Positions 1-64,000 of a stretch of 64,000 nt of DNA are shown piece after piece. The notes beneath the pieces are model-generated. The model ran no database searches, was not told the DNA's origin, and saw nothing but the letters and a program-made list of their open reading frames with translations. The DNA is taken from assembly GCA_002081555.1 (NCBI GenBank), contig KV921073.1:1-64000 (forward strand), in the 5' to 3' direction. Made by a program: the position numbers and the translations under genes. How positions within the stretch are numbered: position 1 is the stretch's first letter; the number at the start of each line of letters is the position of its first letter. This DNA is from Protostelium mycophagum. Lineage: Eukaryota; Evosea; Variosea; Protosteliida; Protosteliaceae.

Positions 1-1232
1 TTACTGGACCGTAGGTAGGCAATTTTGATATTTTAATGATATTTATTGAAGAAATGTACTGACGCGATGCAGGAGGTAACTGGCCAAACAAGTAAGACAG
101 AATACCATTTTATTTTATCTCTTCAGCATGAGAGGATGTTGCCTCTGATGATATTCAGCGGAGAGATCGACATCATAGAGGGAGTGAACAATGGCAATAC
201 CAATCAGGTCACCCTTCATACTAATGGTGGTTGTTCCATGCCCGGTGGAAGGTCTATGTCCGGAGTTTCTATCGGAGATAATTGCGACGCCGCCGCAACA
301 GGTAATGTCTAATGTCGTCAACGAGGCTGAAATAAATCAGGTAATGCTGGATGTGGAGTGAAAGTTACCAAAGGAAACTCTTATGGAAGTGGATTCAACA
401 ACCAAGGTGGTGGCATTTACGCAATGGAGCGTATAGACAACCAGATCAATGTAAGAAATATATTATCCACGCAATGGAGCTTTGAGACAGAACCATACTC
501 ACGATATCTACTGTCAGTGTGACATATCTGACACTCTCATAGGTGTGGTATTTCCCCAGAAATGCGATACCCAGTGATGTGCTCAGAAATATATCTATCC
601 ACGCAATGGAGCTTTGAGACAGAACCATACTCACGATATCTACCGTCAGTGTGACATATCTGACACTCTTATAGGTGTGGTATTTCCCCAGAAATGCGAT
701 ACCCAGTGATGTGCTCAGCGGACATCCCAACCCTTGTGAGTTTTCTCTTTCCCCAGAAATGCGATACCCAGTGATGTGCTCAGCGGACATCCCAACCCTT
801 GTGGTATTTCCCCAGAAATGCGATACCCAGTGATGTGCTCAGCGGACATCCCAACCCTTGTGAGTTTTCTCTGATTGTTCTGCATATCTGATGACGTCAT
901 ACAGGCAACTGGCCACTCCGTGATGCTCACTTTGACCTCGGAGGTGAGGACGTCATAGCTATGCGAAAGTTCTGATGTACAAGCAGGCAACTGTCCCAAA
1001 CAACATTTCGGTGGTCATCAGATCGTTTTTGACATCACCTTCTGCGGTATGTCACATCGTTATAGTCTGTCAATCATCTCTGAAACTCATCTTGTGTACA
1101 GGTGATTGGGCAGGCGCTGTCTACAATCAGATGGGTTGTCCTGGAAGCTGTACAAACTTTGTTGCAAATAACCCCGGTGCATTCTCGGAATCGTACTGGC
1201 TCATCAACTCTCTTCGCTATCTCACAAGATAG
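1..1232 (+). CDS. GH16 beta-glucanase-like secreted hydrolase, 3' part
   Basis: The 5' end lies outside the window. Exons read YWTVG, then GGNWPNN, then GEIDIIEG, then the closing exon with DWAGAVYNQMGCPGSC and VANNPGAFSESYW. GEIDIIEG carries the GH16 catalytic E-x-D-x-x-E motif, and the rest matches the fungal or amoebal laminarinase-like (endo-beta-1,3(4)-glucanase) branch, which acts outside the cell on beta-glucans. Visible introns are about 92-158, 302-340, 450 to the duplicated region, and three more before 1090; each restores the family frame. The exon encoding VWYFPRNAIPSDVLSGHPNP lies inside a tandem micro-duplication (465-870), so the correct splice path there is uncertain. The gene ends at a stop at 1232, followed by an AATAAA-like signal. 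Family assignment is secure; the substrate is inferred. Confidence 0.85.
465..870. repeat. Nested tandem duplications inside the GH16 gene
   Basis: A block of about 132 bp at 465-586 recurs almost identically at 598-718; it contains the 3' end of an intron and the start of an exon. A shorter unit beginning TTCCCCAGAAATGCG and running through the exon segment to CCCAACCCTTGTG then appears three times in a row, from about 683, 749 and 808. Only one copy is needed for a normal GH16 protein. Copies differ by very few bases, so they are recent or an assembly artefact. Confidence 0.85.
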
Positions 1233-1299
1233 ACACGTTGTAATAAAAATGATACTCTAATCATTCTTCAATCACGATCATTGAACATTCGCTCTTCGC

Positions 1300-4200
1300 A
1301 TGGCCACACGAATCGCATCGCCAAGCTTCACACCATTTTCCCGAGATCCCATTCGCACATTCAAAGGCAAACCTGCTCTCTGCTTGTTTCAGAAGATTTT
1401 TATCGGACCAGAAATCCACACGGAAATGTTTAGACACTGCTCAATTCTATTTGACTTTTCCGCGTTCTTTTCTCAATTGCAATCGAAGTGCAATTGTCGG
1501 GGACATGAGCAAGGATCTGAGGGTATGTGTCCGATAGCGACCTGATTGTGAATAACATCCTCGTAGATATCAAAAGATTATGTCGGCGGTGAGATCAGAA
1601 GGTTACTCGTGGATCAGCTGAAAGTCTCCTCTCCAAAACCTCGTCGCAAGATCAGTGGATCTCCAGGAAATGTGACTTCGATATTGTGATCATTTGTGTC
1701 TGATTTGGTGGAAGGCATCACCTGCGATCAGCAGCCGAACAGCGACACCAGACATAAGGTCAGAAGTGAACAGTGATACAGAAAATTTTGAGGAAGAGGA
1801 AGACATAGATGAGGTATATACACGAACAAATACAACATGAAATTTGACGTAGAGAAGGTGATCGCACAGTGGGAGGATTATTTGAAGGAATCAGAAGACG
1901 TCGAACAGGCACAAGTTGTCATCAATACTAATTACTTCGGCTGATTTTTGTAGTTGGACGGAATATCAGTGTCGCCGATCATAACACAAGATGGACAATC
2001 CATCAAGACGATTTCCGGCAGTGAAGAAGAGGACACATTCTCTGATCGAGAAGTTCTTGAGTTTGTAACAAATGACAGCTTTCAAAATGTCGAAGACTCA
2101 GATGTGAGTTTTTTCCACAGAAAATTTTCAAAATTATTTTCTGAGGAGAAAAGGCTCGACAATCCAAATTTCTGGAAGAGAAGGACGTCATTCCCAGCCC
2201 AGCGCATTTACTTAATCCTGCGGCGATGTTCTCGCGACAGAACAGCATGACTGGACCAATTCCAAATTCGCCTTCATTTGAAAATCGGAGTAGATCTATC
2301 AGCGCCACTGTCCCCATGCTGGTAAGTCTTGAATGAAAAATGGTGTACAAATGTATTTTGATCTTTTATCTGTATTATTGACATCACCATGACATTGACA
2401 TCACCATGACATTGACATCATCATGACATCTGACATCTGACATATTGAGGTTTTGGACGATGGTACTGCGGAGCCACAATCTATCTCCCCAGTCGAGTCA
2501 GCCTCTAAAGAAAAGGAAGTCGTGTCAGAGAGAAGACAACAACTGGAGCGAAAGATAAAAAAAACTTCGGGTGGAAATATCCAAAAGAGAAGCAGTCCCG
2601 CCAAACTTTCGAGGCGTAACTCGATGGGTATGACATGGATATGACAGGTGTCAGAATGACATGTGGTGACGTGTATAGATAATTCCAGTCTGAATCAATA
2701 TGTGTCCAAGAGTACCTGTGCGAGAGAGATTTTTGAAAAATTATTGGAGCCAGAAAATCAAGACAAAGGAAATCCATTTACAGGAATTAGAGTAAGTCAA
2801 ACTGATCTACAACGACAAAGTTTTCCTGGAAATTTAAGAATTTTTCACAAGGAAATTTTTTGTACATTATTTTTTTCTTTTGAAATAATGATGATATTTG
2901 TAGGTTTTATTATTATTGACAGAGGAGATGCAAAGGAAATTGTATCACTTGATTAGATTCCCAGATCTGATCGTGGAGAATCTCATATTAATGGAGGAGA
3001 TAGATCTGGTGGAGATCGTTGTCAAGGAATTTCCGTATCTCATTAGCAACGGAAGTCTGATACGATATGCCAGGAAAGCACTCGATTTCCGGGAAGAACT
3101 CTTCTTACCACCGGGTCTAGATTGGTGAATTTTCCCTTTAATTTCTCTGAATTTTCACCACAATATTTTAAAAATAAATATAAAATCAATTAAAAAATTC
3201 AAAGAAATTATTTCAAATTTTTTACGGATTTTACGTAAAGATGGTGAAGAATTTGCTATGAAGTTTCTCTAAAAGATATATTAATCTGAAAGATTTTCTC
3301 TCGATCCATTGGAAAATTTAAATTTCAAATTTTTGTTGAAAATTTCTTCTGAAATTCTTGGATTATTCTTGGTGGTCATTGACTATAAATAGTTCGACAA
3401 GAGAAGTCTTCGAGAAATCATCTTTTAAACAGAAATCACGAATGTCAATGAATTCGAATTACAAGGTCAATATTTTTTCCAATTTATTATGGGTGAACTG
3501 GGATTATCGGTCTCCTGACTGTGATATTCTGACGGGTAAGACATTCTCTTTACATCATTTCTGGGGTCATTTCACTCCTTTCACTAAGAGAAAACTTATA
3601 AATTCAAGGAAATTTAAATTCCAAACAAAATTGAAAAAAATTGATTTGAGAAAATAAGTTTGAGAAAATAATATATAAAATTTAGAATGACAAAGAGTAA
3701 GAGATATACAGGGTTCGACTACCAAGACGAGGGTATACGCTATGCCCACCGCTTCAGCACAGGAAGGCATAATCTACATCTTGCAATCTCCATATTGAGA
3801 CTCGGAAAGCAGAAGAAGTTCGGCCAAAACCTGATCGACCTGTGCGACATCATATCCAGTGAGTCGACCCTCTACAACGAGTTTGTCAAAACTGATGGCG
3901 TCGTAGATGATCTGAGAGACATACAAACATCCACGACCACTTGTTTTTATGATGACATATCCAGCCGACAAATTATGGTTTTGAACGCTATGAACAGACT
4001 CATCTTTCAGGCAAAGTTGTATTTTTCTTCAAACGAAACACAAGATCGGAACAAGGTGATTGTTTTTAATTTTCAAACCTTTTGTTGTATAAAACCATAA
4101 TTACATCTTATACAGCACACAAAAGACAGGATTTTGATGATTTGAAAAATCATCAAAATAAAATTAAAATGATATAATGCACGAGAAATTTTATGATTTC

Positions 4201-6666
4201 CGAATATTGAAAATAAAATTGAAGTGATGCAGGAGGCACTGTGCGACTCATACCTGAGTGATATAGAGTTATTGCAACAACTACAACGGGCCAAAGTCGG
4301 CCTGAAATTCTCACTCATCGAGCTCACCGATAAAAGCAAAGTCAGGTCAGTCCACATCCCGATTTCCGTTATAGCCGTTGAGATTCCAAAAAATTCAAAT
4401 TTTGAACACTGCAGGTATCTGAGAGACAAATTAATCGAGGAGAAGGCATATGATACTGCCCTCTATGTGTGTTCCCGGTATAGTTTAGATAGAGAAGCCG
4501 TTTGGGCGGGATGGGGTATTGCCGCGATACAACAGGGAGATCTACAACTCGCCAGAGAGAAGCTGAAACATATCATGACGTCACCGAAGACGACAAGACA
4601 AGGGATTGACATGATATTGAAGACGGTCATAACGGCACTGGGGTATCTTCCCGGGGAGGTGAGTCGCATATCGCAGATATTGTCTTGTATATTTACGCGA
4701 CTGACGCGTTGTAGAGAAGAGCGTCGATCAGTAAATCACCAGAAAAAAAGCGATGTGAGTAGAATTTCTTCATAAAGTTCAAACTACAACAAGACAATTT
4801 TATTTTTAGACGAAATTTGACCAATAATGGGTCACAGCATTTTCAAAACCAGAATCAGTTCAGAGAACAAGTGTCATTGTGGATCAACGGCCTGACGAAA
4901 AGGACCCCAAATTTCAAGAGTGCATGTGAGGGGTGACGTCATCGTTGTAAACTGACAGAACAGGTTTTACCTTCAAGAATACGGAACACCGATGATGGTG
5001 ACCAAATTTTTGATCCACTGGAAGTGCTACGTGGAGGTGACGTCATCATATAAATTTTGTACAGTACCATTAGTTCGGGGAGCGTCAAATGATTCTTTAT
5101 ATAGCCCAAGTCTCTGATTTTTTTATCCGTTACGTCATCTGACGTGTACAGATGTGTATGTACGCGGTCAACAGACGACAATTGACCCCCTTCACTTTTG
5201 CAGAAGAGATCGTCCACTACTTTTGTGCTCAGAACAACATAGAAGAACTACGAGAGGCACTCGTCACCGCAGGTGACCGATGACGTCATCACACGTCATC
5301 CATTCTGACACCTGTCAGATCCACAGATGCAACTCAACTGGGATTACTTATTGGCGGCTTGTAATTACCTGAATGGCAGAGAGATGCTGGAGGACCTTTT
5401 ACATTTCCAAGTTACGATGAAAGATTGGGGTAGAGCGGGGTTGACATGCATAAAAGCCTATGTAAAGACGGAAGGATTTCACCAAAAAGAGGCTTTTCTG
5501 GAGAAGGCAAAGGTATCCCATCTTGAAATTTGTGTTTCTCCACGAAATATCCAAAGATTGAAGGAATCGCGTGTTGAAATGTCAGGCAGAAGATTTTAAT
5601 TGGCTCGTTGTAGACGCTGAGATTTGCAGATGTATTTCACTTCACAATTAGAAGTGACGTCACCGATAGGACAGGGTACCGCACTCTTGACCACAGCAGA
5701 GTTGAATAAGTACATAAAAAGAGTCAATCTACAACAGACCATTGTAGAGACACTGGGAAAGGGTGAGACCACGAAACTGAGTGTTTTTGGATCCACTGTA
5801 CACCGATGCCGTGAGTCACATTTTTTTGAAACTGTACTCATTTTGCCCAAGTCTCAAATATTTTTGTTTTATTAAAAGAAAATATTGCAATCAAATTAAA
5901 ATTAAAAAAATATGCTCATCTGACAAAATAATAATGATTTATTATAATCTCATATAATTTCGTCATAATAATTGCTATTTTGAATAATATAATATAATCC
6001 TTACATATCTAGAAATTGCGGAGGCCTTGTTGCTGAAAGACGAGATCGATTTGGGCATATCTGTCATCGTCTCTTTCAACTTGCCAACAGCAAGAATTAT
6101 TTTAGCCGCTGTAGATGTCACTATCACCAAGAAACACTTCAAATTGATGAGAAAGATCATCAAAAGGGGCAAGGTGAGGGTCGCGTAATTTCGACGAAAA
6201 TTCACAGAGATCCAGATCGTTTTGGAGTCTGAAGAGGCATGGGACAATCTCTTGATCCAGGTGACATCTCTTACCGAGTCTAGTCTCGTTAATTAACGTC
6301 GATTTATTTGGCTTTTTATGATATACAAGAAGACTTGTCGTGACTCACTTTTCATAGGTGATCAAAAAGCTCTTGGCGGTCCAAAACAACAAAGAAGCCG
6401 AGTCGTGGATTTCACTCATCGTGTCAGACAGCAAGAGAATAGAGGCACTCATCAGCTGTGGAAAACTTAAATCTGCGTACCTCTTGGCCGTGAAGACCGC
6501 AGATATAGACAAGGTGAAGTCTCCTCAAGATGCAGATTGAATCAGCACAAACATTTACCATGATTAGGTGGTTTGCATCAGGGATGAAGCAAAGGCGAAG
6601 AATTACATCACCGAATTGAGATTAGCGGAACAATATTTAGCCTTACTGCAAGAGAATACATCCTGA
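1300..6666 (+). CDS. ZFYVE26: ZFYVE26 (spastizin)-like protein
   Basis: Many short exons together match the C-terminal half of spastizin, a PI3P-linked partner of spatacsin and AP-5 in lysosome reformation and abscission. Landmarks in family order: LIRYARKALDF (about 3,050), FDYQDEG...HLAISILRLG (3,710), EALCDSYLSDIELLQQLQ (4,230), YDTALYVCSRYSLDREAVW (4,450), LNWDYLLAACNYLN and MKDWGRAGLTCIKAY (5,330-5,470), then CGKLKSAYLLAVKTADI and a stop at 6664-6666. I see no FYVE zinc finger: no RRHHCR-type motif lies between the ALDF segment and FDYQ, where human spastizin has it. The acidic 5' exons (1300-2650) are not recognisable and the ATG at 1300 is only the first plausible start. The product is much shorter than human ZFYVE26 (about 2,500 residues). 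C-terminal identity is secure; the exact exon chain is not. Confidence 0.75.
2376..2450. repeat. TGACAT-rich short tandem tract
   Basis: A run of TGACATCACCATGACAT-type units, imperfectly repeated, lies in an intron of the spastizin-like gene. It belongs to the wider habit of introns in this part of the window being rich in TGACRT words. Confidence 0.7.
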
Positions 6667-6835
6667 TCGCGATAGACCCAAAGACACATTTTTGACGAAT
6701 AAATTTGAGCTATAAATAGCAGTTGTAGATAGATCTTTCTACGTATGTATTTACTGGCAGGAGCATGTTTCGGGAAAAAGGGTTATGTTGGAATAGAACA
6801 CATTTTCAAAGAGAAGAATTTGTCACATGTGAAAG

Positions 6836-9456
6836 ATGATGAGCCACGGAAGGACATCAACACAAGTAGAGAGGGAATGGGATTGGCTTCCTGATGACAT
6901 ATTAAAAGGAGAACATACTGCGGGTCAGAATCTGCGCTTAGAGGTCTCTTGCAGGTATATCAAGATCCTCTTAATTCCCTCTGATCAATGATTCAGTGAT
7001 TTGATGCGTGCTGATCTCCTCTCGAAATCAGACCCAATTGTGATCTGCTACATTAAGATCGGCACTGGGCAACGAAAGACTTGGCGTGAGATCGGACGAA
7101 CAGAATATATCAAGAACAACCAGAATCCCAAATTTACCGTACCCATAGAACCGATTCCCTATACATTTCCGTCTCGTCAATTGATCAAATTTTGGGTGTA
7201 CGATGTCGATCAGGTGCGAGGACAAATGTTCACCTTCTTCACATACCAGAAAATGATTGTGTTGGCTAATGCGTAAAATAGGTGAACCAATTCGACCCCT
7301 CTAAAATTCAGGCACAAGATAAGATTGGCAGAATGGTGAGTGTCTTTCATGATCATCGTGTTGAGATGATCAGAAATGTGAGTTGGCCCAAATAGTTGGT
7401 GCACGAGGTGGCGTGTTCTCTGCGAAATTGAGGTGAGGCTCCTCTTCTACTGAATAATTCAAAGACCACCTGGCACATTTATAAATAAAACTCTGAAATA
7501 TAAAATTAATTATTATTATAAAATTTTATCACATAACAAAATCCAAGAGAAAATCTGATTTGTCACAGAAATCCAAGCAATTCTGGTTCTGCAGGGCAAA
7601 TACACATCAGAGCCACAGAGGTGGGATCTAAAAATAGCTTCATACGTCTCAGAATCAGTGGCCACGGTCTCGATAAAAAAGACACTTTTGGAAAATCAGG
7701 TGAAAATTCCCCGCAAATTCTCCAGAAATTCCACTGAAAATTCGGGTTGTAGATCCGTATCTCTGTTTTTATCGGGTGGACCAAGATGGAGACGAGACTC
7801 TCGTCCATGAAACAGAAAATATCAGGAAAACTCTCAACCCAGGTGACCACTACATCGTTGTAGATCCACCTTTTTTGGTGTTTTTACACTGAAAATATAT
7901 CGCAAAATTGGCTCTACATCGTTGTAAAACTGTGCAGTTTGGTCTACAATGGTGATATCTATGGGACAATTGTGTTCAAATCAAGACGAAGAGACTTTCA
8001 CAATAAAATGTTACGACTGGGACAGGTACAAGAAACACGATTTGATAGGCCAAGCTACGGTATACTTGAAATTTCAGTGAAATTTCATGTTGACAGATCC
8101 AGGTTTGCCTGATGGATCTGGAGGAAGGGACGGTGAGAGATTTCTTGGAATATTCGGCTCTACAACGGCCTGATGTTTTGTACAGGCTGTGCCTTTGGTC
8201 CACCCTGCCAAATCGAAGAAAAAAAAAGGATACATAAATTCTGGTTTCATTCGAATAGACCGAATAGAACCCCTTCACGTGCCAAGGTGAAATTTCGTGA
8301 AATTTCATCGAATTTTCATTCAGACGTCACAGTTTCTTGGATTACGTTATCAACCAAACAGAGATAGAGATGATCGTCGGTATCGACTTTTCATGTAAAT
8401 TTCAACGAATTTTCGATCTGCAACCAAAACTGACCCGCCCACAGCATCAAACGGGGACCCCAAGCAGCCACAATCGCTTCACCATCAGCAAGGAAATTTT
8501 CCCAACGAGTATATCACAGCCATACGCTTAGTGGGCGACATCTGCGCATCTTATGACTTTGACAACCTCATACCGGTGGGATGATGACGTCATCATATCT
8601 CTGACTCATGATTTCGTAGGCATTCGGTTTTGGCGGGAAATTACCGGATGGAACCACGTCAGATTGTTTTGCGCTGAACACGAACGAGGCGAAGGTGCGT
8701 TATCAAATATTTTATCAATTCACAAAAAACAGCCACATTGTCAGGGTGTTTCTGGCGTGATAGAGACCTACAAAAATGCCTTGAAAACGGTCCAAGTGAG
8801 ACTCCATGAAATCTCCTCGAAATTTCGGTTTACGTAGACAGGTGTCAGGACCGACACGAATGAGCCCCTTATTGAACAAAGTGATGGACCTGTCAAGACA
8901 AGCTCTGGACGGTTCTAAATACTTCATTTTACTGCTCATCACTGACGGCTCTATAAACGGTACGTAACACTACAACACGGCATAAATTATTGTCCAACTC
9001 GAAATATACATTTGGCCATCTACAACTCGTACAAAAATAACCTGTTGTAGATCTCGGTGACACGGTGATGGCTATCAGGGATGCTTGTTCACTTCCAATC
9101 TCAATCATCATCGTCGGCGTGGGTGCCGGTGATTTCAGCCAGATGCAGATGTTAGATGACGACACTAATAAGTTGAAGTTTAAGAGGGATATTGTACAGG
9201 TGCATCTCTTAATCATATTTATTTATCGTTCATTACACAGAAGATTTAAAGTAAGTACAGTCTGTACACTGACAATTTATAGTTCTTGCGACTAAGAAGT
9301 TACGCAAAATCCACATTAGAACAGATGTCAGAGGATACACTTTCTGAAATACCGAAGCAACTGGTGTCCTTCATGCTTCACAAGAAGATTCCGCCAAAGT
9401 CTCCGATGTCCCCGATTGAGAGGATTGGTGCATCATTGAAGCCTTCGATGGTCTAA
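6836..9456 (+). CDS. Copine (C2-C2-VWA calcium-dependent membrane-binding protein)
   Basis: Two N-terminal C2 domains are followed by a copine-type von Willebrand A domain. C2A begins NLRLEVSC...DLMRADLLSKSDP and includes FWVYDVDQV; C2B includes DWDRYKKHDLIGQA near 8,020. The VWA core reads IDFSSSNGDP across the intron near 8,400, giving an intact MIDAS D-x-S-x-S. It continues with VGDICASYDFDNLIPAFGFGGKLPDG, then LLITDGSIND and SIIIVGVGAGDF. Copines bind acidic phospholipids when calcium rises and recruit partners through the VWA domain. The start ATGATGAGC is chosen because it opens the frame leading into C2A. About 170 bp separate it from the spastizin-like gene upstream on the same strand. 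Stop TAA at 9454-9456. Several introns contain TGACGTCA or CGTTGTAGAT words. Confidence 0.9.
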
Positions 9457-10424
9457 TAAACTTTCAATTTTAATTTAATTATTTGATCGGAATTGAAATT
9501 CACTTCAGAACTTGTTGCAGGCAATTATAAAATAATATTTTATAATTATTCTCGATTTCGTGATTTGTGGAAACTGCTAATTTGACAAGGCCCTCTGAAA
9601 AAACTGGTGTGTTTGGCAAACCTTAAATGACAGCTCTGTGGAAGACTCGTTCAATCCCGGTTATTGTTTTAGTGTTCGTGAAATTGAGAATGGAGGACTT
9701 GATTTATCCGTTAACATTTTACGCCCACGATAATTTGCAGCTACTTTGCAATAGTTTGCAGACCAACACACGAGTTTTCTCAGGCGCTGCCCAGGATAGT
9801 TTGTTTAGTTTGTGGTTTGCAACCCCCGCACCCGAGAATATCATGTTTATAAATTCAATTTTATTTTTATTTACTGTTGAAACCCATCATTCGCCCTTCC
9901 TTTAATATGACCCTCCAACCTGCTTATTTTTCTACAATTTGTATTAATATCATGTCGCATTTATTATTATCATATTTTTTAAATGCTGTGCCATCATTGG
10001 TAACGCTGTTGTCCCCACTCATCGGACACTGCAGCCCTTAACGTGGTTTACGGTAAGGGCACGGAGGTTTCGACGTTGCTTGCCGCACCTTGGTCACCGC
10101 ATGTTGGGAAAAATCCTGAAATTTCTCCTCGGATTAATTAGTTCTTCCGTCACACGGACAAAACCTCACAGACACAACACTGACAAAGACATGGCACGAG
10201 GATCAAGGAGAATGATAACGGCGGAAGCCTTCCTAATTGCTTGTTTCGCTCGAGGGCTGTTTCAGCTCTTCGCAGAACCAACTCCTCAATATACAAAGTG
10301 AATAGTGATGTTATGATCGATCGAATGACTCATCAAACACAGGACCTTCATCACATCTCAGCTCTCTATATTTGGTGCGGCTGGAGCTTTTTTTCTCTCT
10401 TCGATCTGGTCGAAACGCACAAAC
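9457..10424. other. Gene-poor spacer
   Basis: AT-rich stretch after the copine stop. Reading frames of 60-92 codons occur, but none shows a recognisable motif, convincing codon use or splice-linked extension. The part just before 10,425 probably serves as 5' flank of the small ORF that follows. Confidence 0.5.
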
Positions 10425-10667
10425 ATGACTTCAGCAAAGGCTGAGATAAAAAGCCAGAAGACATTCGCCAACATCCTTGCGACATCATCTGCCACACAAG
10501 AACAAAGCGACCACAAAAATGACGGCTTAAGACATCACGCCAAACATTTGGAGGAGTCATCGATGACCCTCTTGAAAACTGTCGCACACAAGAGAAACAA
10601 GAGCCTTGCCGACGGAGGCTGGGAGAGCATGGCCTTTTCATCAGATTTCCTCAACATTGGGTACTGA
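10425..10667 (+). CDS. Small hypothetical protein (80 aa)
   Basis: A single uninterrupted frame opens with MTSAKAEIKSQKTFANILAT and has a good start context (AAACATGAC). It is polar and Ser/Lys/His-rich, with no signal peptide, membrane segment or family that I recognise. A TATAAATATTTAT stretch follows the stop. It could be a real short gene or a chance frame; it is listed because it is the only plausible coding unit in a gene-poor kilobase. Confidence 0.35.
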   Translation: MTSAKAEIKSQKTFANILATSSATQEQSDHKNDGLRHHAKHLEESSMTLLKTVAHKRNKSLADGGWESMAFSSDFLNIGY

Positions 10668-10893
10668 TGGAATTCCACTGTATATAAATATTTATCGACG
10701 CTTTCACTCTCAATGGTGGCATCGCCTTCATCCCAAACACCCGATCATGTTAATGTTGTTGTTGTCACAGGGCCCACATAAGCTAGAAATTTCGTTCGAT
10801 TTGCGAAAAATTTGATATCATAGGGATAAAAAATAATGACATGTGTCACAGATTGCTCCACGTTGTGGTCTCGTACTTTCAAAATTGTTCTCT

Positions 10894-11415
10894 TTATGTA
10901 GTCAACAGCCTAAAACTCATTCTCCCTCTAAATATGTCCTCGTTTCTCTGGACGCATGTGATCCTCCCGTCTGGCACGCTGTAGATTGTTCCTGCAGGCG
11001 CACTACCGCCACCTTTTCCCACCAGAAAATCTAAGTTTCTGTGGCTACAGTCCTCACTGAATGTGTACAGTTCGTCTTCTATTGTTGGGATGTTATATAA
11101 AGTATCGGCGGTGAACATGACGGAGGCTCCGCTTCGTAAAGTATAACAAGTGCCTATGGAGCCGAGGACAGTGCGTAGGACGGCTCTGTCCTCTAAACAT
11201 CCATGCTCGAGGAAGCGACTGACAACAACTTGATTGTTTCTCATGCTGATCATCTCTGAAAAGGGTGCCTTTGTTGATGTGCGGTCATAGTTCCAGCAAT
11301 AATCCTGCAGAAGACTGTTTGTCGATTGCGTCTGATTGCATCGACCATCTGTATATGTTCCATAATATATGCTTGACTGCGCTAGACCAAAGAAGAGGAA
11401 GAGGAAGGTGATCAT
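10894..11415 (-). CDS. Secreted Cys-containing protein of unknown function
   Basis: About 173 residues from ATG at 11415. It opens MITFLFLFFGLAQSSIYYG, a classic cleavable signal peptide. The mature part has several Cys residues (GRCNQT, DYCWNYD, HGCLED, GTCYTL, EDCSH, ITCVQR), likely paired, plus a Gly/Ala/Pro stretch (GKGGGSAPAGTIYSV). A longer frame begins at 11505 but its extra 30 residues would bury the signal peptide, so the internal Met is preferred. It is divergent from the acid sphingomyelinase-like gene at 11855. Amoebae encode many small secreted Cys-rich proteins of this look; I do not recognise the family. Confidence 0.65.
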   Translation of the reverse strand: MITFLFLFFGLAQSSIYYGTYTDGRCNQTQSTNSLLQDYCWNYDRTSTKAPFSEMISMRNNQVVVSRFLEHGCLEDRAVLRTVLGSIGTCYTLRSGASVMFTADTLYNIPTIEDELYTFSEDCSHRNLDFLVGKGGGSAPAGTIYSVPDGRITCVQRNEDIFRGRMSFRLLTT

Positions 11416-11854
11416 CGTGGTCGTGTCTTGTTTCTTGACCGGTTGGTTGCGGTTTGTTCTCTGAAATTTGGAAAAGTTTAGGGCGGTGGATATGTCATCC
11501 ATCACTTTCTGGGAACTCAGTGACAGACACAGAATCTTTATAAGTCCCTGTGGCTTCGAGAAATAGACCGCCTGACCGCCCGTTCAGTATCTTGAATGCT
11601 GAAGACTGCGCAAAGTCGTCCAGACGGCCAGATGAAGCCCAATCGACAAATCATTTATTCGATTGAAGAGCTCCAATTGCTTCTCCGTGATTTTTGAGGA
11701 TGGAGGAACACCTGAGGGAGAAAGGAGATTTGGTGTTTGCTCGTTGTAGATGCATAATTTTATTTCCGAACATTTTCATCTTCTGGGGAAAAAAAAGGAC
11801 GTTTTTTCATTCTGTTCTGCAACCACGAGACCTTCAAGCGTCAAAGCTCTCAAC
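11416..11854. promoter_or_regulatory. Divergent upstream region
   Basis: About 440 bp separate the start of the secreted Cys protein (-) from the signal-peptide Met of the phosphodiesterase (+). It must hold both promoters and leaders. No clear TATA element or repeat stands out; a 5' leader intron of the + gene is possible. Confidence 0.4.
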
Positions 11855-13837
11855 ATGGGGGTACTCTATGTCCTCTTCCTCTTTATGATTATCTCTGTTT
11901 GTATATCGAGGAAGGTCTTCAAGGATGTAGATGCCCCTGTTGAACCGAGTACCTCCTTCCCTGCTGAGTATTCCTTTTTTCATCTCTCAGACATACACTT
12001 GGACCCAAAATACCACATGATGTTCAATCAGAGGGATTTCTGCAGGGGAACATTTAATGAGACGAATATTGGAGGAAGGTTCGGGAGATTTATGTGCGAC
12101 GCTCCAATGGAACTCGTGGTCTCTACTTTTCAGAAGATGAAGAGTGTTGAACCTAATCCGTGCTTCATCATGATGTGAGATGAATCTTTAAGAAATTCGA
12201 AATTGTCTCATAGTTTGTCAGCACTGGTGACCTCGCCACACATAGAGCTACAGAGGAAGATGAATTGTTGGCCTTAGCACAAGTCACCAAGTCTATCAAA
12301 GAGTATTTTCCCGACGTTTTGGTCATTCCTAGCATCGGCAATAACGATGTCGTGAGTAGATTTTAAATGATTCATGCTATGCTGATTAGAACTCAATCAT
12401 CTATCCTCTGACACATTAAAGAGTCCGAATTATCAATCCACTTGTGGTATGACGAATGGGACTCTTGCTATTGCAGAGATGTGGAGCAGTTGGGTGGGTC
12501 CAGAAGGATATGAAGACATGGTCAATATTGGTGCGATATCTGTGTCTCCGATTCCTGGCCTGCGTGTATTAAGGTGAGATTTTATTCTGTTACCAGAATA
12601 AATAAATAAAATTATAATCAATTAAAATTGATTATGATAGTATCAACACAAACATTTACTCCACATACAACAACAGAGTAGAAGGAGAGGATCCTTGCGG
12701 GCAATTCCAATGGCTGCAGGACAACCTGAAGTCATCCGAGGAGAATGACGAAAAGTGAGTAAGACGTGATGACGTCATCTGACGTGTGCAGGGTTTATAT
12801 TATGGGACATATTCCTCCTGGTATTGATTCGGAAAACTCTGACTATTACTGGAAAGAATATCACCAAAAAACGTTCCAAAAAATCATAGGAGAAGTAAGA
12901 TTTTATTTATTATTTTCAAACATTTTTATCCTCTGCTTCTCAGAATTCTTCCAGAATTACATAAAAAAACGTAGCAGCCTTTAACCGTGATTTTCGCGGT
13001 CGTTGCTGTGCAAATCAAAACAGTTGTAAAATCTTTATATTTTTGTTTTGATGAGAGACAGCACGAAAATATTCTTGCGACGTTTTGGGGCCATACTCAC
13101 CGCGATGAGCTCAGAATGATCCGTTCATTTTCCTCCTATTCCGGTAAATTTCCATTCTACTCATCGAGATGTCATGTGATGACATCTCATGCCTTGTGAT
13201 GACATCTCATGCCTTGTGATGAGATGTCATTGACGATGTGAAGGTGTTCCTGCACTGATTGCGCCGGCTGTCACACCTGTCTACAACACAAATCCTGGAT
13301 TCAGATATGCAACCTTAGACCCGACATCAAAAGTGAGTGAATATTCACGTTTACAATACTGAAGCGGTGCACGTCAAAAACCGCGTTCTTACCGTGAAAC
13401 AAAAAATCAAAGAGATTTGGATGGTTGTATTGAAATCAATAGGTATTAGTAGATCATCAAAATTGGTACCTGCCTCTATTTGATGCTAATAAGCAGGTGA
13501 TGGTCAATATTCTACTTTCTTTCATATTTTATTATTTTTTGCAACCTTCACCAATATTTCGCCAAAAATTGAAGATTTTTTAAAAATTGAACAGGACGAT
13601 GATGAATGGCTATTTCTTTATTCCTTCAGAGAAGCATACCAAAAAGAGAGCATAGACACCGAAACAGTGAATGACGTCATCAACTCGTTCAGCTCGAGTG
13701 ATGCCGATGTCGCATCATGGCGCCAAAAGTCAGCACCGGCGGTGTCGGGAAGACAATGGGAGAGGTTATGTTCTTTGCAATTCACAGACAAAGAAGAGTT
13801 CAACGCGTGTGTGACAGAGAGGCAGAGATACACTTGA
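11855..13837 (+). CDS. Acid sphingomyelinase-like phosphodiesterase
   Basis: Secreted calcineurin-like metallophosphoesterase. The signal peptide is MGVLYVLFLFMIISVCIS. Metal-binding motifs occur in the order expected of the ASM/SMPDL family: LSDIHLDPKYH (D-x-H), a TGDLATH-type GD motif after the intron near 12,220, IPSIGNNDV, YIMGHIPPG, and WGHTHRDEL at about 13,090. Further family blocks are VLSINTNIY, PALIAPAVTPVYNTNPGFR and a C-terminal FTDKEEFNACV. Such enzymes hydrolyse sphingomyelin or related phosphodiesters and nucleotides in lysosomes or outside the cell; which applies here cannot be told. Stop TGA at 13835-13837, only 22 bp from the stop of the convergent amidotransferase. One intron holds TGACGTCATCTGACGTG. 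Confidence 0.9.
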
Positions 13838-13859
13838 TAAAATATTTATTTCTTGTTGC

Positions 13860-15340
13860 TCAAGTGAAATGAGGACCAGAGGGTGCTGTGACGGGGGGAC
13901 GGTCAATTTTAACCTGGAAATAAATATCAGAATGAAATACACTTGGAAATGTTTTGTGGTGTTGCAAAAAATGCGCAAAGACACCAAACGAAGGCATCTT
14001 TGAAGAGCTCGGAAATCTCTTTTGTACAAACAGATTTTGCAATGCACCACATAACAGAAAAATTCACCTCTTCATGAGACACTTTCCAGCTCTGGGACTT
14101 GTCGTCCTTCTGCGTTCCATCAGTTATAGAGAACACCCTCACAACCTCACCTCCACCAATATCGCGTGATTTTTATTCACCAAGTCCCAGTCGTCCTGGC
14201 TGAACGTGGCAGGTTCTGAGGCAATCACGATGTGCTCTCTGTGGTGTTCAGCTGGAGCGACAGGTGTCCCATCCTTGCTGTTATTCTTATCTCCGGGCTT
14301 GTCAGGATGTCCGGGGAACTTTCTGTTGAGGGATATGCCTGTACACTTGTTCATAATGAAGATCTAAAAATAGAATAGAGTTGTAGATAGAGTGAGGTCA
14401 AGAAATACCTGCGGTAGAAGACCAGTATAAAGAAGGGGGTTGCTCTTCAGAATGGTTTCTGAACCTGATAGCTAATAATCTATCTCCATCGGTCATACAG
14501 AGATTGAAAGAACATGCTTCTATCTATAACACATCAGAACACATGAACAACATAGAAAGCACATTGAAGAGCAGAATCGCTGAGATCACATTGTCATGAC
14601 CCATTTGTTTTTTTTCGCGTGTTTTGCTAATATCACCAAAAATATCAGAAAGAAATATACCTCTCCCTTGATGACGCCTCTCTCTTTCAATGACTTCTGT
14701 ACATCGAATATCTGTGTGATAGTCTTCTCTACTGCAGTTTTCATCTCTTGTAGGGTGTAAGAATCCTCCATCGTTCCTTCTTTACCAATCAAGTTGGTGA
14801 TGTAAAGAGCTCCCAAGTGTTCAGAGTCTGTCGTTCCGAAAACACACTCATAGACATTCTGGATGGTTCAATCGATGGTTAAGACGTGCGGACTGACCTG
14901 AGAAATGAGCAACATGACCTCTCTCTTGACAATGGACCAATGGGAGATGGTTCCATTATGCATGAAAGAGTGCCTTCCAAAGATGAAGGGATGGTTGTTG
15001 GATATATTGATCGCAGTGGAAGTAGCCGCTCTGATGTGTGCGAATAAAGTGTTGGTGCTTGTATGTTGACAAAGACTCCTAAAGTTGGCGTCATTCAGAG
15101 GAGGCTGTCGTGTTGAGTGAGTGACGTCAGATGATGGATCACCTGTGTTGTCTTGTATATGCAAGGACGGGGACCTTTGGCCTCTCCATATTCTTCTCGG
15201 ACCCTCGAATACCAACCCAATCCCACACCATCGATGTTGAACAATTTGTTGCGGAGATCACACTCTGCTTGTTTCTTTTTTTCGATACTCTCGTCATCAT
15301 TGTGAGCCACTAATTTGGGAAGAAAATGATCATGACACAT
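13860..15340 (-). CDS. Class II glutamine amidotransferase, DUG3/YafJ type
   Basis: The protein begins Met-Cys (MCHDHFLPKLV), so the N-terminal nucleophile Cys exposed after Met removal is present. Next come FNIDGVGLGWYS, TNTLFAHIRAAT, NNHPFIFGRHSFMHNGTI, FGTTDSEHLGALY, VCMTDGDRLLAIRFRN, REHIVIASEPAT and DDWDLVNKNHAILV, the standard block order of the family. Yeast Dug3 forms a complex with Dug2 that cleaves glutathione, so a role in glutathione or gamma-glutamyl turnover is likely but inferred. The residues right after MC differ from the usual MCRF start. The last exon ends in PSGPHFT. The gene is divergent from the large gene starting near 15,502 and convergent with the phosphodiesterase. 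Confidence 0.85.
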
Positions 15341-15501
15341 GTTGTGGTTGTCCGAAAGTCCCGGGACTCATGACGAATCACAATTCGCTTTTTAATCTTT
15401 CTTCTGCGAATCTGCCGCCCTGTCAAGTTTTGAATCTTTGGTTCATCAGATCAAGACGAGAGCTGAGTGTGGAGTTCAGGTCTCTTCTATTAATATCTCA
15501 T

Positions 15502-18500
15502 GCAGAAGAACCAGCAGGTAAGTCGCAACATGGTTGTCAGTCGCCATGATTATGATAAATGAATTTACATTAGGGATCACTATTCACACGTTACATCAAG
15601 AAACAAGAGGGAGAATTAAAGAAGAAAGGGTATGATCTACCAGATTTCTTGAAGATCTGCCACAGAAAATATCTCCAAAATGAGAGCAAGAGTGAGTATC
15701 GTGAATGCTGTTCTATTCCTGACACGATCGTTCAGAGCGAACAAACATCTCTTCGAAGAAGAATTTTTCCAACTTTTATTTTGGTGATCGAAAGAAGGAT
15801 GGCTTCACTTTTCATGAGCAACAAGATTGGTTCAAGATTAGGAAGAGATTGGCGGAAATGCAACACCGAAAGTATCATTCCGCTCTCAGTCTGCAAAAGT
15901 TAGTTTCAGATTCAATCTGCATGAATGCACTGACAATTTAAGTACACAATTGGTGGCAAATGACGGATTAGGTGATTATTGGTTGAAAAATGCGAGTTCA
16001 AGAACAAGGAATAGACAGAGGCAGAAGACAACAGAAAGCAGTGAACCTCCAAAGAAGAAGAGAAAGGTGATCATCAGAAACAAAAATCAAATGCCAAGAT
16101 TTTTTAATTCTTATAAATCAAACAAATTTTTTGTATGTCTTCAAAAATAAATCCGAATTTATAATACCTTCATAAGATGTAAATAACATGTATTATTACA
16201 TTTATTGTATTCATGATGTTGAAAAATCACACTCTGAACGATTTCAAAAGTTAAAATGACACGAAAAATCGACTGAATGTGCGACGCGTCACCCATGATA
16301 AGATTAAGTATTGAAACAATGAGCAGGTTGGTACCGTTCAACAAGAGAAGAAAGATGAAGAAGACGAAGTCATTCGGGATGATGAAGAGGACAACAGAGA
16401 GGTTGAAAAGAGCTGGCTCGAGGTTTTCCACAGTGTGAGCCAAGACGCACTCGGTATGTGTCATCATCAGAGATGATCTGATGTGATACAGAAAATGAGC
16501 AATTAGATGTCGAGGAAGAAGAATTTTCAGGTGTCGAAGACAACATTCAAGACAATCAACAGATCAAAGATGTTCGTGTTGATGCCCTTCAAGACGCCAA
16601 TGCGATGGATGTGGACATCCATCCTCCTCCAGAGGTATCCAAAGAACCAGAAATAGTTCCCATCGATGTTGGTAAGTTTTGCAAAAAATGTCAACATCTC
16701 ATCTCTTTAGACGCGCCAGAAGCACTCCCTTCTGCACCAGAAGGAAATAAAAATAAAAATGCGGAAAATGTCGGTAAGAAATCTGGACTCGGTGATGGAT
16801 TGGACGGCACATATTGGACGGACATCCAGGGGAGCCGAAGGCGGGGGAACATTCACTACGCTCTACAGTTCGATCTGATGGCGAGACATGACCCCGTACA
16901 AGATGATGACGTCAGTGATGTGAAGTTGATCACCTCAATGTTGACATGTGCCAGGAAGATTATCACATGGGAGATGATCTTTTCGATCAAGAGATGGATG
17001 AGGAATCACAAGACATCGAGCCCGAAAATGAGTGAGTTGTACATATTTGATTTGTCAAAGTGGCGAGGTGTCATCCTGACGCTTCAATATCTTTGTTGTA
17101 AAGCACAATAAGAGACACATATTCTGCAACACAGACTTGGCGGACTCGACCCTGAAATAACACTGAATAAAAATTAGTCTTGAAGACATAAGACGAAGAA
17201 TAAACAGAAGAGATACGGATGCTACATCACCTGACAATAGGAGAAAGCCAAAGAGGTATCTATCACATCGACAAGTGTCATGCACTGACTCCACAAGGTC
17301 ACTTGGAAGATTGTACCAATCGTGGTCATCAAACCCACAATCAAATCGTAATCGTTCCGAGAGAAATTCGAATCCATCCAAACAAAATGAGATCCGGAGA
17401 GCGGATCCTGGACCACCTGGGCTGATTGATTTATCAGATAATCAGGGCGAAATTCAAGTGAAAAAGGAGCCGGATGTGTCCAAGCGCAAGAAGAGCAAGG
17501 AGAAGAGACCACTGCGTGTACAGCCCCCAACCGAAACGGTGACATGTGTCATGTGTCATGAGTGTCATTCTGACATGTTCATAGGACAGGAATGATGGTA
17601 CTGGATTTCATCGTGTATTTGATGTGATAGACACGACACCACTCAGGGAAAGAGGTATGTTCATATCGGTGACTTGATTATGTACTTTGTACTGCACACA
17701 TCCTCTCATAAAGTTCGAGTCTGACATATGTCAGTTAACGCCCCGAAGAGAACCAAATTTCCGAGCAACATCATGGTCCCATGTGCCAGGTATGTCCCTC
17801 TTAATATGCCTCTTTGTGGCAAAATCGAAATAAAAATGTATTTTGGTGCAACTACAGTGACATCTGTACAGGGGTGACATCCGCCCGGATTTTTTGGACA
17901 CGATCATCCCGGACGATATATTGCGGTGTAAATCTAATCATCTGGTTCGTTGTAGATGAGTGATATCTCATTATTCTGAGACATTTAGGATCAATGGTTG
18001 GCCTTGCACACTAGCATAGTTGAGAGAGGTCTGTTAGAAGGGCTTCACCTTGATGTATTTGTATAAAAGACACGGTTGTGGCGCAAAGCGCCAGCAGAAA
18101 ATCTTATATTCTGCCTGCAATCCTGAAAAATTATATTTTTGGGCCTTTGTTAACATTTTGTCAGGGTACACTTCATCAAGGGAGACATTGAAGTCCGACA
18201 TCAATGAAGCAGCCAAGATCCTCATCAATGTAAATACACACCCCTGATCAAGTGGATTGACCGACACAGATCGACTCGTCGATGGACATCATCGTATCAA
18301 ATATGAGTGATGCCAGAAGATTTGTCATGTCATGCAAAGACACTCTCTTCTCTCTCAGTCCACTTCTGACTTACTTAACTTCACAACGTAACCTGTCAGC
18401 CTTGTCTTCGCACTTGCATTTTTATTTGTTCATTTTGAAATGGACTCATCATTGTCTTGAGATGATCAAGTCAGATAATGAAGGTATGATGATGATTGCA

Positions 18501-21500
18501 ATGGAATGTGATGACGTGTAAAGATTCTCTGTTGTCACAGATGGATAGAGAGGATAATTATGATGTCAATTTTAATATGGAATTGGTCGCATCTACAATG
18601 ATCAAACAGCTTATCTACTTATTTGCAGAGTATCCTTTTTATTATTTATTTAGAATTTTTTCAGACTTTTTTTTGAATCATCAAATTCTTGACAAAAGAA
18701 GCTATCCGGCTTGTATGATATCATCACAAAAGGATCAAGACGTCTATAAATCCTGTATGTCTGTGTGGTATAGAATAAATCAATACCTCACCGAAGGCGA
18801 GAAATCATTTTGGGCCGTCTACAACGAGGAAATATCATCATTTCAGGGTCTTCCTGGGTCTAGATTAGACCCATCCGTATTAAAAAGAGAAGGTAACACG
18901 ATTAAAAAACCAACATAATTGGCTCCAGAAATTCAAGAATTTGAGTGGCAGCTTTTATTTCACCTTTTAATCATCTTTTATTACGATGGAGATGGCAAAA
19001 TCTCACAAAACCCGGAGAAGAATATTCCCAGCAATTGGCCCCTAATCGATAAGTGAGTCACCGATTATTTTTCCAAGAATAAATATATTCGAGTATGCTT
19101 TAGATACTGAGTGGAAAAGGTATATGAAGAGGACTTTGTTGTTGTGCCCGACAGAAGAGGTGAACCACAGACTTGAAAATATAAATTCTTTGATGAAAGT
19201 CAACCAGTTGGTGTGAGTGTGAATTTTGTTGAAACCTGCGACATATCCGTGATGGAAAATTGACCAGTATAGAGATGACACAAAGAAGAAGGTGGTGGAT
19301 ATATACAGCAGGGAGATGCTGAACCGGTATCTAATATTGATGTCTATATGGGATCATGACAGCAGCACGGTGTCCGCGGTGTTTTCCATCCACTCTCAAT
19401 TCTTTAGAGGACAGTTGTACTTGTCTGGAGGCGTCAGGAGGATGAGGTACTCTTAATGATTTTTTGTTGGACAACTTGAATGTGATGATAAAGTATATAG
19501 GAGGAAAGAAGATGTAATCATCGCCTTCCCCTCCTTTTTGAGACAATGGAAGGGCGACATTTCGAGTAAATCGACGGAAAATGATGACGCATTCGACATC
19601 TTGTTGAGGATCATCAACATCATCTTAGCACGAATGAATCAAAAAGAAATCATGCTGCAGTACATGACTTTCAATCGAAAGTGCAGACAGCAGGTGATGA
19701 CATGCGAGTGTCCATATGACTGAGACAACCAGATCAACACCGAAAACATCATGGAGAAGATGTTTGATGTCTCAAACACTTTATCCGTGATTCTGCTTTT
19801 TTCTGTCAGGATAAAGTCTTCATCAACTCTTGTAGCCCACATCGCAGGTGATCCCTGACGATTCTAAAAATAGCTCATCTCATCATAGATATGATCCCCA
19901 ACTTCAGTGACATGTCATGTACAGCGGAGAGTGTGGCCATCTACATCGACGCATTATTGTATATGTCAAATATCAGGATAGACACAGACACTCCCGACGT
20001 ATTTAAACGGATAGAATCTGTCCTGCAGAAACTATTCAAGGAATATTCCAGCAGTAAAAGCGTTATGGACAAACAAGAAGCTCAACTTATGGATTTGAGA
20101 AAGGCATCTGGCCCAACCGCAGAAGATGCACAGTTGAGGAGAACTATCAGAGAAGTATGCTATTCAGTTGAATACACCGAGTATCGCGGCTTTGCCACTA
20201 TTTAATAAAGCAAAACGCTATAAGGGAAATTTTGTGCGGCGCAGAGTGGTAGCTTTATTAACACCACTTTTCATAATATGAGATGGAATATTGAGATATA
20301 GCTTCATCTGGTATTCACCCTGATGTGATGCAGAGGGACTTGATACATTCGGCCCAAATCAAGTTGCAACCGACATCAGCCAACGTCACGAGATTATATA
20401 AAGTAGGTCCACACCTCATGTGATCATTGACAATTAAATCGAATGCACAGCCATTCGTAACACGCTTGAAACATGTTTTGTTGTATATGAAAAGATATTA
20501 AAAGTGAACAAGTAGAATGTCGATCTTCTGATGCGCACAGATGATGGAAATGCTGATAGACAGAATAGAAAGGTATCTGTCAAATGGTGGGAAAAGTCAA
20601 TACGGGTATATTCTATTCGGGGACACATTATCACAAATAATGGACATACACTCACAGAATAATCTCAACATCATAGAACAAGTGAGTCCCTCACTTTATG
20701 GCAATTACACATCATTCCGTATGTTTATTCACCAGAACTACAAATAAAAATGCGTTCTGAGACCATCGATGTTAAAAAATGCCAGGTTGTAGATATGATC
20801 AACAGGATCATCTCAGTCGTCCATGTGCCAGATGACGAGACCTTGGCATCGGCAGATAGCACAGAGACAACTGTATATAGAGGCATGGCTGAGGCCTTAC
20901 ACCAACACGTGGAAAAGCAATTGATCAACATCGCGCAGACAGACAAGGACATTTCACACAAGTTATTCTCTCTCGCAGCCGGATGTCTCGCACTCACGAC
21001 CCTCATTTCTTGCAGATGTGGATTGAAGGTATCGTTTTGACACGTGTCACTTTGACATGTCTGACGTGTATGACAGGAGTGGAGTGAACTGGACAAATAT
21101 GACACGAAATCAGTTTGGTTATCCAAAGATGGAATTCAGAGAAGATTGCCTTTTTTATTTCAATATTACGCTCTATCCTCATATCCAAGCATATTCGAGG
21201 TATGTCATCATGTCGAATATGTCATTTTGACATTTGACAGGGTAGAATGATGTCATTACTGTCCATGTGGTTTCTGTCACTCTTGGAGCCCTCTTTTGAT
21301 ATTGAGAACACGTTGATATCAGTCATACTACAACTAGAATATGTCTCTCAATCGATGTTAATGCACGGAATAACAAACAAACTCAGCAAAGTACAGATGG
21401 CAATATGTAAATACCGCATTTTGTTCTTTGTCAATGCAGGAGTCAAGTTCATTTGTTTGCGGTGTTGCCGCAAATCATCAAAGATATACACAAAAAACAC

Positions 21501-23447
21501 CAGAAGAACGCACCTTTGCGGTGGATCTACAATTTCAATCTGTAACTCTTCGAAAGAATTTTTTGTGAAAAAAGGTCTTAGTAAATTTCGTCTGACTGAA
21601 ATCAGTATTTCTGGCTAGACTCCATCATTATGGACAAGACAGAATGATATCAGAATTCATCAACAACTTGTCGACATTGACCACATTCCTGTTGCGCGCC
21701 ACAAAAGACAAGAACGCATCCGTAAGATGTCTAGCATCTTGACTTTGAGTGTCAATTGACACAGCTGCAGGAAGAATACCGAAAAGATGCAGATGTGATC
21801 ATCGGATACCTGCTGAGAACATTTCCTCTGGAGCTATGGAGTACGAACAATAACAACACCATTATGGACACAAACCACCCACTGCTTCAGACAGTCATCG
21901 AAGAGATATACATCTATGAACTCGAAGTGGCCGCAGAGTGAGTCATATCGATATGACGTGTGGTGACGTCATCAGGACACCTCCAGACGAGATTAAACCC
22001 GCTCTGATATCTCATTTTGCGACACTGAAAGATATTTTTCATTCACTCGCGCATGCTGCAGGACCCACGGACAGCACCATCGTTCAGATGTCAAATAGGC
22101 TCATTACAGCTGCTCTCAGTTTCATACCTCAAGATGAATACAAAGCGCAGTACTACATGCAAATGTTGGCAGAAGCCCTCGCACCAGCAGAGTGAGTCGA
22201 TTATAATTGAAAAATATTCTGCAGCTTTGACGTACAGGAAATAAAATGGAGCGGTTGTGGAAAGCAATATAGAAATCAAAAAGAATTCACGAATTGAATT
22301 CAATTTTTTATTTTTTGAGAGCGTATAGGGAAAGCACAAACACATCTACTCTGCGCAGAATAGTCTTAGATTTCTGCACCAATATGTTGGTTGCATCGTC
22401 AGAATGCACTCCATACATCAAGATAAATGTGATAAGGGTGTTGTCTTTCCTACCAAAACAACTCGGACCTCTATTCAAAAACGTGTTCACAAACAGCATA
22501 AGATGGTTGTTTGCAGAATACAACCATTCTTTTGAGGTGAAACATTACCAGGATCATTATCATAATGTGATCATTTGACTTCATGAACGACACATCTTCT
22601 GAAATTACAACGAAATATCGGCCTTGATATTGCAACATAAAGAGGATGCTAAGATATTGCAGGTCAATGATCTCATTACAAGAGGAAGGATTTATCAATA
22701 CTTTGCGTCCATCATCAGGCACATGACCCCTGTTCCCGAAGGTTCGTTCGAACCATGGAAATTTTCTCTCTAAGAATTTTAACATGACAACATGCGGGTG
22801 CATCGACCTGATCTTTTTGCAGATGTGAGGAGGGTTCTGGAATCATTGACATCCTTCTTAGTGGAAGATTGCACTTTGGAATTGCTTTCAGCTGACAACT
22901 ACACCTCCCAAGTGAATTGGTCCAAGTATGTACAAATGAGTCGATTTGATTCATCTCATGGATTTGCGGCACCGAAACTTGACGAAAAGACCTCTCGATG
23001 TGCAGAAAGAATAATGACATGTCCTAAACAACTCAGTGATGTTGAACAAATGAAGAGTGATACACAGGAGAACAGTGAGATTGAGAGGGCGACATTTATG
23101 ACGTTAATTTCGCAAGAAAAAAGTGGACCGCCTCTCATCAACACGCCCGAACCGGAGAATGTAACAATATCCATCTACATTCATCGTTTTATAGCTATAT
23201 AATATGCAAAGTGATTAACATGTTCTCTACAGGTGGAGAATGACGCTACAGAGAATGCATTAGAGGTGTTACTGTCCATTTTCGGCTCACCTTGGAAGGA
23301 TAAAGTAGTCGAAAAATTGCCGCTGATCGAGAAGATCCTTAAATCAGCTCCCAGCCATTTCTTCTTCAAAGAAGAAGTTCAGGTTAGAATCAGTGTTACA
23401 CTTAAAACTAAAGACACCAGGAATTCCTCAACAAAACAAGACAATAA
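15502..23447 (+). CDS. Large helical-repeat protein, tentatively Mms22/Mus7-like
   Basis: Over 20 exons read in one direction with no convincing internal gene boundary. The N-terminal third is charged and disordered: basic blocks (FKIRKRLAEMQHRKYH, EPPKKKRKV, which looks like an NLS), acidic blocks (EEDEVIRDDEEDN), and a conserved-looking GSRRRGNIHYALQFDL near 16,850. From about 17,970 (DQWLALHTSIVERG) to the end it is all-helical and Leu/Ile-rich, for example WKGDISSKSTENDDAFDI and IRVLSFLPKQLGPLFKN. Architecture, size and the R-rich I-H/Q-Y segment recall Mms22/Mus7, which acts at stalled replication forks, but I cannot prove this. Splice phase near 17,930 is unresolved, so two genes are possible. 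Stop TAA at 23445-23447. Confidence 0.4.
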
Positions 23448-23515
23448 TGGACTGTGTTGACGTGGCTATCTAATAAAAATGTACAAAATTAATTTACGAT
23501 GGTATTTTATTCGTC

Positions 23516-25694
23516 TCAGAGCTGTTTGCGGTAAGCGATGATAGCGAGGTTCCTCTGACTCATTTTGTAATCGAATGCTGGGATCAACTTGACGTTCCAC
23601 AATCTGTCGTCCAAATTCTCCAATAGATATAGATATCGATCTACACTGATGAGACTCTCGATGCAAGGACCAAACAGGCAACGTAATGTCCATAATAATC
23701 CCACTCTACTCTCGATTTTCTGTCTTGGTCAAATACATACATCCAAGTGTTGATAGTATTATTTGTTGGAATAAACTGGATCATCGACATGTACAGAATT
23801 AAAACTAAGACAAACCTTCTCATCTTGAGTGTCATCATCACTCGGTGCTCTGCTCTTTGCGAATTCCTCCAGCTTGAATTTCTTTGCGACGGCCTCTTGA
23901 TAATTATGATAGTCTCCTGAGTATGCACTCTTGGGCAGCCTACCTAACTTATTGGGGACTTCACTGTGTTCCTATCAGCCAGTATAATTCAAATTGTTCT
24001 CTTCCACTTACAAACCTTCAACGCCGTGCATTAATGCTGGTGCGAATAGATCTTTCTGCAGTCTAGCACGGTAATAATGGTGATGTAGACTGTCCTTCAA
24101 CGTCTTCCATTCGGTATCATCATCTACCCACGTGTAGGGTGCCTTCTCACTTAGTCTATTTTCAAGATTATTTATTTGTACCTGATTACTGAGCATAAAC
24201 AATCTATAGGTTGCTTTGAATTGATCTGTGTTATGCTTTCTGTCCGTTGCACAAAGAGCTACATCGACAGATGGTTTTTGTGATATTACTTTTCGCAATA
24301 TTGATGAGAGCGGCCATTCCTCAGGCTTATCTGGGTATTTCAATATATTTTATGAAGAGATGGATATCACCTTCAACAGATATATGTTGATAACAACAGC
24401 CGACTACACAAGCACCGGACATGTTCTCCTGACACTTTAAGAATGCCTTCAGTGTGTTGGTGGTGAGATCACCGCACGCATGGAGTCCCAATGCTATATA
24501 TCTCCATCATAATCAATTTCTTTACAAATGATGTCCTCATTCATATTTTTAATTCACTACTCGGTCCACGCATTCTAGGAGTATGTTGCCGTACATGCAT
24601 ATAACAGATGTTCTTCTGTGCAGCTCTGCTGCTCTCTGAAATTTTGCGCAATGGCCAGAAATGGCCCAAATGAATTTTTACAGAATCAAATTTTTTCTGG
24701 TGATAAAGAATGCAAAATCTCACCTATGCTTCTCTTTTTGTGAAAAAATATGGACCAATGATGAGAGATCCAGTTCCGCGATGGTGTGGGTCAAGACCCC
24801 GAATCCTCCGCCCTCCAAATGGTCCTCTCTGGCTTCTCTCACATTCTTCAGCCTGTTGATGTTTCTGTCTGTCTTCTCCGCAGATGCGACATTACCCGCT
24901 GATCTCTCGATCGCTTCACAATTGATTCCAAGTGGTGGAAATGTTAACGTTCTTGAGAGGTAGCCCTGTGTCCATATTTATAACTCCATCATTATTTTTT
25001 CATCAATGATCATCATGTAATTCGTTGTACATGACTTGACTTGTCGTAAATACGGCAGAGCCGGTGTCGTGATCAAAGTGCTGTTGAGATCTGATATGTC
25101 ACCTGTCCAGAACCGACATCGATCGCTGAATCATACTGGGTGACATTCTTTAACTCTGAGAGGATACTGCACAATCGTCCCACTTCGTGAAGTTTCTTTG
25201 GTGATTGCCCCATCGAGAAATGATATGGAATTGGATATTCTGCCTCCACTATCCGTATCAATAATACGGTTGAAGGAAGCTGTGAATCTTACAGAATGAT
25301 GGTGGTGTTCTCAGTAAATCTGATCGTTCGATGTTGTTGAGAAAATGTTTTAGACTAGGAGGAAAATCAGGCTAAGACGGTTTTCAGAGGGTGTAATCAA
25401 TCAACAAGGAGCTGTCACCCGGTCTGTACGTTTACTGATGTCCTTTAGCGCTTGATCCCAATCCTCAAGCGAATCCCACCACACCTTTATTTCTTCTGGC
25501 AGTAATTTGCCATAGAGATCATCGGTGAGATAATTGATGACCGGTCCTCTCACTAGTTTTTCGTTGGCATTCAATAATCCAACAACAAAACCAAGATATG
25601 ATTCCACATCGTCCTCGAATTCGGAAGGCAGGAACACCGATCTAGCGTTCTGCATGCGATCCTGTACCATCAGCCAGAGATAATACTTTGACAT
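23516..25694 (-). CDS. METTL25: METTL25/RRNAD1-family methyltransferase-like protein
   Basis: Exons follow the family order: N-terminal MSKYYLWLMVQDRM with LTDDLYGKLLPEEI; MGQSPKKLHEV (the family's M-S-P-K-K-x-H-E-V block) followed by AIDVGSGQ, the SAM-binding glycine motif; LSRTLTFPPLGINCEAIE; ALGLHACGDLTTNTLKAF; VVGCCYQHI; RAPYTWVDDD-type linker; and the C-terminal RCLFGPCIESLISVDRYLYL with MSQRNLAIIAYRK. Human METTL25 and METTL25B share this whole layout. The family has a Rossmann methyltransferase fold; its substrate was long unknown. Start at 25694 gives a clean N-terminus; stop at 23516-23518. It is convergent with the Mms22-like gene and divergent from eL42 (about 170 bp). Confidence 0.85.
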
Positions 25695-25866
25695 TCACCT
25701 CTTCTTATTTGCAACACTGTCGCCGTCTGAGTGTTGTGATCTGCAGTGTTTTTTCGAAGATCAGATCTGTCTCAATTATTTGTGCCCGGGGGGTGGGAGG
25801 GAGGATTTTCTCTGTCTTTCCTTGGCTTCGTTGTTCTTTGGTTGCAGCATCCAGACACTATCCAAC

Positions 25867-26427
25867 ATGGTGAGGCGCTAATCCATCCTCTATGAAACTC
25901 ATAATCTTGTTCTGTGTTGTTTTTATCAAAAATATCTCATGTATGATGAAATGATATGAGAAAACTTATGGCCTCATAATCATGTATATCTCAGGTCAAC
26001 ATTCCTAAGACTAGAAAAACCTACTGCACTGGTAAGTGCAACAAGCACACTGTGCACAAGGTGTCTCAATACAAGGTTGGAAAGCCCTCCGTTTTCGCTC
26101 AGGGCAAGCGCCGTTACGACCGTAAGCAGAAGGGATTCGGTGGACAGACCAAGCCCGTGTTCCACAAGAAGGTGAGTTTTTATTTTCATTTATCCACATG
26201 ATCGGGTAAAGAGATTGAGAACGTGATCTCTTATTTTTGGCATAGGCCAAGACCACCAAGAAGATCGTCCTCAGACTTGAGTGCACTGAGTGCAACAAGA
26301 AGCACCAACAGCCCATCAAGAGATGCAAGCACTTCGGTAAGTTTTTTTCACCACATGAAGAAATGTAAATTCACATTATACAGAGCTCGGTGGAGACAAG
26401 AAGAGCAAGGGAACAGCAGCCTACTAA
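25867..26427 (+). CDS. RPL44: 60S ribosomal protein eL42 (L44/L36a)
   Basis: Four exons: 25867-25869 (only the ATG), 25995-26171, 26246-26336 and 26384-26427, giving 104 residues, the usual length. The protein opens [19 protein letters not shown] and ends [12 protein letters not shown]. It has the two CxxC-like pairs of the zinc ribbon (CTGKC-type and LECTECNKK with a later RCKHF). An intron directly after the ATG is a frequent ribosomal-protein design and recurs in EF2 here. The residue after GGQTK is proline (about P55); in yeasts a change at this site gives cycloheximide resistance, so the ribosome is predicted sensitive. Codon use is strongly biased (AAG, GAG, CGT), as in a highly expressed gene. 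Confidence 0.97.
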
Positions 26428-26524
26428 GAACCGAACGTGGTGAGCAAATATTCCATTTAGGAAACCATGTTGGACGGCGAATAAATCCTGCAAAATGTCT
26501 ACTTCACACATTTTACGCCGTTAT

Positions 26525-27105
26525 TTATTCTTTTTGTGCAGTCTTTGACTGCATCGCTTTTCTGGAGGCTTCGAACAACATCTCCTGCTCTCGTTGTAAT
26601 TCTTCGCTGGATACATCCTTGTTCAATTTCTTTCTTTTCTTTCTGTTCTGAAGGTTTTATTCAGGGTGAAAGAGTGGAAATTTACCTCAGCATCTGCCGC
26701 GTCTGTTTCTGATCGTTCTTCGGCTTGTGTCGCGAGCGTGTCGAATTCGAGCGTCTTTTGGATTCAGAGTGTGATTTGGGGTTGTGTTCACCTGAAGGGC
26801 AGAGATGATGTGTGCGGGGCTCATCATCTTCTTTTTGTCTTTGTTGCACTCCTCTTGTGTTTGGGAGATTAATAATTGAATGAATTCTGTAATCGTGTCA
26901 TTGATGTTGATCATTCCAGCAGTCGAGCACCTCGGCCTGATTGTTGGAGAAGTTCCACGACTTGAGATGAACATTTGAGATCAGTAGATTCTTTCAAAAT
27001 TTTGGCGATGGCTGTCTTTGGCAATGATCCTGGTTCTTTTGAAGTTGATGAACTGAGTATATCTCCCTCTCCATCGCTGTTGTTGTCCTCCATCTGATAC
27101 GGCAA
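26525..27105 (-). CDS. DR1: Dr1 / negative cofactor 2 beta (NC2-beta)
   Basis: Histone-fold repressor that binds TBP on DNA together with NC2-alpha (DRAP1) and blocks TFIIA/TFIIB entry. The splice joining QSGR to EFIQLLISQTQEECNKD makes a continuous match to Dr1: SLPKTAIAKILKES, then SSQVVELLQQSGR, then KKKMMSPAHIISALQTLEF. The C-terminal part has NRKKRKKLNKDVSSEE and REQEMLFEASRKAMQ, the Gln/Glu-rich tail seen in human Dr1. POLE3 was considered, but the CNKxxKKxxSPxHxIxAL block and the tail favour Dr1. The N-terminus is acidic (MEDNNSDGEGD); the start may be 27105 or 27093. It is convergent with eL42, with under 100 bp between stops. Confidence 0.88.
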
Positions 27106-27278
27106 GATGTATTGTCAAACTATCGATCACTGATCTCGATTCTGTTGATAAATGATATTCCTTATAAATGAGCTGAGGCCAGAAAGGAAAGATGGTTTCA
27201 GGTGATCTCTGTGTTGTAGAGAGTGATTCATCTGTTCCGTGGGTTGGTTGATTTTTTTTGTGTAGGTATCATCTCCAC

Positions 27279-30200
27279 ATGTCTTTACGGCGAAGAGGAA
27301 AGCGTTCAACACCCGAAGCAGAGCTAGATCGACTTCGTAGTGCAAAGGAATGGGCCTCTGCCGTTGCATATGCAAGGAAGTTGACGAAACATGGTGCCGA
27401 TTCACCCGCACAAACCCCAGAAGTTATAGAGGCTATCGTAATCGCTGAAGGAGCTCTTGAGATGAAGAGGGATCACGTAGAGGCCAGAAATAATATCATG
27501 CGGGCACTCGCGAAAGATCCGGAGAATGAGGAGGCATTAGGTCTATTAGGGATAATAGAAGTATCTGCTAACCGTGAAAATGAGGCCTTACAGGCTTTCA
27601 ATAAGATCAAGCTTCCACAAACACCAGCTCAGAATCCATATGGTGCGAGACAATTACAGATCCTTTCAGAAGCAATCTACAAGAGAGGTAATTTTGTGTA
27701 TTCAAGTCGTGTCGCAGTTCTGCGGCCTTTTTTCATGTGGACGTAAGATCTAATGGTGGATGCTTTTAGTGTTGGCCCAGAATGAAACTCACTGATAACA
27801 ATAGGACTTTTACAAGAGAGAGCGCACAATTATGCCTCGGCCATCCTTAGTTATGAAGAGTTGATGGAATTCGCACAACACAATTTCGACGCGATGCCAC
27901 CATCAGACCCCATCTGCAGAAGCAATCTCCAGAGAGCAGCTTACCGCTTAGCCCTCCTCTATGAACAACAGTGAGCCAGATCATATCATATCGTCAGTCA
28001 TGATCTCACATATACACAGAAATTGGGCAAAGAGTCTTCGATTCTACAGAATCAGTTACAAATTGTCTTCTCCTGGATCCCCTTATATGTCTAAATTATA
28101 CAACAATTTCGCCAAGTTTTTGACCAGGAGAGTGTCTTACCAACAGTGGTGTGTACATCCTGCAGAAGAGAACGGGTAATAATTCTTAATGTTTTATTTT
28201 TGACGGCAATACGATGAGGATATGGTCTTGCGGCAGAGTTAGACAAAAGTTGATTTTGTGATGTTGATAGCTTTGTAGAATAAATAATATGCTTCTACAC
28301 TCACTGTCGAATTTTAGAATTGATATTTAGACAAGTCTATCAAGCCACAATTATCTGCACGAATAATGATCTTCTGACATATCACAGCACTGTCTACACA
28401 CCTAAAGATGAGATTGAGGAGGGGATATTACTCTTGTTGCTGTACGGAGAGACAAACGAGTTCAAAGCTAGTTTCACACAGCCGGGTGCCGATTATTCGT
28501 ATTTTGATGATCTCGCGATTGCTTACGGCAAGAGATCCTCTCACAAGAAACAAGTGGAGGTGTGTATTTCTTTATGGATCAGACCTCAGATACCTTATTT
28601 TTGCGATCTATCTGCGATGCGATGCACCCGCGGCTTTGCCGCGGTGCGAATACAACTCAAGCGCTAGTGCTCAATCAAACGGTCTAAAGATATATAGCAC
28701 AAATGAATATTTTAAATCCTCTAAAAATACAATGAAATAAAATATAATAAAATGCAGGGATATGAGAGGTTATTATCCATAAGCACTGGAGAGGCGGATC
28801 ATTGGTTCAGCTTTGCATCATCTCTGTATGCATCCAAGCAGTATAAGAAGGCTTTTAAGGCATTGCAACACTGCGCCACTTTACCCGGAAGTGACATCTC
28901 CGTATTACTGATGCAAGCGAAATTAGCCGTGAATCAAATGCCCACAATTGTAAGTTAATTCATCGATATTAATATGAGATTTACACAACAACATCAGAGT
29001 ATAATTATAATTATGCACCAAATCGAAGGCTGTGGCAGAGTCGCAGAAAAAATTTACGAGCACTTATATTACGCAGAACCGCAAGCAACATCTGCGGTTA
29101 TAGTGCAGCGTAATCACATCGCGGCTCTGCCGCCTCGCACTTCTGAGAGGACTTAACAAGCTGAGCAAAAATCTCCAATTTTCCCAGTTGTAGATTCTGA
29201 AATCTTACTTTTCCGTAATTACAACGAGCCATAAAATTTTTTACGGATATAGTTGACAATGTGCAGATAGTCGAGGTGATCAAATCATTAGAGAAGAGGA
29301 TACATGATGGAGGATACGACAAAGAGGAGGAATATTTGGTACCACAGTTGTACCACGCTTTAGGACTGCTGTACTCCAGGCACGCATCACATGGTATGCC
29401 AAGTCTATTTTTATTCTCGGGAATATCGAAAGTTAATGCAGCTTCATTAAATATATATTTCAGACAATGTTATCTCTTATTGTGAACCACGAACTCCTCG
29501 TTGAGGGATAATATATAACACACTCACAGCTCTCACGACCGATGAAGCCGCAAAGAGGAGAGCAAAAGCAGTGGAATACTTGAAGCAAGCTTATGCACTT
29601 GACAACCACAACCACTTGACCGCTTTCCATTTAGCCTTAGAATATGCAGACATGAGGGACGTACTGAGCTCCATGCAATACACAAGGAGGTATGTCTGTA
29701 ACGCTATTCTGTTTTGTTGCAAAGACGAGCATATACATATTCTATTCTGCATAATGTAAAGAGGTGAAGACCGCGGCAGACCGATATTATATAACTTCGA
29801 ATATATATTGAATTATGTGCAGGTCCTTGTTGTTGAACCACTCACACGGTGGATCTTGGAACTTGTTATGCCTCTTGTTGTCTTCGCAGAACCAACACCA
29901 AGACGCACTATCCTCTTGCATCTCTGGTATTCAAGAGTCCTACGATATAGCGTCAGTATCCCTCATTATCTCCATCGGCTGATGACCTCTCAGTTTACTA
30001 CTTTTGAAGAGTCGCTTGGAACATCTTCAAGGTAACGACACACAGTCCCTGGAGACAGCACAAGAGGCATTGTTATATTTAAATCAAAGGGATAGAGACG
30101 CCGGCGTCAAGTTGGATCAGGAGAGGTGAGTGTGATCTTGTATTATCTCTGCAGCAATCTCGTCATCGATTCGATCATCTAACTCTCCACAAATTATCGC

Positions 30201-30920
30201 TATTATTTTTATGGATGTTGAGGGTGTTCTAATTAATTATTCAGTGCTGAATATCTGAATGAAGCCGCGACTTTTGCTTCTGAAAGAATGGATGGTGAAT
30301 CAGTCACAGATGCGAAGATTTCAGGACACATTGGCAATCTTCTACAGGTATATGAAATTAATGTATTTCTATTTACCTAATTTTGTGCAGACTAAGGAAG
30401 AGGAAGAAGAGGACGATCACAGCTCGGTTTGGCTCAGTAAGTATCTCATTTGTTGTTCATTGTTGTGGATCATAAATAATGTGCAACAGGTATTGCACAC
30501 ATTTTCATCTCTCTCGGCCAACACAAGGACGCCGAAGATTGCATCTCACAAGCGAAAGATTACACACCTTGGAACTCTGAGGTCTATTTCTACGAAGGAC
30601 AACTCGAAGAGGCCCAGCACAATGTCCCTCTTGCCATCGAGAAATATCAGAAGTGCCTTTCGATTGATCCGATTCACAGCAGAGCCATGGTCCGCCTTGG
30701 AGTCCTGTATTTCGATCAAGGCAAGATTTTACTGGCTGAAAGACATTTCTTGGATTGTCTGAGAAGAGATGAGCTGAATCACGAGGCGTGGTATCAGCTC
30801 GGCAGAGTCGAGCAATTCAAGGGAAGCCCAGAGAAAGCCAGCGAAAACTTCATGACCGCAGTAGAACTCGAGAGAACCGCACCAATAGTTCCATTTTCTA
30901 CCATCCAAAGATCTTTATAA
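27279..30920 (+). CDS. TTC7: TTC7 (Ypp1), TPR scaffold of the PI4-kinase III-alpha complex
   Basis: A long TPR superhelix made from many exons. The N-terminus (MSLRRRGKRSTPEAELDRL) resembles TTC7's E-x-E-x-x-R-x-x-x-x-W opening (here RSAKEWASAVAYARKL). A family-typical middle contains PKDEIEEGILLLLLYGE (TTC7: TEEALLLLLISE), and the C-terminus is diagnostic: HSRAMVRLGVLYFDQG, LNHEAWYQLGRVEQFKG and VELERTAPIVPFSTIQ before the stop at 30918-30920, matching the LELEASSPAVPF end of human TTC7. TTC7 with EFR3 and FAM126 holds PI4KA at the plasma membrane to make PI4P. Introns near 28,620 and 29,120 contain GC-rich hairpins. The start at 27279 rather than 27258 is preferred for context. Confidence 0.85.
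28624..28647. other. GC-rich hairpin in a TTC7 intron
   Basis: GCACCCGCGGC and GCCGCGGTGC flank a three-base loop region in an otherwise AT-rich intron. The core CGCGGCTYTGCC recurs at 29,120 (another TTC7 intron) and 20,184 (an intron of the Mms22-like gene). Confidence 0.65.
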
Positions 30921-31377
30921 ACGGTCCTCTGTTGAGATTCCTTGGTTCCTCATGCACTTCAGATTTCGGCGGGAAACACCCTGCTTAGATTTCAAAAAAG
31001 CGCCAACAGAAGCGAGAATTTCTTCGGTAAGTAGACGCATTTCCTTCCCACCACTTTTTTTTTTTCTTTTTTTGCGTTTATGCTACATTTTTTGGAGGAG
31101 TTTGAATTTTAGTACCAGCTCCGAGAGACAATTTTTGAGAGTGACCCAAGGAAGATCCGACGGTTTGAAAAACCGTTATCGGGTGACTTTCTGCCCAAGA
31201 TATGGCCGTTATCCACTGCGAACTATGGAAAAAGCTTGGAGGACTTTCAACCGTTAAATTGCTTTGTTTTCTTTCGTGAAAGTCTCATTTTAAAGAGTAA
31301 CAACACTCGCACAAGCCAGAGGCCTCAATCGGTTGAATAACAACCTCTTCAAAACAAAAACACAGAAAACAGTAACA
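30921..31377. promoter_or_regulatory. Upstream region of the KE-rich gene
   Basis: A 457 bp gap between TTC7 and the next start. It contains a T-rich run near 31,050-31,070 and possibly a leader intron beginning GTAAGTAGACG at 31,028. No coding frame with family resemblance was found. Confidence 0.4.
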
Positions 31378-31972
31378 ATGCCCGCCGACAAGAAAGAGAA
31401 GAAGACTGAGGACTCTGAGACCACCACCAAGACCACCAAGGAGAAGAGTAAGTCTTGTGATCTCTTTCGATCTGGGAACACATTTTGATTGGAGAGTAGA
31501 GGAGAAGAAGAAGGCCCCTGAGACCACTCGCAAGACAAGAAGCCAGGGCCCTATCACACCTCTTAAGCGCACCGGCACTATGACCGCTACCGTTGCCGAG
31601 GCCGAGTCTTTCCTTTCTCGTGAGAACAAGAAGACCGCCAAGCGCTCTGCTTCTCCCGCTGCTTCACCAAAGAAGAACGCCAAGAAGGCCAAGGAGGAGA
31701 AGAAGGAAGAGTCTGCTGAGGAGGAGGAAGAGGAGAATAAAGAGGAGGAAGAAAAGGAGGAAGAGTCTGCTGAGGAGGAGGAAGAGAAGGAGAAGAGCAC
31801 CAAGAAGAATGCCACCAAGAAGGACACCAAGAAGACAGAATCACCAAAGAAGGGATCACCCAAGAAGTCTGCCGCTGGTTCCAAGAAGACCAAAAAGGCC
31901 GAGGAGGAGGCCAGCGAGGAAGCCGAGGACTCAGACAAGGGATCCAAGAAGAACAAGAAGAAGTCCACCTAA
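31378..31972 (+). CDS. Lys/Glu-rich nuclear protein
   Basis: Two exons, 31378-31447 and 31500-31972, joined in frame. The protein starts MPADKKEKKTEDSETTTK and is almost wholly charged, with alternating acidic runs (EESAEEEEEENKEEEEK, then a second EESAEEEEEKEK) and basic SPKK-type motifs (SPAASPKKNAKKAK, TESPKKGSPKK). SPKK motifs are typical of histone H1 tails and other linker or chromatin proteins. A single non-repetitive block, TRSQGPITPLKRTGTM, may be the functional core. Strong AAG/GAG codon bias matches eL42 and EF2, so expression is probably high. Family unknown; nuclear or nucleolar location is inferred from composition. Confidence 0.7.
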
Positions 31973-32491
31973 TTCTTCGGTCCATTTTATGCTTCTTCCC
32001 CCTCTAAATTGTGCCTGCACAGGGCAGTAAACGATATATAAAATAAACAAAAATTATTACTGAGCAAGAATTAATGATTTCGATTTAACTCAGCTAGATA
32101 TTGTACCTCTTCACCTCGGTCTCAGGTAAGTAGCCTCCTCATTCTCTGTGCTTCGAAATTATCGTTTGTTTTGATAATGGAGAAAAATATTTTTATTTTA
32201 TTGTGGTGAGAAATTCAGTGCTCATTTTGATTCATAGCATGCTCTCTTGTTTGTTATGTACATGTTCTTATCTTAACTTCAACAGAAATCACCCAGCATG
32301 AATCGATAATTTGTCGAGAGATGCAACAAGTATATTGCGATTGATTTATAATTGATGTGATCGTGTTGCAGCAGGTGTATCTTGTGGCTTGATCTTTTTT
32401 GTCTTGGGTGAGATCCTGTTTTCCCGCCAAAAAAATAATTGAAATTCCCACATCTGATACTCAGAGCCTCACATCGAAAGAGAAGACGATC
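31973..32491. other. Intergenic region
   Basis: AT-rich 519 bp holding the 3' end of the KE-rich gene (AATAAA-type word near 32,040) and the 5' flank of the SAP-domain gene. A leader intron is possible (GGTAAGTAGCC near 32,125). Nothing else was recognised. Confidence 0.4.
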
Positions 32492-34252
32492 ATGTCTGAA
32501 TCCTGCAGAGAGGAACTTTCTATGTGGACCATGGTCCATCTTCGATCTCAATTTGAGTCTGTATCAGAAGAATTGGTGCCTTCCAAAAAGAGCGATTTGA
32601 TTGAAGCCTTAATTCCTCTTCTTGATGATTTGCGGTGAATACAACTCGATTCCAATACTCAGTCCTCTGAATGTTGGTAGTCTAAATCAATATGAGAAGT
32701 GGACTGTGGCATCTCTGAAGGAACACCTCAAGAGCAAGAGTCAAGCTTTCAATGGCACTCGAAGTCAAATGATCCGCCGTTTATCTTCGTTGGAATTGGT
32801 ATGATCAACCTTTTTCTTCCCGATTAACAAGAAATAGGAAATTAAAGATCAAAACAAAGAAGAGACTTCGAAGTCCAAAGGAAAGAAATTGGTGAGGCAA
32901 GGAACCGGCTATCCTGGAAAGCAGAATGTAAAATCCAAAGGTCAGACGAATCATCCATTTAAACTCTGATTCTGTTAAGATGACGAAGTGGACACCAGCG
33001 ATATAGAGAGCAACGCGAATTCAGAGGATGACTTCGACGCCTCGGAAAACGACTTTGTGCGATTTGAATCCTCACAGAAGTTTCAGACAGAGAAAAAGCC
33101 GTTGGAAAACGGACAAGAACCAACAACACCACCGAGAAGAGATCAAGAGACACCAAAAGCTTCTCCGAGATATTCAGAGGTGAGAATTCCTTGCCGTTAT
33201 AACATCAGGTGTGTCTTACAACAACAGCTCTCTCCAATGCCAAGACCACCCGCTTCTCCTGTCAAATCTTGCATAAAGACACCAGGTTCACCAAAGAAAA
33301 AGTTGGCATGGACAAATGTGGAAGTTAGATCTTATGGAAGATGTTTCGGAAGCAGCACTGGTGAGTTTTATCGATATGCACGTAACGACAAATGTACAAG
33401 TGACTGATGGCGATAGTGCCTGAAAAGGGTGGTTTTCCACTCGGTTTGGGCTGGGAGTACGACAGAGAGAACGTGCTCAAAAGGTACTACATTCTGTGTG
33501 AAATTATTCACCACATATAGGTCTGTCTCAGATTATGAACAACTTTTGGATCACATAAAGAAGAATCAAACGTACCTCGGTCGCATTTCTGAGAAGGATC
33601 GACGAAAACTTCTCGAAGTATGAAACTTGTTCATTTCATAATATCTATTCTTATCTAACCTCTGCAGTCAACAGAGGACGCTGCGAAGATCAACGATGAT
33701 TTGAAGGAGATTAGAAAAAGCAGGAAGAACGTCGGATGTAAATGTGGTGGTGGAAAGTCAGGTAGATAATTCTTTAGAGCACAAGAACTATTTTAACAAC
33801 ACAAACATACTTTTGTCTTCAAAACCCCAACACTCATTTCTGATGTCGAATCATCAAACAAGTTCCATGCGTTTTGAAACCTTTGGACAACAACACTTTA
33901 CGGCTCTGCTGTTCTCACATCCAAATGAATCAATAAGAGAAACTATCTTTAATTGTAATTATATTCACCATCGCAAAGGTCATTCTTGTGATACAAACAA
34001 ATGCATCTGTTTTCGTGAACAACTCGGATGCCATGAGGATTCTTGTGGATGTACTGACGAGTCGTGCGCAAACCCCAGCCGTCACACTTTTGATTTAGAA
34101 GGTGAGACTCTCCACATATTCTATGATATCATTTCGTTGTGATCGGTGATGTCAGAATATCTTTATGGAATATAGAAATAATATTGAAAGGGATGGAAGT
34201 GTCTATTCGTGCCAGAATCAAAGTATTGAATGCTGAGATCAATGGAGAATGA
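32492..34252 (+). CDS. SAP-domain protein with CSRNP-like cysteine-rich domain
   Basis: The N-terminus has two SAP-like helix pairs: WTMVHLRSQFESVSEE...KKSDLIEAL and WTVASLKEHLKSKSQ...GTRSQMIRRL. An acidic, Ser/Pro-rich linker follows (SNANSEDDFDASENDF; TPGSPKKK). From about 33,300 the protein matches the animal CSRNP/AXUD1 core: KKLAWTNVEVRSYGRCFGSS, VPEKGGFPLGLG (CSRNP: VPSRGGCTLGM), a REIRKSRK-like helix (KEIRKSRKNVGCKC), then GHSCDTNKCICFREQLGCHE, CGCTDESCANPSRHTFD. The spacing of the zinc-binding Cys residues matches CSRNP. CSRNPs are nuclear DNA-binding regulators; SAP domains bind scaffold-attachment DNA. The intron before GHSC (about 33,764-33,980) is unusually long. A degraded copy of one exon-intron boundary lies at 54,345-54,420. 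Confidence 0.75.
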
Positions 34253-34322
34253 TATCAATTGTACAGAGGAAATCAACCACCAGATTAGAATATAAATAAA
34301 TATTCTTAATCCACAATTCCGT

Positions 34323-35680
34323 TTATATCTTGGAGATGCACACAGATCTCAACACTTCTACGGGGCCGTATCGAATGAATGCGTCTCTTTCTGCTTCTTC
34401 CTTCACTAACATCGTCCCGACCATACCAACAGAGTTGATGGAGATGCTGGCGCTGCCATCCGGTGCAGTAAATCGTTCAGAGCTTCTATAATGACAGATC
34501 AATACAGTAATTTGGTTTGTTTGTGTGCTGTCGAGTGATACAATTCAGCTTTGCCACCACGAAGAGTTCTATTCAACTTGAACATAAAAATAAATACCTT
34601 GGGAATAGCATGATCCACTCTTCTGTAAATAATATATTATAGCTCTGATGTGGTAAGTACAATAATGAATGCGTGATGCCACCACTCACATCTCCCTCTC
34701 CAATGTGTAATTGTTTTAATATGTTTTGATATGTGTTCAGCAAGGTCGATACAGGTGAATCATTTGACAAGTCGAGCTTTGCACATCCGTGCACAAAGGG
34801 AAATTCTTCTATTGAGAACATCTTGCATGATGAGCGAATATGCAAATGATCATATAACATGAGATCTGCTGTACATGATACGTCTATCACTCACTTCGCC
34901 CAGGACGCCCTTCTTCTTATAATTCCTCTCGAGCAATGGTTCAATAGGAAACTTCTCGTCCGGTCTTGCTGGATCGAGTGGCAAGGGAAGTACTTGAAGG
35001 TGCTTATGTGGTTGACTGTGTCTCATTACGAAATTGAATATTATTCTTTTGCGAAGTATTTACTCTTTCCAATATTGATTTACATAAATCGATATGAATT
35101 TTAGACAATTGAAACAAGCCAGCTGATGATGATCTGTGCAAAGAATCTTTAATAATTACCTGGCTCCCGAGCAGGGTCCACAATTATAGAAGATGATTGA
35201 TTGGAATTTCTGCAAAGCAAAGAGACTGAAAGAGCTCGTTAAATATTATTAATTCGGCATTAGTTGATACCTGGCCCTGAAATCATCCTCATTTAGAGAT
35301 TCTGATTGTTTCTGAAATTCTTTTGTTGTGAGGAGCAAGTGATGAGGTAATACATTGAACTTGTTCAGGAGTATGTTATGTGTTCCAAAGATCTCAGATA
35401 CAAAGAGATCGCTGTCTATGTTCTCAAGTAAAAATGGGTTGAAGGATTTCTCTTTGTTAAGATTCTGAGGTTTGCTCTTCAGCACTGATGACGTCCTCAA
35501 AATGAACTAAACAAGACTAAGGATGTTGCGTCCAGGAACAACTACCTCTATTCCAACTGCTGGTACACGTTGCGCCAGCGTATCTATAGTTTTGAGTTTC
35601 TGAGCCTGTTGGGCTTTCTCGCTCGTCTTCTTCACACGATCCCACCACAAACTCGAACTGTCGGTCTCTTTTAATGTCAT
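34323..35680 (-). CDS. Ap4A phosphorylase / ATP adenylyltransferase-like (Apa1/2)
   Basis: Exons give, in family order, SSLWWDRVKKTSEKAQ; LLNKFNVLPHHLLLTTKEF; a segment FYNCGPCSGAS spliced to QPHKHLQVLPLPLD, which holds the catalytic H-x-H of the HIT-like superfamily; KFPIEPLLE; SYNILFTEEWIMLFPR; and SISINSVGMVGTMLVKEEA near the end. These enzymes split diadenosine tetraphosphate with phosphate into ADP and ATP. Start 35680 (MTLKETDSSS), stop 34323-34325. It is divergent from CEP20, whose first recognisable exon begins only about 36 bp beyond this ATG, and convergent with the SAP-CSRNP gene (70 bp). Confidence 0.88.
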
Positions 35681-35715
35681 GATGCTTAGACGAACATTCT
35701 GACTATCGCAGATCA

Positions 35716-36524
35716 GAGCAGAAATATTTCATACTCTAGAAGGAGTAGGTATCAATATGTTGTAAAAGCTTCTGATTTCTCCAGAATGAACGTAGAGAAC
35801 AATTGTCTCACGAGAATTTGATTATCAATGAGCTGATACATGAATACCTCATCTTCAATAAGTATTATCACGCAGATTCAGTATTCATGACAGGTAAATA
35901 AATTATACATGAGCGTCTTTCAGCTTCGTGGTTTTAGTGTTTGTCTGGGCTTCAAAATTATGGATTTCTGTCCACTCTTTGACCTGCAAAACATCGAGTT
36001 GGATTTGCTGAGCTCTTCAGAAACTGGACAACCCCAAGACTCCCTGGCAAGGCCTCTTCTTGCCGATCAAGTCGGCGTGAGAGAGGATCAACGGAGCAGG
36101 AGCAGGTAACACCCAGAATCATGTCTTTAAGTGAACTGATGTATCTTCAGACCTCTCTTGTACACACTTGCAAACCAAAAATCATCTTTATCAGAGGTAA
36201 AATTGTAATAAGGTTCAAACACTACGACTCAGCCGCTCTGGGCACTGTCGATATAAATTACTCGTGTAGAGACATTCTCGTTGACATGTACATGACTGAT
36301 GCAACAAGATGACGAGAAATACTGGACACAGAGGGAGCCCCCCAACAACCAGAATAAATATGGCTGCTGGGAGCTTACCAAGTACAAAGACCTACAACTC
36401 GAGAATGGAAGAATCGAAAGGCACAAACACCGCAGACTTTGACGACATCAGGAACAATAACAACTACACGCTGAATGACAGCGCACCCGGATATGTACAC
36501 ATACACAATAATAATGAGATATAG
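35716..36524 (+). CDS. CEP20: CEP20 (FOR20/FOPNL) centriolar protein, first exon unresolved
   Basis: An exon reading IRAEIFHTLEG is spliced to NERREQLSHENLIINELIHE, the TOF/LisH region of FOR20 (human: IRAEVFNALD...SLSHENLLINELIREYL). It continues EYLIFNKYYHADSVFMT, ETGQPQDSLARPLLADQ and PLLYTLANQKSSLSE, then a polar tail from 36,309 to the TAG at 36522-36524. FOR20 sits at centriolar satellites and basal bodies and is needed for basal-body docking. The short N-terminal exon is not identified; it must lie inside or just upstream of the divergent Ap4A phosphorylase 5' end, or the protein starts differently. The tail after the intron at 36,180 is less certain. Confidence 0.8.
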
Positions 36525-36532
36525 ACATTAGT

Positions 36533-37199
36533 TTATTCTTCTTGATCCGCTTCCTCCTCCTCTTCATCAACCTTCTCTTGTTCACTGACATCAAATGCCT
36601 TCTTTGCCTTCTTTAATTCTTCATGCATGATGAGCAATTCTTTTACTCTACTATATTTCTTTCTGTCCTAAGAAGGTGTTCAGATTAATAACTGCTAAAT
36701 CTTTTATGTACGTCTGAATATCACAAAAGGAATGTCTAAAGAAGTCTTTGAAGAGCTTCTGCAGTATGATTCCAATTAAAAAAATGTGTGTAGATAGATT
36801 CGGTTACCTTTCTCAATTGAAAGAGGATATCTTCTGTTTGAAGCTTTCCCTTCTTTAATTCTGAGGCTTTCTTCGACTGCGACAGTTATGATTTTCGCGA
36901 ATAATGAAGACGCACCAAAGCGATGATATACTCCGTCACAATCTCATCCATTAATTCCACAGAGTCGTTGAGAGGATGCCGGACATCTCTTCGCAGTAAA
37001 TCAAACAATTTTTATAATTACGATCTCACCCGAATCCATACATTATCTGTCGAACTAGTGGTCAAATTAGCACATGATTTGTTTCAATCCACTCACTCTC
37101 AGTTCCAAAATTTGTCTTTCGCGCTGTCTTTCTTGCATCAAGTGTATTGATCTTTATTGGGATCTTCCTGTCCCCTATTGTGAGTGGGTTGTTCGCCAT
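36533..37199 (-). CDS. TAF13: TFIID subunit TAF13
   Basis: Spliced exons read EIRQIMYGFG, then DVRHPLNDSVELMDEIVTEY, then KKGKLQTEDILFQLRK, then DRKKYSRVKELLIMHEELKK, a clear match to the TAF13 histone fold (human: MYGFGDDQNPYTESVDILEDLVIEF; VEDIVFLIRKDPRKFARVKDLL). TAF13 pairs with TAF11 in TFIID. The acidic C-terminus ends VDEEEEEADQEE; stop TAA at 36533-36535. The start is taken at MANNPLTIGDRK (37199); another Met lies two codons upstream. The stop codon is only 8 bp from the stop of the convergent CEP20 gene, and the start is about 90 bp from the divergent hydroxyisourate hydrolase. Confidence 0.88.
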
Positions 37200-37288
37200 T
37201 TGCATTCGGTTCTGTGATGCTGATATGAGAGATGATGTGATGTGTTGTAGATCAACATCTGATTTTGAAAACTGATTCCAAGACATTC

Positions 37289-37868
37289 ATGAGCGCCTCT
37301 CGCCGTCTGCAGAGTATCTCACAGCACTTAACACCAATAGAACCTTCTATGTCTAACGAAGAAACCACAGCCAAAAATAAATCGACCATCTCTTGCCATG
37401 CTCTCGATACCACCACAGGTGAATTTTCTTGATGATGATGACATCTAAAAACAAAAGGTGTACCAGCAAAAGGAATGCCTGTCCAATTATTGATGAGAAG
37501 TAAAGGTGAGCATGACTTGCTTTCCATTCTAAATAGGTTCAGGCGCCTTGAGAGGAAATAAATGGGAGGTTATATCCAGCCACGAAACAAACGACGATGG
37601 TAGAATCAGAGACTTCTCTCCTCTTCCAGAAGCAGGAACTTACAAAGTCATTTTTGATACAGCAGCATACTTCAAGAAAAACGGAGTGCAGAAGTATTTC
37701 TATCCTCAGGTACTTTGTCGTATAGTATTCTTTCATTGCAATTTGCTTTCGGCTTTCACGTTCTGAACAAAAAAGGTGAAAATAGTATTTATCGTAGAAT
37801 CTGGACAGCATTATCACGTGCCATTGCTCATCAGCCCCTTTGGATACTCAACTTACAGGGGCTCATAA
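37289..37868 (+). CDS. URAH: 5-Hydroxyisourate hydrolase (transthyretin-like) with PTS2
   Basis: Second enzyme of the urate-to-allantoin route. After the N-terminal extension, CHALDTTTG is spliced to [12 protein letters not shown]; then [59 protein letters not shown] and stop. The C-terminal YRGS and the His and Arg residues of the active site are all present. The N-terminal extension [14 protein letters not shown] contains R-L-x5-H-L, the peroxisomal PTS2 signal, as in plant and animal homologues. The start at 37289 keeps that signal. Introns at about 37,418 and 37,505, both phase 1. A third lies before VKIVF. Confidence 0.93.
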
Positions 37869-38611
37869 TAAATTCGATGTAAAATCATTCTCCAGTATGC
37901 TCTGTGCTACATCGATTTATCAAGCAATTGGCATCTGACAGTTGGCTCATCTTTGACATCATGTCAACTTTCTTGCATAAACACTGCGCATCTTTCTTTT
38001 GAGGTTTTCTTCGATGTGCACATCTCTCACAAAATGAACCCAAGTAGCAAGATTCTACCTTGGTTCACAATGTCATACAGTCTGGAATCTAAAGCTATAA
38101 TACACGGAGATCAAGGATTGGACTACAACCACACATTTTGGCAAATCAAAAAAATTGTCAGAAGAAAATCAGACAAGGAACATGTACCACAAAATAAACA
38201 CAAGTGGCAAGATTCTACCTTGGTTCAAAATAAACACAAGTGGCAAGATTCACCTTGGTTCACAATGCCACATAGTCTGGACACAAAATAAACACAAGTG
38301 GAAAGATTTTACCTTGGTTCCCAATGCCACACAATCTGGAATCTAAAGCTACAATATACAGAGATCAAGAATTAGTCTACAACCACACATTTTGGCAAAT
38401 CAAAAAAAATGTCAGAAGAAAATCAGACAAGAAACATGTACTTCAACTTGTGACTGACTTCAACACAAACCTTCTATTGAAAAAATGAGAAAATAGATGC
38501 ACCATAAACTCATCAAAATATCCAATCAAGAGAAGAAAAAAGAACAAAAAAACTAGAAGTAAGAATATGAATCAAACACAACAGCAACACATACTCTGAC
38601 ACTTGTTGTCT
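37869..38611. repeat. Tandemly duplicated non-coding tract before the gap
   Basis: Two diverged copies of an approximately 150 bp unit lie at about 38,045-38,188 and 38,290-38,445. Both include TCTGGAATCTAAAGCTAYAAT and CCACACATTTTGGCAAATC. Between them, a short unit (ACACAAGTGGCAAGATTCTA...TTGGTTC) is repeated three to four times. Frames through the tract are short and repetitive, with no family resemblance. The tract stops at the N run, so the assembler may have broken here. Confidence 0.7.
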
Positions 38612-38711
38612 NNNNNNNNNNNNNNNNNNNNNNNNNNNNNNNNNNNNNNNNNNNNNNNNNNNNNNNNNNNNNNNNNNNNNNNNNNNNNNNNNNNNNNNNN
38701 NNNNNNNNNNN
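38612..38711. other. Assembly gap of exactly 100 N
   Basis: One hundred consecutive N, the usual placeholder for a gap of unknown size. The two sides need not be neighbours in the genome. Confidence 0.99.
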
Positions 38712-38772
38712 CCCTAAACCCTAAAACCCTAAACCCTAAACCCTAAACCCTAAACCCTAAACCCTAAACCCC
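38712..38772. repeat. Telomeric repeat array (CCCTAAA)n
   Basis: About eight copies of CCCTAAA, one with an extra A, directly after the N run. The C-rich strand reads 5' to 3' into the contig, as expected at the left end of a chromosome. CCCTAAA/TTTAGGG is the telomere repeat of plants and several protist groups. Confidence 0.95.
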
Positions 38773-38925
38773 GAGTATGTGCACATCTCTCTGTCAATCC
38801 TTCTTCAAGTTTAAAGACGCAGTCGACATTAATCCTCGCAATAGAGAAAAACAGAGACTCTGGGTTTTTAGAAAAGTTTTTGTTGGAGAATTTTAGGCAG
38901 GCTATTTTTGGTCTTTCCGGGCCAA

Positions 38926-39799
38926 GATGAGACCGGGGATGAAGGAGATATACAAAGAGGGTGTAGAGATACCACCAAGATGGCGGAGGATAATACAAGA
39001 AGAAAGAGGTGACAATAAGGATTTAGCTTCTTGCTGAATCATTTAGGCACACAATGGGTTGGTGAGATAATGGACGAAGTCGTCCAAAAGGCTGGAGAGA
39101 TCGTTTTCGAAAGATACATACAACGAAAAGTCGTTCCATTTGCCATTCAGCAAGCAAAGCGAGATTTGAATGTCGCCGTGCATTATACCTTTTGTCCTTG
39201 CGATCCACCAGAGGAGGATATCACAGAAGATCCAACCTGGTGTTTTGACACAGGTGGTCCTCTCATTCTCAATCTGTCTTCGTTGGCTCATAAATGTAGA
39301 GCCTGCGCGCATCGAGGTGGATTCCTGGGCAAGAGGAATATTATCAAAGAGACCCAAGAAAATTCAACAATTAGAATTCATTCCAAAGGACGCAACGTGG
39401 AAGGATTATGCCTCTTTCAGCTCTGGACCGAGTGGACTGCCCCAAACAGGACATGAAAGTACAGTCACAAAACGAACAACGAAGCACCCAACGAGCATAT
39501 CACCAGTAAACGCTGGCTACAGGTCGAATCACGACACAGCCTCGCGAAAAGTGAAGAGTGCGACCAGCGCTCTCACAACAAAATCAAACAGCAAAGATAA
39601 ACACTCGGAGGAAACGGTCAAAATGGAAACACTACGGCACGAGCTGAGAGGCAAAGAATATACTTTTACCTCGAGTGGAGAGATCGTGTTGGTATCAAAG
39701 ATAGATATGGACAGATTACCTACTAGAAGCCTTTCTGGAGGTGGAAACAAAGAAAGACCAAAGGACCTCCCTTCTCTTAAAGAAAGAGCATTCTACTAA
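38926..39799 (+). CDS. C2orf81-like protein (DUF4639)
   Basis: The first exon starts MRPGMKEIYKEGVEIPP and ends in a short intron before TQWVGEIMDEVVQKAGEIVF. Then comes ERYIQRKVVPFAIQQAKRDL, and later EDPTWCFDT spliced to EPARIEVDSWARG. This matches C2orf81 (human: [47 protein letters not shown]). The family is uncharacterised but is found mainly in ciliated or flagellated organisms. The C-terminal half is Ser/Thr/Lys-rich and probably disordered. The start is about 150 bp from the telomeric array, so this is a telomere-proximal gene. It ends KERAFY with a stop 19 bp from that of convergent NDUFB9. Confidence 0.75.
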
Positions 39800-39818
39800 T
39801 ATAATGTAAAATTTGCTT

Positions 39819-40359
39819 CTATTGGAATTGTATTTTGGCAAGTTGGTGATAAGCTCCAATATCAGCATAAGCAGATCTCTTCAATAACTTGAAATGTCAG
39901 GAGGAATAAGAAACTGAGATACTCACTCTCTCTGGGAAAGGAGTATTGCGCTGCCAAGAAGTGCCTCCAGGCGCGTGAATGTCTAGAAAACATAAATATA
40001 AGATGATTAGAACAGCTCCACTTACTAACATAGGGAAGGGGATGAAGATGTGATTTCAAGTATTGATGACCTAAGTCGTCAGATCATATGATGGATCGAT
40101 CGCAGTTTCAAATTCCTACCCTCCCAAACAAATTGTTCTGCTTTCGTCTGGTTGGTCTCTTTCATGTTCTCTCTAAATTTTTGGTGAATTGGCCAAGCGT
40201 GCTTGATCCACTCCTCGCTAAAAGAGTCACTCAAGAGGAATAATATCATTGCACATACGGATCGGCATGCCAATCTCTCTCGTTACGGAGAAGAGAACGA
40301 TACAAACGAGTAACCTCCTGCTTGTGGGTGAGATCTCCCTTGAATCTAAGGATATTCAT
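39819..40359 (-). CDS. NDUFB9: Complex I subunit NDUFB9 (B22, LYR protein)
   Basis: A short mitochondrial LYR protein from at least five exons. It reads MNILRFKGDLTHKQEVTRLY, so the L-Y-R motif follows directly, then SLLRNERDWHADP, KFRENMKETNQTKAEQFVWE, HLHPLPYV and DIHAPGGTSWQRNTPFPREL. The PGGTSW block and the preceding HPxPY are the NDUFB9 signature (human: HPQPYIFPDSPGGTSYERY). As a LYR protein it binds the acyl carrier protein and sits in the membrane arm of respiratory complex I. About 125 residues are predicted, shorter than human NDUFB9 (179) and close to plant B22. It lies about 200 bp downstream of EF2 on the same strand. Confidence 0.82.
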
Positions 40360-40560
40360 GTAGAATCAGATCTCGATATGACAATCAGCGAAAGATTGGC
40401 TTGTTGTAGAAGAGTCATTTTCAAAGAATCAACGAAATCGATCGGTTGTTGTCCAAAGGTTGGCTTGTTCTCTGCTCCAAGTTGTGGGATGAAGCGTCGA
40501 CACATAGAAATAAATAAAACAGAGCAAAATTGTATTTTCTATCTTTATCAACGAGCACAT

Positions 40561-43251
40561 TTACAGCTTGTCGAGGTACTCGTTGAGGTCGGGGATCTCC
40601 TCCTTGAGTCCCTTTCTCTTTCTTGTGGCCATGATTGTGTCGAATGCCTTTTGATCTTGGTTGGACAGCTTTCCGGCCTTGTCCTTCTCTCCGAATGGGT
40701 TTCCGGGGAAGATTCTCCAGTGGTCGAACATAAGTTGGGGGAAGGCCTGGCCTCCAGTTTCGGCTCTAAGATGGGCAGTGAAACCGAATGACTCGGCGAC
40801 GGGAAGGTGACATCTGACGTTGGTAAGAGGTGTTCCGGGACGGGCAATCTCCTCGACGATCTGTCCTCTTCTCTTGTTCATGACTCCGTAGATACCTCCC
40901 ATAACTGTCTGAGGTGCTTGGATATCGACAAGGAAGATGGGCTCCTGGAGACGAGGTGTGGCCAACAGCTGAGAAGCGTAGAACACACGACGAGCGGTGG
41001 GGATGAGTTGACCTCCTCCTCTGTGGATGGCATCAGCGTGGAGGGTAACATCCATAAGGTTGAAACGGATTCCTCTCATGTTCTCTCCAGTGAGGACTCC
41101 CTCCTTGGAAACCCATTGAAGACCAGCGACAACAGAGTCCTTGATTTCGTTCAGGTACTGGACTCCCTTAGTGGTATCGACGACCATGTTGGGTCCGTCT
41201 GTGTTGGGTCCGAAAGCCCAGATCTTTCTGGCGTCGTTGATGTCCCATCCGTACTCGTCGGCAAGAACTCTTCCTCTGTTCTTGGGGTCGTCCTTTGAGG
41301 AAACCTTGCCGTCCTCAATAGCCTTGGCGAGCTCAGATGACTTGTCCTCATCCTCGCAGAGAGGGGCAGCCTCGACGTAGAGACGGTTGTGCTTGTTGGG
41401 TGACTTGGACATGGCAGTCTCAGACTTCTTGGTGACAGTCTCTCTGTATGAGACGACGGGGTCGGAAATACGAAGAGGAGCTCCTCCCATAAAGTCGTTC
41501 TGGAGATCGTTCATGCAAATCTCAAGGTGGAGCTCTCCGGCACCAGCAACAATGTGCTCTCCAGACTCCTCGTGAGAAATCTGCACGAGAGGGTCGGACT
41601 TGGAAAGTCTCTTCAGACCTTCGACGAGCTTGGGGAGATCAGCAGGGTTCTTGGGCTCGACGGCAACACGGACGACAGGTGAGACGGAGAACTTCATGGT
41701 GATAATGGGGTGAGAAGCCTCATCGGTGGTGAGGGTGGCGGACTTGAGGATGAACTGGTCAACACCGACAAGGGCACAAGTGTTTCCGCAAGGAACAGAG
41801 TCGACGGGCTCGATCTTTCTACCCATCATGATAACGGTTCTCTGGATGTTCTTGATGGCAAGATCCTCCTTCTTTCCGAACTCGAAGTTGTTTCCGAGGA
41901 TACGGACCTTCATTCCAGACTCGATGGTACCAGCGAAGACACGACCGAAAGCAAAGAATCTTCCTCTGTCGGGTGTGGGCACCATCTTGGACACGTACAT
42001 GACCAAAGGTCCGTTGGGGTTGCACTCACGGATGGCGGTGGCAGTGGCATCGTCTTGAGGACCGGTGTAAAGGTTCTCAACACGGTATCTCTGGGCTCTG
42101 GCGGGAGAAGGGAGGTAAGACACCATCATCTCAAGAAGGGCCTCGTCGGCGGGCAACCACTTCTGCATGATGCACTTGATGAGCTTCTTCTGTTGAAGTT
42201 GGCGCTCCTCGGAGGTGAGGGTGACACCAGTAACCTTGAGGTACTTGTCGATCTTGTCCTGCTCGTCGTTCATACCAGCCTTGAAGATCTGGGAGATGGG
42301 AGTAAGGATAAATTGGCAGAAAGCTCTGGAGAGTTGCTTTCCAGATGAGCTCTCAGAGTTGGAGGTCCACTTCTTGGCCTCAGCGTCGAAGTAGTTGTCT
42401 CCCCAGAGACGTTGAGCCATCTTCTCGACATCGACTCCGAACTTCTTTCCGTAGATACGGGCAAACTTGTTGAGGGTGAAGGCCCATCCCTGGAGACCAG
42501 CGGAGAAGGCAACGGTTCCCTTCTCGGGGTAGACAGTGGTGTCTCCGAGGAGCTCGTCCTTGTAGGTGGCGATAATAACGTTGGCGTTCTCAATGACACG
42601 GACAAAGTTGAGGTACATGTCTTCGGGCTCGAGTTGGAGCTCGAGGAATCCACGGTCGAGCTTGTTGATGGTCAACACGGGGATAATACGCTCTCCAAGG
42701 GCCTGACGAAGGACAGTCTCGGTTTGGACACAGACTCCCTCGACGACATCGACGACGACGAGACCTCCGTCAGTGACACGGAGAGCAGCAGTGACCTCAG
42801 AGGAGAAATCGACGTGACCGGGAGAGTCGATAAGGTTGATAAGAAACTCGGCTCCTTTGGCGTCCTTGGGCAGACCAAATTCCTCGGGCATACAGAAGTA
42901 AAGAGAGATACCAGTAGACTTGATGGTAATTCCACGCTCCTTCTCGTCAGCACGGGTGTCGGTCATACGGACATCTCCGGCGTCCTCCTTGGCAATGATA
43001 CCGGCAGCAGCGACAAGAGAGTCGGTCAAAGTTGACTTTCCTGAGAATAAATCAGGAATCAATGATCGAATACTTGTTATTGGACATACCGTGGTCGACG
43101 TGGGCAATGACGGACATGTTACGGATGTTGGTGGGCTTGTCCATAATGCCTCTCATCTGCTCGACGGTGAAGTTCACCTTCAAAAGTAAGCATGTTGTCA
43201 AGTCGCCACACTACAAGAAGATTTGTTGACTGATCAACCTCAACTCACCAT
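40561..43251 (-). CDS. EEF2: Translation elongation factor 2 (eEF2)
   Basis: Three exons: 43249-43251 (only the ATG), 43090-43177 and 40561-43040. The protein starts [20 protein letters not shown] and reads through AHVDHGKST (P-loop), [14 protein letters not shown] (switch I, with the Thr that eEF2 kinase modifies in other species), [28 protein letters not shown] and [13 protein letters not shown], which holds the diphthamide-site His. It ends in NEYLDKL. This translocase moves the ribosome along mRNA using GTP. Codon use is strongly biased, which opens long meaningless frames on the opposite strand. The ATG-only first exon mirrors that of eL42. Confidence 0.98.
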
Positions 43252-44202
43252 TTTCGATACTGATTAATTGAAAACTTAAAAGAGCAGTGTGTTAAAAAGA
43301 CCCAGCAGACTTTGGCTGGGAGATAGACTTCTGAAGGTCGAAGTCTTGTTAGTGGTCCGTGCGGCCTTTTGAACTGGTTTTCCTTTGTGGGGAAGTGAGT
43401 TTCCCTCCCACCCCCCAGAATTCCGGTCTTATTCTTGGCTGTCACGTGACCTTCCAAGCCACACAACACGAGTCACGCCACTGCAGTGAGCTTATTTCAC
43501 CTGAGAATCATTTCAGAAAGGATTTTCAAGCAAAATGATGGATTGATCAGGATTTTCAAACTCAAAATCAAACACAACGTAGTTCATCGTTAATCCTTGA
43601 ATTGTTCACAAATTCATATTGACTCAGAACTAATTGGTGGAGACTTATGGAACTTGAGATCCTTCAATCAACGTTTCTAAAACTCAGCTTCTGAATGGTC
43701 TTATCAGGAGTAACAAATTCCAGCGAACATTGATTAGATCCCAGATTGATTTTGAGAAGGTTTGTAAATCTTCATTAGACACAAACATAACAGATGATGC
43801 CTCAGTCGAAATAAATTATATTCGAAATTAGATCTTCTTTAATCGATTAATCATAATTTCGGCTCGCGTTGGTGTCTGAACATCTTTTCCATATCGTCGC
43901 ATGCGATAATTTTCAACATGAACGACAATTTTGTAGGATCCTTTTTTCGCGATTTCGGAATAAATGAAGGCTCACGTTGTGGTGCAACAGGAGGGATATG
44001 TGCAGAATGTTCATAAGATACATTCAAAATTTTGAAACTAAAATGGATTTTGGAAGGAAGAAGATATTGTCGAGGAATGATGATTTGTTCAAAGGTACCA
44101 ACTTTTTTTGAGGACTGATTCTTCGTCTTCCAAAAATCTTTCGAATTATCTGAGAAGCGCGAATGCGAAAGTCGTTGGTCATTTGAACATCAGATTTTCA
44201 GG
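43252..44202. other. Intergenic region between EF2 and the Zn2Cys6-PAS gene
   Basis: 951 bp, the longest clean spacer in the right part. The EF2-proximal half must hold its promoter. An ATG at 44,043 followed by a possible intron (44,097-44,201) was tested as a first exon of the next gene, but its splice phase does not join the zinc-cluster frame, so it may be only leader sequence. Confidence 0.5.
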
Positions 44203-45305
44203 ATGTGGGGAGAGACGACAGCACCAGAGCCACCACCACAGACTGGAGAGGAGTCGAGGAAACGATTAGGTAGAGCATGTTCCAACTGTCGAAGAGGACA
44301 TCTCTCTTGTAATGCAGAGCGGCCCTGTAAGAGATGTATCGCTCGTGGTACAGCAGATACTTGTCAAGATATGGAGAGAAAGAAACCAGGAGTTCCTAGT
44401 CGAAGCAATGCCGCGAATGAGTCGATGTCGGTGCAGCACTACGCGAAGGATCCTCATGAAATGGAGAGAAAAATTCAACAAGAAAACCAATTCAACGCTC
44501 TTTTCAATAGAAATACAAATCTATATCCTCAACCAACTTCATCAGGCGATGTCTCTGTACATTTTCATGAGAGCCCAAACACACGTAAGGGATCACTGCT
44601 TCTTGAAATCTCATGAAGTTTTACAGAGAACATCGTGAGGATTTTAACAACTGAACCCGAAGAGGCGTTACCTAATCTCTTGGGAAGAATTGAGAATTTC
44701 TTTCCAACTCCATCCTTCAATGATGCAAATTTCATGGGACAATCAGAGATAGATATGAACTCTTCTGTTGTAGCGTTGAGAGAAGAGATCAATCCCATGC
44801 TACAACACCAGATATATGCAGGTTTCGAAAGTTTCCTGAACGTATGTGATCAACAACCTGTATCATGATCTCTAAGCGTAGATCAGACATTTAAGATCGC
44901 CACTACACCCTTAGCCCCACCATCTTTATTGTGGGAGAGGAACGGTACAGTGTTGTTCACTAATCCAGCCTTCTGCCACCTCACAGGGTTCATACCAAAC
45001 ATGTTACCCACCAAACCAAACGGTATCTCACAGTTTTTCAAGGTAATTAAACGTTCTTTGAGCCTGTAATGGTGACGAAGATATAGATGCCGGACTTTTG
45101 GAAGTTCCTTCGAGACGCCTTTGCTCGTGTGGATTGGAATGAGACGATCATTCACGTTTATTTGAAGAGTTGGAGGAAAGAGACGGTATATTTAGAGGGT
45201 TCATTGTGTGTCAATATCAAGAGAGACATGCTAGGACTTCCATCAATCTTATACGCTCACTTCTTAGCCCTTCCCACAAAGAGAGAGGCTAGTCATACCC
45301 AATAG
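44203..45305 (+). CDS. Zn2Cys6 transcription factor with PAS domain
   Basis: The zinc cluster is RACSNCRRGHLSCNAERPC followed by KRCIARGTADTC, with six Cys in the C-x2-C-x6-C-x5-C-x2-C-x8-C layout. It then reads MERKKPG, as in Dictyostelium members. After a polar linker and introns at about 44,584 and 44,840 comes PPSLLWERNGTVLFTNPAF and CHLTGFIPNMLP, a PAS core, continuing ETIIHVYLKSWRKETVYLEG to the stop. This is the Ert1/AcuK-like Zn2Cys6-PAS arrangement, which in fungi controls gluconeogenesis. The role here is unknown. About 310 residues; convergent with the PRMT-like gene 64 bp away. Confidence 0.8.
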
Positions 45306-45369
45306 ATCGATATTCCATTTCTCAATATTTCGAAATATATCAAGAGTTCACAAAAGCATAACTCGGCGT

Positions 45370-46742
45370 TTATTCATCAACAACATTGTTGTACAATTTC
45401 CTGATGTCAGAGTTTGAGCTGGTGGCAATCACTTTGCCCTTTCTCTTCTGTTTCACCGTCCAAGTGATGTCGATGTCTTCTTCGTCTTCTACTGTTCTCG
45501 ACACCAACTGTATGCTCAACTGGTCTCCCTCTTCACATTTCAATGGCTCTATCAAGGGGAAATACACCTGCTGTTCTGTATCCCTGTAGTAGATGGATGA
45601 GTCAATATAACTTAAGACAGATTTGATGGAGGAAATAGAATAGTGTCCAATAGAATACTCACTCGAATTTTGGGTGAGAACTGAGAATGACACCCTCAGC
45701 GAGGTCAGCTTCCCACCACGAACAGAAGCCGTGTACTTCAATCTGTACATTGTTACCATGATAGAGATGTCATCTATACTCACCGGGTTACTTGTGTCCC
45801 ACGTGATGTCCTTGTATCTCTTTGTCACACTCTGGTCATCATCCTTATATAGATCCACCTGTATATCTTAGTTGATAGATTGTTATTTATAGCACAAGTC
45901 ATTATGGATATTACCTCATTGAATAATTGACCACCTTCATCAGCGAGATCAGCTGGAGTCATGCTCAAGTAACAATGTCCCCCGAATTCAACCTTCTCGA
46001 ACAATGAATAATCCACTGCAAAATCTTCTGTTATTTCCTTCCATTCACCTTGTTATTGTAAAACTTTATATTATGGATAATACATACCTCTCAAATCATC
46101 ATTATACATTGATGATATGACAGGTGATAAGTACTGCCTCACTTTGGACGGGACCAACACTCCTCCTTCAGCTAACAGCTGTAGAATGTAAATATCTCTC
46201 TTCAATGTGTTGATAGATAAAGTGGTACCTTCTCTCGTGCATGTGCGAGAGTACCGATGAGGCCGTACTCATTGACAAAAGGACTAATCGTGTCGCAAAT
46301 GACTACATCCCCTTTCTTTGCAGGTTTGACCACCTCTATTCATGTTAAATCAAAGTGAATCATCACCTATTCTTACTCCTGCTGTCAACACTCCGGAAAG
46401 TAAGATTCTGCAACTCGTTTCTCTCAGCTATCACCCTGCTCAACTCTTCAAGTCAGCAAAAGAAGTGCACAACATGCATACCCCAATCATGGCAGCGTCC
46501 TCTTCATATACCACACAGTGTTTCGCTTGCAAATGTTTTGCAGAATACAAAGAGAGGAGCCCAGCATTCGATCCAATTTCAACGACGACGGATTCTGGTT
46601 TGACTAACTGGTCGATTAGACAAACAGCTGGAAAGATGACTACCTTTTGCAAAGCACTCTTGTATGCTAATCTTGAAGTTGAGGAAAGAGTATCATTGCT
46701 CAAAGCATCTCTTAAGGTCCTCCAGCCTCCTTTTAACATCAT
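45370..46742 (-). CDS. Divergent PRMT-like methyltransferase
   Basis: A Rossmann domain followed by a PRMT-type beta barrel. Blocks: TSRLAYKSALQKVV, then VVEIGSNAGLLSLYSAKH (SAM motif I), VYEEDAAM (post-I acidic), DVVICDTISPFVNEYG where PRMTs have the double-E loop, GGVLVPSKVRQYLSPV, PIEVHGFCSWWEADLAE and GVILSSHPKF, then QVYFPLIEPLKCEEGDQL. The fold match to PRMTs is clear (VHGFxGWF; VVLSTSP; FxLxxPLxVxxGD). Two hallmark sites differ: the first Glu of the double-E loop is Asp (C-D-T), and the T-H-W motif is replaced by D-T-E. Activity on arginine is therefore doubtful. A 66 bp in-frame intron lies near 45,630. Confidence 0.72.
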
Positions 46743-46948
46743 CTTTCAAATCTGTTGTGATCGATGTGTGTGATCTGATCAAACGTAAGTTTTAGCGATC
46801 TACAGATTTTAACACAAATCTGCAATTGTCATAATTCAAATATTTCTGTTCGTGGCAAGAGAAATCATTTGCGTTAATAACCGAAGAGAGAATCTGTCAC
46901 AAAATTTGTGCGAAAGATGATTTGGGTTTCATTTTCAGCAGACCGAAG

Positions 46949-47980
46949 ATGAGCCAACCACAGCCCAAACATGACCTCTCAGCCAAGACAAGAGACAACA
47001 CCCTTGTTTTATTTGATGTGGATGGTACTCTCTCACTCTCAAGACAGGTGAGCTCTTTCACGTCACTGTCTTACACTTGCTAACCCTTTTTCAGTCCGCC
47101 TCAGAGGAAATGAAGCAGACACTGAAGAGATTGAGAGAGAAAGTCTCTATTGGTGTGGTTGGTGGTTCTGATTTGAGCAAGATAGCAGAGCAACTTGGTG
47201 GTCACACCTTCCTCCTCGAGAACTTTGACTATGTATTTGCTGAGAATGGTCTTACCTTTTATCAAGATGGTCAGTTCAAAGCCCAAGCAGTGAGACTTCG
47301 ACATTCTCCTCAACTGTTTGGACCTGATCTTCATCTCAGAGTCTCTTAAACCATCTCGGAGAAGAGAACACTCAGAGGATCATTAATTTCGCCTTGAGAT
47401 ACATTGCTGATGTTAAGATACCCAAGAAGAGGTCTGTCTCATGGATATAACGCTCTTCATATTAATTCATAACAGAGGAACTTTTGTTGAGTTTAGAGCT
47501 GGAATGCTGAATTTATGTCCAATTGGCAGAAGCTGTTCCCAAGCAGAGAGAGACGAATTCGACGCTTTTGATAAGGTAAAGCACGATATTACGTATACAT
47601 AGATACAAATAATTAATAACATGAATAGGTACATAACGTGCGCAAGGACTTCGTCGCGGCGTTGAAAAAGGAGTTTGTTGATCTTCCTTTGACTTTTGCT
47701 ATTGGAGGACAGATTTCTATTGATGTGTTCCCAACTGGATGGGATAAGACATACTGCCTCCAGTACCTTGATAACTTTGATGATGTTTACTTTTTTGGTG
47801 ACAGAACTCAAGAGGTGAGTACTCTTTCACTTACCCGCTGCATATCTTGTGGCAGGAAGATTAAGTTGATGACAGGGAGGAAATGATCACGAGATATTTG
47901 TACACCCCAGGACAGTTGGAAACACTGTACAGAATCCCCCAGACACCCAACGTCTTCTCAACACCATATTTCAACTCTGA
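46949..47980 (+). CDS. PMM2: Phosphomannomutase (PMM2 type)
   Basis: Converts mannose-6-phosphate to mannose-1-phosphate for GDP-mannose, feeding N-glycosylation and GPI anchors. It opens [19 protein letters not shown] and continues with [13 protein letters not shown], the HAD D-x-D nucleophile motif. Then [47 protein letters not shown], and after the last intron [16 protein letters not shown] and DPxT-like [10 protein letters not shown]. About 250 residues, normal for eukaryotic PMM. Stop TGA at 47978-47980. Introns at about 47,048, 47,330, 47,435, 47,576 and 47,814. Confidence 0.95.
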
Positions 47981-48129
47981 AGAGAGTAATAATAAAAACA
48001 GACTCGAGGAAAATCTTAGGAGATTTTGCAATTTCCACAAAGACGTTTTCAACTGTCGCACCACGAACTTTTTTTTTAGGGCAAGTATTCATTTAAAGAG
48101 AGAGAATTGTACTTCAAGCCAATGATTTA

Positions 48130-51100
48130 TTAATTTGCGACTTCAAAAGAGGAGTCGAATGTCTGCTTGAATCTGGTGCTCAAATTCTGGAACAGATTAG
48201 CTGTAGCTTCTGCAGAAGCGACATCTCTTGCTGTAGTCTCGGCACGTCTTCTCATCTCTGCAGTCAAAATCTATAAAGAATTATTATTCCGGCACAATAA
48301 ATGAATATAGAATGATTTCTGACCTGCAATATTAAACCGAACTCCCTGAGAGACTCCCACAATACTTCTGGTCTTATGCGGTTGTTCAACACCAAGGCCT
48401 TCTTATTTCCGTGTCTCAAGAAGTCCACAATGTAGGCGTTGTACTTGATGTTGGTGTTGATATCCACAGTAGGGAGAATAGATCTGTCAACAGGTATTCC
48501 TGATCTCAATGTGCTGCATAGTTCACCCAATGACTCCACATCTGTTTGGATCACTCCTGCAAAGTTGGACAGGTACTCGATGCCACCTCCGTAAGAATCG
48601 ATCTACAAATTTAATTAGCAAATAATCAGCAGTAAGATAACAAAAGACATGAATAATTATTACCTTTGCAGAGAGTTTGCTCTTTTCCTTCTTTGGAGTG
48701 ATTTCTACAGAGGAGAGAGGCATGACATTGTCAGTTCCGAGCTGCTTTCCAAACTCCTTTGCAAACCACGCCGCAAAGTCTCTGGCGTACACTGTCAATC
48801 TCTTCTCGTGTTCCAAGAGGTGAGATTTAAAGTCTTCTGGCAGTGGTGGCAATAACACCAAAGAGGGTCCTGACTCTCTGCTGTGACTGTCGTGGAGCGC
48901 GACCTGTGATGATATGAATAAATAACCTTTATTGTGCTGTTTACCTTGCAGAATATGTTGGCTAATACTTCAGCCAATCTGATGACTTGCTCAGGGTCAT
49001 TGGCGGTTCTCTGGGTGAGATTATCAAATAAGGAAGATCTCAATAATGAGGTGATCCAGAAGTTGACGGGATCAAGCCAGTAGAGATGGTAGGCGAGTGC
49101 TCCTGATTCTATTGGCATTCCGTTAGTGTCCACAACTCTCTCTCTCAACAAGTATTCAGCACTCAATAAAAGATGAGATCCGGTGACTAATTCCTTGGGA
49201 ATTCCGACCTATTAATATGAGATGTAGAAGAAAGGAATGGCATTACCTTGCTGCTAGAACGGTTGAAGAACAATGGGTGGGATATGAAGGTACGTGCCAT
49301 GCTGACCACTTGGTCATCCTTATTGGCGGCATAATTGATCAATAGACGGAGCACTGATGTCGGGGTGACTGGTGAGCTGCTGATAACAGAGGGCAATCTA
49401 TTAGCCAGCAATCTCTTGATCTTGCTTGCAGGTAATCCCGCTAGTATCACCCTTCCCTCTAAATCGAATCCTGCATGTGATGAATATTGATATGTTAATA
49501 CAATAATAAATTACCTCTTCTTCCAGCACGTCCAGCCATCTGTCTGAATTGTACACCGTTGATGAGTATGCTGTCTCTGCATATGATGACACATTTACAT
49601 GGCATGTTGAGACCGAGAGATAGAGTGGCAGTACCAAAGATGACCGCAAGCTGCTTGAGTCTAAACATTCTCTCCACGGCCTTTCTGTAACCCTTATCCA
49701 CACCACCGTGGTGTATTCCTATCCCTCTCAACAATGCTTGTACCAATGGATCTCTAGGTTCTGCCTTCTTCCAGTGCTCCTTGATATCGTCCATAGTAAT
49801 GGATATATTCTTAGGGAAGAACGCGTATTGTGCATCCACCTTTCCGATGAGGTTCAGCTTGTTCTGCATGTCTAAGAGGTTCTTGTATCTGTTCTCCACA
49901 TCTGGTGGAATGGCCTTCCCTTCGCTATTCGCTTGTTCTATGATATCTCTGTCCCTCTTGGCTCTCACTGATTCTTTATCTATCGCCTCTATCAACTTGT
50001 CGATCTGTCCTTGTGTTCCTGATGTTATATCAACAATCTGTTTCTGTGAGCAACGAACTTACCCTTCTGTCTTCTGTGTTCTGCCTCGGCGTTGCCCAAC
50101 TTGTTTGATAAGGAGAGTGCTAGTGCCTCACATCCTGCTCTTGATAAATGGAATACAATTGTGGGGAGTAATTCTTTGGCCTTCAGCTCGTTCAGAATTT
50201 TGAAGACGTCCTCTTCGTCTTTGCATTCGTGAGTGAGCATCCCGGGGTCGTGCTTGTTTATAGCTTCCTCTGTCTTTTCACTCTGCTCCAATAGACACTT
50301 TAAGAACAACTGATGATGTCAGCCTAAATCTAGATCATTATCTTACCTTCTTCACAGATTCCTCATATGCGGCAGCATCCTTCATCGATATATTCCATGT
50401 CTTTTGGTCTTCTAAATAAGCAAAGTATTTCTCTGGTTGGAGTGCTCTCAATTCATCCTCAATACCTATATTATCATCATCATCCATATACTATATCTAT
50501 ATACTATATTTATCTATATACTATACATCTATATACTATTCAGTTGATAATACCTGGTATTCCAGATAATACATCGAGAGCTTGTATACAATCCTCAGGT
50601 AATAATTTGATATCGGGGAGCTCCTTGTCTTGCTTGACCGCTTTGATGTTCAATGCGAATAGAGGGTTGAGACTCTGGTTATTTCCCTTCTGGTCAACAT
50701 AGGATAACTTGAGATAGTTGTATCTCTCCTTATAATGCACGAGATGCATCTTGCGTCCCTGGAGATATCATTCTATTGTAGATTAAATATGAATACCTTT
50801 GACTGAGAGATTCCTGACATCCAAGAGTACAAGTGGTCGAGGTTTCCTATGGTAGCAGAGAGAGCGAGGAATGGGCAGTTGATGGACAATAATAATCTCT
50901 GCCATACTTCACCATTCTCTTGTCCCATACAATGTATCTCATCAAGAATAACGAACTTAATCGTCTTCGTCCATCCGAGTTTCGCCGGGTTGAGCATCAA
51001 CTGCTCAAGACAGGGAGGTACGGTGATCAAGACTTGACAATTGTCCAAGTTCTATCCAAGTCAATGATAGATATTCAATCTATAAACAGGGTATATCTCA

Positions 51101-54100
51101 TATATTATATATTTATATTATTATATATTACAGTATATTATATATATCAATTACCCTCTTGTAGTCTCTCGTAAAAACTCCGCACAAGAATTTACCGGGA
51201 TTTCTGTATGTCTTTGAAAATCTTGCAGACACCTATGTAAATTAATTATATATCTATGTTGACATATTAGGAGGATGAGTACCTCAGCCTCCATTTGGTT
51301 GACAAGTGCCTTTGTGGGAGCGACAAAGACGATGACTGAAGAACTGTCGAGACGCAATATAGATTCCATAGCATAAAAGGAAATAAAAGTCTTTCCACTA
51401 CTGGTAGCGGCACAGATGAGAGCAGATTCCTCAGCATCCACAACATCTAATAATTGCTTCTGCCAGTCATCCGGCATGAAGGAGACCCTGAGATCTTGAG
51501 ACTTTCCTCCTGGTCTCTTCAAGTTGTAGGATAAGTTTAAGAGCTGATGTCTTATCGCTGATATTCCCCTCTTGCTGCTCACTTTGGTTGGCTTCAGTCC
51601 GCTTCCTTTTGTGTCCAGGTATTTCTCCACATCCGTTACAAAGTCGCTGAAGCCTATTCGTGTCACCATTATATCCTCTCTATAATCCTACCTGTTAATG
51701 CTGCGGATTTCATTAATTGTGTCTTCTGCTGTGGGGTAATGGCATCTGGTGGTGCTGATCGTAGTACCAATTGTAAATTGCAGAATATCTGCTCAATCAC
51801 CTATATTGCATTACATCTATATCATCAAATATACACACCTTCTCTTGTCTTCCGTCATCCTTGGTGGACATATAATTTAGATATTCTAAGACAGCCAAGA
51901 TAGCGTCCACTCCGACACTGTGCTGTTCTTCACGGAAGCATTGTACTGCGAATCTCTCTATTGTATTCACGAGTTTCCTGACTTCATTGCTCTGTACAAG
52001 ATCAGTATGGTGTGGGATATTCATACAATCTCACAGAATGCTTATTGTCTTTCATCAACTTCTTGAGCTGTGCGTTGTCATTGTCTAATTTGGCTTGGTG
52101 TGAGTTCTGTGTCTGTGTGTGCTTCTTCTGCTTATTTGCTATGATCATTGCATCCTTCTTCTTGATCACTGGCTTAGCTCCCTTCTGCTTCTTTCCTTTG
52201 CTGCTCTCCTCCTATACTTCTTCAATCTTTACTCAAGATAGATCCATTACCGAGGGTGCTGCAGGCTTGTCATTAACGGATAACGACTCTTGAGCAGTTC
52301 TGATTTTCCTCTGTCTCTCTATGTTGGTGTCCTCCTGTGCAAGTACTACCCTCTTGGCAGGACTGTCGACTAAGAGATTAGCTGCATACTTGGACAGTGC
52401 TGCCTCTTGTCTCTGAGCTAACTTCATCTGTCTCCACTTTTTCATTTCAATTTCTGGCTTCTTCTCAAACTCGAAATATTTCAAGTTGTCTTCAGCCAGT
52501 CGTGCGACGTAATTATCATCTACTGTCTCCTCTCCCTCTACATCCCCTCCCTTAATCCTCTTTGCGCATAAATCTATCCTTATAAGATATCTTTATCATG
52601 ATATCTTCATACCAGGTATAGCCTTGTATAACAGTTTGTTTGTGTAAGTCATCTTGATTGGCTCAGAGCTGCCACAGTCCTTCATCTTAGCGATCTATAT
52701 GGATGAATGTATGTTTATATCAATGGAATACCTTATCGATATACTGGTTTAGTTTTAATTCGGACTTCTTGGGGATATTTATACCCCGAGTGACGTTATT
52801 CCATCTCTGTTCATTAATGATAGGAGTATCTATGATTGCAGTGATGGCGTATAATCTCCCATCGATAAGATCTATGATAGATCCTCTCTCCTCTTGACTG
52901 ATCTCCTCCTTCATTATTCTATCTATGATATCTGCTCCCTCTACCGATACCCTCTTTATGAATTGTGAGAGTATTTTTGCTTCCTCACTATGGTTGAATT
53001 CTTCTGGTAACACAACATTTCTGGAGGACAGATCTGTCTCGTCTAAAGCATCTATGTAATTGCAGAATGCTCTGGCACATGACACCTCAAGTCCATTGAT
53101 CTATATTCATCAGATCACACCTTTACCCTTTGTATTACCTCATTTCCTTTCAGCAGTATAGACCGTAATGCTGTGCTCAATAATCTGCTCCTCATATTAT
53201 TATCCTGTAGTATTTCGATACCTTTAAATAATTAATCTATATATATTATATATATCTACATATAAATCTATATATATCACCTTCTGATTGCTTCTTCTTC
53301 TGTTGAAGGAAATAGGATGCAATGTGATTAGAAAAGGTGGGGATGTGATCTAATAATGCATCTGTAGGTTCAGCAGAGAATGCCAATATCTTAGATCCAT
53401 CAAAAGAGAGCTGATCGAGATCCAGGACGTGTTGACGCCTCAATACAGTGAAAGCACCCCTTTGTACTATCTGGATATATTCATCATCCACATCCTCACT
53501 CTTCTTCTCGCTCAGATTAAATAGATAGAATGCAGGCTGTTATTTGTCAAATATATTATATTATACAGAGTAAAGAGGTATATATACCTGATATCTAGAG
53601 GTGTAAGAGGCCCAAGCTTCTGGGTTAGCCCAGGGGTATTCTACATGATCTATAGACAGTTCTGTGTTCTTTTCCAAATGGTGTATGAGTTGCTTCCTGA
53701 GGAGTCCCTTACTTCCTCCCCAACCCTCTTGTGACTCTTTAAAGAAGAAAATGCGAAAGGTTCCATTTCTTGATTGAACATCTTCTAAAAACTTCTCGAT
53801 CACCCACAACACGGAGAGACTCTGCCCTCCATAGCGATAACCCAAGCTATTTTGCTCTAAACCCCAAGATAATAACCCATCTCCAGAGAGAAGGAATAAC
53901 TCTGTGGCTCCAAATTCTGCAAGGAAGTCTATGTAGTGAAAGGGAACAGTGCGTTCGATCTGTTTGATAACCTCTAATATATTCTCACCAAGAGCAGCTG
54001 TATCCTCTGCCTGTAGCCACTCAGCACACATCAAACAAGATCATCACCTTGATTCCTTTGATGGTCTCGATAATATTTTGTATATCCTTATCAGTTGTTT

Positions 54101-54260
54101 CATTAACATCAGCTAGTTTGTTGAGAGTTTCGACATCCTCAAGACCAGCGAATTCATTTTTAATTGTATCTACGCAAATTAGAAAAATAAAGAAGTTCCT
54201 GATACCTGTTTGTTCGCTCGACATTATTGAAGAGCGTGCAGCGTTTTGTGATGAAGACAA
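48130..54260 (-). CDS. DDX60: DDX60-like Ski2-family RNA helicase
   Basis: A large multi-exon gene starting MSSSQNAARSSIMSSEQT. The N-terminal region has the DDX60-type block FGATELFLLSGDGLL with YGGQSLSVLWVIEKFL and FRIFFFKES. The helicase core follows: ICAATSSGKTFISFYA (motif I), FVAPTKALVNQMEAE, FVILDEIHCMGQENGEVW (motif II, DEIH), PFLALSATIGN (III), then IFGTATLSLGLNMPC and FRQMAGRAGRRG (VI). The C-terminus ends FDSSFEVAN. Human DDX60 modulates innate antiviral RNA sensing; in protists and fungi the family's function is unknown, with RNA surveillance a fair guess. All core motifs are intact. Introns are extremely AT-rich (for example 51,070-51,150). Confidence 0.88.
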
Positions 54261-54344
54261 TCGATGTGATCCACGTATTTTTTCCGGAAATCATCCATCG
54301 CATTCGCTGAATCAGGATCCGCGATTTGAGAAGAACTCGCCCAA

Positions 54345-54420
54345 CAAGAACCAACAACACCACATCAAGAGCTTCTCCAAGATATTCAGGTGAGGACTCC
54401 TTGCCGTCATAATATCGGTC
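54345..54420 (+). pseudogene. Degraded copy of a SAP-CSRNP exon-intron junction
   Basis: The stretch CAAGAACCAACAACACCAC, a 3' part TTCTCC-AGATATTCAG and the following donor and intron start (GTGAG...CTCCTTGCCGT) closely match 33,114-33,210 of the SAP-CSRNP gene. About 20 bp of the exon is missing and several bases differ. It lies between the DDX60 start and the Ecm33-like stop, outside any recognised exon. Confidence 0.6.
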
Positions 54421-54486
54421 TTATTATATCATCAACAAACTCGCACAAGGACAATAAAAGTGTAAAGATGTTTCGTTTATCAGTTT

Positions 54487-56705
54487 TTACAGCAATGAAA
54501 GGAGCAGGGAGAGGATGACGAATACAGAGGCAGTCACCACAGAGGAGGTGCCGGTTGGTTGGCCTCCAGTTGTGCGAGTAGAGCGAGTTCCGTCTAAAGA
54601 GCTGGATGCTCCAGTGGGATTATTGTTGCTGTTGGTGGGGGTAGGTCCAGTTCCCTGGTTGGTCGTAGTTGTTTGACTTGGGGAGCCACCAGAACCACCA
54701 CTGACGACAGTGACAGGGGTGAGGGAAGCACCCGTAGTTGTGTAGGTGGCGAAGGTGGGAACTTTGCATGTGGAGGCTCCGAGAACGTTGCCTGAAGAGC
54801 CGCAGAGATTCTTTTGCAGGTCGGAGTTGACCGATGGGCAAGTTTGGGAGTCGACATTGCTGCATGTGGAGCAAATTTTGCCACAGCTCCCGGAAAGAGT
54901 TCCAACTGTGGCTGTGCATGATTGAGCGTTGTTGGTAACTTGGAACTTAGTGGCACTGACGAGACCAGTGAATGTGGCGGTGTTGAGGGCACCAGTGTTA
55001 AGGGTGACAGCACCAGCACATGTGAGATCCGGGGCGCTGATGGTGGTGATTGCATTTCCACTGATGGAAAGGTATGCGGTCTGGACAAGCTTGCCGAGAT
55101 TGACCGAGGTGAGGGTGTTGTCTGAAATCGAGATGGAAGGGGAGGACCATGAGGAGCCGGATGTTGCCGTGAGAGTCTGCAAACCGGTGTTACCGCTGAC
55201 AGAGAATACCGGGGTTGCGAAACTTGTGCTTCCCGCGGTGTAAGGAATACTGTTGGTGAATACGTTGGAGTTGTTCACGAGAGATCCGATGAATCCCAAG
55301 TTATTAAAGACAAGACTACCCAGGGTGTTTTGGGAAACGGTGAGGCTATCCGTAACGTATAATTGATTGAAGAGTACGGCTGCAGAGGAGGCACCCACAT
55401 TGTTGGTGAATTGGACCTGTTGGGCTCCTGCAAGACCGCTGATATCGAAGGTTGTGGTTGAGCCTTGGGTACCGGTAATCTGAAACTGTCCTTTAACATA
55501 GAAAGTGGTATTGGCAGCGAATTGTCCAGTGATAGAATTGCCGGAAAGTAGCAAATTGCCTTCAATGTAGAGGAGCTGGGGGAAGTACAAGTTGGAGAAA
55601 AAGTTGTTGTTTAACTGAACAGATCCGAAAGTGATGTTCTGAATTCCGATGACAGCGTTGAGGGGGCTAGATGCCTGTCCATTGGAGGTGAAAGAGAAAG
55701 GTGTGTCGGATGGGGCGTTGCTTACGAGTCCTTTTGGCATGTAAAAGCTGGTGAGTGAGGGGTTCCCGGTGATTTGGATGACATCATCTGCGTACTGAAG
55801 GTTGGCAAGAGAGATGCTGGTCAATCCATTGTTGGACTGAATGTTCACTGATCCGTTCATTCTGGTGAGTCCGTCAAAGGCGAGGGGGAAGGAACCTTCA
55901 TTGCTCTCAATGTTGATGCTCGAGAGTGAGACAGGGTTGAGGACAAGGTTCTCGATTTTGCGGTTGAGGTTGATCTTGAATTCATCAGCTACACTGAGGG
56001 GTGAGGGAATGCTCAGTCCAGAGAGAGAGTTGTTGGTGATAAAGATCTGGAAGGCGGAAGTGAGTTTAGGGAGAGAAACGGTCAAGCCAGTTTGTCCAGT
56101 GAGACCGTTCTGTGATATGGTCATAGTGTTGGTGCTGACCAAGTTGGGGAATGATACAGTTCCAACAGCTCCGTCCAAACCTTGGTTAGTTCCTCCACCA
56201 ATAGTGAGCTCTCCGTCTCCAGTTGACACAAGCCCGATGACACAGTTGGTGAGCTTCAAGTTGTTCTGGAAGACCACGGCAGCTGCTGCACCACTTTCAA
56301 GAGTGATAGGTCCTGGTGCAGAGAAGGTCTGGAGGTTGGGTGCGTTAATAAGTCTGAACACTCCAGAAGAGCCGATATTTGCAGTGAAGGTGGTAAGAGC
56401 GGGGAGGTCGATTTCGGTGGCAAGGGAACCATCGATACTGATTCCGAAGTCGGTGATGGTTGTCAAGGAGGGAAGGCTGATCTTATCGACGAGAGAACCC
56501 ACACCGAAGACAATACCAGGGAGTTCAGTACACGGAGAATAATTGGTCAGGTCTTGGGTGGAATTGATATAAGCCACCTGGTCAGCGGTAGAGGGACAAT
56601 TTACAGCGTAACCTTCAAGGGTCAGAATGCTTGCATGCGGACAAAGTAGTTACCAAAAGAGAAGCAGAGACCAAGAAGGAAGAGAGAGTACAGTGTGTGC
56701 TTCAT
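54487..56705 (-). CDS. Ecm33/Sps2-like GPI-anchored receptor-L-domain protein
   Basis: Two exons, 56654-56705 and 54487-56612. A signal peptide (MKHTLYSLFLLGLCFSFG) leads into NCPSTADQVAYINSTQDL and SPCTELPGIVFGVG, then many leucine-rich-like strand repeats (such as SLPSLTTITDFGISIDG, ISLANLQYADDVIQITGNPS), as in fungal Ecm33/Sps2 and receptor L domains. Near the end a Cys-rich block (CGKICSTCSNVDSQTC) precedes a Ser/Thr/Gly/Asn-rich stalk and a hydrophobic C-terminus (VVTASVFVILSLLLSLL), a GPI-anchor signal. About 715 residues. Likely a cell-surface or spore-wall protein; the ligand is unknown. Divergent from SAICAR synthetase. Confidence 0.82.
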
Positions 56706-56956
56706 CTCTGTCGTCGTTAGAATCGAAGGGGTGTGGTGCGCTCGAGTGTTTCGTGCGAGAAGTGACCCGAAGAGAAACGGTTTTTCGGTTTGGAGTTTTC
56801 CTCCAAATCTCGGGTTTGAAAATCAATATGTTAAAAAAACCGTCCCCTCCCTCGTTTATTACCGAGTGATGTGCGGTAATTTGGAATTTCTTTGGTGTGA
56901 CACTCGCAGATTGCGAATTCAGAACTTCTTCGACTTCGGGAAACGGCAGAGAAAAG

Positions 56957-58135
56957 ATGACTTCATTGCTGGAAGAGAGAAGTGTTCTCAGCACCACAAA
57001 GAATGTTCTAAAAGATGAGTCTTGGGTCAGAAAGGAGGGAAAAGTCAGAGATTCGTTTTTTAAGGAGAATCAAGTGCTTCTGATCACCACCGACCGTATC
57101 AGCGCCTTCGACAGACATTTGGCTTCCATACCCTACAAGGGCCAAGTATGTTGAGAATGTTTAATCATGATTGATGGTTATGAGGTTTTGAATCAAGTGA
57201 GTGCTTGGTGGTTTGAACAAACAAGACACATAGTTCCCAACCATTTAATCTCTATACCCGATCCAAATGTCTCTCTCTGTAAGAAATGTAAAGTCTTTCC
57301 AATTGAGTTTGTTGTTAGGGGCTTTATAACCGGTAATTACAAAGAAATGATCGATTTGATATTGAGGTTAGCCTTCAGGAACGACTGGGACCTCTCTTTG
57401 GACACATTACGAGAAGGGAGAGCGACTGTATTGTGGAATACAATTTCCAGAAGGTTTGAAAAAGAATCAAAGGTTACAGGAGCCCATCTTAACCCCCACA
57501 ACGAAGGACGATCAGCATGATGAACTCATCTCAGAACAAGAGATAGTCAAAAAGGTGAGCAAATAATGATGAGATTGTGAATTCCCTCCTGAAGGAGTAG
57601 GGATTGATGAGCGCTGAGGATTTGAGCATAGTGAAGGAGAAAGCACTCAAGCTTTTTGCGTACGGTCAGGAGTTAGCTGCAAAGAATGGATTGATATTGG
57701 TGGATACTAAATATGAATTTGGGAAGGATCCTCAAGGGAATATTATCATAGTCGATGAAATGCACACACCGGACAGCAGCAGGTAGCAGAAGCTATATCA
57801 TATTTGAATGACGGAAATAGATATTGGATACTCAACAGCTATGAAAAGCGTCTCGAAGGAGGATTAGAACCTGAGAGCATAGATAAAGACATCATCAGAA
57901 GATGGTACAGAGAACGTTGTGACCCTTACACACAAGAAATTTTACCGGAAGCTCCTCAGGAGCTCAAGATCACTCTTGCAGAGGTCAGTAATGTTATTAC
58001 AACACTGAATATATATTTGTACAGAGATATATTCAGCTGTACGAGATGATTACTGGTGAGAAGTTTAATTATGGGAATGCTAAGGAGTCAATCGAGGAGA
58101 GAATAGTTCATTCCCTCAAAGGCATCATCGAATAA
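56957..58135 (+). CDS. purC: SAICAR synthetase (phosphoribosylaminoimidazole-succinocarboxamide synthase)
   Basis: Purine pathway step joining aspartate to CAIR with ATP. Exons read [70 protein letters not shown] spliced to [19 protein letters not shown], then [31 protein letters not shown] and HTPDSSR followed by YWI. The last exons are [14 protein letters not shown] and [17 protein letters not shown]. All family blocks are present, so the enzyme looks whole, monofunctional and fungal/plant-like (not fused to CAIR carboxylase). Start at MTSLLEERS (56957); stop 58133-58135. Shares a divergent promoter of about 250 bp with the Ecm33-like gene. Confidence 0.95.
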
Positions 58136-58218
58136 AATCTGCAATTCTCTTCCAATGCGTAAATGTGATTGTTTACGTATACATGGGAAAAGTGCATTTG
58201 AAGAGAATTGACCCATCC

Positions 58219-59519
58219 ATGAAAAAACGGGGTAGAGAGCCAGATCAAATTGAAGAAACAACGCTGAAGAGTAGAACTTGGAGTGAACAAACTATTCGCA
58301 TTGAGGAGAGTTTAGACAACCTAAAGGTAGTCCCTGCGATCTTAACAATACCAACCAAATATAGAGAATGGACCCTCTTCGAGTTCTTCCGGAGGAAATG
58401 GCACAAGCTGTGTTGATGTGTCTCGAGGCGAAAGATTTAGTCACGTAAGGCAGTTTCTGTTTCTATGATTGAGTATGAAGGTGCTCTGGAGTATCGAAAC
58501 TTTGGCATCGAATGTGTGAGGATCATTCTGTTTGGACCGCTGCTTGCAAACAACTTTGGTCAGATAAGGTAATGTGTTCTGATTGATGCAATTCACACAG
58601 ATAGGTGTACGTACCTGCAGCTCTCAAGCAATTGAAAACAGAGGAACCCAAGAAGGCATATTTTAACTCTCTCAAGGACTCAAAGAGACAGTACATCACT
58701 GAAGAAGTATGTCACTCTATTTGATTGGGTTAATGCGTCTGCAGGAGCTCTGTAGCATCGAGTGGGAGTTTAGATTTAAAGCTGCGGCAGGGGAAGATTG
58801 GACAGAAAAGGACCCTTGGTGGAACGGACAGCCACCATATAAATATCTGTATGTAATAGCTCAAATCTCTCCTACCTCTCAATAGTACAGTTTCTCGTCC
58901 TCTGGGTCTTTGGTGATCCAGGCACCAAAGGATATGAAACCCTTGGCTGAGTGGTTAGAGGTTGAAAGGCACTGGCAGTGGACAGACAAAGTGTGTGGTC
59001 GGTCTGGACCAATTGGTAGCTTTCTGAAGGTGATGATTATATTCTAGATGATGGTTATAATAATGAGTTATATAGGTGAATAATTATCCACCGTATATAT
59101 TCTCTCGTATGAAGAATTGGGGATTCATAATGGAAAGCTGCTGGGTTGTACTCACAGGTTTCGCAATGCCAAAGAGAGGAGAGTCTCTGGAATTAGAAGA
59201 CGATCAACTCTCTGTCACAACAAAGATGGAAAGTCTCTTGGATCATGACAATGTAATTAATGGGTAGTAGATGCAAGAGGAAGCTATGGCGTATAATATA
59301 GGTGTACAGATCCCATTCTTTCAGAACTTGCCAACACAATTATTAAATTTGTTGGTACAACAAGGAACACTGAACACAGATGATTCTGATTCTGAACAAG
59401 GTAAATGGTATATCAATGTCTAAATATGAATGTATGCAGAGGAGGATGACTATGTGGTTGTGGACTGGAATGGATATGGATCAACAGAAGAAGCTGATGA
59501 AGAAGAAAGTAGTGTATAA
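58219..59519 (+). CDS. F-box protein
   Basis: After a short charged first exon (MKKRGREPDQIEETTL) the spliced frame gives LRVLPEEMAQAVLMCLEAKD, then LVTCSGVSKLWHRMCEDHSV and WTAACKQLWSDK, a complete F-box. F-box proteins bind Skp1 and bring substrates to SCF ubiquitin ligases. The C-terminal part (YITEEELCSIEWEFRFK; AGEDWTEKDPWW; WGFIMESCWVVLTGFAMP) looks like a folded, conserved domain of plant-type single-domain F-box proteins, but I do not recognise a named repeat. It ends in an acidic tail (ADEEESSV). Upstream in-frame Met codons at 58,165 and 58,183 are alternative starts. The stop is 16 bp from that of SSRP1. Confidence 0.8.
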
Positions 59520-59535
59520 AGAGGATATTGGAAGT

Positions 59536-61543
59536 CTATTCTGACCTTTTAGACTTCTTATCTCTCTTATCCTTCTTGTCCCTCTTGTCCTTCTTCTCCT
59601 TCTTGTCCTTCTTTCTCTTCTTGTCCTTTTCCTTCTCCACATCCTCCTTACTCTCTCCCTTCTCTACATCCTCTCCACTCTCTGCATCTGATCCTTCATC
59701 GAATCTGCATCTCTTATTCATCTATACACACTATCTCCTCACTCTTCTGGTACTTCCTCTTCATCTCCTGCAACAAAATCTTCGTCCTCCTCAGATTCAT
59801 CATCGTCATCATTATCCTGTCCTCCATAGCTTCTCTGTTCCCTCTTCTTCTCTGATATTGCCACCACCTGATTCGTTCAATACCAATTCTGTATCAATGA
59901 AATGACCTCTCCCTCTGGGGTCTTGATCTTCAATTTCTTCTGGATGATGAATGCTGACAAGTTGTTGTACTCTTGTATTTGGATACCGAGAAAGTTATGT
60001 GTGGTCCCACCACCGAGTGTGACTATAAGATCGAATGTCTTGCTTGCTGCGCTCGATCCTCCTCCGCTTAATCTCGAAAACTCTACATTCACAATCTCCT
60101 CGAGTCTTATATAAATTGGTGGCTTGTGGACAAACATAAATCCTCTCTCTAACGGGTACAAGAATCCGTCGTTCGCCTTCACAGTACATTTCACTGCAGA
60201 GGATTCCCCATAACTAGACTCAATTAATGTATACAATGCGAACTCATCTCAATACCTCTTGAATGAACCTGGTAACACCAACTTTCTTCCACTCATGACA
60301 GTCATAACACGGCTCATAACATCGTATAATTTGCCAGATAATCTGTCTCCAAATATCTTGGTGATCTCTTTAGTCTTATCATTGGATACACTGCACATCT
60401 TAGATATTGAAATATATATTTCAGACTCACTCTGGTGCGTTTACGGGAATGTCAACATCTTCTGATGCATCAAACTGTAATACAACATGTGGGTATCTCG
60501 TCTGTCCTTGTTTGATTGGAGGATCAAGGGTTATAACCAAGAAGATGTGTTTGTTATCAGGTTTGGGTAACTGTATGCATCTCGCGATATGATTGTAAGG
60601 TATCTTATAATCGTATGTCTTCCCTCTGAATTTCGCATTTCCTGCAAATAATTCCAGATCGTATCTTCCTCTTGGTGTGACGATTGTAACCTTACGTTGA
60701 TTATTATTGATATCTATTCCATCTTACCTGTTTGAATGTGAATAACCCCTTTCCTGAATCAGAATCGATATCAGCCTCTGAAAGAACCTATACAGGGTCA
60801 TAATCATCTCAACATACTTATCAAAATTCACCTTCTCGTGAAATATAGAAGCTTGGCTTTTTTCGTCAGAGTCAGACATCTGAGGAACATGGAATCTCAT
60901 CTCTACCAGTGAGTCTTCTGTCTCTGCTGTATCATACTGGTGGAATTCCAATGATATATCATTTTTCGTTCCAGGCTGTGAATGTGCTGTACATCTTGAT
61001 ACCTTCCACGCTTAGTTTTCTCAATATCTTACATAACACACCTCATTCAGTGGGATTTGAAATCCTCTTTTTGAATCAACCATCAAAGTGAGATCAGAGC
61101 CTGAATAATTGAGCACACAAACGACACTCAAAACGAACCTTCAAAGTTGGCGACACCCCAATTCCAACCTTTTGTGCATCTAATGATGGGTTGCAGCTCG
61201 ATTTTTAAATGCTCTTTCAAAGACTTTTCCAAGGGCTCAAATTCCTTCGGAATGATTAATGATCAAACGAAAACTTCTTCAAACCTGCTCTTTGAAGCCA
61301 TCAAATCTCGCATAACCTCTCTTCAATTTGACCTCCAGTTGAAAAGGCCTTCCAATTCTGATCCAATTAACACCTTTAATGTTATTTGCTTCGATGGTCT
61401 CGCTCGTGTTCTTGTGGCGCCAAGTTAATCCAGAAGGGGAGATCTTCAACGTACCAACCCCCTACAGCTCGGTCAACACTTCTCAATACTATAATACATA
61501 CCGAACCGCCCTTGGACACATTGCTGAACTCGTTCTGTGCCAT
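59536..61543 (-). CDS. SSRP1: FACT complex subunit SSRP1/Pob3, no HMG box
   Basis: Histone chaperone subunit partnering Spt16. Family blocks run MAQNEFSNVSKGGS, WRHKNTSETIEANNIK, YARFDGFKEQEFEPLEKSLK, TKGWNWGVANFEG, DISLEFHQYDTAETEDSLVE, TPRGRYDLELFAG, FRGKTYDYKIPYNHIARC, FLVITLDPPIKQGQTRYP, FGDRLSGKLYDVMSRVM and ANDGFLYPLERGFMFVHKPP. These cover the N-terminal domain and both PH-like domains. The C-terminus is only an acidic stretch (DDDDESEEDEDFV) and a Lys/Asp-rich tail (KKDKKEKKDKRDKKDK). The HMG box of animal SSRP1 is absent, as in yeast Pob3, so a separate small HMG protein (Nhp6-like) may serve. Start 61543, divergent from the RabGAP. Confidence 0.93.
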
Positions 61544-61633
61544 TTTCTGTGGATGGTGATGAATGAAACAATTTGGCGGGAGGGATGATCTACAACGGAG
61601 ATTTCTCCTGCAAAATCAAATTATTGTGGTCAT

Positions 61634-64000
61634 ATGTGGGAGGGGGAATCTTCTGACAGTGATGAGGATGAGAAACTCTCCACACTGCCTGAACTAAATT
61701 CGAAGTTGCAAGCGAAAAGCTCTAGTAACCCAAATGGAGTGGAGATTAGAAATAGAACGATGAGTTCCTCAGCTTCTGATTTGCCGGCCTCCATCGCGGT
61801 GATATCAGGAATTCATTCGGACAGAGTCATACGCCAGAAGAATCAGAAGCCTGTCGCGACAGATGTGGCAACCTCTATCGAGAAGGACAATCACAACGTA
61901 GGCACATAGCTCAATATGGCGTTAATTCTGTACAGCAGAGAGATCTTTATGGATTTGTGATTAAGAGCGCACACAGCGAGGAATATTGTGACTTTATGGA
62001 CAGGTACATTGTTCAACTACAACAACAAATAGAGAGGTGAATGCTAAACTGCTGATCTTGCTGACTTGACGCTAATGGAGTGAAGTTTTCAACGGTTTGT
62101 GGAACAACATCAGAGTGAATTGAATGAAGGCTTTCTTCCTTGGACAAAATTACAGGGCAGTCGACCCAGCACTCCCTCTTCACTCAGGAAATTCAACAGT
62201 GCGGAACAATTCCCTGAAGCTGAATCACCAATACCCAGCTCACCCTCCATAACTTCTGCTGGGCTTGCTCAATTCAGCGCCAAAGTCGGAAGCTTCTTGC
62301 TCCCTAAGACAGAGGTCCCCCCTCCTCCTCTTACACAGAAGCAACAATTTGCCCTCATGGTTAAGAAAGGTGAATATGAACAAGTGTCTTGGAGCTGAGG
62401 CGATAGGTATACCACCACAACATAGACCCCTCTTTTGGAGGATTTTCTCTGGGACAGATGAAGTCATGAATATGAGCAAGGGTTTATACCATCAAATTTT
62501 ACAAGATCACTCAAAGGATGTTTCAAACGCAGTGAGCCAGATTGAAAAAGACATAAACCGTACCTTTGCAACGAATATAGGCAGTTTCTCCAGAGATTCA
62601 TTAAAGAGAGGTCAGTATAAATAGATTACAATCATTAAAATATACAGTTTTGGTAGCTTATTCATGGAAGAATTCGAGAGTTGGGTACTGCCAAGCAATG
62701 AATTTCATTGCAGCAGGGCTTTTAATATTTATGAGTGAGGAAGAATCCTTCTGGATGTTGGCTTATGTTGTCGAAAGATTATTACCGAATTATTTTAATG
62801 AGGTAGATGAATATTGTATATCCTTAATAAAAGAGACAGACAGTCAGTGGGTCGAGGGTGGATGCAGTGATACTCAACAAATACATCAGTAAGAGATTAC
62901 CTAAATTGTGTAAACATCTCGCGAAGGTGGACTTTAATATATTGGTATTCAGCGCACAATGGCTGATGTGTCTATACATTACATCAGGTAATTAATTCAT
63001 CATCAATATCACACTGATTATCACAGTGCCAAACGAGGTAGCAAGTGCACACCGTTCAGTATCACATAATTATTAATCGATCACAGACAGCCTTTCGATT
63101 ATGGGATACGATATTTTATTTTGGACCCAAGATGATATTCGAAATAGCATTGTCTATACTGACTGTGCTTGAAAAACCGTTACTAGAGATGAATGATGAG
63201 ACGGATATCGGTCTATTCATCGGTGAAGAAGTTGCAAAATTATTCGATGCTGATCAGCTATTTCAGGTAATCTCTATTTTGATAAAAATGATTGATTGAA
63301 TGAAGACATCAATGAAACCATTGGATTCTAAAAAGATATTAAAATTGAGGGAAGAGATAACCAAAGAAATTGAGAGAGAGACAAGACAGAAGCTCTGCAA
63401 TTTCGAGAATGAGGAATTAGTGAAGGCAACACATTGTGAGTATGATGGTACAATATTCAACTGAATATGATCACAGTCGATATGGCACAGATAATAGAAT
63501 TAAGGCAATCATTTATTGGGATGGATTTGCAGCACGACCAATTAAATGTGGAGAATTTCGCCAGCATCATACACCAGATATTCCCCGAATGGCAGAGGGA
63601 AGAGATATTCTTAGGGAGATTGTTTGGGGCACTCGATACATCTGGGAAGCACCATCTACAGTTTAAAGAGTTGGTCATAGGATTATCTATATTATGCAGG
63701 GGTTCAATAGAGGAGAGGATGGACTGTAAGTAGTAATGGTGGAAGCTATGCTGATATCGTCAGTGTGCACAAGAGTATTTAATGGGAATGACACGGAGAT
63801 CAGCAGGGAGGATATGGAGCTGGTACTCGGATCGATATACAGATTATTTGATCAAGAGAATTGCATACACGAAGTGAAGTTCTTTGTGGATATGTTATTC
63901 AGTATGGGGAAGGGAGAGAGAAGTATGGATGGAGCAGAATTCAAGAGGGTACTGGTCATGCAACCTCTCATCGTCAAATGTTTCTTATTGGATCAACCAA
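61634..64000 (+). CDS. TBC1D8/9-type RabGAP with EF-hand, partial
   Basis: Starts MWEGESSDSDEDEKL with a long Ser-rich leader (including FGFVIKSAHSEEYCDFMDR-like exon DLYGFVIKSAHSEEY), then IPPQHRPLFWRIFSG, the opening of the TBC domain. Both catalytic fingers are present: QIEKDINRTF (I-x-x-D-x-x-R) and RVGYCQAMNF (Y-x-Q). Then ESFWMLAYVVERLLPNYF, AQWLMCLYI, AFRLWDTIFYFGPKMIFEIA and the C-terminal LFGALDTSGKHHLQFKEL, an EF-hand as in TBC1D8/9 but with Lys and His where calcium ligands and Gly are usual. No GRAM domain was seen upstream. The coding region continues past the window end. Confidence 0.85.

Follow-up and report, generated by a model that had tools for sequence, protein, structure and literature searches.

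A telomere-type repeat array beside a 100-N gap probably marks a chromosome end misplaced by scaffolding

In the bearded dragon, Pogona vitticeps, telomeric repeats found within one scaffold exposed a proven misjoin, and scaffolding had introduced an error of the same kind into a second scaffold (PMC12360841). In the GRAAL assembly of Trichoderma reesei, 100 Ns were intercalated between scaffolds and the orientation of telomeres was checked by hand (PMC5469131). On the inner (centromere-proximal) side of Arabidopsis telomeres, degenerate and variant repeats usually precede the canonical ones (PMC11406999). Interstitial telomeric sequences (ITSs), whose classes are described in PMC6410037, are inserted at repaired breaks according to a further report (PMC7215372). 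A literature search returned nothing informative on the telomere of the lineage studied here.

We compared these systems with a CCCTAAA array that abuts a gap within a 64-kb window (the whole stretch of DNA analyzed). As in Pogona vitticeps, telomeric repeats within a scaffold are taken to betray a false join; there Hi-C contact maps revealed it, and here the sequence was examined. As in the Trichoderma reesei assembly, exactly 100 N stand for an unsequenced join and carry no information on its length. The heptamer and its strand orientation are those of the Arabidopsis-type (TTTAGGG)n telomere, but the array spans only 60 bp, its inner side lacks a degenerate or variant zone, and the gene content of the window appears unlike that of a land plant. 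The array also resembles a short ITS (s-ITS) in being short, nearly pure and sharp-edged; however, one of its sides is a gap rather than unique sequence, whereas an s-ITS is defined by its internal position.

A gap of 100 N is a conventional placeholder, leaving the size of the missing piece unspecified. The sole run of N in the window, located at 38612-38711, is exactly 100 nt long by count, in keeping with published 100-N marker practice (PMC5469131). The initial annotation had started the feature at 38611; the feature itself holds, but that coordinate is one too low, 38611 being the last real base before the gap. Its description of exactly 100 N followed directly by (CCCTAAA)8 was borne out by the N count, Tandem Repeats Finder (TRF) and motif positions. 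The array occupies 38712-38771 on the plus strand (TRF: period 7, 8.4 copies, 96% matches) and begins at the first base past the gap, its opening letters being CCCTAAACCCTAAAACCCTAAA. CCCTAAA starts eight times, at 38712, 38719, 38727, 38734, 38741, 38748, 38755 and 38762. The second unit, CCCTAAAA, carries one additional A (an additional T on the G strand) and the rest are canonical, the longest perfect run comprising the inner six copies; the irregular unit is an extra A and not random decay. At its inner edge the array ends abruptly, closing in CCCCGAGTATG, and on its outer side it meets only the gap, with no unique flank.

CCCTAAA lies on the plus strand and TTTAGGG on the minus strand, and the C-rich strand runs 5' to 3' into the right contig from that contig's left edge, which is the orientation of a left chromosome end, as had been proposed. 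Elsewhere in the 64-kb window we found only single TTTAGGG/CCCTAAA heptamers, at 11477, 48075 and 56065, and no tandem pair of either. Since none of 100 first-order Markov simulations (64 kb each, same composition) produced tandem copies, the array is not a product of chance. A tandem array well above chance and a C-rich strand leading inward from the end, both seen here, are among the features of a terminal telomere, and a default-length gap, here exactly 100 N, is among those of a misjoin. Separately, five contigs of the IMG/VR viral collection were found to carry at least five exact tandem CCCTAAA units, apparently at contig-internal positions; these could reflect eukaryotic contamination or viruses whose genomes carry repeats of a telomere-like kind.

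At the other side of the gap, the left contig had been described as stopping in a local repeat, which its sequence contradicts. A 165-nt repeat, present in two copies that are 88% alike (38028-38192 and 38282-38446) with shorter partial copies between them (span 38028-38446), ends 165 nt short of the gap. The 165 nt with which the left contig closes (38447-38611) are 48% A and single-copy in the window. The further statement that this end is not telomeric agrees with our motif search, which found no telomere motif there. Because the left contig's end lacks such a motif, the junction is not, in its sequenced part, a head-to-head fusion point. Likewise, inverted arrays meeting at the junction, as in a fusion relic, were not seen, no TTTAGGG array being present at the left contig's end; a partner array inside the gap would escape notice. 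A 15-nt motif, ATGTGCACATCTCTC, occurs identically on both sides of the gap, at 38014-38028 and at 38777-38791, the right copy lying a few nucleotides after the array. We rejected it as a subtelomeric motif, its E value being 2.9 and the match being one of several chance-level matches of 15-17 nt.

These observations make it likely that a true TTTAGGG-type chromosome end has been set inside the scaffold by a wrong join, whether of neighbor or of orientation. We infer a wrong join because the observed array lies at a contig edge with its C-rich strand inward, the gap has the default length, and the left side is free of telomere sequence. The array's terminal position in the cell is likewise inferred from its unit, its strand, its near purity and its contig-edge position beside a default-length gap. 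The right contig would start at a real chromosome end capped with telomerase-made TTTAGGG-type repeats, and assembly would have halted within the array, where the repeat could not be resolved further and nothing lay beyond. Scaffolding would then have set this end beside that of the left contig, separating the two by the default 100 N, so that the join would be false either in its neighbor or in the orientation of the right contig. A chromosome end joined into a scaffold was already the reading of the initial annotation and is still the best one, with strand, purity, abutment on a default gap and the motif-free left side in agreement. Its claim of an unrelated contig fared less well: the join error stands, but unrelatedness is unproven, as the neighbor may be the right one with the right contig inverted, and both sides look like one genome.

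Several features nevertheless weigh against a terminal position. The array is just 60 bp long, its inner edge is sharp with no degenerate or variant zone, and there is no subtelomeric repeat inward of it, a gene starting after only 298 bp. Short or collapsed telomere arrays are usual in assemblies. The abrupt edge fits a young or healed end, and equally a short ITS inserted at a repaired break. The main alternative is that the two contigs are true neighbors and that an ITS between them, derived from break repair or an old fusion, broke the assembly. Short, pure, sharp-edged arrays would fit insertion at repaired breaks (PMC7215372; ITS classes in PMC6410037), and the gap could conceal a longer interstitial block. 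The visible 60 bp, however, would be easily crossed by ordinary reads, so the block would need to be much longer and to reach into the gap, and the left contig's edge bears no telomere motif. For a fusion relic, moreover, head-to-head and degenerate repeats would be expected. As for flanks, the right one is single-copy in the window and the left one consists of N only. A 60-bp interstitial array alone would not stop assembly, while a chromosome end must, nothing lying beyond it. We regard an ITS as unlikely.

We also examined whether the two sides belong to one genome. GC content is nearly equal left and right of the gap. A tetranucleotide permutation test of left against right gave p = 0.005 without masking and p = 0.003-0.008 with eEF2 and the gene at 54.4-57 kb masked, and several arbitrary contiguous splits scored equally high or higher. 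Because other arbitrary splits differ as much or more, nothing sets the gap apart from other positions, and a compositional break at this position was rejected. In addition, a coding-looking fragment in the left contig (33113-33206, QEPTTP...SPRYS) has a decayed copy in the right contig (54344-54416; 72% identical, E 1.7e-9). The likeness runs past a possible splice donor, and the pair is perhaps a recent duplication or a pseudogene fragment. Since composition is continuous and a gene fragment is common to both, the contigs probably come from one genome, as judged from their sequence.

This continuity of composition and the fragment found on both sides count against a misjoin and are compatible with the ITS reading; same-genome origin, however, does not establish that left and right are adjacent, and no gene model spanning the gap could be built. 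The same evidence bears on a further possibility, namely that a contaminant, a chimera or a mobile element with telomere repeats, rather than this organism's chromosome end, supplied the right contig or the array. Against contamination or chimerism, the right contig matches the left in GC and tetranucleotide content, normal spliced eukaryotic genes directly follow the array, and the fragment is common to both contigs. A mobile element is opposed by the lack of any mobile-element domain near the array; a transposon origin was rejected on the same ground, the ORFs near the gap being free of such domains. We consider this family of explanations very improbable.

Inward of the array lies an interval of 298 bp (38772-39069), which self-comparison showed to be single-copy in the window and without a degenerate repeat zone. 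It is followed on the plus strand by an intact two-exon gene for a 227-aa DUF4639 (C2orf81-like) protein at 39070-39799, with its ATG at 39070, its stop at 39799 and a 46-nt GT-AG intron at 39254-39299. The spliced model scored 35.2 bits against PF15479 (cut-off 27), a family to which we take human C2orf81 to belong. The DUF4639 gene faces, in a tail-to-tail arrangement, a three-exon gene for eukaryotic elongation factor 2 (eEF2) on the minus strand, from 40561 to about 43262 (phmmer, 1158.9 bits to 7old_C). Its first exon is approximately the ATG alone, and its introns were read from the sequence. We rejected the array as a telo-box or promoter motif of eEF2, whose start at about 43.25 kb is far from it. 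A search of viral contigs with eEF2 for a relative gave no match.

In a further alternative, this is a site where the protist's chromosomes are cut, by programmed or spontaneous breakage, and newly capped by de novo telomere addition in some nuclei or strains and left uncut in others, so that join and telomere are both real. Such healing would account for the sharp edge of the array and for the gene that lies 298 bp from it. However, only a single site is present, other addition sites were not seen in the window, and nothing found points to a lineage with such processing. We therefore hold it to be extremely improbable. Most likely, a telomere of the common TTTAGGG type has ended up at a join of the assembly through a routine scaffolding error, which is not new biology.

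For the assembly, this calls for correction, either by splitting the scaffold at 38612 or by turning the right contig around; chromosome count and synteny over the gap at 38612-38711 should not be trusted. The data weakly indicate that the telomeres of this protist are of the TTTAGGG type, and, equally weakly, that on at least one chromosome end the repeats and the nearest gene are separated by no more than a few hundred bases.

The flanks on both sides are ordinary intron-rich nuclear eukaryotic DNA, gene-dense to the right of the array, and probably belong to a protist of amoeboid or flagellate type. Domains in ORFs of the left contig include Copine, TPR, Ap4A phosphorylase and histone-fold, and those of the right contig, beyond eEF2, include phosphomannomutase, SAICAR synthetase, RabGAP and DEAD-helicase. 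Searches of the window gave no tRNAs and no Rfam matches. On the minus strand of the right contig, a 720-aa open frame (54490-56649), for which no Pfam match was obtained, repeats an LRR-like/receptor-L-like pattern, and its C-terminus is hydrophobic in the manner of a GPI-anchor signal. In the left contig, a small protein at 10897-11583 on the minus strand weakly matches the Dictyostelium counting-factor-associated family (22.6 bits, below the cut-off of 28.6), a match hinting that the organism may be amoebozoan. Tandem repeats with periods of 132 (two copies) and 59-65 occupy 454-872, close to where the window begins on the left.
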